In this document: positions 1 to 46,511 of the stretch, piece by piece
How positions within the stretch are numbered: the stretch's first letter is position 1
Layout of the letters: each line of letters opens with the position of its first letter
Source of the DNA: Chitinophaga pinensis
Lineage (GTDB): Bacteria; Bacteroidota; Bacteroidia; 2-12-FULL-35-15
Assembly: GCA_945865315.1 (NCBI GenBank)
Contig: CAMBDK010000012.1
Span: 1 to 46,511 of the forward strand
Direction: 5' to 3'
Length of the DNA stretch: 46,511 nucleotides
Position numbers and translations under genes: made by a program
Notes under the pieces: generated by a model
Told to the model about the DNA's origin: nothing
The model's input: only the letters and a program-made list of their open reading frames with translations
Databases searched by the model: none

Positions 1-54
1 CCGGGCCATGCGGTTTAAATTTCATCGGTAAATTCTAAGTTAAGAAGGTATTTC

Positions 55-181
55 ATAGGGGAGTTCTAAAAATTAGAATTTTTTAGGCAGACAAATTTTT
101 AAAAGCGCAGTTTACTTGGGTAAATGAGCATTTTAAAAATGAAGTCTAACGACAAAAAGGCAATTTTTAGAACTTCCCTAT
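55..181. repeat. MITE-like element with 20-bp terminal inverted repeats
   Basis: Positions 55-74 and 162-181 are inverted copies of each other with 19 of 20 bases matching (ATAGGG, then GGAGTT or GAAGTT, then CTAAAAATT). They enclose about 87 bp that holds no gene. Inside, positions 95-140 form a second AT-rich hairpin around TTTAC/GTAAA. The outer arm resembles the sequence at 1758-1776 beside a transposase remnant. A non-autonomous derivative of that element is therefore likely, with TA possibly the duplicated target. The mobility is inferred, not shown. Confidence 0.55.
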
Positions 182-186
182 AGAAT

Positions 187-222
187 AAAAAAAGCTCCTT
201 GGCAGTGCCAGGAGCTTTTTTT
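187..222 (-). terminator. Rho-independent terminator after the T9SS protein gene
   Basis: A hairpin with AGCTCC/GGAGCT and TGGCA/TGCCA arms (one bulged base) is flanked by A and T runs on both sides. It could therefore stop transcription in either direction. It lies about 20 bp beyond the stop codon of the minus-strand gene at 243-1727. Confidence 0.85.
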
Positions 223-242
223 ATTATTTAATTTTTTTATTT

Positions 243-1727
243 CTATTTACGTATAATTTTAAATATTTTACTTTCCCCTTCCTTGCTTGTAACTTTAGCA
301 AAATAAACACCTTTTGCTAGGCTGTTAATGTCAATGGTTTGCTGTTGGCTGTTTAACCCTGTTGTTAGAACATTTCCTCCAATTACATTAACTATGTTTA
401 GTATTGGGCTGGATATGGCATTAAATTTATGTTTAACAGTGATTAAGCCCTCAGAAGGATTTGGATAAATTTCAATTGCTAAAATTTTATTTTCTTTTAT
501 TCCAGCTATCGAAGGGTCATAAGTGTTTTTTATCACGGTAATATTAGTAGTTTGTTTTACAGGAGTACCATTATCAGAGGCAACTACAGTTACATAATAA
601 AAATTTTCTGCAAGATTCTGTGAAGTAAACGTACAGGTGTATTCTATAAAAGTAGGGGTATTCATGCTCATTACGTACGAAAAGTTTGCAGGAGCATTAC
701 AGGTAAGGCTTGCTGATACGGTTTGGTTAATTTCCGGAGTACTTACAGAAATTTTAAATATTGCTTCAGAAGCGTTGGTGCGCAAAGTGTCGCCGGTATA
801 AACATCAATTGTATCACATAAATTATTGTTAATAACTAATGGAGGAATATTCCCAGTACTAGCAATATCAAAATACATTCCCTGGTTATCCAAAAAGTCA
901 ACACTGTCGGTTGCATTATATGGGCCATCAAAAATATTGCCTGCCTGATCAAATCTACCTACTTGAAAATAATCGGTTCCATTGCCTTGGTTAACACCAG
1001 CAGTAGCAGGAGAGCCTCCAAAACCATTAACGCCTCCAGATGCTGAGCCTGTTGTCCATTGCATATCGCCATAACAAAATGAAACATTGTTTCCGCTCGG
1101 CAATAATGTGTCGGAGCCGTTTGTAATAACTAATTGAAAGGTGTTTTTCTTGTCTGATTGAGAGTTGTAATAGCCAACATTGTCCCACTTAACAATCATT
1201 GCTGTAGGAGTAATTTTATAGTATACAATTCCACTTGCCGAATCACGTGTATCCACATCGCCCCAGAATGGCGCTATCATATTGAAGATGGAGCTTGGGA
1301 AAGAGTCCGAAGTGTAAGTATAATAGGGAGATATAAAAGAGATATTCCCGTTATTATTTATGAATACGGAGTCGTAATTTGTACCAAAAAAATTAAATGA
1401 AAAAGGAAGGGTTATGGCACTAGTATACCCATCATCATTTCTAAACTCAAGATCAAAAGAATCAACGCCATTAAAAGGAACAATAGAAAAAGAGGTATCC
1501 AAAGGAATCATGCAGCTGCATATAGAGCTTCGGGAAGATAAAATATCAAAAGTAGGTTTTACTGATGACTGGTTATTTTGGTTTTTCACAAAAGCGTAAT
1601 TCTTAGATAAATCAAGCTGGTGGTTTTTCTTTAATACATCATACTGCTGCGGGGTAATATTCACAGTGTTTTGAGCATTGCCCAAAATAGAACCGGAACA
1701 TGCGAAAATTAGTAGTAGTTTTTTCAT
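243..1727 (-). CDS. T9SS type A sorted surface protein with nidogen-like domain
   Basis: This is a secreted 494-residue protein of unknown exact role, probably displayed at the cell surface. Residues 1-18 form a signal peptide. Residues ~95-200 read like a nidogen (NIDO)-type extracellular domain, with GYTSAITLPF, a FFGTNYDSVFINNNG block and APFWGDVDTR. A cadherin- or Ig-like segment follows at ~300-400 (VVASDNGTPV). The last ~75 residues begin IYPNPSEG and end ESKIFKIIRK, the standard type A C-terminal signal recognised by the type IX secretion system. It stands alone, followed by a strong terminator. NIDO domains occur in adhesion proteins, so attachment is a reasonable but unproven guess. 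Confidence 0.85.
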   Translation of the reverse strand: MKKLLLIFACSGSILGNAQNTVNITPQQYDVLKKNHQLDLSKNYAFVKNQNNQSSVKPTFDILSSRSSICSCMIPLDTSFSIVPFNGVDSFDLEFRNDDGYTSAITLPFSFNFFGTNYDSVFINNNGNISFISPYYTYTSDSFPSSIFNMIAPFWGDVDTRDSASGIVYYKITPTAMIVKWDNVGYYNSQSDKKNTFQLVITNGSDTLLPSGNNVSFCYGDMQWTTGSASGGVNGFGGSPATAGVNQGNGTDYFQVGRFDQAGNIFDGPYNATDSVDFLDNQGMYFDIASTGNIPPLVINNNLCDTIDVYTGDTLRTNASEAIFKISVSTPEINQTVSASLTCNAPANFSYVMSMNTPTFIEYTCTFTSQNLAENFYYVTVVASDNGTPVKQTTNITVIKNTYDPSIAGIKENKILAIEIYPNPSEGLITVKHKFNAISSPILNIVNVIGGNVLTTGLNSQQQTIDINSLAKGVYFAKVTSKEGESKIFKIIRK

Positions 1728-1757
1728 GTGTTTTAATTTATTAGGGTTAGTATTAAT

Positions 1758-1788
1758 TTATAGGGAGGTTCTGAAAATTGATTTTTTT
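1758..1788. repeat. Solitary IS end-like sequence
   Basis: TATAGGGAGGTTCTGAAAATT closely resembles the terminal repeats at 55-74 and 162-181 (TATAGGGAAGTTCTAAAAATT read outward-in). It lies ~170 bp beyond the C-terminal end of a transposase remnant on the same side expected for an element end. I could not find a matching inverted partner upstream of position 2287, so the element is incomplete. Confidence 0.4.
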
Positions 1789-1960
1789 TATTTTTGACTC
1801 AAAAAAATCATCGAACCCGTCAAACGATCTTCTGAAAATCAAAACTAATGTAATATTTTTATTTTGAATTATTGTATAAACTTCTATTTATTTTTTAAAA
1901 GCATGTCTATCACCTATTTATTTTTATTGGTTTTGGAAGAATTACATGCTAATAAGTAAA

Positions 1961-2209
1961 TTAATTGTAAGTTAAATTTCTCAGTTTAATTATTCCCCCC
2001 CTGCTCATACAATGCCAATTGAACATGTAAATAATCCATTCACGTTTTGTTCCATAAAAACGAAATACCTGCTCTACTGGTGCCCGTGTTTTTGATTTTT
2101 CTATGTTATTAGTTTTTTTTACTCTTTTACTGTTGTATCTTGTGCATAAGCAGTATTTTAATTGATGGGTTAAAAATTCAAAAAAATATGCTGTATTTTT
2201 TGGGGACAT
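1961..2209 (-). pseudogene. Transposase C-terminal remnant, IS5-like
   Basis: The 82-codon frame contains KSKTRAPVEQVFRF and, near its end, IIKLRNLTYN. These match in order the C-terminal DDE-domain landmarks of IS5-family transposases, where a RARVEHVFGF-like segment with the catalytic Glu is followed by KAxxGLxNLTYN. The upstream catalytic domain is absent, and the N-terminal 35 residues do not look like transposase. I read it as a decayed fragment rather than a live gene. The family assignment rests on two short motifs only. Confidence 0.5.
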
Positions 2210-2286
2210 AATTTTTTTATTGTATTCTTGTAATCTAATTTAAGCAGCAGTTTTAAGTTTTTATTTTTTTTGTATTAAAAATAACA

Positions 2287-2592
2287 ATGATGAAAAAGAT
2301 TTTTTTGATAATAGTATTTTTGATAGGCTTAAAAAACTTTTCTTATTCTCAGTTTGCAGGCAAGGGCGGTAGCGAAAAATCGGGAAGCTTTTTCTCTCGT
2401 ATCTTTCGTGGTGGCCAAAAGCCGCTAAAGCAAACCCAGCATTTTGGCAAACAAAAAAAAGACCCAAATTTAAAAAACAATGGCACCTCTTATAAAAGTG
2501 GAGGCCAAACTAATTATGTTGTAAATAATGATGGTTTTGGCACTGCAAAACAAAGCAAAATGAGCATACGTAGGAAAAGAAGAGCCCGATAA
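2287..2592 (+). CDS. Small basic secreted protein, unknown function
   Basis: This 101-residue protein has a clear signal peptide (residues 1-21, ending NFSYSQ). The short mature part is rich in Gly, Lys, Asn, Gln and Arg and ends RRKRRAR. It has a repeated phenylalanine/glycine flavour (FAGKGGSEKSGSFFSRIFRGG) and no cysteines or recognisable domain. Two consecutive Met codons open the frame, and I take the first. It probably folds poorly on its own and could bind nucleic acid, polysaccharide or the cell envelope. It lies between an IS remnant and the dehydrogenase gene, without a clear promoter. Confidence 0.6.
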   Translation: MMKKIFLIIVFLIGLKNFSYSQFAGKGGSEKSGSFFSRIFRGGQKPLKQTQHFGKQKKDPNLKNNGTSYKSGGQTNYVVNNDGFGTAKQSKMSIRRKRRAR

Positions 2593-2682
2593 CATTATAT
2601 AAGCAACTTAGATCTTTTTTTATAATAATCAGTTTTTCTTTTTCCATTTCTTATCATAGGCAATCCTCCAAAAGATGCTAAT

Positions 2683-3627
2683 ATGAAAATTCTATTTATA
2701 GATTCAAATCACCCTATACTTTGCGAAACATTGCTTAATGCAGGTCATACTTGTGACTTAAATTACAGCTGGACAAAAGAAGACATTAGCAATAATATCT
2801 ATCAATACGATGGAATTATTATACGTAGTAAAATAAAAATCACAAAGGAAATTATTGATAAAGGCAAAAATTTAAAATTTATTGCTCGCGCAGGGGCTGG
2901 CTTGGAAAATATTGACGTGGCATATGCTAAAAAAAAGGGAATTGTTTGTTTGCATGCCCCCGAAGGCAATAGAGACGCGCTTGCCGAGCATGCCATCGGG
3001 ATGCTGTTGGCTCTTTTTAATAATTTATGCAAGGCTAATAAGGAGGTGCGGGAAGGAGAGTGGTTAAGGGAAGAAAATAGAGGCGTTGAATTAAAAGGAA
3101 AAACGATTGGCATTATTGGCTATGGCAATATGGGGGCCGCTTTTTCTAATCTATTAAGGAATTTTGGAGTGAAGGTGTTGGCATATGATAAATACAAAAG
3201 TAATTTTGGAGATGATTTTATTATAGAAACAAGCCTCAATCAAATATTCGAAAATGCCGATATCTTAAGCTTGCATGCACCTTTAACTACTGAAACTCAA
3301 AATCTAATTAATGATACTTTTATTCGGAGTTTTAAAAAAAATATTTATATCATCAATACTGCCCGAGGTAAATGCTTAAATACTGCCGATTTAGTAAAAA
3401 ATATGCAATCGGGAAAAGTTGTGGGCGCATGTTTAGATGTGTTAGAGTATGAAGACCTTTCTTTCGAAAAATTAGAAAAAAATAATCTTCCTGCCCCTTT
3501 TCAGTATTTAATAAATAGCGAAAAGGTGATTTTATCCCCTCATATTGCAGGATGGACAGCCGAAAGCAACTTTAAAATAGCAAGTATTCTGGCAGAGAAA
3601 ATAAAAGAAGAAATAAAAAATATATAA
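2683..3627 (+). CDS. D-isomer-specific 2-hydroxyacid dehydrogenase
   Basis: This cytosolic NAD(P)-dependent oxidoreductase interconverts a D-2-hydroxyacid and its 2-oxoacid. It has 314 residues, the usual length for the short (SerA/GhrB-like) form without a regulatory ACT domain. The nucleotide-binding loop is IGIIGYGNMG (~143-152). The substrate Arg lies in INTARGK (~231), the acidic relay residue is expected near LEYEDL, and the catalytic His is H287 in SPHIAGWT. The N-terminal half carries the typical RAGAGLENID signature. Phosphoglycerate dehydrogenase is one possible role, but no serC or serB is nearby, so the substrate stays open. A dispersed repeat follows it. Confidence 0.85.
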   Translation: MKILFIDSNHPILCETLLNAGHTCDLNYSWTKEDISNNIYQYDGIIIRSKIKITKEIIDKGKNLKFIARAGAGLENIDVAYAKKKGIVCLHAPEGNRDALAEHAIGMLLALFNNLCKANKEVREGEWLREENRGVELKGKTIGIIGYGNMGAAFSNLLRNFGVKVLAYDKYKSNFGDDFIIETSLNQIFENADILSLHAPLTTETQNLINDTFIRSFKKNIYIINTARGKCLNTADLVKNMQSGKVVGACLDVLEYEDLSFEKLEKNNLPAPFQYLINSEKVILSPHIAGWTAESNFKIASILAEKIKEEIKNI

Positions 3628-3685
3628 AAAGAGTGATATACAATAGGGTGTTTTTAAAATTCTTTATTAAGTATAAATCATTTCA

Positions 3686-3928
3686 CTAAGGAAAGCTTTC
3701 AAAATAATTTCGACAAAACAGATATATTAATAAAAACAGATGATTTTATTTTTTAGCAAAAAATATGCTTATGAAAAAGCGCTTGAGGAATTAACAAACG
3801 CGATGCAGGATTGCAAGTGGGGAGGAATTGTTTGTTCTTTATTTTTTGTTTCTTTTGTATCAAGACAAAAGTAAAACAGACAGTTTTTGAACCATTTAAT
3901 TTTAGGATTTATTTTGAAAACTTCACTA
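3686..3928 (+). repeat. Dispersed repeat family A, copy 1
   Basis: About 240 bp of non-coding sequence recurs in inverted orientation at 25873-26115 and, with its left ~50 bp missing, at 33300-33500. By eye the copies are well over 80% identical. Landmarks are ATTAATAAAAACAG, GTGGGGAGGAAT and TTTTTGAACCATTTAATTT. Two internal hairpins are conserved: AACAAAC...GTTTGTT, and TTTCTTTTGT-loop-ACAAAAG. The family is described further under findings. Confidence 0.85.
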
Positions 3929-4095
3929 AACGGCTTTTTTCACCTAACCAATAGATAAAAATAATAATAGATTTAAGAAAAAAAACAGAAACAAAAAGCA
4001 TTCTTAAAAGAACTAAGATGTTCAACTTTAGCTTACTCTTTGTTTACCTTTAAATTAGATTTTTTTTAAAAATATTAAATTACAAAAGCAAAAAA

Positions 4096-4899
4096 ATGAA
4101 ATACGCGGAATTTAAAAAAATAAAAATACACTTTACCGATACAGGAAAAGGGCGCGTATTAGTTTTAGTACATGGTTTTTTGGGCTCGCATGAAATATGG
4201 CACGGGTTTGTAAAAAAACTTTCCAAAAAATTCCGCGTTATCTGCATTGATTTGCCTGGTCATGGTAACACCCAATGTATTGGCTATTATCACAGCATGG
4301 AACTGCTAGCTCAAAGTGTAAAATCAGTACTTGATAGGGTAGGGGTTAGGCGTTATGTAATTGTAGGGCACTCTATGGGAGGCTATGCAGCATTAGCTTT
4401 TGCTGAACTTTTTCCCGAAAATATGAGTGGATTGTGTTTGTTTCATTCTATGTCTTATTCCGATTCCGTGGAAAAGAAAAAAGAAAGAGAAAGAATTATT
4501 CGAATAGTTAAAAAGGAACACCAGCCTTATGTTAATGACGCAATTACTTCCTTGTTTGCTTTCGAAAACCTAGGGAAATTAAAAACAGAACTTGATAAAG
4601 CAAAAGAAATTGCAGCCAAAGTTTCCAAACAGGCTGTTATTAATAGCTTAGAAGGGATGAAAGAGCGCAAAAGCAGGGATATGATATTAAAGTTTGCAGA
4701 ATATCCCATATTATTTATTTTAGGGAAGAAGGATAGCGTAATTAATTATGAAATAATGTATCCACAAATAGGGCTTTGTATGTATCCATCCGTATTAATA
4801 CTAGAAGATGCAGGGCACATGGGTTTTTATGAATCGCCCCAAGAAACAGTAACAGAGTTGGAACATTTTGCGATGCGCTGTTTCAACAAAAAGTTTTAG
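4096..4899 (+). CDS. Alpha/beta hydrolase
   Basis: This 267-residue cytosolic alpha/beta-hydrolase-fold enzyme has no signal peptide. The oxyanion segment is LVHGFLGSHEIW (~24-35). The nucleophile is S93 in GHSMGG, the acid is Asp ~213 in LGKKDS, and the His is H241 in DAGHMG, so the catalytic triad is complete. The fold includes C-C hydrolases, esterases and haloperoxidase-like enzymes, and sequence alone does not tell which substrate is used. The gene stands alone and converges on moaA. An AT-rich leader of ~160 bp separates it from repeat A. Confidence 0.8.
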   Translation: MKYAEFKKIKIHFTDTGKGRVLVLVHGFLGSHEIWHGFVKKLSKKFRVICIDLPGHGNTQCIGYYHSMELLAQSVKSVLDRVGVRRYVIVGHSMGGYAALAFAELFPENMSGLCLFHSMSYSDSVEKKKERERIIRIVKKEHQPYVNDAITSLFAFENLGKLKTELDKAKEIAAKVSKQAVINSLEGMKERKSRDMILKFAEYPILFILGKKDSVINYEIMYPQIGLCMYPSVLILEDAGHMGFYESPQETVTELEHFAMRCFNKKF

Positions 4900-4979
4900 G
4901 CATGCAAGTCGCAATCAAAAAGCTAAATTAAATTATATTTATTATGATGTATTAGAATATAGCATCTCTTTGTTTTATG

Positions 4980-5951
4980 CTATCCTCCAATATGCAACAT
5001 GGATAAATCGCTGCCTACAAACTTTGTTTTCTTTTGGCCCAAGGCTTGTGTTAATTTTTTTATTAATACATTATCGTTTAGCAGACTATCCGTAATATTA
5101 ATTGGATTATTGTCGCTCAGGCAGCCATAAATATTTCCGTAACTATCTAGCCGCAGGCGATTACAGTCCTTGCAAAATGGGTGTGACTCATTTGAAATAA
5201 TACCAAATTGATATTGATCATTTGTAATCCAGTAACTGGCTGTGCCGCTAGGAGCTCTGCCGATAGGGGTATAAGCGTAGTGCAAGGCTATGGTATTTAA
5301 AATTTCGGCTTCTGAAAAAAACAATTGTTCGAAATTTTTATGTAAGTGCCCCATTTGCATTAATTCTAAAAAACGGATAACAATATTTCTGTTTTTACAA
5401 TATTCAAATAATTTTATAATTTGCTTATCGTTAACACCTTTCATTATCACGCAATTTAATTTAATTTGTATGCCCTGCTCTATCGCTTTATCTATTGCCA
5501 TAAGAACATTTTTTAGGTTACTGCGTTTGTTTATAATGGAATAAACGTCGGCATCCATTGCGTCTAAAGAAATATTTAAAGATGTTAGTCCGGCTTGTTT
5601 TAAATCGCTTAATTTGTTTGTTAATAATGTTCCGTTGGATGTCATTTTAATTTCTTGTATCCCAGCATCTTTAAGGCCTTTAATCAATGGTATTAAGTTT
5701 TTAAACAGAGTAGGTTCGCCACCTGTTAACCTAACACAATCAATATCAAGAATTGAATTTAATACGGTTACAATTTTAACATATTGTTCGACGGATAAAT
5801 TTTTTTGGTGATTTGTATTAATAGGGTAAATAATATTTTGTTTTGTTGTTGAAGTTTCCACGCAATAAGTACAAGCCAAATTGCAGGTGTTTGTTAAACT
5901 AATGCGCAGCGATTTAAAACTTCTACCAAAAGTATCGGTTATATTTATCAT
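4980..5951 (-). CDS. moaA: GTP 3',8-cyclase MoaA
   Basis: MoaA is the radical-SAM enzyme that turns GTP into (8S)-3',8-cyclo-7,8-dihydroguanosine triphosphate, the first step of molybdenum-cofactor synthesis. The protein has 323 residues, normal for MoaA. The N-terminal cluster cysteines are C23, C27 and C30 (TNTCNLACTYC). TGGEPTL is the SAM-binding GGE region. The C-terminal second cluster is CKDCNRLRLDSYGNIYGC. The chain ends in the Gly-Gly tail (MLHIGG) that MoaA needs for catalysis. No other cofactor gene lies in the window, so the rest of the pathway must be elsewhere. The MoeZ-type enzyme at 18.6 kb could also serve MoaD. Confidence 0.93.
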   Translation of the reverse strand: MINITDTFGRSFKSLRISLTNTCNLACTYCVETSTTKQNIIYPINTNHQKNLSVEQYVKIVTVLNSILDIDCVRLTGGEPTLFKNLIPLIKGLKDAGIQEIKMTSNGTLLTNKLSDLKQAGLTSLNISLDAMDADVYSIINKRSNLKNVLMAIDKAIEQGIQIKLNCVIMKGVNDKQIIKLFEYCKNRNIVIRFLELMQMGHLHKNFEQLFFSEAEILNTIALHYAYTPIGRAPSGTASYWITNDQYQFGIISNESHPFCKDCNRLRLDSYGNIYGCLSDNNPINITDSLLNDNVLIKKLTQALGQKKTKFVGSDLSMLHIGG

Positions 5952-6005
5952 ATTAATTCATCATTTTTTAAACACCCGTTATAATTATAGAACTAGTATT
6001 GTTAT

Positions 6006-6956
6006 TTACTGGTGCTCATTTATTTTCCAAGTCATCACCATCTTGTCGTCGCCAGCTGAAATCAGCTGGTTTTCATACTTGCCCCACAAAAGTTTATTAA
6101 CGGAATGGGTGTGTCCTCCGTATTTTTTATTGTCAATCCTAATAAGCAATTCAAAGTTTGTAGCATCCCATATTTTTATAGTTTTATCTCTACTCCCTGT
6201 TGCAAATTTTTTATTGTCGGGGCTAAATACAATACTATATATTGCGAAATTATGCGCCATAATATTTCTACTTAAGCTATAATTAGTATCAATTTCCCAT
6301 ATTTTTAAAGTGGCATCCCTCGATCCCGACAAAAGGTATTTGCCATTGGGGTGATAGCATACTGCATTAACAGAAAAATCTGTTAAGTGTTCATTTAAAA
6401 CAATCTTTTCTTCAAAAGTTTCAAAATCAAAAATCCGAATTGTTCCGTCGCCGCAACCAATAGCAGCTTCTTTCGAGCGAATATTAAAATCAACACTGCG
6501 TATCTTTTTATTACAAAGGCTTATTTGTTTAATAAGTGAGAAATCATTAATCGACCAAACGGATACAGATCCGTCAGCAGAGGCTACCCAAAAACACTCC
6601 CTTTCGTGTAAATATTGTATATCGTAAATTGATTGTTGGTGTAGCTTTAATAGTTTTATTTCTTTATTAATATTTAGATCAATAATGTGTACCCCCCCCA
6701 TAGATTGCCCTATAAGTATAAAATTTCTTTTAGGGATATATTTTATGGCCATAACCATAGCAGAGAATTTAGCAATAACTTTGTTTTCTTTCGGGTTGCT
6801 CAAATCCCACTCTACTAATATATTGTCACTGGCTCCCGAGAAAAAATATTGTTCTGACGAAGCTTCTTCCAAACTATAAATAGCCCCTGTGTGCCCGTGG
6901 AATTGAGTCGTTTTTTCTATACCTATTTTCGTTTCTTCGGTTTTCATATGCGACAA
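6006..6956 (-). CDS. WD40 repeat protein
   Basis: This 316-residue soluble beta-propeller of about seven WD40 blades has no signal peptide. Typical blade endings are seen: LVEWDLS, VSVWSI, IRIFDF, LKIWEI, IKIWDA and MTWKI. Several GH or H-x-x-V-N openings precede them (HTGAIYSLE, HNFAIYSIVF, GHTHSVNKLLW). It is likely a scaffold for protein interaction. No partner is evident from the neighbours: moaA lies downstream on the same strand with a 54-bp gap, possibly co-transcribed. The start could be Met1 or Met4. Confidence 0.85.
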   Translation of the reverse strand: MSHMKTEETKIGIEKTTQFHGHTGAIYSLEEASSEQYFFSGASDNILVEWDLSNPKENKVIAKFSAMVMAIKYIPKRNFILIGQSMGGVHIIDLNINKEIKLLKLHQQSIYDIQYLHERECFWVASADGSVSVWSINDFSLIKQISLCNKKIRSVDFNIRSKEAAIGCGDGTIRIFDFETFEEKIVLNEHLTDFSVNAVCYHPNGKYLLSGSRDATLKIWEIDTNYSLSRNIMAHNFAIYSIVFSPDNKKFATGSRDKTIKIWDATNFELLIRIDNKKYGGHTHSVNKLLWGKYENQLISAGDDKMVMTWKINEHQ

Positions 6957-7393
6957 ACAATTTTTTGTTTTTTAAAATGTTTTTTTTTTCGGAATCAATG
7001 TTGTAATGAATGCGACAAATGAAAAAATAAAAACATGCAAAGCTAGTGATGGAAAATATATTTTAATGCCAAATTACTCTTTTTTATTAAAAATAAAACT
7101 CGAAATATTCAAATCGATTAATACTGTGGAAACAAAAAACTAAATAAGGAGGGGCAAATACAATTATTGAAATTTAGAAGCAGCATTATATTTTTTTATA
7201 ATTCCTTTTTAATTAATACAATTTGCCAATGCCGGAAAGGCTTTAAGGGGGTTGTTTCATTCCATATATTTTTTATATTTTGAATCAATTAATTTTGAAA
7301 TAAATTGTGAATAAACTTGTGTACAAATGAATGCGGCAGCATCTAAATAATGTTAAATAATAATTAATTTCGTATATATTAATTACTAGCTAA
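6957..7393. other. Divergent intergenic region, no gene seen
   Basis: This is 437 bp of AT-rich sequence between the divergent WD40 and pgpH genes. The only structure I see is a small GCC-GGAAA-GGC hairpin near 7230. There is no convincing promoter, coding frame or repeat, but promoters for both genes should lie here. Confidence 0.5.
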
Positions 7394-9460
7394 GTGAAAA
7401 AACTTATTTCTTTTATTCGTCACGGTCATCCCGAAATATATAAATGCATACTTTTTATTATTGCTGTAGCTATTATTGTTTATGTGTTTCCTAAGCAAGG
7501 GAAGTTTCAATACGAATTTCAAAATCTGAAAGGCAAGCCATGGCCGCACGATCATCTTATTGCTCCATTTGATTTCGCAATTAAAAAATCAAGCGATGAG
7601 TTGGCGCTGGAAAAATCTGAAATCCTTAAAAATTCAAAACCATATTTTAAATCGGCGAATTCAATTTTAGCTACTCGCAAATTGCAATTAATAAAAGAAT
7701 TTGAGGAACAGTGGGACACTAATAAAAGCTTAAAAATAAAAGATAAAAGTCTCGCCCTTTCAAAAAATATAATAGACTCTATTTATAGCAAAGGAATAAT
7801 AGAACCCTCGGAAATAATTGAAAATAAACCGGCCGACTATTCTGTTTATGTATTGAAAAACAATATTGCAGAAGAATATGTATTGAAAGATTTCCATACC
7901 ATTATTTCGGCATACGAGTATTTACAAGAACAACTTCGGAAGCATGGAACAGGTATTGATACAAAATTTATTTTACCATTATTAGAAAACAGTATTGCTC
8001 ATTCTCTTTTTTATGACAAAGAAACTTCCGAAAAGGTATTAAATCAAGCTATTGAAGCTATTTCTTTTTCACGCGATGTGATAATTAAAGATCAAAGTAT
8101 TGTTTCGAAAGGAGAAATTATTGACACTAAAATATTTCAATTGCTACAGTCATTAAAATGGGAATTTGAAGAAAAGGGTGGCGGTAAAAGCGGAACTTTT
8201 TTCGTTTTGCTAGGGCAAATATTAATTGTTACACTATGTTTATCGGTATTGATTATTTTTTTAGCATTTTTTCGTAAAGATATTTTTTTGAATAACACAA
8301 AAATTACATTTATTTTATTGCTTATTGTTCTTCAAGTTTTAATGATTCGATTGGCCTTAAATTCTCAATCGTTTAGTATTTATATTTTACCCTTCTGTAT
8401 TCTCCCTATTATCATTCGTGCATTTTATGATACTCGCATTGCTTTGTTTGTACATTTAATAACGGTTCTTGTAATTTCATTCATGGCTCCTAATCGTTTT
8501 GAATTTGCCTTTTTACAATTAGTTACCGGCATAATTGCTATTCTTAGTATTGTAAACATTCACAACCGCTCACAAATTTTTATTTCCTCTATACTTATCT
8601 TCTTAACATATAGCATTGCTTTTTTTGGTATTACAATTATACAGGATGGAGGCAGCGACGTTATTAATATTTATGATTTTGCTTGGTTTGGTATAAGTGC
8701 TCTGCTTACCTTGTTCTCTTACCCATTAATTTTTATTTTCGAAAAAATATTTGGATTTGTTTCCGATGTTTCATTGCTGGAATTGTCTGATACAAATGGA
8801 AAGTTGTTGAGAGAGCTTGCCTTGCTAGCTCCTGGAACTTTTCAGCATTCCTTGCAAGTCGCTAATATTGCCGAAGATGCTATTTATTCTATTGGTGGAA
8901 ATGCTTTATTGGTAAGAGCTGGGGCACTATATCACGATATAGGTAAAATGGAAATGCCACTATATTTTATTGAAAACCAAGCTAGCGGTATTAATCCACA
9001 TGAAGATTTAAATTACGACGAAAGTGCCGCAATAATAATTGGCCACGTTATTAAAGGAGTTGAAATTGCAAAAAAACACAACTTGCCCGAACAAATTATT
9101 GATTTTATACGCAGCCATCATGGTACTACAATAACTGCATATTTTTATCGTTCGTTCCAGAATGCTTTTCCCGAAGAGCACATAGATATTGAAAAGTTCC
9201 GTTATCCAGGGCCCATCCCTTTTTCTAAAGAAAGTGCTGTGTTAATGATGGCAGATTCTGTTGAAGCGGCTTCTCGTAGTTTAAAAAAATACGATGCCGA
9301 AAGTATTGATAATTTAGTGGAACTTATTATTACTTCTCAAATTGAACAAAATCAATTTATTAATTCGGATATTACTTTTAGAGACATTAATGTGTTGAAA
9401 AAAATATTCAAAAAAAAATTAATGAACATGTATCACTTAAGGGTAGAGTATCCTCGGTAG
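7394..9460 (+). CDS. pgpH: Membrane HD-domain phosphohydrolase, PgpH family
   Basis: Proteins of this 7TMR-HD architecture (Listeria PgpH) hydrolyse cyclic di-AMP to pApA and so set the level of that messenger. The order here is TM helix (~18-33), extracytoplasmic HDED region (~35-270), a block of about seven TM helices (~270-455) and a cytoplasmic HD domain (~480-670). H514-D515 in LYHDIGK is the metal-binding HD pair, and RSHHGT and ADSVEAASRS follow as in the family. The length (688) is normal. The start is GTG: a TAA stop sits immediately before it and no ATG is available ahead of the first TM helix. Confidence 0.9.
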   Translation: MKKLISFIRHGHPEIYKCILFIIAVAIIVYVFPKQGKFQYEFQNLKGKPWPHDHLIAPFDFAIKKSSDELALEKSEILKNSKPYFKSANSILATRKLQLIKEFEEQWDTNKSLKIKDKSLALSKNIIDSIYSKGIIEPSEIIENKPADYSVYVLKNNIAEEYVLKDFHTIISAYEYLQEQLRKHGTGIDTKFILPLLENSIAHSLFYDKETSEKVLNQAIEAISFSRDVIIKDQSIVSKGEIIDTKIFQLLQSLKWEFEEKGGGKSGTFFVLLGQILIVTLCLSVLIIFLAFFRKDIFLNNTKITFILLLIVLQVLMIRLALNSQSFSIYILPFCILPIIIRAFYDTRIALFVHLITVLVISFMAPNRFEFAFLQLVTGIIAILSIVNIHNRSQIFISSILIFLTYSIAFFGITIIQDGGSDVINIYDFAWFGISALLTLFSYPLIFIFEKIFGFVSDVSLLELSDTNGKLLRELALLAPGTFQHSLQVANIAEDAIYSIGGNALLVRAGALYHDIGKMEMPLYFIENQASGINPHEDLNYDESAAIIIGHVIKGVEIAKKHNLPEQIIDFIRSHHGTTITAYFYRSFQNAFPEEHIDIEKFRYPGPIPFSKESAVLMMADSVEAASRSLKKYDAESIDNLVELIITSQIEQNQFINSDITFRDINVLKKIFKKKLMNMYHLRVEYPR

Positions 9461-9507
9461 TAAATTCATTTTTTGTTCCAGTATTATAAAGTAATTATAA
9501 TATTATT

Positions 9508-9648
9508 AATTAGAGCCTGTCCATAATGTCCGATGTACTCATAAATATATTGTTTTAAAGGTATTCGTGAGTTCGTTTCACTAGGGTTTTCGTTATGCTT
9601 GTTTTTAAAACAGTCATTTTCAAAAGCAAACTCCTTGATTTTTAAAAC
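9508..9648 (-). repeat. Dispersed repeat family B, copy 1
   Basis: This ~140-bp non-coding stretch matches, in reverse complement, 33521-33660 at roughly 80% identity. Shared landmarks are AGTGAAACGAACTCA and AATACCTTTAAAA. Both copies contain a hairpin around TTTAC/GTAAA or its equivalent. A short open frame across this stretch is not a gene. Confidence 0.75.
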
Positions 9649-9709
9649 TTCGCAAGCCTTGAACTTGAACATTGTGAATCAGACTCTCGACTATATGTAC
9701 AGACGCTAA

Positions 9710-10441
9710 TTAGGGCGTACCTAGTGATATTGGAATAGTTTTTCCATTCATATACTTGTTGCCGTTTATAGAAAAGTCAGCAATAAAAGCAGCCATTTTT
9801 TCTGCCGATATTGGCGCTGTATAACCCGGAAATGCTTCGTTCAGCATTTCGGTTTGGGTGGCACCCAAAGCAAGACAATTAAAAGCAATATTTTCTCCTT
9901 TAAATTCTTCAGCAAGACACTCCGTTAAACATGCCAAGGCTGCCTTACTGGAACTGTATGCCGACAAGCCGGCAAACTTTGAACTGCCCTGAAAGCCTCC
10001 CATACTGCCTATGTTTACTACGTGAGCGCCCTTTGCCCTATCCATAATAGGCAATAATCCTTTTATTAATAAAAAGGCCGAAAACACATTTACGTTAAAA
10101 ATGTATTCCAAGTCATGCAAATCAATATTTACAAAGGGCTTTTTTGTTATTGCCCCTGCATTATTTATTAAAATGTTAACTGTTTGTACCTTTTTTGTAA
10201 GCGCTGCAATTAGGTTTTCAACAGCAACTTTATTACTTAAATCAGAAAGTATAGGGATTACTTTTGAAGATGGATTTTTTATTAAACACTCCTCCTTTAA
10301 TTGCATTAATTTCGTTTCGTTGCGCGCGATAGCAATTACTGTATTATTAGGGTCAGTACTAAATAATTTCACTAATTCATAACCAATTCCACGACTTGCT
10401 CCCGTTACAATAATATTCATACTCTTTAAGTTTTCTTTCAA
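9710..10441 (-). CDS. SDR family NAD(P)-dependent oxidoreductase
   Basis: This is a classical short-chain dehydrogenase/reductase of 243 residues. It has the cofactor loop TGASRGIG (13-20), the structural NNAG motif, a catalytic Ser in GSMGG and the Y-x-x-x-K pair in AYSSSKAAL. A typical PxxxxT-like region is replaced by LALGATQTEM. The substrate cannot be read from the sequence. The family start is often just ahead of the first beta-strand, so Met8 (start at 10420) is an alternative. The gene is divergent from the outer-membrane protein gene at 10487, with only ~45 bp between them, so their promoters must overlap. Confidence 0.85.
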   Translation of the reverse strand: MKENLKSMNIIVTGASRGIGYELVKLFSTDPNNTVIAIARNETKLMQLKEECLIKNPSSKVIPILSDLSNKVAVENLIAALTKKVQTVNILINNAGAITKKPFVNIDLHDLEYIFNVNVFSAFLLIKGLLPIMDRAKGAHVVNIGSMGGFQGSSKFAGLSAYSSSKAALACLTECLAEEFKGENIAFNCLALGATQTEMLNEAFPGYTAPISAEKMAAFIADFSINGNKYMNGKTIPISLGTP

Positions 10442-10486
10442 AGAAACACAATTTTTATTATTTTTACGAATAAAAAACTTTGTAAA

Positions 10487-11029
10487 TTGAAATTAAAAAT
10501 AATATTTTTTGTTTTTGTCGCTTTTCTTTCATTTAGTGTAACAGCTCAAGATAGCACAATCACGCGCAAGCACCCCCCTAAAAAAAACATTTGGGAGAAG
10601 GTGTATTTTGGAGGGAATTTGGGTTTGCAATTTGGTACTTCCACTTTTATAGATGTTTCTCCTTTAGTAGGTTATAAAATTACTGAAAATTTTTCGGCGG
10701 GTGTAGGTGTTACTTTTCAATACTTCCGATATAAAGATAGGCTTTATGAATTGCAGACCAATGTATATGGGGCCCGAGTATTTTGCCGATATCTTTTTTA
10801 CGATAATTTGTTTGGCCATGCCGAATATGAATATTTAAACCTTGAAGCTTTCGATTATATTATCCCAAGACGGGTAGATGTAGCAAGTTTTTTAGTTGGT
10901 GGTGGGTACATACAGCGTTTTGGGAGAAACTCCGCTATAGTGGGAATGCTATTGTATAATTTTACCGAATCATACTATACGCCCTATCAAAACCCTATAA
11001 TTAGAATTGGTGTAAATATAGGATTGTAG
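10487..11029 (+). CDS. Small outer-membrane beta-barrel-like protein
   Basis: This 180-residue exported protein has a signal peptide at residues 1-20 (ending SVTAQ). The mature chain alternates aromatic and small residues in the manner of short beta-strands (YFGGNLGLQFG, FSAGVGVTFQYF, RIGVNIGL) and ends in a strand, as outer-membrane barrels do. Eight strands would fit. The frame opens with TTG, because there is no ATG before the signal peptide. No binding or enzymatic motif is visible, and the function is unknown. Confidence 0.7.
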   Translation: MKLKIIFFVFVAFLSFSVTAQDSTITRKHPPKKNIWEKVYFGGNLGLQFGTSTFIDVSPLVGYKITENFSAGVGVTFQYFRYKDRLYELQTNVYGARVFCRYLFYDNLFGHAEYEYLNLEAFDYIIPRRVDVASFLVGGGYIQRFGRNSAIVGMLLYNFTESYYTPYQNPIIRIGVNIGL

Positions 11030-11115
11030 TTCTTCCTTCAAATTAAGCTTATAAAAACGCTATAAAAAGGGTGTAAATACCCGGTCGGTTTCAACTTAAA
11101 ATGGTAAATCTTAAA

Positions 11116-12801
11116 TTAAAAATTAAAATAGGCCTTTATTTCATCTACTGTTTTAAACTTCTCGTCCACCCGGTTCATTTTTAAATCTGCTTTTTCATCT
11201 AAAATCTTTAGTTCATTAAATTGTTCTGGCTTTAGCCAATACAATATACCGTTTTCCACTGTCCATAATAAATTTACCGATTTGGGATCAAAAGAAAAAT
11301 TAACAATAGGGTTTTTAACAAAACTGAACAATGAATTTTTAAATCTATCCACTAAAAACACATCGTAACTCATCATTTTTTTTTCTTTTTCATTTATCAA
11401 ATTTGCAGAACAAGAAATCCCTTTTGGGTAAGCAATAGGATTGTCGCAGTTGTAAATACCAAAACTATTAATGGCAAACATTCTTTTCGTTTTTTCTTCA
11501 GCACTCATGAGTTTAAAATAATCGGACTGTCTATTTTTTACATTCAAGGCATCATTTTCCTGCTGTTTCTTTAATGCAATTATTTTCACCTGATAGTCCT
11601 CTTCTAATTTTTTTTCCAATTTTTTTCGTTTTTCAAACTCTAAATTATAAGCAGCAAATTTATCTTGAAAACTGTTAATAGCTGTTTGATAATTTACCCC
11701 TTCAAATACCGGATAAACAACTATGTCATACACCTTCTTTTCTTTCTTTAATTTCAATAAATAATTTCCTCCTTTCAAAGGTCCTTCTTTAATAATTACT
11801 TCGTCCCATGTTATGTCATACATTTTTTTTGAAAAACTTTTATTTTCTACACCCACTTCAAATAATACACCTTTATAAAGAGCTAATTCAGGATATTCTT
11901 TTGAATCAACTTCCAAGTTAAATGTGAATTTATTTTTATCTGCGGGTATTGGTTTTTTAGGTTCCTCTATATCTTTAAATAATGCTGCAACTTGCGCATC
12001 TTTTTCTGTTTGATATTTCAAAAGCCTTGTTTCAAGGGCTTTGTATTCGGGCGTTTCTTTAATGGCAACTTTTACGATTTCTGATTTTCCTGTAGTGTTT
12101 TCAATCCCTTCTTTTTTAGCAACTTCCATCCCTTTTTTTAAACAGGACCAATTGTTTTTAATAGTATCTAAAACATATAAGTTATAATCATTTCCTTTTT
12201 GCTGTGAAGCCAATTCAATGTTAATACTTTTTCCAGCATCAATATTAATAGGCTTTTCTTTTTGGTAGGCCTTTATTTCTATCATTCCTGCCGATTCAAA
12301 CTGATACCTTGTTCCAGCGCTATCATATGTCATTGGAATTCCAGAAATAAAAAAATCTACAGCGTCATGAAATTCTCTAAAATATAATTCTACATCCCCT
12401 TTAATTAGTATTCCGTTTTCATCTGAAAAAGCATTGTTAGGGACAACTAATTTAGAGCCCGATTTTAAATTTAACACCCCTCCTTTTTCTGCATTTAATT
12501 TATTAATTGAAAAAGGGATGTAAATACCTTTTAATGGAGGATTGATGCATGGGGCCGAGCTTTCATTTTTATAAAATTCTGCTCTTAAAAGGCTATCCTT
12601 TGCAATGACTTTGCTATTATTAGTGTCTTCATTTTTGGGGTTGTTGTTTTTTATTATTATTGCAGCAAAAGTAACGGTTGCCGCAGCTAAAATGCTTAGT
12701 GCAATTTTTTTTATATTATTTAATATCCAGCCTGCGGAAGTGTTTTTTTTCGAGGTATTAATTTCATCCTCGCTCATTTTTGTTTCGTGCTTTTTTTTCA
12801 T
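11116..12801 (-). CDS. Membrane-anchored protein with ZU5-like domain, unknown function
   Basis: This is a 561-residue protein with a short cytoplasmic N-terminus and one TM helix (~30-48), so it is anchored in the inner membrane with the rest outside. Residues ~95-235 contain GSKLVVPNNAFSDENG, a VELYFREFHDAVDFF block and GMIEIKA. They resemble the ZU5-like modules of Bacteroidetes surface proteins that carry a VPxxAF...G motif. A Lys/Glu-rich stretch (~390-430) looks like a coiled coil. The C-terminal part resembles a small beta-domain of unknown type. It lies 60 bp downstream of the histidine kinase on the same strand, so the two may be co-transcribed. I do not recognise a function. Confidence 0.65.
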   Translation of the reverse strand: MKKKHETKMSEDEINTSKKNTSAGWILNNIKKIALSILAAATVTFAAIIIKNNNPKNEDTNNSKVIAKDSLLRAEFYKNESSAPCINPPLKGIYIPFSINKLNAEKGGVLNLKSGSKLVVPNNAFSDENGILIKGDVELYFREFHDAVDFFISGIPMTYDSAGTRYQFESAGMIEIKAYQKEKPINIDAGKSINIELASQQKGNDYNLYVLDTIKNNWSCLKKGMEVAKKEGIENTTGKSEIVKVAIKETPEYKALETRLLKYQTEKDAQVAALFKDIEEPKKPIPADKNKFTFNLEVDSKEYPELALYKGVLFEVGVENKSFSKKMYDITWDEVIIKEGPLKGGNYLLKLKKEKKVYDIVVYPVFEGVNYQTAINSFQDKFAAYNLEFEKRKKLEKKLEEDYQVKIIALKKQQENDALNVKNRQSDYFKLMSAEEKTKRMFAINSFGIYNCDNPIAYPKGISCSANLINEKEKKMMSYDVFLVDRFKNSLFSFVKNPIVNFSFDPKSVNLLWTVENGILYWLKPEQFNELKILDEKADLKMNRVDEKFKTVDEIKAYFNF

Positions 12802-12861
12802 ATTAACGATCTTTTAATGCTTATCAACAATAAAGTTTAAGTATATTTTTTTTTATTAGAT

Positions 12862-15366
12862 TTATTCCCTATTCTTAATTTCTTTCTTTTTGCTTGTTAT
12901 AATGGTAAATTTTGCACCATCTGAATTGTCAAGCACTATCGTTCCGCCAAGCTGCTTTGTTAGGTCCATAACTAGTTGCATTCCTAAAGACGCTGTATTC
13001 CTATAGTCAATGTGGCTTGGGAAACCAATACCATTATCGGCAATAATTAATTTAATATGCTCAGAGCTTTCAATCAAAGAAATGCTGATCAGCAGGGTCT
13101 TCTTTTTTAATATATCTTCTGCAGTATAATTAAAGGCATATTTGAGTGAATTGGTGATAATTTCATTTATTAACAAGCCACAGGGTATCGCACTATCCAG
13201 GTCCATAGAAACAAGCCCTAGTTTAAGTTTTAATTTAATTTTTTCATTGTTGGAATAACTATAAATAAGATTGTTGGTAATTACTTGAATGTATTCTGAA
13301 AAATTAATTTTTGAAAAATCATTTGTTTTGTATAGAATTTCATGAATAAAAGACATCGCTTTTATTCTACTTATTACATCTCTAATGATCTCTTTTGTTT
13401 TTGCATCTTTTAGCCCAGAATATTGTAAATTAAGAATGCTTAGCATTATTTGTAAATTATTTTTAACTCTATGATGCACCTCTTTCAGAAGTATTTCTTT
13501 TTCTAATAATGATTTTATAATTTTTAATTCTGTTTTTTTGCGCTCGGTAATATCTTCTGAAACGCCCAGCAAGTAATGAGGCCTTCCTTGTAAATCTTTA
13601 ACAACCACCTTTTTAGTTTGGTACACCCCTTTTTTGTTTTCACTTTCAACAGACTCTTCTGGAATATCCATAACCTCAATTGATTCGCTTGTTTGAATAT
13701 CTTTTTTTCTGAATCCATCCGCATCTTCTTTACTAAAGAAGTCGTAGTCTGTTTTCCCTATGCACATCTCTGCCGTTATTCCAAAAATTTCCTCCGCTTT
13801 TTTGTTCCAAAACGAAAATTGATAATTATTTTTTATGTCTTTTCCAAAAACAGCTACAGGAAGTCTATCCAGAATACTGGAGAATATCATTTCGTCCTCC
13901 TTTATTTTATTCAAAGCAATTAGTTTCTCGGTAAGGTCATTTATCGTTGCTTGTATGGCTATTCCCTCCCCATATTGAAAGGCAAAAAGGATAACTTCGG
14001 CAGTGAAAACATCTCCGTTTTTCCGTTTGTGTGTCCAGTTAAAAATATGGTGCCCCTTTTCAAAAGCAATTTCAATCATCTCATTTGCTTTTTCAAATGA
14101 ATTTTTTCCGTCGGGTTGAATTAATGGCGACAAATCTGCGGGATGGGTATTAATAAACTCGCTTTTATCCTGCATTCCAAACATTTCCAATGTTTGGAAA
14201 TTACAATCAAAAAACTTTTTTCTGGTTAAAAGCATTTTTGCTTCCGTTGAACCATGCATAAATAAAACATCTTCTTTTGTTTTACTTAATTGAATTTCTT
14301 CGTTTTTATTTTTAATGTCAGTAATGTCTTTAAGATACCCATGCCAAATTACACTGCCGTCTTCCTGTTTTTCGGGTTTAGAACTCGCTCTAATCCATTT
14401 TGTAACTTGGTTAGGCAAAATTATTCGGTATTCGTAAAACCAGTTTTTATTTGAGGTTTCTAACTCCTTGAAAGAATTAAACAGCCCTTTTTTATCGTCA
14501 GGGTGAACGCAATTAAAAATATTAGTTCCATCCTTCATTAATTCTTCAGGAGTTATTCCATAAAGGTTTTCAATGCTCTCGCTTACAAAGGGAAATGAGT
14601 AGGTCTTGTCCGGCAAAACTTTAAATTGGTAAAGTACCCCAGGTAAATGAGCTGTATGCCTTTTTAGTAAATATTTTTTTTCATTCTCTGATTTTATAAG
14701 CGCACTTTTTATTGTTATATTTATTAAAATAGCCAGGCACAAGAGAATAATAAAAATAGCAATAAAAAATATCCAAAATAATTTTGAGAGCTTCTTGTTG
14801 CTCTGCCATTTTTTTATTGTTAGCACATCAAACTTCTCAAAAGTGCCATTTAAATTTTTTAATGAAAGATTAATTTCCGCAACTAATTCTTCAGGCACTT
14901 TATTCTCGGTTTTAATTAATTGAGGGTTCTTTAAATTTATTGTTTCATTTGCTATTGTATAGCTAGCCTTATAATTTTCAATATTTTGCAACAAAGGTTT
15001 TAAATTCGAACTAAGCAACAGCAATTGATTTAATAATTTAATTATTTCTTCATTCGATGTTTTATTAAATATACCAACACTCCTTTCTTCCAATTCCAGA
15101 AGGGATTTTATATTGTTTTCGTATAAACCTAAAAATCTAAAAATATTCTTTTTATTTATTTCTTCTGTCTCGCCTATTTTTAAGCTTTCTATCGCAAAGC
15201 AGGCATTAGAATAATTGTTTTTCAATTGCTCGTTTAAAGAAATCAGAGCGAAGTTTTCATTGTTTATTGAAATAGTTTCTCGTTCGAATAAAACAACTAA
15301 GAGAAAAATAAATAAACCAGTTATAGCAATTAATAGGGGTTTATTTATTAAGTTAATTAATTTCAT
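12862..15366 (-). CDS. Sensor histidine kinase with three PAS domains (HisKA_2 type)
   Basis: This 834-residue membrane sensor has TM1 at ~9-28, a helical extracytoplasmic domain (~30-192, similar in size to CHASE3-type sensors) and TM2 at ~195-217. Three PAS/PAC units follow: ~240-355 with VHPDDKKG, ~370-485 with KRKNGDVFTAE, and ~495-615 ending LLGVSEDITERKK. Then come a HisKA_2 dimerisation domain with the phospho-acceptor His in LKEVHHRVKNNLQ (~640), and an ATPase domain with N-box NEIITNSLKYAF and G1 box DNGIGFP. This kinase class often signals to stand-alone regulators, but none is encoded nearby. The ligand is unknown. Confidence 0.9.
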   Translation of the reverse strand: MKLINLINKPLLIAITGLFIFLLVVLFERETISINNENFALISLNEQLKNNYSNACFAIESLKIGETEEINKKNIFRFLGLYENNIKSLLELEERSVGIFNKTSNEEIIKLLNQLLLLSSNLKPLLQNIENYKASYTIANETINLKNPQLIKTENKVPEELVAEINLSLKNLNGTFEKFDVLTIKKWQSNKKLSKLFWIFFIAIFIILLCLAILINITIKSALIKSENEKKYLLKRHTAHLPGVLYQFKVLPDKTYSFPFVSESIENLYGITPEELMKDGTNIFNCVHPDDKKGLFNSFKELETSNKNWFYEYRIILPNQVTKWIRASSKPEKQEDGSVIWHGYLKDITDIKNKNEEIQLSKTKEDVLFMHGSTEAKMLLTRKKFFDCNFQTLEMFGMQDKSEFINTHPADLSPLIQPDGKNSFEKANEMIEIAFEKGHHIFNWTHKRKNGDVFTAEVILFAFQYGEGIAIQATINDLTEKLIALNKIKEDEMIFSSILDRLPVAVFGKDIKNNYQFSFWNKKAEEIFGITAEMCIGKTDYDFFSKEDADGFRKKDIQTSESIEVMDIPEESVESENKKGVYQTKKVVVKDLQGRPHYLLGVSEDITERKKTELKIIKSLLEKEILLKEVHHRVKNNLQIMLSILNLQYSGLKDAKTKEIIRDVISRIKAMSFIHEILYKTNDFSKINFSEYIQVITNNLIYSYSNNEKIKLKLKLGLVSMDLDSAIPCGLLINEIITNSLKYAFNYTAEDILKKKTLLISISLIESSEHIKLIIADNGIGFPSHIDYRNTASLGMQLVMDLTKQLGGTIVLDNSDGAKFTIITSKKKEIKNRE

Positions 15367-15497
15367 TTTTTAATTTTTTTTATTTTTTTGATGAAAAAAT
15401 ATTTTTTTATAGGGAATGCAGGACGCTTTAAAAATGAGAGCGTTTTTTACAATTTCTTTGTAATAATAAATCTAACATAAAGAAAATTTATTGAATA

Positions 15498-17948
15498 CTA
15501 AAATTTAAAACTCAAGCCAGCCATAAAATTTATTCCCGCTTGTGGAAAATAGAAATTTTCAACTGTTTGTTTCCCTCCATTTATGTAGGTATACGTATAC
15601 CCATTGGATTCGTATTGTTCGTTAAATAGGTTGTACACAGCTAAAATAACTCCTATTTCACGTATGTGTTGCGTATTGAAAGTATAATTAATTCTCATAT
15701 CATTAACAAAAAAAGAATTTAATTTCCTGAAATTATTTGATGAATTATCTAAAAACTGCTCGCCAACATATTTATTAATAAAATTTATTTTAAAGTTTTT
15801 AAATGGCTCAAATGTAAAGGTGCTTCCAAGAATTATATTCGGCGAAAAAGCTAAATTTGTTTTGCTGAAGGTATTTAAGCGCTGAGCTACGCTATCGTAA
15901 TTATCAACAAATTCCTGAAAGTTAATAATTTTATTTTCACTAAATGTAGCATTCCCGCCCCAGGTAAAATTCTTGAGCAAATTAACGGCGCACTCTAATT
16001 CCAAGCCTCTTCGATAGCTTTTTGCTACATTGGTTCTGTTGTATGACCCTACATCGTTTATCGCACCGGTTAATACCAGCTGGTTTTTATAATTCATATA
16101 ATATAAATTGATGCCCCACTTTATAGTTTTTGTAATTTGTTTATACCCAAGCTCTAAATCATTTAATGTTTCAAAACTGGGACGACTATTACTTGAAGAC
16201 TGAATATAGTCGCTTCTTCTAGGCTCTTTGTTCCCTATGCTGTAGGAGGCATAAACATTTGTGTAGGTATTAATATTATAATTTATTCCAATTTTCGGAT
16301 TAATAAAACCTAAGGAAATATTTTGTTGTACATTTTTTAACGCATTATCGTACCCAAGAAAAGAATAGTTAACTAGCCGATATTGCATGTCGACAAATAG
16401 ATTTATTTTTTTTAGCATTAAATAGTTTATTTTAATAAAAATATTCCCATCTGTTTTTGTAGCATTGTTTTTATAATAGTTGTTGTGAAGCTCACTGTTT
16501 AATGCGTATCTTGCCCATGTTATTTCACCAAAATGCCTTCCTTCATAGTTGTTTAAGGCCCCCCCTAATGTTCCACTAATATTGCTGTTTGAATTGTAAT
16601 TTAGCGAAAAGGTAGTGCCATAAAAATCGTTGTCTAGCCATCGCCTGCGCACCAGATCCGTTGTATTAATTGTGTCGGTGCCAATTGTAATATTTGATAG
16701 TCCGTAATCATAAAAACTTTGGTTCTTTTTATACTCTTCATAATACCCTTTTCCTTTAGTATAATGAAATGAAACATTAGAATTCCACCTGCCATTAAAT
16801 TCGTGAATAAAGTGTAGCTGATAATAATCTTGTTTATAATGATCTACTTGGCTTTTAAAAGTAAACTGGTTATAAGTATTACTTTTCGAATTTAATAAAT
16901 GCTCTGCATCTGCAGAATCTAAGCCGTTTCTGATTATATAGTCATCCATGCCATTTTTATCTCCATTTAAGCGCGATTCGGGAATTCCGTTCCACGCTTG
17001 ATAAGTTTCTTCCAAACCAGAGAATGTAATAAATTTAACAATTGTTTTTTTTCCAAAATAAGCCCCAGAGAAATAGTACGATTTCAAATTAGAGCTTGCC
17101 CTATCAATAAATCCATCCGATGATATTTTTGATAATCGCATGTCGAACGCAAATTTTTTGTCAATAAGCCCCGTTCCAACATTTAAAGTGTTTTTAAATG
17201 TATTAAAGGAACCACAAGAGGTATTGTATTCGCCATACGATTTAGGGTTTAATTTTGATGTGAGTATATTTATGCTAGCGCCAAATGCCCCCGCTCCATT
17301 TGTTGAGGTTCCTACACCTCTTTGAACTTGTATGTTGTCGATACTCGATGCAATATCGGGAAGGTCAACCCAATAGGTACCTTGCGATTCGGCATCATTT
17401 ACTGGAATTCCATTAATAGTAACATTTATTCTGCTAGCATCTACACCGCGTATTTTAATATCGGTATAACCTATTCCTGCACCTGCATCAGATGTTAATA
17501 CTACCGAGGGTTGTTGATTCAATAAATAAGGGAGGTCTTGCCCTAAATTTTGTTCTGCAATTTCTTTTAAATTAGTATAGGCCATTGCAGACTTGTCTTC
17601 TGCACGCGTTGCTTTAACTATTACCTCCTCCATCATAATTATATCCTCCTGCAGCTGTATGTCGAACACCTTATTTTCAAAAAGCTCTACCGTATCGGTA
17701 TAGGTTTGAAACCCTATGAAACTTGCTTGGATAATGTGTTGCCCCCCTGTTATTTTTCTTAACTCATAATTCCCTTCCGCATCACTTTGAGCGAAAAAAA
17801 AGGAATTGTCGATGCGTATGCTTGCTCCTGCAATTGTTTTTTTCGATAAGCTATTCTTTACTTTCCCCGAAATAACAAGTTGGGCATTCAAATTAAATGA
17901 CAGCGAAATAATCACTGCCGTGACGAAAACTTTTTGTGCTAGAAACAT
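15498..17948 (-). CDS. TonB-dependent receptor, TPP-riboswitch controlled (thiamine uptake)
   Basis: This is an 816-residue outer-membrane active transporter. After the signal peptide (1-22) comes a carboxypeptidase-regulatory-like Ig domain (~26-100, ending DIQLQEDIIMMEEVIV, which doubles as the TonB-box region). The plug domain (~115-230) has IKIRGVDASRINVTINGIPV and GAGAFGASINI, and the long 22-strand barrel ends ...GLSFKF. The TPP riboswitch in its leader strongly implies that the cargo is thiamine, a thiamine phosphate or a precursor. Thiamine-regulated TonB receptors are known in Bacteroidetes. There is no SusD partner, consistent with a vitamin rather than a glycan ligand. Ligand identity is inferred from regulation. 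Confidence 0.9.
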   Translation of the reverse strand: MFLAQKVFVTAVIISLSFNLNAQLVISGKVKNSLSKKTIAGASIRIDNSFFFAQSDAEGNYELRKITGGQHIIQASFIGFQTYTDTVELFENKVFDIQLQEDIIMMEEVIVKATRAEDKSAMAYTNLKEIAEQNLGQDLPYLLNQQPSVVLTSDAGAGIGYTDIKIRGVDASRINVTINGIPVNDAESQGTYWVDLPDIASSIDNIQVQRGVGTSTNGAGAFGASINILTSKLNPKSYGEYNTSCGSFNTFKNTLNVGTGLIDKKFAFDMRLSKISSDGFIDRASSNLKSYYFSGAYFGKKTIVKFITFSGLEETYQAWNGIPESRLNGDKNGMDDYIIRNGLDSADAEHLLNSKSNTYNQFTFKSQVDHYKQDYYQLHFIHEFNGRWNSNVSFHYTKGKGYYEEYKKNQSFYDYGLSNITIGTDTINTTDLVRRRWLDNDFYGTTFSLNYNSNSNISGTLGGALNNYEGRHFGEITWARYALNSELHNNYYKNNATKTDGNIFIKINYLMLKKINLFVDMQYRLVNYSFLGYDNALKNVQQNISLGFINPKIGINYNINTYTNVYASYSIGNKEPRRSDYIQSSSNSRPSFETLNDLELGYKQITKTIKWGINLYYMNYKNQLVLTGAINDVGSYNRTNVAKSYRRGLELECAVNLLKNFTWGGNATFSENKIINFQEFVDNYDSVAQRLNTFSKTNLAFSPNIILGSTFTFEPFKNFKINFINKYVGEQFLDNSSNNFRKLNSFFVNDMRINYTFNTQHIREIGVILAVYNLFNEQYESNGYTYTYINGGKQTVENFYFPQAGINFMAGLSFKF

Positions 17949-18011
17949 TTTGTTTTTTTTTAGTTAAAAATTATACTGCCACAGGGTTTGACAATAATTA
18001 TTTTTTTATAA

Positions 18012-18132
18012 CCAATTTTCCCTCCGCAGGTATTATCCTGATCAGGTGCATAAATAGTAGCGTTTGGAACTATTATTTATTGGGTATAATCTCAGCCTTC
18101 AAGTTTATAAAATTTGAAAGCACCCCTTTAAG
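18012..18132 (-). promoter_or_regulatory. TPP riboswitch (THI element)
   Basis: On the minus strand the conserved parts appear in order: GGGGTGC, a P3 stem CTTTCAA/TTGAAGG, GGCTGAGA, TATACCC closing P2, a variable stem AATAAATA/TATTTAT, then CACCTGATCAGG, ATAATACCTGCG and GAGGGA. These match the thi-box consensus base for base at the pyrimidine-sensing CTGAGA and the pyrophosphate-binding helix region. It sits ~65 nt ahead of the receptor start codon. The sequence does not show whether termination or translation is controlled: I see no strong T-tailed hairpin between aptamer and ATG. Confidence 0.96.
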
Positions 18133-18196
18133 ATTTTGCAGACTTATTATTTTAAAACAGCAATAAATGCTGTATTAACTTATTTTAAATTTAATC

Positions 18197-18204
18197 CAAA
18201 TATA
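18197..18204 (-). promoter_or_regulatory. -7 element for the riboswitch-receptor transcript
   Basis: On the minus strand this reads TATATTTG, an exact match to the Bacteroidetes -7 consensus TAnnTTTG. It lies ~65 nt upstream of the TPP aptamer. There is no clean TTG 19-21 nt further upstream. It would let the receptor be transcribed apart from ykoF upstream. Confidence 0.5.
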
Positions 18205-18292
18205 GCCTTTTTTAGCTTTACTAATTAAAGTGTGTTTTAATTGTCTGGCTAAATTTAATTAAACAAAAAAACAGCAACCAATATTTTTTATA

Positions 18293-18562
18293 TTATTTCA
18301 GCTCTTCAGGCAATGTATCTTTCGTCATTTCTACTCCAACAATTTTTAATAGAAATACAGCTTTACCTTTTTCAAAATCGTTGCGCATTTCGTTTTTCAA
18401 AACATCCATCAATAAATCATATTCACCCACCAATTGCGTGCTTAATCCGAGCACCTCTATTCGAATATTTTTATTTAATTTTAGTCGCCTTATAAAGTCA
18501 ATTATTTTACTCTTGTACCCATCCGTCAAAGGATACATACTTATTTCAATTGTTGCTATCAT
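18293..18562 (-). CDS. YkoF-like thiamine/HMP-binding protein
   Basis: This 89-residue single-domain protein belongs to the MTH1187/YkoF thiamine-binding superfamily. The opening ATIEISMYPLTDGY and the block LSTQLVGEYDLLMDVL match the two conserved halves of one YkoF ferredoxin-like domain. Bacillus YkoF holds two such domains and binds thiamine or hydroxymethylpyrimidine. There is no signal peptide, so it acts in the cytosol, probably as a dimer or tetramer. It starts 23 bp after the MoeZ-like gene and lies directly upstream of the TPP riboswitch and receptor. The context supports a role in thiamine or precursor handling. Confidence 0.85.
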   Translation of the reverse strand: MIATIEISMYPLTDGYKSKIIDFIRRLKLNKNIRIEVLGLSTQLVGEYDLLMDVLKNEMRNDFEKGKAVFLLKIVGVEMTKDTLPEELK

Positions 18563-18585
18563 TTTTTTTAAATTGTGTATAATCC

Positions 18586-19746
18586 TTAATATTTATTAAG
18601 CTGCGGCTGCACATCGTCAATAAAAGCAAAGATGCCACCTTTTAAATTATACAGATTGGTGAAGCCATACTTTTCTTCCAGTTCGCGTATTGCTTTCGCG
18701 CTTCTTCCTCCCATTTTACAATGAATAACAACCTTTATATCTTTTCTTATTTTTTCAGCATTCGTTGTAATTGTAGCCAATGGCATCAACTCCCCTTCTA
18801 TGTTTACCTTTTCATATTCATCCGCCTCTCTTACGTCAATCAATTGGAATTTCTCCCCACTTATTTGCAAATTATAGAATTCCGTTGCCGTTATTTCCTT
18901 AATTGGTAATGAACTTATCTTTACTCCACAAAATTGCTCATAATCAATTAATGCAGTAATTGAAGGGCTGGAACCATTTAAAGCGTTGTTCGGTCTGCGC
19001 TTTATGTTAAACGTTCTCGACTCAAACGAAAGCGCGTCGAAGGTGAAAAGTCTACCACTTAATGGCTCCCCCACTCCCGTAATAACTTTGATGGTTTCGC
19101 AGGCCTGCAAGCTCCCTATTATGCCTGGCAAAACTCCTAGCACCCCCCCCTCAGCACAGTTTGGGACTAACCCTGGCGGTGGTGGTGTTGGATATAGATC
19201 TCTGTAATTAGGTCCCAACTCTCCATTTCTATTTGTGAAATTGAATACAGAAACTTGGCCTTCGAACTGGAAAACAGAGGCATAAATATTCGGTTTCCCT
19301 AATAAAACGCAGGCGTCATTTACTAAATATCTGGTTGGAAAATTGTCTGTTCCATCTGCCACTGCATCATAGTTTTTGATGATCTCCAATGCATTTTTAG
19401 AGGTTAATTGCAAATTATATGTTTTTATATTGATATGCGGATTTAGCGACGCTAGTCTGCGTTTTGCAGCTTCCACTTTCGGCACGCCCACATCCTCTCG
19501 TCCAAATAAAACTTGTCGATGTAAATTGCTGTCATCCACCACATCAAAATCCATAATGCCAATTTCCCCTATTCCTGCAGCCGCCAAATACAATAATGCC
19601 GGACTGCCCAAGCCGCCGCAACCTACCATTAAAACTTTCGCTGCTTTTAATTTTTTTTGCGCCTCAATCCCAAATTCTGGAATAATAATATGCCTGTTAT
19701 AACGCGCCAGCTCCTCTTTAGAAAAATTAATATCCTTGTAACTCAT
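18586..19746 (-). CDS. moeZ: MoeZ-type adenylyltransferase/sulfurtransferase
   Basis: This E1-like enzyme adenylates the C-terminal glycine of a ubiquitin-fold sulfur carrier and then passes sulfur to it. Residues ~10-255 form the ThiF/MoeB domain: VGCGGLGS (41-48, nucleotide loop), DFDVVDDSNLHRQ, and the conserved C197 in PPPGLVPNCAEGG. A rhodanese domain (~285-386) with C343 in HCKMGGRS donates the persulfide. The zinc-binding Cys-x-x-Cys pairs of E. coli MoeB are missing, as in mycobacterial MoeZ, and the PTPPPPGLVPNCAEGGVLG stretch is MoeZ-like. It lies 94 bp after the sulfur-carrier gene. It could also activate MoaD or ThiS encoded elsewhere. Confidence 0.9.
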   Translation of the reverse strand: MSYKDINFSKEELARYNRHIIIPEFGIEAQKKLKAAKVLMVGCGGLGSPALLYLAAAGIGEIGIMDFDVVDDSNLHRQVLFGREDVGVPKVEAAKRRLASLNPHINIKTYNLQLTSKNALEIIKNYDAVADGTDNFPTRYLVNDACVLLGKPNIYASVFQFEGQVSVFNFTNRNGELGPNYRDLYPTPPPPGLVPNCAEGGVLGVLPGIIGSLQACETIKVITGVGEPLSGRLFTFDALSFESRTFNIKRRPNNALNGSSPSITALIDYEQFCGVKISSLPIKEITATEFYNLQISGEKFQLIDVREADEYEKVNIEGELMPLATITTNAEKIRKDIKVVIHCKMGGRSAKAIRELEEKYGFTNLYNLKGGIFAFIDDVQPQLNKY

Positions 19747-19840
19747 ATTTTTTGTAAAAATTTAATTCGTTTTAAAAATACCCTTATCATTAATTCCTAT
19801 GAATAGGGTAATCAATTTTTAGTTTAATGTAGTGCTTAAA

Positions 19841-20122
19841 TTAAAAAACAATTCCACCAGCAATTGCAGGAACGATGCTAACAAAGGATTCGTTTTGTAA
19901 AATTGTTTTTTCGTTTTGCAAATCGCGGATATCGTCATCGCCAACAAAAATATTGACGAAGGTCCTAATTTGGCCTTGATCATCAAACAAATGTTTTTTA
20001 ATTTCAGGAAAATCAGTTGATAATAGCTGAAGACTTTCTTCAATTGTTCCCCCATTTACTTGCAGCTTGGCAATGTTATTTGTAAACTTTCTAAGGGGTG
20101 TTGGGATAATAATTGTAGGCAT
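19841..20122 (-). CDS. CysO/MoaD-like sulfur carrier with Gly-Gly-Ile-Val-Phe tail
   Basis: This is a 93-residue beta-grasp (ubiquitin-like) protein. Its opening PTIIIPTPLRKFT and the blocks FVNIFVGDDDIR and SFVSIVPAIAGG follow mycobacterial CysO (FVNIYVNDEDVR, VTILPAVAGG) more closely than MoaD or ThiS. In CysO the Gly-Gly is terminal and becomes a thiocarboxylate. Here it is residues 89-90 and is followed by Ile-Val-Phe and then TAA, so the product is a pro-protein. The JAMM peptidase gene ends 2 nt upstream of its start, so the two are surely co-expressed. Role: sulfide donor for cysteine synthesis, by family and neighbours. Confidence 0.88.
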   Translation of the reverse strand: MPTIIIPTPLRKFTNNIAKLQVNGGTIEESLQLLSTDFPEIKKHLFDDQGQIRTFVNIFVGDDDIRDLQNEKTILQNESFVSIVPAIAGGIVF

Positions 20123-20124
20123 AT

Positions 20125-20568
20125 CTATTGGGTTATTTTATTATTAATTAAATCTTTAGTTATTAATTTTTCTTTCACAAATTGATATTCATCATTCAGT
20201 TTCCACGAACGAAGCTCTGTTTCAGCACCATTTAATACAGATATTATTAAATACGAAAGGAAGGGCTGCGCGGCAACTCTATCGTGCTCAGAAGGAATAG
20301 CAGGATGGTCGGGGTGCGAGTGGTAAATGCCTAGCAATGAAAAATTATTTTTTTCCGCATGGTGTTCGGCCTTCATATAATCTTTAGAAGTAATTTCAAA
20401 GCGTCGCTTTTTATCTCCTTTCGCTGAATTAAATACGGGAAGAGCATCAGAAACAATAGCCTTGCCCGCTTCTTCAGTCCCAAATAAAAACCCGCAACAC
20501 TCCTCAGGATACTTGTTTATTGCATCACTTATTATTATTTTATTTGCAAAAGAATCAATTTCAATCAT
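20125..20568 (-). CDS. JAMM/MPN+ metallopeptidase (Mec-like)
   Basis: This 147-residue zinc isopeptidase of the JAB1/MPN/Mov34 family is the same length as mycobacterial Mec+. The zinc site is complete: E23 in PEECCGFLFG, then H83-S-H85-P, S93 and D96 in YHSHPDHPAIPSEHD. In the CysO pathway this enzyme frees cysteine from the carrier-cysteine adduct. The same fold (QbsD in Pseudomonas) also trims residues beyond Gly-Gly from a sulfur carrier. The start codon overlaps the cysM stop (ATGA), and the carrier gene follows after 2 nt. Both activities may be needed here. Confidence 0.9.
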   Translation of the reverse strand: MIEIDSFANKIIISDAINKYPEECCGFLFGTEEAGKAIVSDALPVFNSAKGDKKRRFEITSKDYMKAEHHAEKNNFSLLGIYHSHPDHPAIPSEHDRVAAQPFLSYLIISVLNGAETELRSWKLNDEYQFVKEKLITKDLINNKITQ

Positions 20569-21494
20569 TTTATTATTTTTTTAATTATATCCTGATATTT
20601 ATCAGCATTGTCTGGAAATACAGTTACAATAATACCTTGTTCTATTTGTTCCGCAATTGTTATTGCACCCAATAAATTTCCAATTGATGAGGGACTTAAT
20701 AACAAGCCTTCCTGTTCATGAACCTTTTTTATCATTTTATACACAATTTCTGTATCGATCTCTATATTCCTATCTACAATTGTTTCATCATAAATTGCAG
20801 GTACTTTTGCAGTTTGCAAATGTTTCCAGCCCTCTAAACCGTGCATGGGTGTATTGGGCTGCAAAGATACTAATTCTATTCCTGTTTTCAATTCTTTTAA
20901 TCGCCTCGAAGTGCCTATAAAGGTTCCGGTAGTGCCAAGTCCCGCTGTAAAATGTGTTAATTTTGGCAAAGATTCAAAAATTTCTAGCCCTGTACCGTAA
21001 TAATGTGCCTTCCAGTTATTTTCATTTTTATATTGATCGGCATAAAAATATTTTTCCGGGTACTTTTCAGCTAATGCTGCAGCTAAATCCTGTGCCCCGT
21101 CTGTACCCTCAAATTTGGAGGTGTAAATTATTTTTGCTCCCAACGATTGCAATATGTTTTTTCTTTCTGCAGAAGCATTCTCAGGAAGGCATAACTCTAT
21201 TTGGAGGCCTAGCTGTTGCGCAATTGTAGCGTAGGCAATACCGGTATTCCCGCTAGTAGCGTCAAGCAATACATGGCTAGTTGTTAATTCTCCACTTTTT
21301 ATTGCCGAAGAAATAATGCTATATGCAGCTCTTGCTTTAATGCTCCCCGATAATTGCATCCATTCTTTTTTAGCGTAAATATCTACCCCCTTTTTCGTAT
21401 AAAAACTTGTAATCTTATGCAATGGGGTGTTGCCAATAGAATTTCCGACAAGTTTTAAATTATTTAACAGACTGTAATCGTTTGCCACATTCAT
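20565..21494 (-). CDS. cysM: CysM-like PLP-dependent cysteine synthase
   Basis: This 309-residue fold-type II PLP enzyme has K53 in LSGSIKARAA as the Schiff-base lysine and TSGNTG (80-85) as the substrate loop. GLGTTGTFIGT is the phosphate cradle. The LPENASAERKNILQ block and the THFTAGLGTTGT context resemble M. tuberculosis CysM, which uses O-phosphoserine and a CysO thiocarboxylate in place of sulfide. The adjoining carrier and peptidase genes favour that mode over the ordinary O-acetylserine reaction. The gene begins 10 bp after the NadR-like gene and overlaps the JAMM gene by 4 bp. Substrate choice is inferred. Confidence 0.85.
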   Translation of the reverse strand: MNVANDYSLLNNLKLVGNSIGNTPLHKITSFYTKKGVDIYAKKEWMQLSGSIKARAAYSIISSAIKSGELTTSHVLLDATSGNTGIAYATIAQQLGLQIELCLPENASAERKNILQSLGAKIIYTSKFEGTDGAQDLAAALAEKYPEKYFYADQYKNENNWKAHYYGTGLEIFESLPKLTHFTAGLGTTGTFIGTSRRLKELKTGIELVSLQPNTPMHGLEGWKHLQTAKVPAIYDETIVDRNIEIDTEIVYKMIKKVHEQEGLLLSPSSIGNLLGAITIAEQIEQGIIVTVFPDNADKYQDIIKKIIK

Positions 21495-21504
21495 AATTAA
21501 GACC

Positions 21505-22080
21505 TTAAATAAATTTATTTTTGTTGTTTATATAATTTGCAATAGCTTCAATACAGTTTGTCAATCTTACAGCACCTTCTCCTTTAATTATTGAATATTC
21601 AGCTTTTAATAGCTTTAATTCATGCTCGTACCAATCAAAAAAATATTGTCTGCGATTAGCGTTTTCCCTTAATTTATCTTCTATCCAAGGGATATCTGGA
21701 AACGTAAGCAAATAAAAGTCGTACTTTTTTTTACTGACATTTTCTTCTATCCACTTAGGGCTGGTTTTAAATTTATCTTCACACCATACTTTTGAAATTA
21801 TCAATTCAGTATCAGCAAAAATAAAAGTATTTGCTTTGTTTATCAATTGCTCTTCTTGCTTTAATTGCGCTTTAGCAATTTGCAAAATATCCTCAAGAAA
21901 ATATTCCCTGTTTGTGTTTGCAAAATATTCTCGAGCAAACTCTGGAACCCAAACCGTATTAAAATGTTTGGCAAGAGCCTCGGAAAGAAAAGATTTACCG
22001 GTGCTTTCGGGCCCAATTAACGCAACACGAACTATAGCAGCGCTTTCTCCTCCCTGTTTTAATAACTGGCTCTTAGGCAT
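21505..22080 (-). CDS. NadR-type P-loop kinase (AAA_28)
   Basis: This 191-residue protein corresponds to the ribosylnicotinamide-kinase half of NadR, without the nucleotidyltransferase or DNA-binding parts. Walker A is GPESTGKS (23-30). VPEFAREYF and FADTELI are the substrate-side and Walker-B-like segments usual in this family, and LLTFPDIPW with NANRRQYFFDWYE forms the lid. It probably phosphorylates a nucleoside-like vitamin and traps it in the cell. In its own setting that could be nicotinamide riboside or, given the riboswitch receptor downstream, thiamine. The start Met abuts a large palindrome, so its untranslated leader is unusual. The first 17 residues are not typical of the family. 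Confidence 0.75.
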   Translation of the reverse strand: MPKSQLLKQGGESAAIVRVALIGPESTGKSFLSEALAKHFNTVWVPEFAREYFANTNREYFLEDILQIAKAQLKQEEQLINKANTFIFADTELIISKVWCEDKFKTSPKWIEENVSKKKYDFYLLTFPDIPWIEDKLRENANRRQYFFDWYEHELKLLKAEYSIIKGEGAVRLTNCIEAIANYINNKNKFI

Positions 22081-22229
22081 TGTAACGAAATAAACTATAC
22101 ATTTTGACTTGTTCTTTTATCCTTTTTCTTCGTTATAAAATCTTTAAATAGCTAAGGTTATTCGCAGATTTTATGTCTTGAAAAAGAATAAAATTACTGC
22201 GTCAATTCTGTACACTTTATTTCGTTACA
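22081..22229. repeat. 149-bp foldback palindrome abutting the NadR-like start codon
   Basis: The outer arms 22081-22108 and 22201-22229 share TGTAACGAAATAAA exactly, then diverge slightly and rejoin at TACA and TTGAC. Further in, TTTTAT-CTTTTTC and ATAAAATCT recur in inverted form, so the pairing runs through nearly the whole element. It could be a foldback MITE or encode a long RNA hairpin in the leader of the minus-strand operon. Confidence 0.7.
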
Positions 22230-22444
22230 AAGCCTTAGCCCCTGATTTTTGTACCTTTTCTAATTTTTATAGATCAGTAAAATGTGATTGTAAGATTAAA
22301 ATTAGATAAAATTGCAACTTAAATTAATAACGTGTATTTTCTTCCAACAGATAAAAAACACTATGTGCAATTATATAATAAAATAGACTATCACATGCTA
22401 TTAATGGGAGAGTATTCCACTTTTAAAATATATAATTTATTTGT

Positions 22445-22473
22445 CAAAAATACGGTGTTAATAAATAGGACAA
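22445..22473 (-). promoter_or_regulatory. Possible promoter for the NadR-like/cysM operon
   Basis: Read on the minus strand: TTG, 18 nt, TATTTTTG. The -7 box is an exact consensus match and the spacing is one short of ideal. It points at the NadR-like gene and would give a ~360-nt leader that includes the palindrome. It may be chance in such AT-rich DNA. Confidence 0.35.
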
Positions 22474-22754
22474 TTTAGTATTAATCAAAAGTAATAAATT
22501 TTCTTAAAGCTTCATTTAATATGAAATAGCCCTTATTCTTTAAATAAAGCAAAGCCCCCCCTTGCACTAAATTTTTAGTTCTTCAACATTTTAAGTTTCG
22601 ATATAAATTATTTGTAAATTTTAACAAAGGGCGCTCATTTTAAATAGATGAATACCCTGTTCTTTTCTGCAAACAAATTTACTTGTTTTTTTATTTTCTT
22701 TTCTTTTATATTTCCCCCCCCCTCTCCCTATATGTTTTTATTAAACTTTAGAAT

Positions 22755-22792
22755 TAAATATTTGTTCTTTTTAATTCGAGAACAAATATTTA
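22755..22792. promoter_or_regulatory. Perfect 14-bp inverted repeat, operator-like
   Basis: TAAATATTTGTTCT (22755-22768) and its exact reverse complement (22779-22792) are separated by 10 nt. Just downstream at 22797 is TAATTTCG, a near match to the -7 consensus. The repeat may therefore be a dimeric regulator's site upstream of the PD40 protein gene at 22950. No T-run follows, so it is not a standard terminator. The rest of the 22230-22949 gap shows no gene. Confidence 0.45.
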
Positions 22793-22949
22793 TTTGTAAT
22801 TTCGCTAATTGCGGATGCAATTATTATTAACTAACAATTTTTAATTAGAAAGCCTGTAAAAACTAAACAACGCACGTTGTTTTTAAATTTTCTTTTTGCC
22901 GGTATATTGTTTTTGTTTTTTAAAATTGATTTAGCTTTATTCAAATTAT

Positions 22950-24662
22950 ATGAAAAAAATTAAAATGCGTATATTTTATTTAGCACTATTGGTTTTCGGC
23001 CTCTCTAACTATTCTTATTCTCAAGAAGATGAAATTAACTCAAACGATTCCGCTGCTACCACTCCCATAAAAGCACCATCTTTAAAAGCAACCAATAACG
23101 AGCCTGTGATAATAGATTATAATCAAACGCTTAAAAAATATCTGGATCTTTATATTACAAATAGCAGTGATCTTGAAATAAATTTCACTATCGGTTTTTG
23201 CTATCTTCATACAAATAGCGACAAATCAAAAGCCCTGCCTTACCTCGAATTTATTTATAACAAAGGCGAATTTAAAGATGATTTGCTGCTATATTTAGGG
23301 ATGGCTTATATGTACTCCTATAAATTTGACGACGCGCTTCGCCTTTTTAATGATTACAGAGGCATTATTAATTCGAAAAAAGGCGAATTGGTTGATAATT
23401 ATTACGAAGATCTTGAAAGTGGAAAATTAGACTACCAAAAAAAAATCACTACTGGTAATTTCGGATTAGTGGAACATTATATTGAAAATTGTGAAAGTGC
23501 AAAAGAATTAATTGAAGTTCCAGTGAATGTAACATTTGAAAATTTAGGTAAAGAAGTCAATTCAAAATATTCAGATTATTCACCTTTTATTACCCAAGAC
23601 CAAAGGTTGCTTTATTTTACATCTCGAAGAGAAGAAAATTTATCTGAATTAAAAAATGCGGAAGGCTATTTTACTTCTGATATTTATGTTTCAAAAGTAA
23701 AGGATGGGCAATGGACAAAAGCAGAAAATATGGGCGTGCCTATAAATTCTGTTGGTGATGAACACTGTGTTTTTGTTAAGCCCAAAGGAGAAAAGATGAT
23801 TGTTTTTGCAGACAATGAAAATTTAATTGGAGATTTATACATCGCTCCTCTTTTAGAGTTAAATAAAAATTCGGTTGTGGATTTCGACCAACCAATTAAC
23901 ACCCCATTTAGAGAATTTGATGCCTGTATCAGTGAGGATGAAAATGTATTGTTTGTTTCGAGTAATCGTCCGGAAGGAAGAGGAGAAACAGATATATACA
24001 TGTTTAATAAACTGGCTAACGGTACTTGGGGCTTACCAATTAATTTAGGATCTGGGGTAAACACAAAATACAAGGAATCCTTTCCAAATTATGATGAAAA
24101 GAATTGCATTCTTTACTTTGCTTCCGAAGGCCATACTAATATTGGCGGCTTTGATATTTTTAGATCTCAATACGATTTCGAGTTGCAAAAGTTTGGACCT
24201 GCAGAAAACATTGGCTTCCCAATTAATACGCCGGAGGATGAAATGGATTTTTGTTTTTCCGGAATTGATCGTGAGGCATATATTTCATCTTCAAAACCCG
24301 GTGGTTTTGGAGACCTTGATATCTATAGAATAGTATTTAATGATGTGGAAAATAGGCCATCCATTATTAGAGGAGTTTTAACTAAAAGTGATTGGACAAC
24401 AGATATTGACGCATCTGTATGCCTCATCGATACTAAAACTAATAAAATATTAGATGAGAAAAATGTAAACCCCAAAAGTGGGAGGTATGTTTTTTCTGTT
24501 GAACCAGGCAGCTATAAATTAACAGCCTCAAGTGATAATTATGAGTATTTTGAACAGGAAATAAATGTTTACGACAAAGCCGACTATGTTTTTGAAATAG
24601 AAAAAAATATATTGCTTCAAGCATCTAATTCCCCTGCCCCTGTGCTAAAAAAAACGCCATAG
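22950..24662 (+). CDS. Exported TPR/PD40/carboxypeptidase-regulatory protein, paralog 1
   Basis: This 570-residue envelope protein has a signal peptide at 1-25. TPR-like helices follow at ~55-170 (FTIGFCYLHTN, LLYLGMAYMYSYKFDDAL). A WD40-like PD40 propeller spans ~190-450 with repeats such as LYFTSRREE, DIYVSKVKDGQW, FVSSNRPEGRGETDIYMF and AYISSSKPGGFGDLDIY. The C-terminal carboxypeptidase-regulatory-like domain (~460-555) ends YVFEIEKNI. This is the PorE-like layout of Bacteroidetes but without the OmpA peptidoglycan-binding module. It is a close paralog of 26284-27918 with an extra ~30-residue insertion near 140-165. Likely a periplasmic or surface scaffold; the exact role is unknown. Confidence 0.8.
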   Translation: MKKIKMRIFYLALLVFGLSNYSYSQEDEINSNDSAATTPIKAPSLKATNNEPVIIDYNQTLKKYLDLYITNSSDLEINFTIGFCYLHTNSDKSKALPYLEFIYNKGEFKDDLLLYLGMAYMYSYKFDDALRLFNDYRGIINSKKGELVDNYYEDLESGKLDYQKKITTGNFGLVEHYIENCESAKELIEVPVNVTFENLGKEVNSKYSDYSPFITQDQRLLYFTSRREENLSELKNAEGYFTSDIYVSKVKDGQWTKAENMGVPINSVGDEHCVFVKPKGEKMIVFADNENLIGDLYIAPLLELNKNSVVDFDQPINTPFREFDACISEDENVLFVSSNRPEGRGETDIYMFNKLANGTWGLPINLGSGVNTKYKESFPNYDEKNCILYFASEGHTNIGGFDIFRSQYDFELQKFGPAENIGFPINTPEDEMDFCFSGIDREAYISSSKPGGFGDLDIYRIVFNDVENRPSIIRGVLTKSDWTTDIDASVCLIDTKTNKILDEKNVNPKSGRYVFSVEPGSYKLTASSDNYEYFEQEINVYDKADYVFEIEKNILLQASNSPAPVLKKTP

Positions 24663-24731
24663 CGTAAACACATTTTGCTTCCCATTTATTGTATATAGCA
24701 TGCCTATTAATTTGCCGAAAGCATACAGCGT

Positions 24732-24769
24732 TAAAAGTTTATGAGTAATAAACTGTTAATAAACTTTTA
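24732..24769. repeat. Perfect 11-bp inverted repeat downstream of paralog 1
   Basis: TAAAAGTTTAT (24732-24742) and its exact reverse complement (24759-24769) flank 16 nt, ~70 bp after the stop codon, and CTTCCTTTTT follows. It may be a weak terminator. The remainder of 24663-24975 holds nothing recognisable. Confidence 0.35.
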
Positions 24770-24975
24770 TACTCTTCCTTTTTATAGCTTTTATTGTTTT
24801 TACTTTTGAACTTGTTATTTAGTTTTTACAGTATTTCCTTTTTAAAAAATACGCAGTTAAAAACAATAAATAGGATTCATTAAAAGCGCTGTTTCACAAC
24901 ATTTTTTTAAATAAAGGGCTCTTTTCAGTAACTTTTACACGATAATTTACGTTACAATACAAAAACACAAATAAA

Positions 24976-25692
24976 ATGAAAGCACTTAGCCAAAACTGGG
25001 TTGTTGAAAATTTAATCGACTTCGAATATAAAAAATACGAGTTGTTGGGTTATTTGCAGGGGGTTAAACAAGAGTTTAAGGACGAAAAGCTCTATCCCGC
25101 TTTAAGCGAATTGATTTCACATTACAATAATTTAATTACAATTAGAAATAACAAACAACAGCTAAGCGATTCGTTTTGGAAGTTTTTAAGCAAAATAGAT
25201 TTAGAGAAATTGAAATTAATTTACGAATCAAAAGAAAAAGACAACCAACTGCTTAATGAAATAGAAAATATAATTAATTTTTCTATCCCTCAGCTTGAAA
25301 ATTGTTTAAAAGAAGGAACCGATATTTATAATATTATGGAAGGGAATATGCAAATTGAACCAATTGGATTAATCCCCTTAAACACAAACGAAGGTTATAT
25401 GTTTATAAGTTCGGGGAAACAAAAAGAAACGATAGTATACCAATATAACATTACATTTATTGAACAAGCAAACGAGCCTTTTAGGGGCATCCACACTAAT
25501 TTTATAACATCATTCGAATACTCCTATATCAATACTTATGAAAGTATAAAATTGCAGTTGATTAAGGAAATCCCTCAATTGCCAAATCCAGCTGTTTTTG
25601 CCATAAGCAGCGCAAAAGAATACCCCCTTACAGAAAGTTTTATCCCCATAGCAAAGCGCACATTAGTAAGATACATTAGCCTTTCAAGTTGA
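24976..25692 (+). CDS. Conserved-looking cytosolic protein, unknown function
   Basis: This 238-residue protein has no signal peptide or TM helix. The first ~120 residues are charged and helical (MKALSQNWVVENLIDFEYKK, then repeated Lys/Glu/Leu segments). The second half is beta-rich (IEPIGLIPLNTNEGYMFI, ETIVYQYNITFIEQ). It ends ESFIPIAKRTLVRYISL, a strongly patterned tail typical of a conserved fold. I do not recognise the family with confidence. It sits on the same strand between two PD40 paralogs, but ~300 bp and ~590 bp from them, so it is probably its own transcription unit. Confidence 0.65.
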   Translation: MKALSQNWVVENLIDFEYKKYELLGYLQGVKQEFKDEKLYPALSELISHYNNLITIRNNKQQLSDSFWKFLSKIDLEKLKLIYESKEKDNQLLNEIENIINFSIPQLENCLKEGTDIYNIMEGNMQIEPIGLIPLNTNEGYMFISSGKQKETIVYQYNITFIEQANEPFRGIHTNFITSFEYSYINTYESIKLQLIKEIPQLPNPAVFAISSAKEYPLTESFIPIAKRTLVRYISLSS

Positions 25693-25872
25693 TCTTTTGT
25701 TTTGGCTTTTTGTGTTTTGTATTTACGATTTAGCCGTTTAATATACAATGGCGTTTTTTGTTTATTATCAGTTCAGGGGCTTTTTAAAGCAACTTTTTTG
25801 TTTTTAAAACTGTAATTATTTTATCTGGATAATACTAAATTTATAATTCTGTTTTTAAAACACTTTCTATAA

Positions 25873-26115
25873 GTGAATTTTTCGAAATAACTCCCGCAAA
25901 TTAAATGGTTCAAAAACTGTGTGTTTTTCTTTTGTCTTGATACAAAAGAAACAAAAAATTAAGAACAAACGATTCCTCCCCACCTGCAACACTGCATCGT
26001 GTTTGTTCATTCCTAACGCGCGTTTTCATAAGCATGTTTTTTGCAAAAAAATGGAATCATCTGTTTTTATTAATATATCTATTTTGTCGAAATTGTTTTG
26101 AAAGCTTTACTAAGG
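25873..26115 (-). repeat. Dispersed repeat family A, copy 2
   Basis: This is the reverse complement of the 3686-3928 copy across its full length, from AAAGCTTTCAAAA to TTTTTGAACCATTTAATTT. Both internal hairpins are kept, and the TTTCTTTTGT/ACAAAAGAAA stem is perfect here. A 60-codon open frame inside is not a gene. Outside the repeat, 25693-26283 contains only the promoter at 26209. Confidence 0.85.
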
Positions 26116-26208
26116 ATATATTTATTTTTACTCGACTAAATTGTTTTTTTAATTCCACTTTATAATTACTGGCCATTAAATAATTTTGTAATTGTTTTTT
26201 TTATTGAA

Positions 26209-26238
26209 TTGACAATTTTAATATATTTTGTACCTTGC
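26209..26238 (+). promoter_or_regulatory. Promoter of PD40 paralog 2
   Basis: TTG (26209-26211), exactly 19 nt, then TACCTTGC (26231-26238): the Bacteroidetes -33/-7 arrangement with two mismatches at the end of the -7 box. The start codon of the gene follows 45 bp downstream. Confidence 0.6.
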
Positions 26239-26283
26239 TTAAAATAAACTGAAAATATTGTTTAATTTTTCTTAATTAAAGCA

Positions 26284-27918
26284 ATGAAAAAATATTACTA
26301 TCTACTTTTTTTTTATTTATGTTTTTCGTTAGTCAACCTGTTGAGGGCGCAACCCCTTGAAAAATTAAGCGCAAAAGACTATTTAGACGAACAAGATTAT
26401 AATCGCGCACTTGTAGAATACCTGAAGTTATATAAAGGCAATAAAAATGATCCGGAAATTAATTTCCAAATTGGATATTGTTACTTATCTATAAATGATG
26501 ACAAGTCAAAAGCAATACCCTATTTAGAGTTTGTGCTTAAAAAAGGAGGCTTTACCGATGAGTTACTTTTATATTTAGGAATGTCATACATGTACGCCTA
26601 TAAATTTGATGATGCCATTAAAATTTTAAGTAATTATAAAGAAAAAGTAGGCCCCAAAAAACAGGATAAGGTAATACAATTAATTGATAATTGCGAAAGT
26701 GCGAAGTTGTTAATGAAAACACCTTTAAATGTAACTTTTGAAAATTTAGGTAAAGACATTAATTCAACCTACCCAGATTATTACCCTTTTTTAACGCAAG
26801 ATCAATCAACGCTTTATTTTACAACACGAAGGGAAGGAAAGTCGCAAAAAATAAAAAGCTGGCAAGGGTATTATACTTCCGATATTTATTTTTCTAAGGT
26901 TGTTGGCGGACAATGGACTAAACCCAAAAGTGTGGGCCCCGTTATCAACAGCATTGAAGACGAACAATGTGTTTACCTTTCTCCCGATGGCAAAAAAATG
27001 ATTGTTTACAAAGACAATGAAATAGACTCTGGCGATCTTTTTTATACATCTATGGCTGGTAAAAGTAAAACTTTTTCAAAACCCCTTAGCTTTCCTGATC
27101 CCGTGAATACTGTTAACCTTGAATTGGAAGCCTGTATAACAAATGATGAGAATATGATAATTATTGCAAGCGATAGGGAAGGAGGGCTTGGAGAAACAGA
27201 TTTGTACCTATTTAAAAAACTCCCTAATGGTGAATGGGGAAACCCAGTTAATCTAGGGCCTAATATCAATACTAAATACAAGGAATCTTTCCCTGTTTTT
27301 GATGAAAAAAATTCAATTTTATATTTTGCTTCTAATGGACGTTTTGGCATGGGTGGTTTTGATATTTTTAAATCTAATTTCGATTTAGAAACACAATCTT
27401 TTGGCTTAGCCGAAAATATGGGGTATCCGATCAACACTCCTGAGGAAAATATGGAATTCACATTGGCAGAGAATAAACGCGATGGGTATATAGCAGCTGT
27501 TAGAAAAGAAGGCTACGGCGATCTAGATATTTATAAAGTAATATTCAATGAAATTGAAAATAAATCGTCAATAATAAAGGGTGTTATTTCAACAAGCGAC
27601 ACTTTGAAAAAAGGAATTGACGCAGCAGTTTTTTTATTAGAAGAAAAAACAAATATTATAATTGACTCCCTAAGCGTAAACCCCAATAGTGGAAAATATG
27701 TTTTTTCTGTTTACCCAGGGAAATATATATTGCATGTAAAAAGTCCTGGATTTGAAGAGTATAGCTGTAAAATAAATGTTTTAGATAAATCAGACTATGT
27801 ATTTGAAATAGAAAAAAATATTGTTATTTTAAAAACTGGACAATCTTTGCAATTAAAACAAAATGAATTATCCAAAGAAACTAATTCCATCCCACCGAAA
27901 ACAAATATAAAAAAATAA
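26284..27918 (+). CDS. Exported TPR/PD40/carboxypeptidase-regulatory protein, paralog 2
   Basis: This 544-residue protein has the same domain order as the gene at 22950: signal peptide (1-22), TPR-like helices (~30-145), PD40 propeller (~155-425) and carboxypeptidase-regulatory-like domain (~430-520) ending YVFEIEKNIVIL. Shared landmarks include NVTFENLGKDINSTYPDY, NTKYKESFP and DGYIAAVRKEGYGDLDIY. It lacks the insertion found in paralog 1 and has its own promoter. No OmpA module or T9SS tail is present. It has a short Gln/Ser/Thr-rich C-terminus. The pair most likely arose by duplication and then diverged. The role is unknown, though an envelope or T9SS-associated scaffold is plausible. Confidence 0.8.
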   Translation: MKKYYYLLFFYLCFSLVNLLRAQPLEKLSAKDYLDEQDYNRALVEYLKLYKGNKNDPEINFQIGYCYLSINDDKSKAIPYLEFVLKKGGFTDELLLYLGMSYMYAYKFDDAIKILSNYKEKVGPKKQDKVIQLIDNCESAKLLMKTPLNVTFENLGKDINSTYPDYYPFLTQDQSTLYFTTRREGKSQKIKSWQGYYTSDIYFSKVVGGQWTKPKSVGPVINSIEDEQCVYLSPDGKKMIVYKDNEIDSGDLFYTSMAGKSKTFSKPLSFPDPVNTVNLELEACITNDENMIIIASDREGGLGETDLYLFKKLPNGEWGNPVNLGPNINTKYKESFPVFDEKNSILYFASNGRFGMGGFDIFKSNFDLETQSFGLAENMGYPINTPEENMEFTLAENKRDGYIAAVRKEGYGDLDIYKVIFNEIENKSSIIKGVISTSDTLKKGIDAAVFLLEEKTNIIIDSLSVNPNSGKYVFSVYPGKYILHVKSPGFEEYSCKINVLDKSDYVFEIEKNIVILKTGQSLQLKQNELSKETNSIPPKTNIKK

Positions 27919-27989
27919 TCGTGTTGGGTTTTAATATATAAGCTATTGATTTGTATCAAAAAACTATCTATTAAACGCTTCCATAGATG

Positions 27990-28015
27990 AAAAAAAATAT
28001 TAGGCCTTTGGCCTA
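27990..28015 (-). terminator. Rho-independent terminator of sdhCAB
   Basis: On the minus strand TAGGCC-AAA-GGCCTA is followed by ATA and a run of eight T. It lies ~30 nt beyond the sdhB stop codon. Confidence 0.85.
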
Positions 28016-28046
28016 TAGCGATGCAAAAAAAATATACAATAATAAA

Positions 28047-28799
28047 TTACTTAATATTGCCAATAAAAAATTCTCGATTCATACGGGCTATATTTTCTAA
28101 AGAAATTTCTTTTGGGCACTCAATTTCGCAAGCGCCTGTATTACTGCAGTTACCAAAGCCTTCCTCGTCCATTTGGGCTACCATGTTTTTTGCTCGTGAC
28201 TTACGCTCTACCTGCCCTTGAGGCAATAAAGCAAATTGTGAAATTTTTGCAGAAACAAATAACATTGCTGAAGAGTTTTTGCATGTTGCAACGCATGCAC
28301 CACAACCTATGCAGGCAGCCGCTTCAAATGCCATGTCGGCATCTAGTTTTGGAATAGGAATATTATTTGCATCCTTTGCGTTGCCTGTATTTATTGAAAT
28401 AAATCCCCCTTTTGAAATAATTCGATCAAATGCAGAGCGGTCCACGGTTAAATCTTTAATCACAGGGAATGCTGCGGCTCTGAATGGCTCCACAACAATA
28501 GTGTCGTTATTTTTAAATGACCGCATGTGCAACTGACAAGTAGTTACTCCTTTTTTGGGACCATGAGGTTGGCCGTTTATAAACATACTGCAGGAGCCAC
28601 AAATCCCTTCACGGCAATCATGGTCGAAAGCGATTGGCTCTTCCCCTTTATTTATAAGCTGATTGTTTAATACATCAAACATTTCAAGAAATGACATGTC
28701 TGGGGAAATGTCGCTAACAGGGTAGCTAACCAGCTGTCCCTCTGACTTTGTGTTTTTTTGACGCCAAACTTTTAGCGTTAAGTTCATGTTTATAGCCAT
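28047..28799 (-). CDS. sdhB: Succinate dehydrogenase/fumarate reductase iron-sulfur subunit
   Basis: This electron-transfer subunit links the flavoprotein to the membrane cytochrome. An N-terminal [2Fe-2S] ferredoxin domain has [15 protein letters not shown]. The C-terminal domain carries [11 protein letters not shown] and [12 protein letters not shown] for the [4Fe-4S] and [3Fe-4S] clusters. I start it at the Met of [12 protein letters not shown] (28799), giving 250 residues. A longer in-frame opening to 28868 would add 23 poorly matching residues and most of the sdhA-sdhB gap. It is the last gene of sdhC-sdhA-sdhB, 127 bp after sdhA, and is followed by a strong terminator. Confidence 0.93.
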
Positions 28800-28926
28800 A
28801 CTTTTTATTTGACAATTTAATTTTTTTATAAAATAATTTTTTTGTGCAAAAAAATTAAAAGGGGGCATTTAATTTTGTAAAAAGTTTCCTTGCCCTCTAA
28901 TTATTATGCTTTTTGACCTTGATAAT

Positions 28927-30903
28927 TTATTTATAACTTCTTGCACTTGGATGCACTACATCAAAAATTAATTCCTCTTTGTGTAATTCATATTTGCCAT
29001 CACCCTTGTTTTCCCATGCTGAAACATAAGAGAAGTCATCATCTTTTCTTAGAGCTTCACCATCTTCTGTTTGTGATTCTTCGCGGAAATGTCCGCCGCA
29101 AGATTCCTCGCGATTCAATGCGTCCACACACATTAATTCACCCAGCTCAAGAAAATCAGCAACACGCATCGCTTTTTCTAATTCCTGATTTAATTCATCT
29201 TTACTGCCGGGAATGCGAACATCTTTCCAAAATTCTTCACGCATTTCACGAATCTCTTTTATTGCTTCGTTTAATCCTTTATGATTGCGGGCCATTCCGC
29301 ATTTTTGCCACATTGTTTTTCCTAGTTTTTTGTGGAAATAATCAACAGGTTTTGTTCCTTTTATTGCAAATAATTTATTAATTTGCTCTTGCACATTTCT
29401 TTCGGCAGCTACAAATGATTCATGCTCTGTTGATATCGCTTTTACACTAATTTCTTTTGATAAATAGGCTCCTATGGTGTATGGTAGAATAAAATAACCA
29501 TCTGCTAGACCCTGCATCAGAGCAGAGGCTCCAAGTCTGTTTGCTCCATGGTCAGAAAAGTTTGCCTCCCCTAAGCAATAAAGTCCCGGAACGGTTGTCA
29601 TCAAATTATAATCTACCCATAATCCACCCATGGTATAATGTACAGCAGGATAAATCCTCATCGCAACTTCATACGGGTTTTCGCCTGTAATCTGCTCATA
29701 CATTTCAAATAAATTGCCATACTTTTCTTCAATTGCTTTTTTTCCAAACTCCTTAAGCTGAATGTCGCTAGGATTGCTTATTCCTAGTTTTACTGCTTGG
29801 TTGTGCCCATAACGTTCGATGGCAGTTTTAAAGTCTAAAAACACTGCCATTTTTGATGTGCCTACTCCAAATCCTGCATCACATCGCTCTTTAGTTGCAC
29901 GAGAAGCAACATCTCGAGGAACAAGGTTCCCAAATGCTGGATACCTGCGCTCTAAATAATAATCGCGATCTTCTTCCGGTATTTCATTCGCTTTACGCAT
30001 GTCTTCTTTATTTTTTGGAACCCATATACGGCCATCATTCCTTAGGGATTCACTCATCAATGTTAATTTAGATTGATGGTCTCCAGAAACAGGAATACAT
30101 GTCGGGTGAATCTGGGTGAAGCAGGGGTTGCCAAATAAAGCACCTCTTTTGTGAGCTTTCCATGCAGCAGTAACGTTACACCCCATTGCGTTGGTAGACA
30201 AATAAAACACATTGCCATAGCCCCCTGTGCACAATACAACGGCATGCCCAAAGTGGCGCTCTAGTTTTCCTGTAACCAAATCTCTTGCGATAATTCCTCG
30301 CGCTTTGCCATCAATGATCACTACCTCTAGCATTTCATGCCTAGAAAGCATTTCTATCGTCCCTAAACCAACTTGACGCTGTAATCCAGAATAAGCCCCT
30401 AATAAAAGTTGTTGGCCGGTTTGCCCAGCGGCATAAAAAGTGCGCTGAACCTGGGTTCCACCAAATGAGCGATTGCTTAACATCCCGCCATATTCACGTG
30501 CCAAGGGAACTCCCTGCGCTACACACTGGTCAATTATATTGACGCTTACCTCAGCTAAGCGATAAACATTTGCTTCTCTGGCACGATAGTCGCCACCCTT
30601 AACAGTGTCGTAAAATAAGCGATAAGTGCTGTCGCCATCATTCTGATAGTTTTTAGCAGCATTAATACCTCCCTGTGCAGCTATAGAGTGCGCCCTGCGC
30701 GGAGAATCCTGAAAACAAAATACTTTTACTTTATAACCTAGCTCCGCCAATGAAGCTGCTGCAGAAGCTCCCGCCAAGCCAGCACCTACCACAATTACTT
30801 CGAGGTTTCTTTTGTTTGAAGGGTTAACAAGTGCGATTGAAGATTTGTAATTACTCCATTTTTGTTCAAGATTTCCTTCTGGTATTTTCGAGTCTAGTTT
30901 CAT
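28927..30903 (-). CDS. sdhA: Succinate dehydrogenase/fumarate reductase flavoprotein subunit
   Basis: This 658-residue catalytic subunit oxidises succinate to fumarate (or the reverse). The FAD-binding Rossmann motif is [19 protein letters not shown] (~38-56). H72 in [11 protein letters not shown] is the His that carries covalent FAD. Catalytic-site segments include the HPTCIP stretch and VPRDVASRA (the Arg proton shuttle region), plus [10 protein letters not shown] and [19 protein letters not shown]. The length and sequence style fit the cytochrome b558 (type B, three-subunit) enzymes usual in Bacteroidetes. In an aerobe it serves in the citric-acid cycle. Confidence 0.95.
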
Positions 30904-31035
30904 AATATATTTTATTAACTTCTAAATCTCTTTTTAAAAAGAACAAATAAGAAGCAATTAGTTTAATGAATTAGTATAAGTTTTTTAAAGAGCTGTTTTA
31001 TATAAGTCTTAATTTATTAACGATACATAACATTT

Positions 31036-31710
31036 TTATTTTATCCAACCTAAGTAAATAGAAATTGGCATTGACGCAAATACCACTGAGATTATAATTG
31101 AAAACCAAAAGCCAAATGCTTTTATTATTGGTGTGTATTTTGGGTGATTTAATCCAAGTGTTTGAAAAGCAGATTGAAAGCCATGCAATAAATGGTAGCC
31201 CAACGAAATGACACCTAAAACATAAACTATTACTAGAAGAGGGCTTTCAAAAACCTCTTTCATCTCCCCAAATAAGGTTTCTTCCCCGCTCGTTATTTCA
31301 TTGGTAAAGCGGCTTACCACCCAAAAATGTTTTAAGTGTATTATTAAAAAAAGCAATAGTAAGGTGCCTAAAAGTCCCATGGAACGAGAGTACCATTTGC
31401 TGTTGCTGCCTCCATTGTTTATTGCATATTTTATTGGTCGGGCCTTATTGTTTTGTATTGTTAAAATTAATGCTTGTACAATGTGAATAATAATTCCAAT
31501 AAATAGTACAATTTCCATTATTCGTATTACAGGGTTGTGCGACATAAATTCAGCACCCTCATTAAATAAAACGCCCCCATCATTAAAAAATATAAAAGAA
31601 TTAAGCGTTGCATGGACTACTAAAAATGAAATCAAGAAGATCCCTGTGACACCCATTACTAGTTTTTTTCCAAGTGACGACTGAAGAAAATTTGTTGAAG
31701 TTGAACTCAT
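31036..31710 (-). CDS. sdhC: Succinate dehydrogenase cytochrome b558 subunit
   Basis: This 224-residue di-heme membrane anchor has five TM helices (~15-35, ~58-83, ~108-130, ~155-175, ~198-220). Helix His residues usable as heme ligands include those in LVVHATLN, GIIIHIVQAL, LIIHLKHFW and GYHLLHGFQSA. The KLVMGVTGIFLISFLVVH opening is typical of the fused single-anchor family. It passes electrons from SdhB to menaquinone. It is the first gene of the operon, preceded by a well-formed promoter. Confidence 0.92.
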   Translation of the reverse strand: MSSTSTNFLQSSLGKKLVMGVTGIFLISFLVVHATLNSFIFFNDGGVLFNEGAEFMSHNPVIRIMEIVLFIGIIIHIVQALILTIQNNKARPIKYAINNGGSNSKWYSRSMGLLGTLLLLFLIIHLKHFWVVSRFTNEITSGEETLFGEMKEVFESPLLVIVYVLGVISLGYHLLHGFQSAFQTLGLNHPKYTPIIKAFGFWFSIIISVVFASMPISIYLGWIK

Positions 31711-31750
31711 AATTTAATTCTATTATTAGTTTGTGTTTATTTTTACGCAA

Positions 31751-31781
31751 CAAATGTAATACCCTAAATTGTTTTTATCAA
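31751..31781 (-). promoter_or_regulatory. Promoter of sdhCAB
   Basis: On the minus strand: TTG (31781-31779), 20 nt, then TACATTTG (31758-31751), an exact Bacteroidetes -33/-7 match. The sdhC start codon lies 41 bp downstream. Confidence 0.8.
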
Positions 31782-32013
31782 ATAATTTCTATCATTATGC
31801 TGTAAATTAAATATTTTTGGAGATATCTGCTTCTTTAATCATAATAAAGTATTTAATATTGTTTTCTATACAAATTATTCTAAATTATCATGTTTGTAAA
31901 ATTTTATTTATTTCTGTATGTGAATTTTATTTTTGAACTTTGTAACGGTTACTGCAAAAAAGAAAAATCTATACTAAACGATAATTATTTTACGAGTTAA
32001 AAAATAAAACACT

Positions 32014-33303
32014 ATGAAGTACGCACCCATCAATGTAGCATTATTTATTGAAAATAGGATAAGGTTTGCAAAAAAATTAAAACCCAAATCTTTGGCTGTT
32101 TTTAATTCGAATGATATATTGCCTACTAGTGCAGATGGGTCTATGGCATTCATTCAAAATTCCGACTTTTTTTATCTTTCAGGAATTGATCAAGAAGAAA
32201 GTGTTTTGATAATATTTCCCGACGCACAAGAAGAATGCAATCGCGAAATGTTATTTTTAAAAGAAACCTCTCCTCATATTTCTATTTGGGAGGGACATAA
32301 ATACACCAAGGAGGAGGCGACAGCCACATCTGGAATTAGAAGTGTGTTTTGGCTGAAAGATTTTTTTGTGATTTTAAATACCTTGATTTGTGAAGCAGAA
32401 AATGTATATTTAAATACTAACGAGCATTTGCGAGCAATTGTTGAAGTTCAAACACGTGACGCCCGTTTTGTTGAGTTTTGTAAAAAACGTTACCCCCTCC
32501 ATAATTATTGCCGTTCAGCGCCTATTATGCATGAATTAAGACCCATTAAATCAAAAAACGAAGTTGAATTGATACAAAAAGCTTGCAATATTACCGAAAA
32601 GGGCTTTCGTAGATTACTTGGCTTTGTAAAGCCTGGTATAATGGAATACGAAATTGAGGCAGAATTGATTCATGAGTTTGTGCGAAATCGCTCCCGAGGC
32701 TTTGCTTATGGACCTATTATTGCCTGCGGAGCAAACGCATGCATTTTGCATTATAATGATAATAATAAAGAGTGTAAGGCAGGCGAAGTTATTTTGCTCG
32801 ATGTGGCGGCGGAATATGGAAATTACGCAAGCGATTTAACTCGCTGTTTGCCAATAAGTGGGAAATTTACTACTCGCCAGAAAGACGTTTATAATGCCGT
32901 ATTGCGAGTGATGCGAGCGGCTGTAAAAATGCTTGTCGTTGGAAACAATATTGCCAATTACCATAATGAAGTAGGTAAATTAATGGAAATAGAATTAATC
33001 GGCTTGGGATTATTAAATATAAATGATGTTGAAAAGCAGAAGCCAGGAGCACCATTGTACAAAAAGTATTTTATGCACGGAACTTCTCATTTTTTAGGCC
33101 TAGATGTGCACGATGTTGGCAACAAATATAGGCTGTTTGAAGAAGGAATGGTGTTTACCTGCGAACCAGGTATTTATATTCCAGAAGAGAATTTAGGCAT
33201 TCGTTTGGAAGACGATATTTTAATTACGAACAATGGGCCAGTTAATTTAATGGCTAACATACCTATTGAGGCTGATGATATAGAGAAGATGATGGCTAAT
33301 TAA
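32014..33303 (+). CDS. pepP: Aminopeptidase P family protein (Xaa-Pro aminopeptidase)
   Basis: This 429-residue cytosolic dinuclear metallopeptidase removes an N-terminal residue that precedes proline. The N-terminal AMP_N domain spans ~1-165 (FIENRIRFAKKLKPKSLAVF). The C-terminal pita-bread domain has all five metal ligands in order: two Asp in VILLDVAAEYGNYASDLTR, His in HGTSHFLGLDVHD, Glu in FTCEPGIYIP and Glu in GIRLEDDI. The length is normal. The stop codon falls at the very edge of repeat A copy 3. GTAACGGTTAC, a perfect small palindrome, lies at 31942-31952 upstream, its meaning unknown. Confidence 0.9.
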   Translation: MKYAPINVALFIENRIRFAKKLKPKSLAVFNSNDILPTSADGSMAFIQNSDFFYLSGIDQEESVLIIFPDAQEECNREMLFLKETSPHISIWEGHKYTKEEATATSGIRSVFWLKDFFVILNTLICEAENVYLNTNEHLRAIVEVQTRDARFVEFCKKRYPLHNYCRSAPIMHELRPIKSKNEVELIQKACNITEKGFRRLLGFVKPGIMEYEIEAELIHEFVRNRSRGFAYGPIIACGANACILHYNDNNKECKAGEVILLDVAAEYGNYASDLTRCLPISGKFTTRQKDVYNAVLRVMRAAVKMLVVGNNIANYHNEVGKLMEIELIGLGLLNINDVEKQKPGAPLYKKYFMHGTSHFLGLDVHDVGNKYRLFEEGMVFTCEPGIYIPEENLGIRLEDDILITNNGPVNLMANIPIEADDIEKMMAN

Positions 33304-33500
33304 TAAAAACAGGTGATTTCATTTTTTAGCAGAAAACATGCTTGTGAAAACCTGCGTGAGGAATGAACAAACGCCATGCAGCGTTGCAGGTGGGGAGGAA
33401 TTGTTTGTTCTTGATTTTTTGTTTCTTTTGTAGCAAGATAAAAGAAAAACACACAGTTTTTGAACCATTTAATTTGCGGATTTATTTCGAAAACTTCACT
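33300..33500 (+). repeat. Dispersed repeat family A, copy 3 (left-truncated)
   Basis: It begins at ATTAATAAAAACAGG, overlapping the pepP stop codon, and runs to the AAACTTCAC end seen in copy 1. It lacks the ~50 bp that precede this point in copies 1 and 2. It is joined on its right to a copy of repeat family B. Confidence 0.85.
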
Positions 33501-33520
33501 TCGTTGCTTTTGTAGTTTCG

Positions 33521-33660
33521 AAAATCAGGAGTTTACATTGGTAAATGACTGGTTTTTAAAACAAGAATAACGAAGACCCGAGTGAAACGAACTCAGGAAT
33601 ACCTTTAAAAATAATATATTTAGGAGTAAATTGGACATTACAGACAGACGACTCTAATTA
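33521..33660 (+). repeat. Dispersed repeat family B, copy 2
   Basis: This matches 9508-9648 in reverse complement at ~80% identity and carries the hairpin GTTTAC-ATTG-GTAAA. It ends GACTCTAATTA. The rest of the 33304-33782 gap, ~120 bp after it, shows nothing further. Confidence 0.75.
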
Positions 33661-33782
33661 ACAATTACCCTCATTAATGCTTTTTGAATAAGTTTTTTAT
33701 AGGGCCTAGTTTTTTAATCTGCTTCGCTTCATAATATATTTAACTTGTTTGGATATGGATTGTCTCCTTATTTAACATCCCT

Positions 33783-34547
33783 TCATATATTTTCAATTTT
33801 AAGCCCATCAAAAGCGAGCTCAATATTATTTGGCAATTCCCTCTGAACATCTTCATGTAAGCCAAGTTGGTGGCTAATGTGAGTGAAATAGGCTTTGTCC
33901 GGATTTATTTCCTGTACAAGCTCAATTGCTTGCTCCAAAGTATAATGTGAAATATGGGGCTCTCTGCGTAAGGCATTTAAAACAAGTATTTTAGTTCCCT
34001 TTATTTTTTCTTTTTCTTCTTCCGAAATGTAGTTAGCATCTGTAATATAAGTAAAGTCCTTTATTCTAAATCCAAATACAGGTAATTTATAATGGATTAC
34101 TTCTATGGGCAAAAAAGAAACACCCTCTATTTCAGTAAGTTTGTTTTCCAATAAATGTAAATTAATTTCGGGTACCCCAGGATATTTAAAATCACTAAAA
34201 ATATAGGCAAACTCCCTTTTAATAGCTTCCTGAACTCGTTTCGAAGCGAACACCTCCATTTTTTTTTTGTTGATAAAGTTAAACGCCCTTATATCATCAA
34301 AGCCTGCTGTATGATCTTTGTGCTCATGTGTGAAAAGTATGGCATCCAGTTTTTTAATATCTTCCCGTAACATTTGCTGCCGAAAATCCGGTCCGGTGTC
34401 TATCACAAAATTTTTTCCGTTTTCTTCAATAAATATAGATGAACGCAGGCGTTTATCCTTAGCATCCGCAGACTTACAAACTAAACAATCGCAAGAAATA
34501 AGAGGCACTCCTTGCGAGGTGCCAGTGCCTAAAAAAGTGATTTTCAC
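33783..34547 (-). CDS. MBL-fold metallohydrolase (PhnP-like)
   Basis: This 254-residue cytosolic metallo-beta-lactamase-fold hydrolase has the signature TGTSQGVPLISCDCLVC at the N-terminus, which marks the PhnP/RNase Z-like branch with an extra Cys zinc site. The active-site HxHxDH is H74-E-H76-K-D78-H79. Later ligands lie in DTGPDF, YITDANY and THISHQLGLHED. Relatives act as cyclic phosphodiesterases. No phosphonate genes are nearby, so the phn pathway role is unlikely. It stands alone next to a long AT-rich gap. Confidence 0.85.
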   Translation of the reverse strand: MKITFLGTGTSQGVPLISCDCLVCKSADAKDKRLRSSIFIEENGKNFVIDTGPDFRQQMLREDIKKLDAILFTHEHKDHTAGFDDIRAFNFINKKKMEVFASKRVQEAIKREFAYIFSDFKYPGVPEINLHLLENKLTEIEGVSFLPIEVIHYKLPVFGFRIKDFTYITDANYISEEEKEKIKGTKILVLNALRREPHISHYTLEQAIELVQEINPDKAYFTHISHQLGLHEDVQRELPNNIELAFDGLKIENI

Positions 34548-35518
34548 AATATGTTTAAAATTAAAAGTTAAAAAAATTACCTTATCAAAAAACTAACCCG
34601 ATCTTAATTATTCCCAAAGGTTTAATTGCTGCAATTTATGAATTAAAAAGAAATTCTATGGCTGTAAATTTTAAATTGATACAGTATTAGATTATTTATG
34701 CCAATTTATTTTATTCATAATATTTTTAGCATAGCCCCCAAAATTCAACTTTTTTGTTAGTTATTAAGTTTTTTTTTAGTTTTTAGTTTATATTTCCCCC
34801 CTTTCAATTGAATACCTTTCGCTGGTCTTGTTTTTTGTTTTTCATTGTTTTTAATCATTTCAATAAAAATTATTAAAAATTTGAAACCAAATTGGTTTTC
34901 GTGCGTATAAATACTATGTTTGTCGAAAAAATCATCGCATTTGTTTTTTAAAATGAAAATAAAGGGACGCAGATATAATTTTAAAGCTAAACATTTGAAT
35001 GGCTTTTAGAGAAAAAAGTTCTTAGGTTTAGTCTTTTTTAAAAAATATTTATAATTTTCATTTTTTAATTATGGATAAAAACAAATTGATTTATATGCTG
35101 TTTTATCGTTTTTAAAAAGTTTATTAACAATAACTTGCTAATAATTAATATGTTTTAGTCGTTTTTCAATTAAATATTATAGTTTTTTTGTAAAATACTT
35201 TCTATAACACTTTTAAAAAACATTTTCTTAGTTTATTGTTTTACTTGAGAGTGTAAAAGAAAATGCAAATAATAAATCTTATATTTGTAAAATGAAAAAA
35301 GGTTGTTAAGAGTACACTATTCTGAATATTAATTATAAATAATATTTTAGCGACTTTTTGCTTCATTGTTTTATTGACTATTTATTGGAGTGATATAAAA
35401 AAAACAAGGCTATTTAATAGTTTTTAATAGACTAAATACTAAAAAGTTTAACTGTTCTTAATTTATATGTTTTGCTAGCACTCAGTTAATAAAATAAATT
35501 TAACTAAAAACCTATGTT
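34548..35518. other. 971-bp AT-rich intergenic region with an orphan promoter
   Basis: No reading frame here looks like a protein gene. There is one strong promoter (34892-34922) and a hairpin at 34982-35008 (TAAAGC...GGCTTTTA with an inner CATT/AATG). A second exact -7 box, TATATTTG, lies at 35280-35287 but lacks a matching -33. A non-coding RNA or a long leader of the 35519 gene is possible. Confidence 0.45.
34892..34922 (+). promoter_or_regulatory. Orphan promoter, TTG-N20-TATGTTTG
   Basis: TTG at 34892-34894, 20 nt, TATGTTTG at 34915-34922: an exact consensus match. The nearest downstream coding start is ~600 bp away. Confidence 0.6.
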
Positions 35519-35971
35519 ATGGAAATGCAAATTATAAAAAAAATAAAAATTTCCCCTATTAGGAATTTTATTTCTTATTCTCTACTTTTTGCTTTGGTAT
35601 TGCTTTTAAACATAAATGTTTATTGCGATAGCGTAAATGCTGAAACCCCCGCTATTAAAGGCCAAGAAACCAGTGCTAGCGACACAAATTTTTCGCAACA
35701 AACATGGAATGGTTCCGAATGGGTAAATTCTGTTGTAGAAAATGATTCAAAGGCTATTGAAGAAGCTCTAAAAGATGCCGCACGTAAAACTAAGTTGAGT
35801 TATATTTTTATGGCCCTTGGTATTATCATTGTTTTGGGACTTGCTTGGTTTACCCAATCTAAATCATCTAAGTCAGACGATAATAAAGGTGTCAAAAAAG
35901 CACCTCCCGTAAAAACGAGTAGTACCAGCAGCCCAAACAAAAAATATGGGCCTGGTAAGCCTCGAAGATAG
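35519..35971 (+). CDS. Small membrane protein, unknown function
   Basis: This 150-residue protein has an N-terminal signal or TM helix (~17-36) and a second TM helix (~92-112, MALGIIIVLGLAWF). Between them is a polar 55-residue extracytoplasmic loop with a TWNGSEWVNSV motif. After them comes a short basic, Pro/Ser-rich cytoplasmic tail ending PNKKYGPGKPRR. The start may be the first Met (35519) or the one two codons later. No family is recognised. It faces hemL convergently and has a very long upstream region. Confidence 0.6.
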   Translation: MEMQIIKKIKISPIRNFISYSLLFALVLLLNINVYCDSVNAETPAIKGQETSASDTNFSQQTWNGSEWVNSVVENDSKAIEEALKDAARKTKLSYIFMALGIIIVLGLAWFTQSKSSKSDDNKGVKKAPPVKTSSTSSPNKKYGPGKPRR

Positions 35972-36083
35972 TTAATAACAATAATTACAGATCTCAAATA
36001 GCTTTAATTTTGTAAAAACTTTACAACAATTTTTTTAAATAAAAGTTATTTAATTTTAAAGCCCTTCTATGTTTTTTAATCCA

Positions 36084-37376
36084 TTATTGAAAAACAATGT
36101 CTAAACACTCCATAATTACTCTTTTTGCACCATTTAATGTTTCTAAGCTATGTGCTTCAGAAATAAAGCCTACTTCGTAGCCCGATGGTCCTAAATAAAC
36201 ACCCCTTTCCAGCAACTCTTTGTGTAAAACTTTAAAATTATTCATGCTTTCCGATATTATTTCTTCTGAAGTTTCAATGCTTAATGCATCTGTGAAGGCA
36301 AACCAAAAAATAGAACCAATAGAAAAAACTCTAAAACAATAACGATTAAGTTTTGCATAATCATTCAGCGAATTTACAAAAGATGAAGTTTTAGCTTCTA
36401 ATTCGGTGTAAAAATTTGGTTTTAAACATTCTGTAAGCTGCGCAATGCCAGCGGAAATAGCCAAAGGATTACCGCTTAATGTGCCGGCTTGGTAAACGCT
36501 CCCTTCTGGCGAAATATGGTTCATAAGTTCAGAACTAGCACCATACATACCTACAGGCAGCCCCCCTCCTATTATTTTTCCATAGGTGATAATATCCGGA
36601 TGAACGTTATAATAGCCAGCAGCACCATTAAATCCAATTCGAAAACCGCTTATTACTTCATCAAATATCAATAAGGCTTTGTTTTCGGTGCATATATCTC
36701 GAAGAAATTGCAAATACTCCTTTCTTTGTAACAACAATCCATTGTTTGCTGGTATAGGTTCAATTATAATACAGGCTATTTGATCTTTAAAATCAATAAA
36801 AGCTTGTTTAACAGCTTTTTCATTATTTAATGAAACAACTATTGTTTCGTTAACAAAACTTAATGGTACCCCTGCCGATGAAGAATTTCCAAATGTAACC
36901 AAGCCCGAGCCGGCCTTTACTAATAAGGAATCGCTGTGTCCGTGATAACAACCTTCAAATTTTAAAATTTTATCCCGTTTTGTATATCCTCTTGCCAATC
37001 GTATAGCGCTCATAACCGCTTCGGTACCGGAACTTACAAATCGCATTTTTTGTATGTATTTGTTGTTTTTCAGAATTAATGAAGCAAGTTCATTTTCTAG
37101 GGCTGTGGGCGCGCCAAAAGTACAGCCCTTTTCTGCTGCTTTTTTTATCGCATCAATAACCCGATCATTTGCATGGCCCAATATTAAAGGGCCCCAAGAG
37201 CAACAGAAATCTACAAATTCGTTTCCGTCGGCATCCCAAATTTGAGAACCTTTCCCCCTTTCAATAAATAAAGGGCTCCCCCCAACCGACCTAAATGCGC
37301 GTACAGGAGAATTTACTCCTCCGGGAAAATATGTTCTTGCTTTTTCATATAGCACTTCTGATTTTTCTCTTTTCAT
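36084..37376 (-). CDS. hemL: Glutamate-1-semialdehyde 2,1-aminomutase
   Basis: HemL moves the amino group of glutamate-1-semialdehyde to give 5-aminolevulinate, the second step of the C5 haem pathway. The protein has 430 residues, the normal size. It opens with ARTYFPGGVNSPVRAFRSVGG as in the family. It has SSGTEAVMSAIRLARG for cofactor phosphate binding, IFDEVISGFRIG with the PLP-ring Asp, and K267 in ITYGKIIGGGLPVG as the Schiff-base lysine. It is a single-gene unit. No other hem gene is in the window. Confidence 0.95.
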   Translation of the reverse strand: MKREKSEVLYEKARTYFPGGVNSPVRAFRSVGGSPLFIERGKGSQIWDADGNEFVDFCCSWGPLILGHANDRVIDAIKKAAEKGCTFGAPTALENELASLILKNNKYIQKMRFVSSGTEAVMSAIRLARGYTKRDKILKFEGCYHGHSDSLLVKAGSGLVTFGNSSSAGVPLSFVNETIVVSLNNEKAVKQAFIDFKDQIACIIIEPIPANNGLLLQRKEYLQFLRDICTENKALLIFDEVISGFRIGFNGAAGYYNVHPDIITYGKIIGGGLPVGMYGASSELMNHISPEGSVYQAGTLSGNPLAISAGIAQLTECLKPNFYTELEAKTSSFVNSLNDYAKLNRYCFRVFSIGSIFWFAFTDALSIETSEEIISESMNNFKVLHKELLERGVYLGPSGYEVGFISEAHSLETLNGAKRVIMECLDIVFQ

Positions 37377-37469
37377 TTATAGGGGTTTGTATAAAATTAA
37401 AATTAATTTATTAAATAGAAAAGGCAGCTTTCCCTTTCGTTATTTTTATATTTCGGATTTATTCGATTG

Positions 37470-37477
37470 CAAATATA
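37470..37477 (-). promoter_or_regulatory. Possible -7 element of hemL
   Basis: The minus strand reads TATATTTG, an exact -7 consensus, ~95 bp upstream of the hemL start codon. No TTG at the right spacing was found. Confidence 0.35.
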
Positions 37478-37669
37478 TATCTTTGGATTTAAATTATGCT
37501 AGCTAGTTTTCAGCGTTTTAATTATTGAAATGCCAGGCTATTTGATTGTATAAAATTAATTAACTTTTTGTATTTTCTTTAGGTTTTAATTTTATATGCC
37601 GAAAAAAATTATTAATCAACGAACTTTTGAAAATTAATTTTAAAAAATATTCAAGAAAAACACATAGAT

Positions 37670-39007
37670 ATGGCTTACCAAAACACACTTGAATACGCAT
37701 CAAATAAAGACGCTACAGACCCCCTTATAAGTTGGAGAGATAAGTTTTATTTCCCAATGATGAACAATAAAAAAGTAATATATTTTACTGGAAATTCATT
37801 GGGATTACAGCCAAAAACAACCCAGAATTATATAATAAACGAATTAGAAGATTGGGCAACTTTTGGGGTGGAGGGACACTTACATGCCCGAAAGCCCTGG
37901 ATTTCTTACCATGAGCAATTTGCAGCACCCGTTTCTAAAATTGTTGGTGCAAATCCTAATGAAATAGTTATAATGAATCAACTTACAGTTAACTTAAATT
38001 TGTTGCTGGTAAGTTTTTATAGGCCTACTAAAAATCGATATAAAATTTTATGTGAAGCAAAAGCTTTCCCTTCCGATCAATATGCAATAGCGTCTCAAGT
38101 TAAATTTCATGGCTTTAATCCTGAAGACGCAATAATTGAAGTAGCTCCTCGCGATGGAGAGCATTGTATTCATAACGAGGATATAATTGAAGCGATAGAA
38201 AAAAATAAAAATTCTATTGCTCTTATTATGATTGGCGGTGTAAATTATTATACCGGACAAGTTTTTAATATGAAAGCGATTACCGAGGCGGGACAAAAGG
38301 CTGGCGCTGTCGTTGGGTTTGATCTTGCACACGCTGCGGGTAATGTGAAGTTGCAATTGCATGATTGGAATGTTGACTTCGCATGTTGGTGTACCTATAA
38401 ATATTTAAATTCAGGACCAGGCAGTGTTGGAGGGGTGTTTATTCACGAAAAAAATTTAAACAACCCAGATATTCCGCGTTTCGCTGGATGGTGGGGCCAC
38501 AATAAAGCTACGCGTTTTAAAATGGAAAAAGAGTTTATGCCATTGGAAACTGCCGAAGCTTGGCAAATGAGTAACGCTCCAGTACTATCTATGGCTGCAC
38601 ACAGGGCATCCATTGATATTTTTGAAGAGGTCGGTATGGATGCTTTAGTTTTGAAGGCAGAAAAACTAACAGGCTATTTAGAATTTATTATTGATGATAT
38701 CAATAAGGTGCTTTTAAGGGATAAAAGTAGCCGTGAAACAGATACCTTTAAAAAAGAAACAAAAGATGGACTATTGGAAATTATAACACCGCGTGATAAA
38801 AATCAACGTGCTTGTCAAATTTCAATACTTGCACACGGAAGAGGGAAAGAATTATTTGATAAGCTAACCAGCGAGGGAGTAATTGCCGATTGGAGGGAGC
38901 CTAATGTAATTCGTTGCGCACCGGTGCCTCTTTATAATTCTTTTGAGGATGTTTATAGATTTGGGATAATTTTAAAAAGTATACTACTGCCAAATGATGG
39001 TGTTTAG
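37670..39007 (+). CDS. kynU: Kynureninase
   Basis: KynU is a PLP enzyme that splits kynurenine or 3-hydroxykynurenine into (hydroxy)anthranilate and alanine, a step of tryptophan breakdown and of aerobic NAD synthesis. It has 445 residues, slightly longer than many bacterial forms. YFTGNSLGLQP and GVEGHLHARKPWISYHE are family signatures. GFDLAHAAGNV holds the PLP-contacting Asp, and K244 in WCTYKYLNSGPGS is the cofactor lysine. ARKP and GWWGHN complete the substrate pocket. It is followed at 52 bp by ybeY on the same strand. No other kynurenine-pathway gene is in the window. Confidence 0.95.
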   Translation: MAYQNTLEYASNKDATDPLISWRDKFYFPMMNNKKVIYFTGNSLGLQPKTTQNYIINELEDWATFGVEGHLHARKPWISYHEQFAAPVSKIVGANPNEIVIMNQLTVNLNLLLVSFYRPTKNRYKILCEAKAFPSDQYAIASQVKFHGFNPEDAIIEVAPRDGEHCIHNEDIIEAIEKNKNSIALIMIGGVNYYTGQVFNMKAITEAGQKAGAVVGFDLAHAAGNVKLQLHDWNVDFACWCTYKYLNSGPGSVGGVFIHEKNLNNPDIPRFAGWWGHNKATRFKMEKEFMPLETAEAWQMSNAPVLSMAAHRASIDIFEEVGMDALVLKAEKLTGYLEFIIDDINKVLLRDKSSRETDTFKKETKDGLLEIITPRDKNQRACQISILAHGRGKELFDKLTSEGVIADWREPNVIRCAPVPLYNSFEDVYRFGIILKSILLPNDGV

Positions 39008-39058
39008 GGGCAAGCCCCCAGCTCCTTAATTTTATTAAGCAATTAATCTTTTTAACCT

Positions 39059-39499
39059 ATGATAAACTTCATTACTGAAAAAACAAAATTCAACATAAAA
39101 AATAAAAGACTGTTGAAAATATGGATCAGTAATATAATTGGAAAAAAAAACAGAAAAATTGCTGAGGTTACAATTGTTTTTTGTGACGATAATTATTTGT
39201 TATCCTTGAATAAGCAATATTTAAATCACGATACTTATACCGATATTATTACTTTTGATTATTATAAAGGAGATAAAGAAAGACCAGTTTGCGGAGATGT
39301 TTTTATTAGCATTGAGCGCGTTAAAGAAAACGCCTCAAAATATTCCAAAACTTTTGAAAATGAACTGCATCGAGTAATTATCCATGGAATATTACACCTG
39401 TTAGGCTATACCGACAAATCTATTGCCTCAAAAAAAGAAATGACAAAGCAAGAAAACGCTTGCCTTAGAATCTTGGAAAAAAATTTTAAACCGCTATAG
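39059..39499 (+). CDS. ybeY: Endoribonuclease YbeY
   Basis: This 146-residue single-domain zinc endoribonuclease takes part in 16S rRNA 3'-end maturation and ribosome quality control. The family block YTDIITFDYY is present, followed by GDVFISIERVKENA and the zinc site HGILHLLGYTDK. H109 and H113 are in place, but the third ligand, His in the canonical HGxLHLxGYDH, is D119 here. I believe this variant is common in Bacteroidetes, where Asp could still bind the metal. Probably co-transcribed with kynU. Confidence 0.9.
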   Translation: MINFITEKTKFNIKNKRLLKIWISNIIGKKNRKIAEVTIVFCDDNYLLSLNKQYLNHDTYTDIITFDYYKGDKERPVCGDVFISIERVKENASKYSKTFENELHRVIIHGILHLLGYTDKSIASKKEMTKQENACLRILEKNFKPL

Positions 39500-39768
39500 A
39501 AAATACAGGAAATTTTACAAGGATAAATTAATTATATATAGTTTTTTTACTGAAGGAGGATTTTTTTATTTACTAGAAAAATAACTAAAAACACTTTAAA
39601 ATAGCTATCAATAAAGGGTTTTTGTTTTTTTAAGGAAATCTGAGAGGGCTCTTCTAAACGACAAATAAAAAATTTAGTGGCCAACACAAATGTTTAATAA
39701 CAGCCAACTTAGCGTGGAGGGATTCAAATAATAAATTTGCTAAAAGCAAAAAACATAAATTTTGCTAG

Positions 39769-39798
39769 TTAAATGCTTCGAAAAAGATAGTACTTTTG
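39769..39798 (+). promoter_or_regulatory. Candidate promoter of the PKD protein gene
   Basis: TTA at 39769-39771 (one off TTG), 19 nt, then TACTTTTG at 39791-39798, an exact -7 match. The start codon is 97 bp downstream. Otherwise the 39500-39895 gap is AT-rich and without recognisable features. Confidence 0.5.
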
Positions 39799-39895
39799 AA
39801 TTATTAAAATAAATGGCTACCCTAATAAGGAGTGCATGTTTAACTTTAATTTATTATCTCTCTGATTGTCCGAAGAAGGCTAAAAAAAAATTAAA

Positions 39896-42800
39896 ATGCA
39901 GAATAAGAGTAAGGTGATCTTATTTATTTTTTTTCTTGGGTATGGGATCGAAGCTTTCTATGCTCAGGGGCAAGGTAATATTTGGTATTTTGGCGATCAT
40001 GCAGGATTGGATTTTAATACGAATCCTCCAACTCCATTACTAGATGGGCAGGTAAATACCAGTGAGGGTTGCGCCAGTATTGCTGATCCTTTTGGGAACT
40101 TGCTGTTTTATACTGATGGAATTAAAGTATGGGATCGCTTACATAACCAAATGCCTAACGGATTTGGATTGCTTGGCGACCCTTCTTCTGCCCAGTCAGG
40201 CGTGATTATTCCTATGCCCGGCAATGATTCTATTTATTACCTGTTTACCACACCGGACTACTTAAGCTCTTCTATTGGATTCAGGTATACTCTTGTTAAT
40301 ATGAACTTGAATGGTGGCCTGGGAGACATAGCCCCGGCCAATAAAAACATTTTGCTCTTTAGCCCCTCTTCTGAAAAATTAGCAGCCAGTTTTCATTGCA
40401 ACAAAAAAGACATATGGGTAGTGGGAAGAAGCAATCAGAATTTTTACAGTTATTTGATTACGGCCACAGGTATTTCAGCAACACCTACCATTACTTCCGG
40501 TATTACCAGTTCTTCTTACCCTTATCCCTACGGCATGAAAAGTTCGCCAAATGGAAAAAAAATTGCAGCCAATTATTTTACAGCAAATCTTACGGAACTA
40601 TATGATTTTGACATAATCACCGGCCTGTTGTCCAATCCGGTTATATTATCTCATGCAAGTTATGATTATGGATCGGAGTTTTCACCCGATGGCACTAAGT
40701 TATATATTTCGCTGATTTCAACAAAAGAAATTTATCAATATGATCTTACAGCAACTAATATAAATGCCAGCGCAATATTGGTTGGAACTGTTGGTGGTTC
40801 AAATGCCGGTATGCCTCAATTAGGTTCCGATGGAAAAGTTTATGTTGCAGAATATAATTCTGGTGCCGTGGCTATAATTAATAACCCTAATGCATTGGGG
40901 CTAGCCTGCAATTTGCAACCTGGGGCATTAAACCTGGGAGGAGGAATCTCTAAATTTGGATTTCCTACGATGATTAGCAGTTTTTTTTCTCCGCCGGTTA
41001 AAATAATTGCATTGGATACAACATGTTTTTCTTCCCTATTAAATTTTAGTTTAATTAATGTATCGGATGAAGATTCTGTACATTGGACTTTTGACGACCC
41101 CTCAACAGGTGTTTTCAATAACGATACTGGTTTGTCTGTCAACCACATGTATAGCGCTTCGGGAAACTTTAATGTACAAGCCATCGTTTATTATCCTTGC
41201 CATGCAGATACCATGCACGATAATATTTACATAGCGCCTTTACCAGCAGCTATTTTTAGCTCTGCGAATTCCTGCGAACCGGCCCCCGTTATTTTTTATG
41301 ACACATCTTATATTTCATCTGGAAGTTTAACATGGAGTTGGGATTTTGGGGATGGCTCCACTAACTCTAATATTCCAAGTCCTTCACACAACTATAATGC
41401 TGTAGGAAATTATCCCGTTACACTTATCGTTACAAGCGAAGCAGGCTGTAAAGATACTATGAGCCAAATCGCAAATGTAAACCCTCTGCCTGTTGCTAAT
41501 CTGAACGGGAACAATGCTTGTTTAAATAAGCTCACCACATTTTCGGATCTATCCATAGCAAATAATACACTCATTGCTTGGAATTGGAATTTTGGTGATG
41601 GAGATTCCTCCGCCTTACAAAATACTAGCCATACATATGCAAACTTCGGTTCTTATTCGGTTAGCTTAACCATAATAAATAATTTTGGCTGCAAGGATAC
41701 AAATACAACTACAGTAATAGTTCATCCTTTACCTTCATCAAATTTCAGTTCTATCCCTGAATGTTTTCATGACAGCACCTGTTTTTCTGATTTATCATCT
41801 ATCCCCTCCGGTAATATTACAGGCTGGAGTTGGAACTTTTCCGATGCCCCTTCAGGGATTAATAATAACTCACCTCTTCAGAATCCCTGTCATGTATTTA
41901 GCAGTTTTGGGTTATATAACGCCATACTTACTGTGACTTCAGACAGTTCTTGCCAAAGCGCTGTTCAGCTTCCTGTTATTGTTTATCAGCTTCCTTTGGC
42001 AGGATTTACAAGCAGTAATTCTTGTTTTAATATTCCTTCTGTATTTACAGACGCTTCAACCCTCATTGGCGGAATAGATACAATTATTAACTGGAATTGG
42101 AATTTCGCTGATGGTTCTATTACTTCTAATGTTGAAAGTCCTTCACACAATTATATCGCTCCGGGGAATTATCCTGTTGTACTTATTGTTACAACTAATA
42201 ACGGCTGCAAGGATACTGTCAATCATACTGTAATTATTTATAGCAATCCTGTTGTAGATTTTAATTACCCCGATAGCGGTTGTGCTCCCGTATGCACACA
42301 ATTTGTTGATCTCTCGCAAACTTTAAGTGGAAACATTACTAACTGGGATTGGGGTTTTTCTGGCGGAAACCCTTCTCAATCGACTTCTTCAAACCCTTTT
42401 GTTTGTTGGGATAATCCAGGGATTTACGATGTTCATTTAATTGTAACGACAAATTATTCCTGTAAAGACACTTTGGTCATGTCCAACTATATTAACGTAT
42501 TCTCTTTACCTGACGCGGATTTCTGTGTTACCACTTCTCAAAATAGCATCAACACACCTTATGTCTCTTTTTGTGATTTATGGTCTCCTGATGTAGTGAG
42601 CTGGGTGTGGGATTTTGGCGACAATTCGTCTTTCGATACTATAAGCAGAAGCCCTTCTCATGATTATTCTGCTAAAGTTTCAAATAATGAATTCTATTCC
42701 AACAATGTGTGTTTATATGTTCAGAATAATCATGGCTGTATAGATTCTATATGTAAAATAGTTGAGTTTTTTCCCGAGTTTTCTTTCTTTATGCCTAATG

Positions 42801-43111
42801 CCTTGACGCCAAATGATGATAATAATAACGATCTTTTTTTTGGAAAAGGTATAGGAGTTAAAGAATACAATATCTCCTTATTCGATCGTTTTGGGAATCT
42901 TGTTTGGTCGTGTAGTTGCCAAGGCAAGAATACAGATTGGGACAATATGGGACAAGACGGGATGCCTTCAGCCTGCAAGTGGGACGGGAGTCTTCAGCGT
43001 AATAAAAACACTGAAACAGTTCAGAGAGATGTTTATGTATGGAAGGTTAAGCTTACTGATATTTTTGATAAAATACATAATTATATTGGAAACGTGACGG
43101 TGGTTAAATAA
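39896..43111 (+). CDS. Large PKD-repeat surface protein with T9SS type B tail
   Basis: This 1071-residue exported protein has a signal peptide at 1-24 (ending FYAQG). Residues ~25-365 form a beta-propeller-like region opening NIWYFGDHAGLDFN, with FYTDGIKVWDR and FSPDGTKLYIS. About seven PKD-type Ig domains follow at ~370-965, each around 85 residues, most with a W-x-W-D/N-F-G/A-D-G core (WSWDFGDGS, WNWNFGDGDSS, WNWNFADGS). Cysteines recur at fixed positions in each repeat. The last ~100 residues (FFMPNALTPNDDNNNDLF, LFDRFGNLVW, YVWKVKLTD) are the gliding-motility type C-terminal signal (CHU_C), the T9SS type B tail. Probably cell-surface bound, perhaps an adhesin. Confidence 0.9.
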   Translation: MQNKSKVILFIFFLGYGIEAFYAQGQGNIWYFGDHAGLDFNTNPPTPLLDGQVNTSEGCASIADPFGNLLFYTDGIKVWDRLHNQMPNGFGLLGDPSSAQSGVIIPMPGNDSIYYLFTTPDYLSSSIGFRYTLVNMNLNGGLGDIAPANKNILLFSPSSEKLAASFHCNKKDIWVVGRSNQNFYSYLITATGISATPTITSGITSSSYPYPYGMKSSPNGKKIAANYFTANLTELYDFDIITGLLSNPVILSHASYDYGSEFSPDGTKLYISLISTKEIYQYDLTATNINASAILVGTVGGSNAGMPQLGSDGKVYVAEYNSGAVAIINNPNALGLACNLQPGALNLGGGISKFGFPTMISSFFSPPVKIIALDTTCFSSLLNFSLINVSDEDSVHWTFDDPSTGVFNNDTGLSVNHMYSASGNFNVQAIVYYPCHADTMHDNIYIAPLPAAIFSSANSCEPAPVIFYDTSYISSGSLTWSWDFGDGSTNSNIPSPSHNYNAVGNYPVTLIVTSEAGCKDTMSQIANVNPLPVANLNGNNACLNKLTTFSDLSIANNTLIAWNWNFGDGDSSALQNTSHTYANFGSYSVSLTIINNFGCKDTNTTTVIVHPLPSSNFSSIPECFHDSTCFSDLSSIPSGNITGWSWNFSDAPSGINNNSPLQNPCHVFSSFGLYNAILTVTSDSSCQSAVQLPVIVYQLPLAGFTSSNSCFNIPSVFTDASTLIGGIDTIINWNWNFADGSITSNVESPSHNYIAPGNYPVVLIVTTNNGCKDTVNHTVIIYSNPVVDFNYPDSGCAPVCTQFVDLSQTLSGNITNWDWGFSGGNPSQSTSSNPFVCWDNPGIYDVHLIVTTNYSCKDTLVMSNYINVFSLPDADFCVTTSQNSINTPYVSFCDLWSPDVVSWVWDFGDNSSFDTISRSPSHDYSAKVSNNEFYSNNVCLYVQNNHGCIDSICKIVEFFPEFSFFMPNALTPNDDNNNDLFFGKGIGVKEYNISLFDRFGNLVWSCSCQGKNTDWDNMGQDGMPSACKWDGSLQRNKNTETVQRDVYVWKVKLTDIFDKIHNYIGNVTVVK

Positions 43112-43252
43112 AAAAAAATTGTTGCTACCTTTAACCGACTTATGCTATTGGCCTAGTTTTGCAACTGATGTTTACTGAGTTATTACTATAAAACAGATTT
43201 AGATAAATCATATCTATTTAAAGGGTAAATTTATTTTTGAAAATATTAATTT

Positions 43253-43639
43253 ATGCTCAATCGCTCCAACTTACTAATAAAAATTCGCCCGGTTATTGAG
43301 GTGTTCACTGAAAATTCAACAATTTTCGAATCCTTTCAAAGTACTACGCTACGTCCCATTTTAAAGCTACAAAACGAAATATTGATAAACTTGTTTTGTT
43401 TTTATTTAATAGAAAACAAAATAAAATTAGCTCTACAAAGTGATGAAAAACAGGGTGAAACAATACATGCTATTTTGAAAAAAAATATGCCGTTTAAAAA
43501 CCTTTCAATTGGCTTAGTTGTTGGCCATTTTACAGAGCAGGAATTACTGTTTTATAATTCAAATAAAAGCGAAGTAAATAAACGAATTGTAGAACTTGTT
43601 ATTAAACGGTTATCAGATCAAAAAGAAAAACTGTATTGA
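43253..43639 (+). CDS. Small conserved cytosolic protein, unknown function
   Basis: This 128-residue, largely helical and basic protein has no signal peptide or TM segment. It opens MLNRSNLLIKIRPVIEVF, has a FQSTTLRPILKLQNEILI block, and ends NKRIVELVIKRLSDQ. This pattern resembles short Bacteroidetes proteins that databases sometimes label glyoxalase with little basis. I recognise the style but no function. It lies 140 bp after the PKD protein gene and converges on the LolA-like gene with 9 bp between them. Confidence 0.7.
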   Translation: MLNRSNLLIKIRPVIEVFTENSTIFESFQSTTLRPILKLQNEILINLFCFYLIENKIKLALQSDEKQGETIHAILKKNMPFKNLSIGLVVGHFTEQELLFYNSNKSEVNKRIVELVIKRLSDQKEKLY

Positions 43640-43648
43640 TTTATTTAA

Positions 43649-44389
43649 CTACTTTTTGAAAACAGAATCTGGAATCCCTTTGTTTATCTGATAATTTGTA
43701 AGTGTAATTAAAATCTGCCCTTTCTTTTTTTCTTTGGATTTATCTTCTTCTTTGGCTTCATTATTAATATCAGCAGCTACACTTTTAGGTATTTTAAATT
43801 TTTTAATGTCAACCGTAAACAATAATTTATCCGGCAATCCATAAGCCTTTTGAGCTCCATAGGTATAGTCTGTTAAAATAGTACCACTCGATTTTGTAGT
43901 TAGTGCCGATTTTAAAATTACACTTTCTTTTTCATCTATCCAGAGCTTGGCAAGTATTAAGTCACTGGTATCTGTAATTGGAATAATATTGATAATAAAG
44001 GCTTGCGAAGCACCCAACATTTCTTTCCCTTGAATCATGGTAGTAATTGAGTTGGTATCAGATAACATTTTTGATGCTTGATCAAAACCTTGTCGAGGAA
44101 CAATAGCAATGCTTTTAGAAACTACTTTAAATTTATCTTTTTGTTTTGAATATATTTTAGCGTCAACTGGCAACATCCTTATAAAAGGCATGTCTACTTT
44201 TATGCGCACATCAACGGAATAATCTTTTGCTTTTTGTTGCTTTGTATATACGCCATTTAAAATAGCGTTTGCGTTTTGTTGCGCAACAATTTGAGATGGC
44301 AGAAAAGTTAAAAGAAATAAAAAAATAACAACGGATCGGATTCTTAAAAAGCCTGAAACAATTACTTTATATGCATTTCCACCAATCAT
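43649..44389 (-). CDS. LolA-like exported protein
   Basis: This 246-residue protein has an N-terminal hydrophobic signal segment (~12-36, ending IVAQ) and a mature part of mostly beta-strands in the LolA/LolB-like pattern (YSVDVRIKVDMPF, DAKIYSKQKDKFKVVSKS, LAKLWIDEKESVILKSAL). A Lys/Glu-rich insert occurs at ~212-226 before the final strand. Proteins of this fold carry lipids or lipoproteins across the periplasm. Its start overlaps the ABC permease stop by 4 bp (ATGA), so it is translationally coupled to the exporter and probably works with it. Confidence 0.75.
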   Translation of the reverse strand: MIGGNAYKVIVSGFLRIRSVVIFLFLLTFLPSQIVAQQNANAILNGVYTKQQKAKDYSVDVRIKVDMPFIRMLPVDAKIYSKQKDKFKVVSKSIAIVPRQGFDQASKMLSDTNSITTMIQGKEMLGASQAFIINIIPITDTSDLILAKLWIDEKESVILKSALTTKSSGTILTDYTYGAQKAYGLPDKLLFTVDIKKFKIPKSVAADINNEAKEEDKSKEKKKGQILITLTNYQINKGIPDSVFKK

Positions 44390-45228
44390 GATAAAATATC
44401 CTTTCTATTAAATTTATAAACAGCAACAGATAATAACCCAACAATATGAACCAATAAAATTGCTACCGATTCAATTATTTTTTTTATAGGCAATGGGTCT
44501 TCAAAAAAGTTGCGCCACGATACCATGTGCGTTGTAAATAAAAAGGGTTGAACTCTATTTAATGAAGGAATATCTAATGTCCCAATAATTGTAAACAATA
44601 TAATTATGGCCATAGTAGTAACAATAGGCCCAATAGAATTTTCTGAAAAGCATGACAGGGTCAGTGATAGTGTTGAAATCATTACCATTGACAAATAAGC
44701 CACTGCAAAGCCACAAACAAAGCGCCATGCCAAATCTTGCTGTTGAATAATAATTAATCCATCGCTATTCAAAACCATTAAATCGCCAACCCCAAAAATC
44801 CATTTGCCTACAATTAAGGCTAAAAAAGCCATCCACAAAAGTATTACCAACGTATACGCGCAACCGGCAAGGTATTTAGAAAACAAAATGCTTGTGCGCG
44901 AAATGGGTTTCGTTAATAATAAACGTATGGTGCCCATCGCACCCTCTCCCGAAACTAAATCGCCTGTAACTAATGCTATCAATAAGGGAACATGAATAAT
45001 TAACATTTGTAAAATGATAAATGCAATTAAATTTCCATTTAAAATGGCACCTTCAAAAGCTAGCGATTGCTCAAATGGTGCAGTAACAAAAGATATAATG
45101 CTTAACCCATCAGCTTTCATTGCAAACAATATAATTACAATAATAAGCGTAATAGCTCCAATACCTATATAGCTGCGTGGTTTAGCCGAAATTTTTACAA
45201 ATTCGTTATAAGTACTTTTCCAAAACAT
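44386..45228 (-). CDS. ABC-2 type transporter permease
   Basis: This 280-residue integral membrane subunit has six TM helices (roughly 20-37, 65-85, 110-145, 165-190, 205-225, 250-272). The ABC2_membrane_2 signature VTGDLVSGEGAMGTIRLLLTKPISR lies after the second helix (a cytosolic coupling loop). It forms the pore with the ATPase encoded upstream. The gene start overlaps the ATPase stop by one base and its stop overlaps the LolA-like gene. The substrate is not evident. The linked LolA-like protein hints at a lipid or lipoprotein. Confidence 0.85.
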   Translation of the reverse strand: MFWKSTYNEFVKISAKPRSYIGIGAITLIIVIILFAMKADGLSIISFVTAPFEQSLAFEGAILNGNLIAFIILQMLIIHVPLLIALVTGDLVSGEGAMGTIRLLLTKPISRTSILFSKYLAGCAYTLVILLWMAFLALIVGKWIFGVGDLMVLNSDGLIIIQQQDLAWRFVCGFAVAYLSMVMISTLSLTLSCFSENSIGPIVTTMAIIILFTIIGTLDIPSLNRVQPFLFTTHMVSWRNFFEDPLPIKKIIESVAILLVHIVGLLSVAVYKFNRKDILS

Positions 45229-46148
45229 TATGCGTTTATTAATTTTAAAAAATAATCTTCTAATTTTCGTTTTGCTTCAATTGAAAAAACCTTTACATCG
45301 TTATCACAAAATAATTTATTGATAAATGGGATTCTTTCTTGCGAAATATGAAGCAATAAATTTGTGTTTTCAACCTTGTCAATCACATCGTTCATATACG
45401 CATTTTCTAGCAGCAACATGGCTTTAGCTATATTATCTACAGAAAAAGACACTATTAATTCCTGTGCGTTTAACAATTCCTTTACCGAGCCTTGCACAAT
45501 TGTTTTTCCTTTATTGATAATAACCATCCTGTTGGCAATCAATTCTATTTCAGAAAGTATGTGTGATGAAAGTAAAATGGTTTTGTTTTGCTCGTTTTTT
45601 AATTGTAAAATCAAATTACGAATATCAATAATGCCCTGTGGATCAAGCCCTGTAGTTGGTTCATCCAAAATAATTAATTCAGGATTATGAATTAAGGTTT
45701 GTGCTATACCCAACCGCTGCTTCATGCCGTGCGAAAAGCTGCTTAGTTTATCTTTTTCGCGGCCTTTTAACCCAACAAATTCAATAATTTCGTGTACTTT
45801 TCTTTTGGTAACAGCAACACCCGATAAGCGAGCAAATAGTTCAATGTTTTTTTCGGCCGAAAGGTATTTGTAAAAATCAGGTTTTTCTACAATACAGCCT
45901 ATTTTACCTAGTATGTAATTTCGGTTTGTTAGTAAATCTTTTCCAAACAATTTTATCTCGCCATTTGTCGGACGTATTAATGATAGCATGGTTCTGATGG
46001 TAGTGCTTTTACCTGCACCATTAGGGCCTAAAAATCCAAATACATCACCTCGATATACATCAAAACTAACATCAGTAACCGCTTTAAATTTTCCGAAATT
46101 TTTTTCGAGATGTTTTATTTCAACTATTTTTTCGTTGGCGTTTTTCAT
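45228..46148 (-). CDS. ABC transporter ATP-binding protein
   Basis: This 306-residue ATPase subunit of an ABC-2 exporter has Walker A in GFLGPNGAGKST, a Q-loop-like region near IGCIVEKPDF, signature SFSHGMKQRLGIA, Walker B ELIILDEPTTGLD and the switch His in LLSSHILSEIE. An ~80-residue C-terminal regulatory domain follows. I start it at the Met of MKNANEKIVEIKHLEKNFGK (46148). An extension to 46241 would add 31 residues that do not fit the fold. First gene of the three-gene operon with the permease and the LolA-like protein. Confidence 0.9.
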   Translation of the reverse strand: MKNANEKIVEIKHLEKNFGKFKAVTDVSFDVYRGDVFGFLGPNGAGKSTTIRTMLSLIRPTNGEIKLFGKDLLTNRNYILGKIGCIVEKPDFYKYLSAEKNIELFARLSGVAVTKRKVHEIIEFVGLKGREKDKLSSFSHGMKQRLGIAQTLIHNPELIILDEPTTGLDPQGIIDIRNLILQLKNEQNKTILLSSHILSEIELIANRMVIINKGKTIVQGSVKELLNAQELIVSFSVDNIAKAMLLLENAYMNDVIDKVENTNLLLHISQERIPFINKLFCDNDVKVFSIEAKRKLEDYFLKLINA

Positions 46149-46372
46149 AAAAGTTGAGGGTATTAAAACGAAGGTAGCGCTTAATCGATAATCTTTATTG
46201 GATTTTAATTTTTTTGTCGATATTATAACAAAAACAGTCAAATTAGATGTTGCGTTTCCTGTTTTTCAAATTGTGGTTATGTCAAACATATTTATAGATT
46301 TTTATAAATTATACCAGCCTGTGAAACATTTGTAAAACGATAAAAAAGTATAGTCTCGCTTGCGAATCTAGT

Positions 46373-46443
46373 CGTATCACAAAGTATCGTTTACCTATTG
46401 TTGGTCGAATATTATTCGTATCTTTGCGTATCACTAAGTGTCA
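46373..46443 (+). promoter_or_regulatory. Promoter with two operator-like repeats
   Basis: A -33 TTG at 46398-46400, 18 nt, and -7 TATCTTTG at 46419-46426 form a good Bacteroidetes promoter. It is bracketed by two copies of a 17-bp site, 46373-46389 (CGTATCACAAAGTATCG) and 46427-46443 (CGTATCACTAAGTGTCA). Each is an imperfect palindrome of the form GTATCAC-x-AAGTGATAC. The second covers the expected start of transcription. Confidence 0.65.
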
Positions 46444-46454
46444 AAAAAATAAAA

Positions 46455-46511
46455 ATGGATAATACAATTCACACATTTTCATTAGCCCTTAACTTCAAAC
46501 TAATGAATGAA
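46455..46511 (+). CDS. Start of an unidentified gene, cut by the window edge
   Basis: An ATG at 46455 opens a frame of 19 codons (MDNTIHTFSLALNFKLMNE) that runs off the end. It follows the promoter above by ~28 bp and the divergent ABC operon by ~300 bp. The visible part matches nothing I know. The duplicated palindromic sites suggest a repressor-controlled gene, possibly a self-regulating transcription factor or toxin-antitoxin unit, which only the missing sequence can show. Confidence 0.45.
   Translation, partial: MDNTIHTFSLALNFKLMNE

Follow-up and report, generated by a model that had tools for sequence, protein, structure and literature searches.

MITEs are usually deletion derivatives of a parent transposon, and REP/RAYT systems are recognised by a GTAG or CGTC tag beside a palindrome of 20-40 nt, together with a Y1 transposase. 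A dispersed repeat of Chitinophaga pinensis (assembly GCA_945865315.1; 3.27 Mb, 195 contigs, GC about 33%) is described here, starting from a window of 46,511 nucleotides, the whole stretch of contig CAMBDK010000012.1 that was analysed. Among described elements of the Bacteroidota, MITECca01 of Cardinium is a MITE of about 240 bp present in 169 copies, mostly intergenic (PMC9769881), and BrickBuilt of Porphyromonas gingivalis is an intergenic MITE that trapped and amplified foreign sequence (PMC4596501). The repeat is like MITECca01 in phylum, size, copy number and intergenic position, and resembles BrickBuilt as a Bacteroidota MITE with a probably foreign, amplified cargo.

The 237-bp unit and its copies in the window

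Statistics of the unit were drawn from 60 stretches of the genome together with the window (834 kb), where 137 copies were found, 92 of them full length, with a median identity of 94% to the consensus. The unit is 237 bp long, with ends GTAAAGCTTTCAAAATAATTTCG and GTGAAGTTTTCGAAATAAATCCG, and full copies carry imperfect terminal inverted repeats (TIRs) of 23 bp. The flanking 3 bp are identical in 65 of the 92 full copies (TAA 30, TTA 24), compared to a mean of 25.6 and a maximum of 38 identical pairs with permuted flanks; a 4-bp duplication occurs in only one of the 92. The preferred insertion site is C-TWA-G, with duplication of TWA. Tandem copies show a period of 240 bp, which is the unit plus one 3-bp duplication. 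A hidden reading frame was considered and rejected, as none is conserved from copy to copy, in keeping with the non-coding character first noted for the repeat.

In the whole genome, 170 sites match a 23-mer from the repeat's 3' end at up to 3 mismatches and none match the reversed control, and a covariance model of the inner core gave at least 150 scored matches. The family is thus not limited to three copies, and the earlier guess of hundreds was about right. At 170 copies the repeat accounts for about 1.2% of the genome; because contigs often end within it, the true copy number is probably higher. Short palindromic inserts are seen inside the P2 hairpin (see below) of the copies in L263 (~2500-2640) and L246 (107-273). 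They resemble CCTGAGC...GTCGAAGG repeats, and apparently another small repeat has inserted there.

The three dispersed copies that the initial annotation placed in the window were all recovered, with 87-92% identity among them. Copy 1 is full length (3690-3926, + strand, 237 bp), with its left TIR at 3690-3712 (+) and its right TIR, read inward, at 3904-3926 (-). It is flanked by the target duplication TAA at 3687-3689 and 3927-3929. Its core lies at 3767-3884 (+; match to covariance model R1, 101.9 bits) and its P2 hairpin, with the loop ATCAAG, at approximately 3849-3875 (+). Copy 2 is full length on the - strand (25873-26110), with a TTA duplication at 25870-25872 and 26111-26113 and its core at 25916-26033 (-; 119.1 bits); the direct repeats flanking copies 1 and 2 are perfect. 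Copy 3 lacks its left end (about 33299-33499, +; core at 33340-33457, +, 105.1 bits). Copies 1 and 3 do directly follow a gene on the same strand. Copy 2 belongs to the antisense minority, its two neighbouring genes being on the + strand.

Several other features were observed in the window. The M24 peptidase gene upstream of copy 3 (32014-33303) has its stop codon within repeat-like sequence, since copy 3 is truncated exactly at the gene end (33299-33303). A second dispersed repeat forms an inverted pair of 59 bp, 92% alike (9553-9611 and 33552-33610), the latter copy sitting just downstream of copy 3. Copy 2 is bracketed by paralogous genes (22950-24662 and 26284-27918) that are 70% alike over a 300-bp stretch, the second of which contains a PD40 propeller repeat. 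Direct repeats at 41319-42217 inside the long ORF 39896-43111 suggest a repeat-domain protein.

With its TIRs, target-site duplications (TSDs), copy number, short length and lack of coding capacity, the 237-bp repeat is very likely a MITE. This agrees with the non-autonomous mobile element that was among the options initially listed, an option supported for the 240-bp unit by the TIRs, the 3-bp TSDs, the tandem period and the dispersal. No autonomous element with the ends of the MITE was found at PF01609 loci, with PF13359 or by scanning roughly a quarter of the genome for the TIRs. Among the PF01609 loci the TIRs occur at L095 only, as part of a complete MITE copy; the PF13359 search returned one fragment, and no solo TIRs above control were detected within 0.83 Mb. 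A 3-bp TWA duplication is, we assume, the type expected of the IS5/PIF-Harbinger group, and TAA and TTA account for 54 of the 65 duplications here. Neither of the two domain searches yielded an IS5/PIF-Harbinger transposase with matching TIRs, and we do not claim membership: the duplication resembles those of the group, and the transposase type would follow from its length and sequence.

Base pairing and distribution of the inner core

The core spans about 110 nt. It comprises a 9-bp stem, P1, closed by a loop of about 28 nt, then a U-rich stretch, and a 10-bp hairpin, P2, preceded by a U-run. The P2 loop (N-TCAAG) pairs with the strand CTTGA-N located directly after P1. The whole 6-nt loop is used in this pairing, so that P2 may alternate with the loop pairing instead of forming together with it. 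Both hairpins of the initial annotation exist in the window; the loop pairing, however, is disrupted by mutation in all three copies. In two core copies of a relative (L294 and L297, G010), the U-run that separates the loop-pairing strand from P2 is split by a palindrome, TCCGCCTAGGCGGA.

P1 sequences of relatives are diverse and yet complementary (GAACAAACG, GAAAGCCTG, GAAAGCATA, GATCAGGCG and GACGGCAGG among others), with both sides changed in 8 of the 9 pairs of the interspecies set. In an alignment of 32 core sequences, picked with structural criteria, 95% of cells pair and both sides are changed in 102 cells, compared to a mean of 31.7 after shuffling. The covariation score of this set is 0.392, against 0.120 for shuffled and at most 0.114 for slid alignments. 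A second test used 125 matches of a model containing P1 and P2 only. The pairs of the loop pseudoknot, although absent from that model, are among the strongest covarying (columns 47-64, 42-69 and 46-65). Within P2, four consecutive U-A pairs are nearly invariant (117-121 of about 122), and the pairs above and below them vary freely; a U-A-U triple helix could account for this. Single-sequence folding is weakly better than that of shuffles (z about -1 to -2.3), energy alone not being decisive. The compensatory changes thus support a conserved base-paired element, which may act as RNA or as folded DNA. The structured RNA family initially put forward accordingly stands as far as the inner core is base-paired and conserved across species.

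Searches of Rfam at gathering and permissive thresholds, with the window and with relatives, returned no credible match, Flavo-1 included. The literature on the core sequence, on structured RNAs of the phylum and on repeats yielded no description, the core sequence itself giving two unrelated hits; this covers the open literature, and an earlier description is possible. The core is a widespread module, absent from the Rfam library.

When the consensus was searched in 59 relatives, the full-length unit was found only in the genome under study, and matches in the relatives mostly covered positions ~60-200. Outside this MITE, the core or part of it is present in 30 of the 35 congeners and in several other families of the class; in a sample of 296 genomes from across the phylum, 71 match the core model. 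The number of core matches is 10, 17 and 27 in three of the congeners. Plasmid and phage collections gave partial matches only, on Persicobacter and Aureibacter plasmids and in one unannotated phage record. The genes flanking the core at ten loci of relatives are unrelated and mostly housekeeping (for example enolase, RuvB, RecO and MraW), with no transposase among them. Congener G016 carries the core inside a second MITE, which is ~355 bp long, has GGGTTCACTC at its ends and is flanked by 6-bp duplications (TAAATA, TATTTA twice, TAATTA). Two MITEs whose ends are unrelated thus carry one structured module. What looked like a TIR around the core in G002 proved to be two ordinary terminator palindromes. 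In G123 (L198, 11300-13500) an array of cores is interspersed with the trinucleotide microsatellites (ATA)n and (AGT)n.

Orientation, decay and alternative readings

Among the copies whose two neighbouring genes share a strand, 62 lie in sense and 8 in antisense orientation (p = 1.8e-11), a bias that is robust across ORF cut-offs of 60-200 aa. Orientation tracks the neighbouring genes and not the GC skew (36/70 and 9/27), and the replication strand was on this ground rejected as the source of the bias. As the insertion target is palindromic, selection after insertion is the likeliest cause. The cores of relatives, many of them in arrays, show no significant sense bias (40:27). The bias is thus a property of the MITE of this genome, and it may stem from the MITE ends rather than from the core. 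No intrinsic terminator (G+C-rich stem, short loop, T-run) was found at 3620-4100 of the window. A shared 3' processing or termination unit, the third option raised initially, hence gains indirect support from the sense bias and loses some from copy 1, which has no canonical short-loop terminator, and from the relatives' cores.

Compensatory changes in the hairpin arms, anticipated in the initial annotation and the mark of a structured RNA, were found between species and almost never among the copies of this genome, where P1 shows 88 broken singles, 21 tolerated singles and 1 compensated double. From these uncompensated changes and the broken loop pairing in the window it follows that most copies decay neutrally, and that the structure decays after insertion. 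Young copies drift while the source lineage is constrained, which reconciles the absence of compensation within the genome with its presence between species.

This decay is what would be expected of an ordinary MITE with a functionless interior, the bias arising from harm done by antisense copies, for instance through an outward promoter or an antisense transcript from one end. The cores of relatives, with no significant orientation, fit such a reading as well, and ordinary MITEs of such size and number exist in the phylum, as MITECca01 with ~240 bp and 169 copies illustrates (PMC9769881). However, the phylum-wide covariation and the second MITE carrier would be left unexplained, and in the copies of this genome the A/T sites of P2 show half the rate of change seen at other A/T sites (0.015 versus 0.034, p = 0.015). 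We regard this reading as plausible, yet somewhat improbable.

Alternatively, the core could work as DNA, forming single-stranded hairpins recognised by a Y1 (RAYT-like) or other transposase, so that a self-mobile, REP-like core would have the MITE as its by-product. Core copies in congeners are indeed sharply bounded around the ~105-nt core, with unrelated flanks (e.g. 97% identity over 102 nt), and core matches often lie in arrays with a spacing of ~300 bp, mixed with other palindromic repeats. Mismatch counts (G-T 65, A-C 43) do not clearly indicate the folding strand and give RNA no advantage. On the other hand, mobility in this genome is accounted for by the TIRs and TWA duplications, inspection by eye revealed no GTAG/CGTC tag beside the hairpin, and P1 varies among the copies of one genome, unlike a REP served by a single transposase. 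A DNA-level role of this kind is unlikely. Finally, it is very improbable that the unit is no transposon and persists for its function as a transcription terminator or 3'-stability cassette: the sense bias, the median distance of 69 nt to the end of the upstream same-strand gene and the U-rich stretch after P1 would fit, but the TIRs, TSDs, tandems and the occurrence of the full unit in a single species show transposition, copy 1 is without a canonical terminator and 13 copies sit between divergent genes.

Proposed origin and comparison with known systems

The repeat is thus very probably a MITE that took up a widespread structured module, multiplied it, and had its antisense insertions purged; that the captured module is the phylum-wide base-paired one is likely. 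A DDE transposase acting in trans would have recognised the 23-bp ends and inserted the MITE at CTWAG, duplicating TWA, and insertion beside an existing copy at a duplicated TWA would produce the 240-bp tandems. The matching transposase may now be lost or located in unsampled DNA. The cargo would be one version of the phylum-wide element, with P1, the U-rich stretch and P2 with its upstream-pairing loop, and amplification of the MITE could have multiplied the core about tenfold relative to congeners. Selection after insertion would then have retained mainly the copies oriented with their neighbouring genes. In the sense transcript the core may fold in a 3' UTR or between genes; there the host would tolerate it or profit from it as a 3'-end or termination structure, and antisense copies would be harmful and purged. 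We hypothesize that the module functions as a sense-strand 3'-end element.

A bolder and doubtful version of this proposal is that a Bacteroidota-wide RNA module, P1 plus the hairpin with the upstream-pairing loop, serves as a 3'-end or termination element when in sense orientation, and that unrelated MITEs capture it repeatedly because their insertions become tolerable to the host. The module's four invariant U-A pairs, opposite a U-run that is likewise invariant, would point to a U-A-U triple helix.

A conserved folded module is shared by two MITEs with unrelated ends in one genus, one of which follows a strong rule of orientation relative to genes. If the module is functional, a structured element abundant in a major phylum would so far have escaped cataloguing, and transposon cargo would shape which insertions survive. 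Compared by description only, MITECca01 differs in that its IS982-family parent is present and that no phylum-wide structured core is reported for it (PMC9769881). BrickBuilt carries a minisatellite of 23 nt and no covarying hairpin-pseudoknot module, and its flanking segments contain bidirectional promoters (PMC4596501). Flavo-1 (RF01705, PMC2864571) and other structured RNAs of Bacteroidetes are conserved candidates in the phylum; none with an Rfam entry matches the window or relatives. With IS5/PIF-Harbinger elements and their MITEs the repeat shares a 3-bp TWA-type duplication and a palindromic target, an assignment that rests on the length and sequence of the duplication. Like REP/RAYT sequences (PMC3733652, PMC8266576), it is a dispersed, intergenic, palindromic repeat in many copies; it differs from them in showing no GTAG/CGTC tag that we noticed, in its greater length and in being bounded by TIRs and TSDs.
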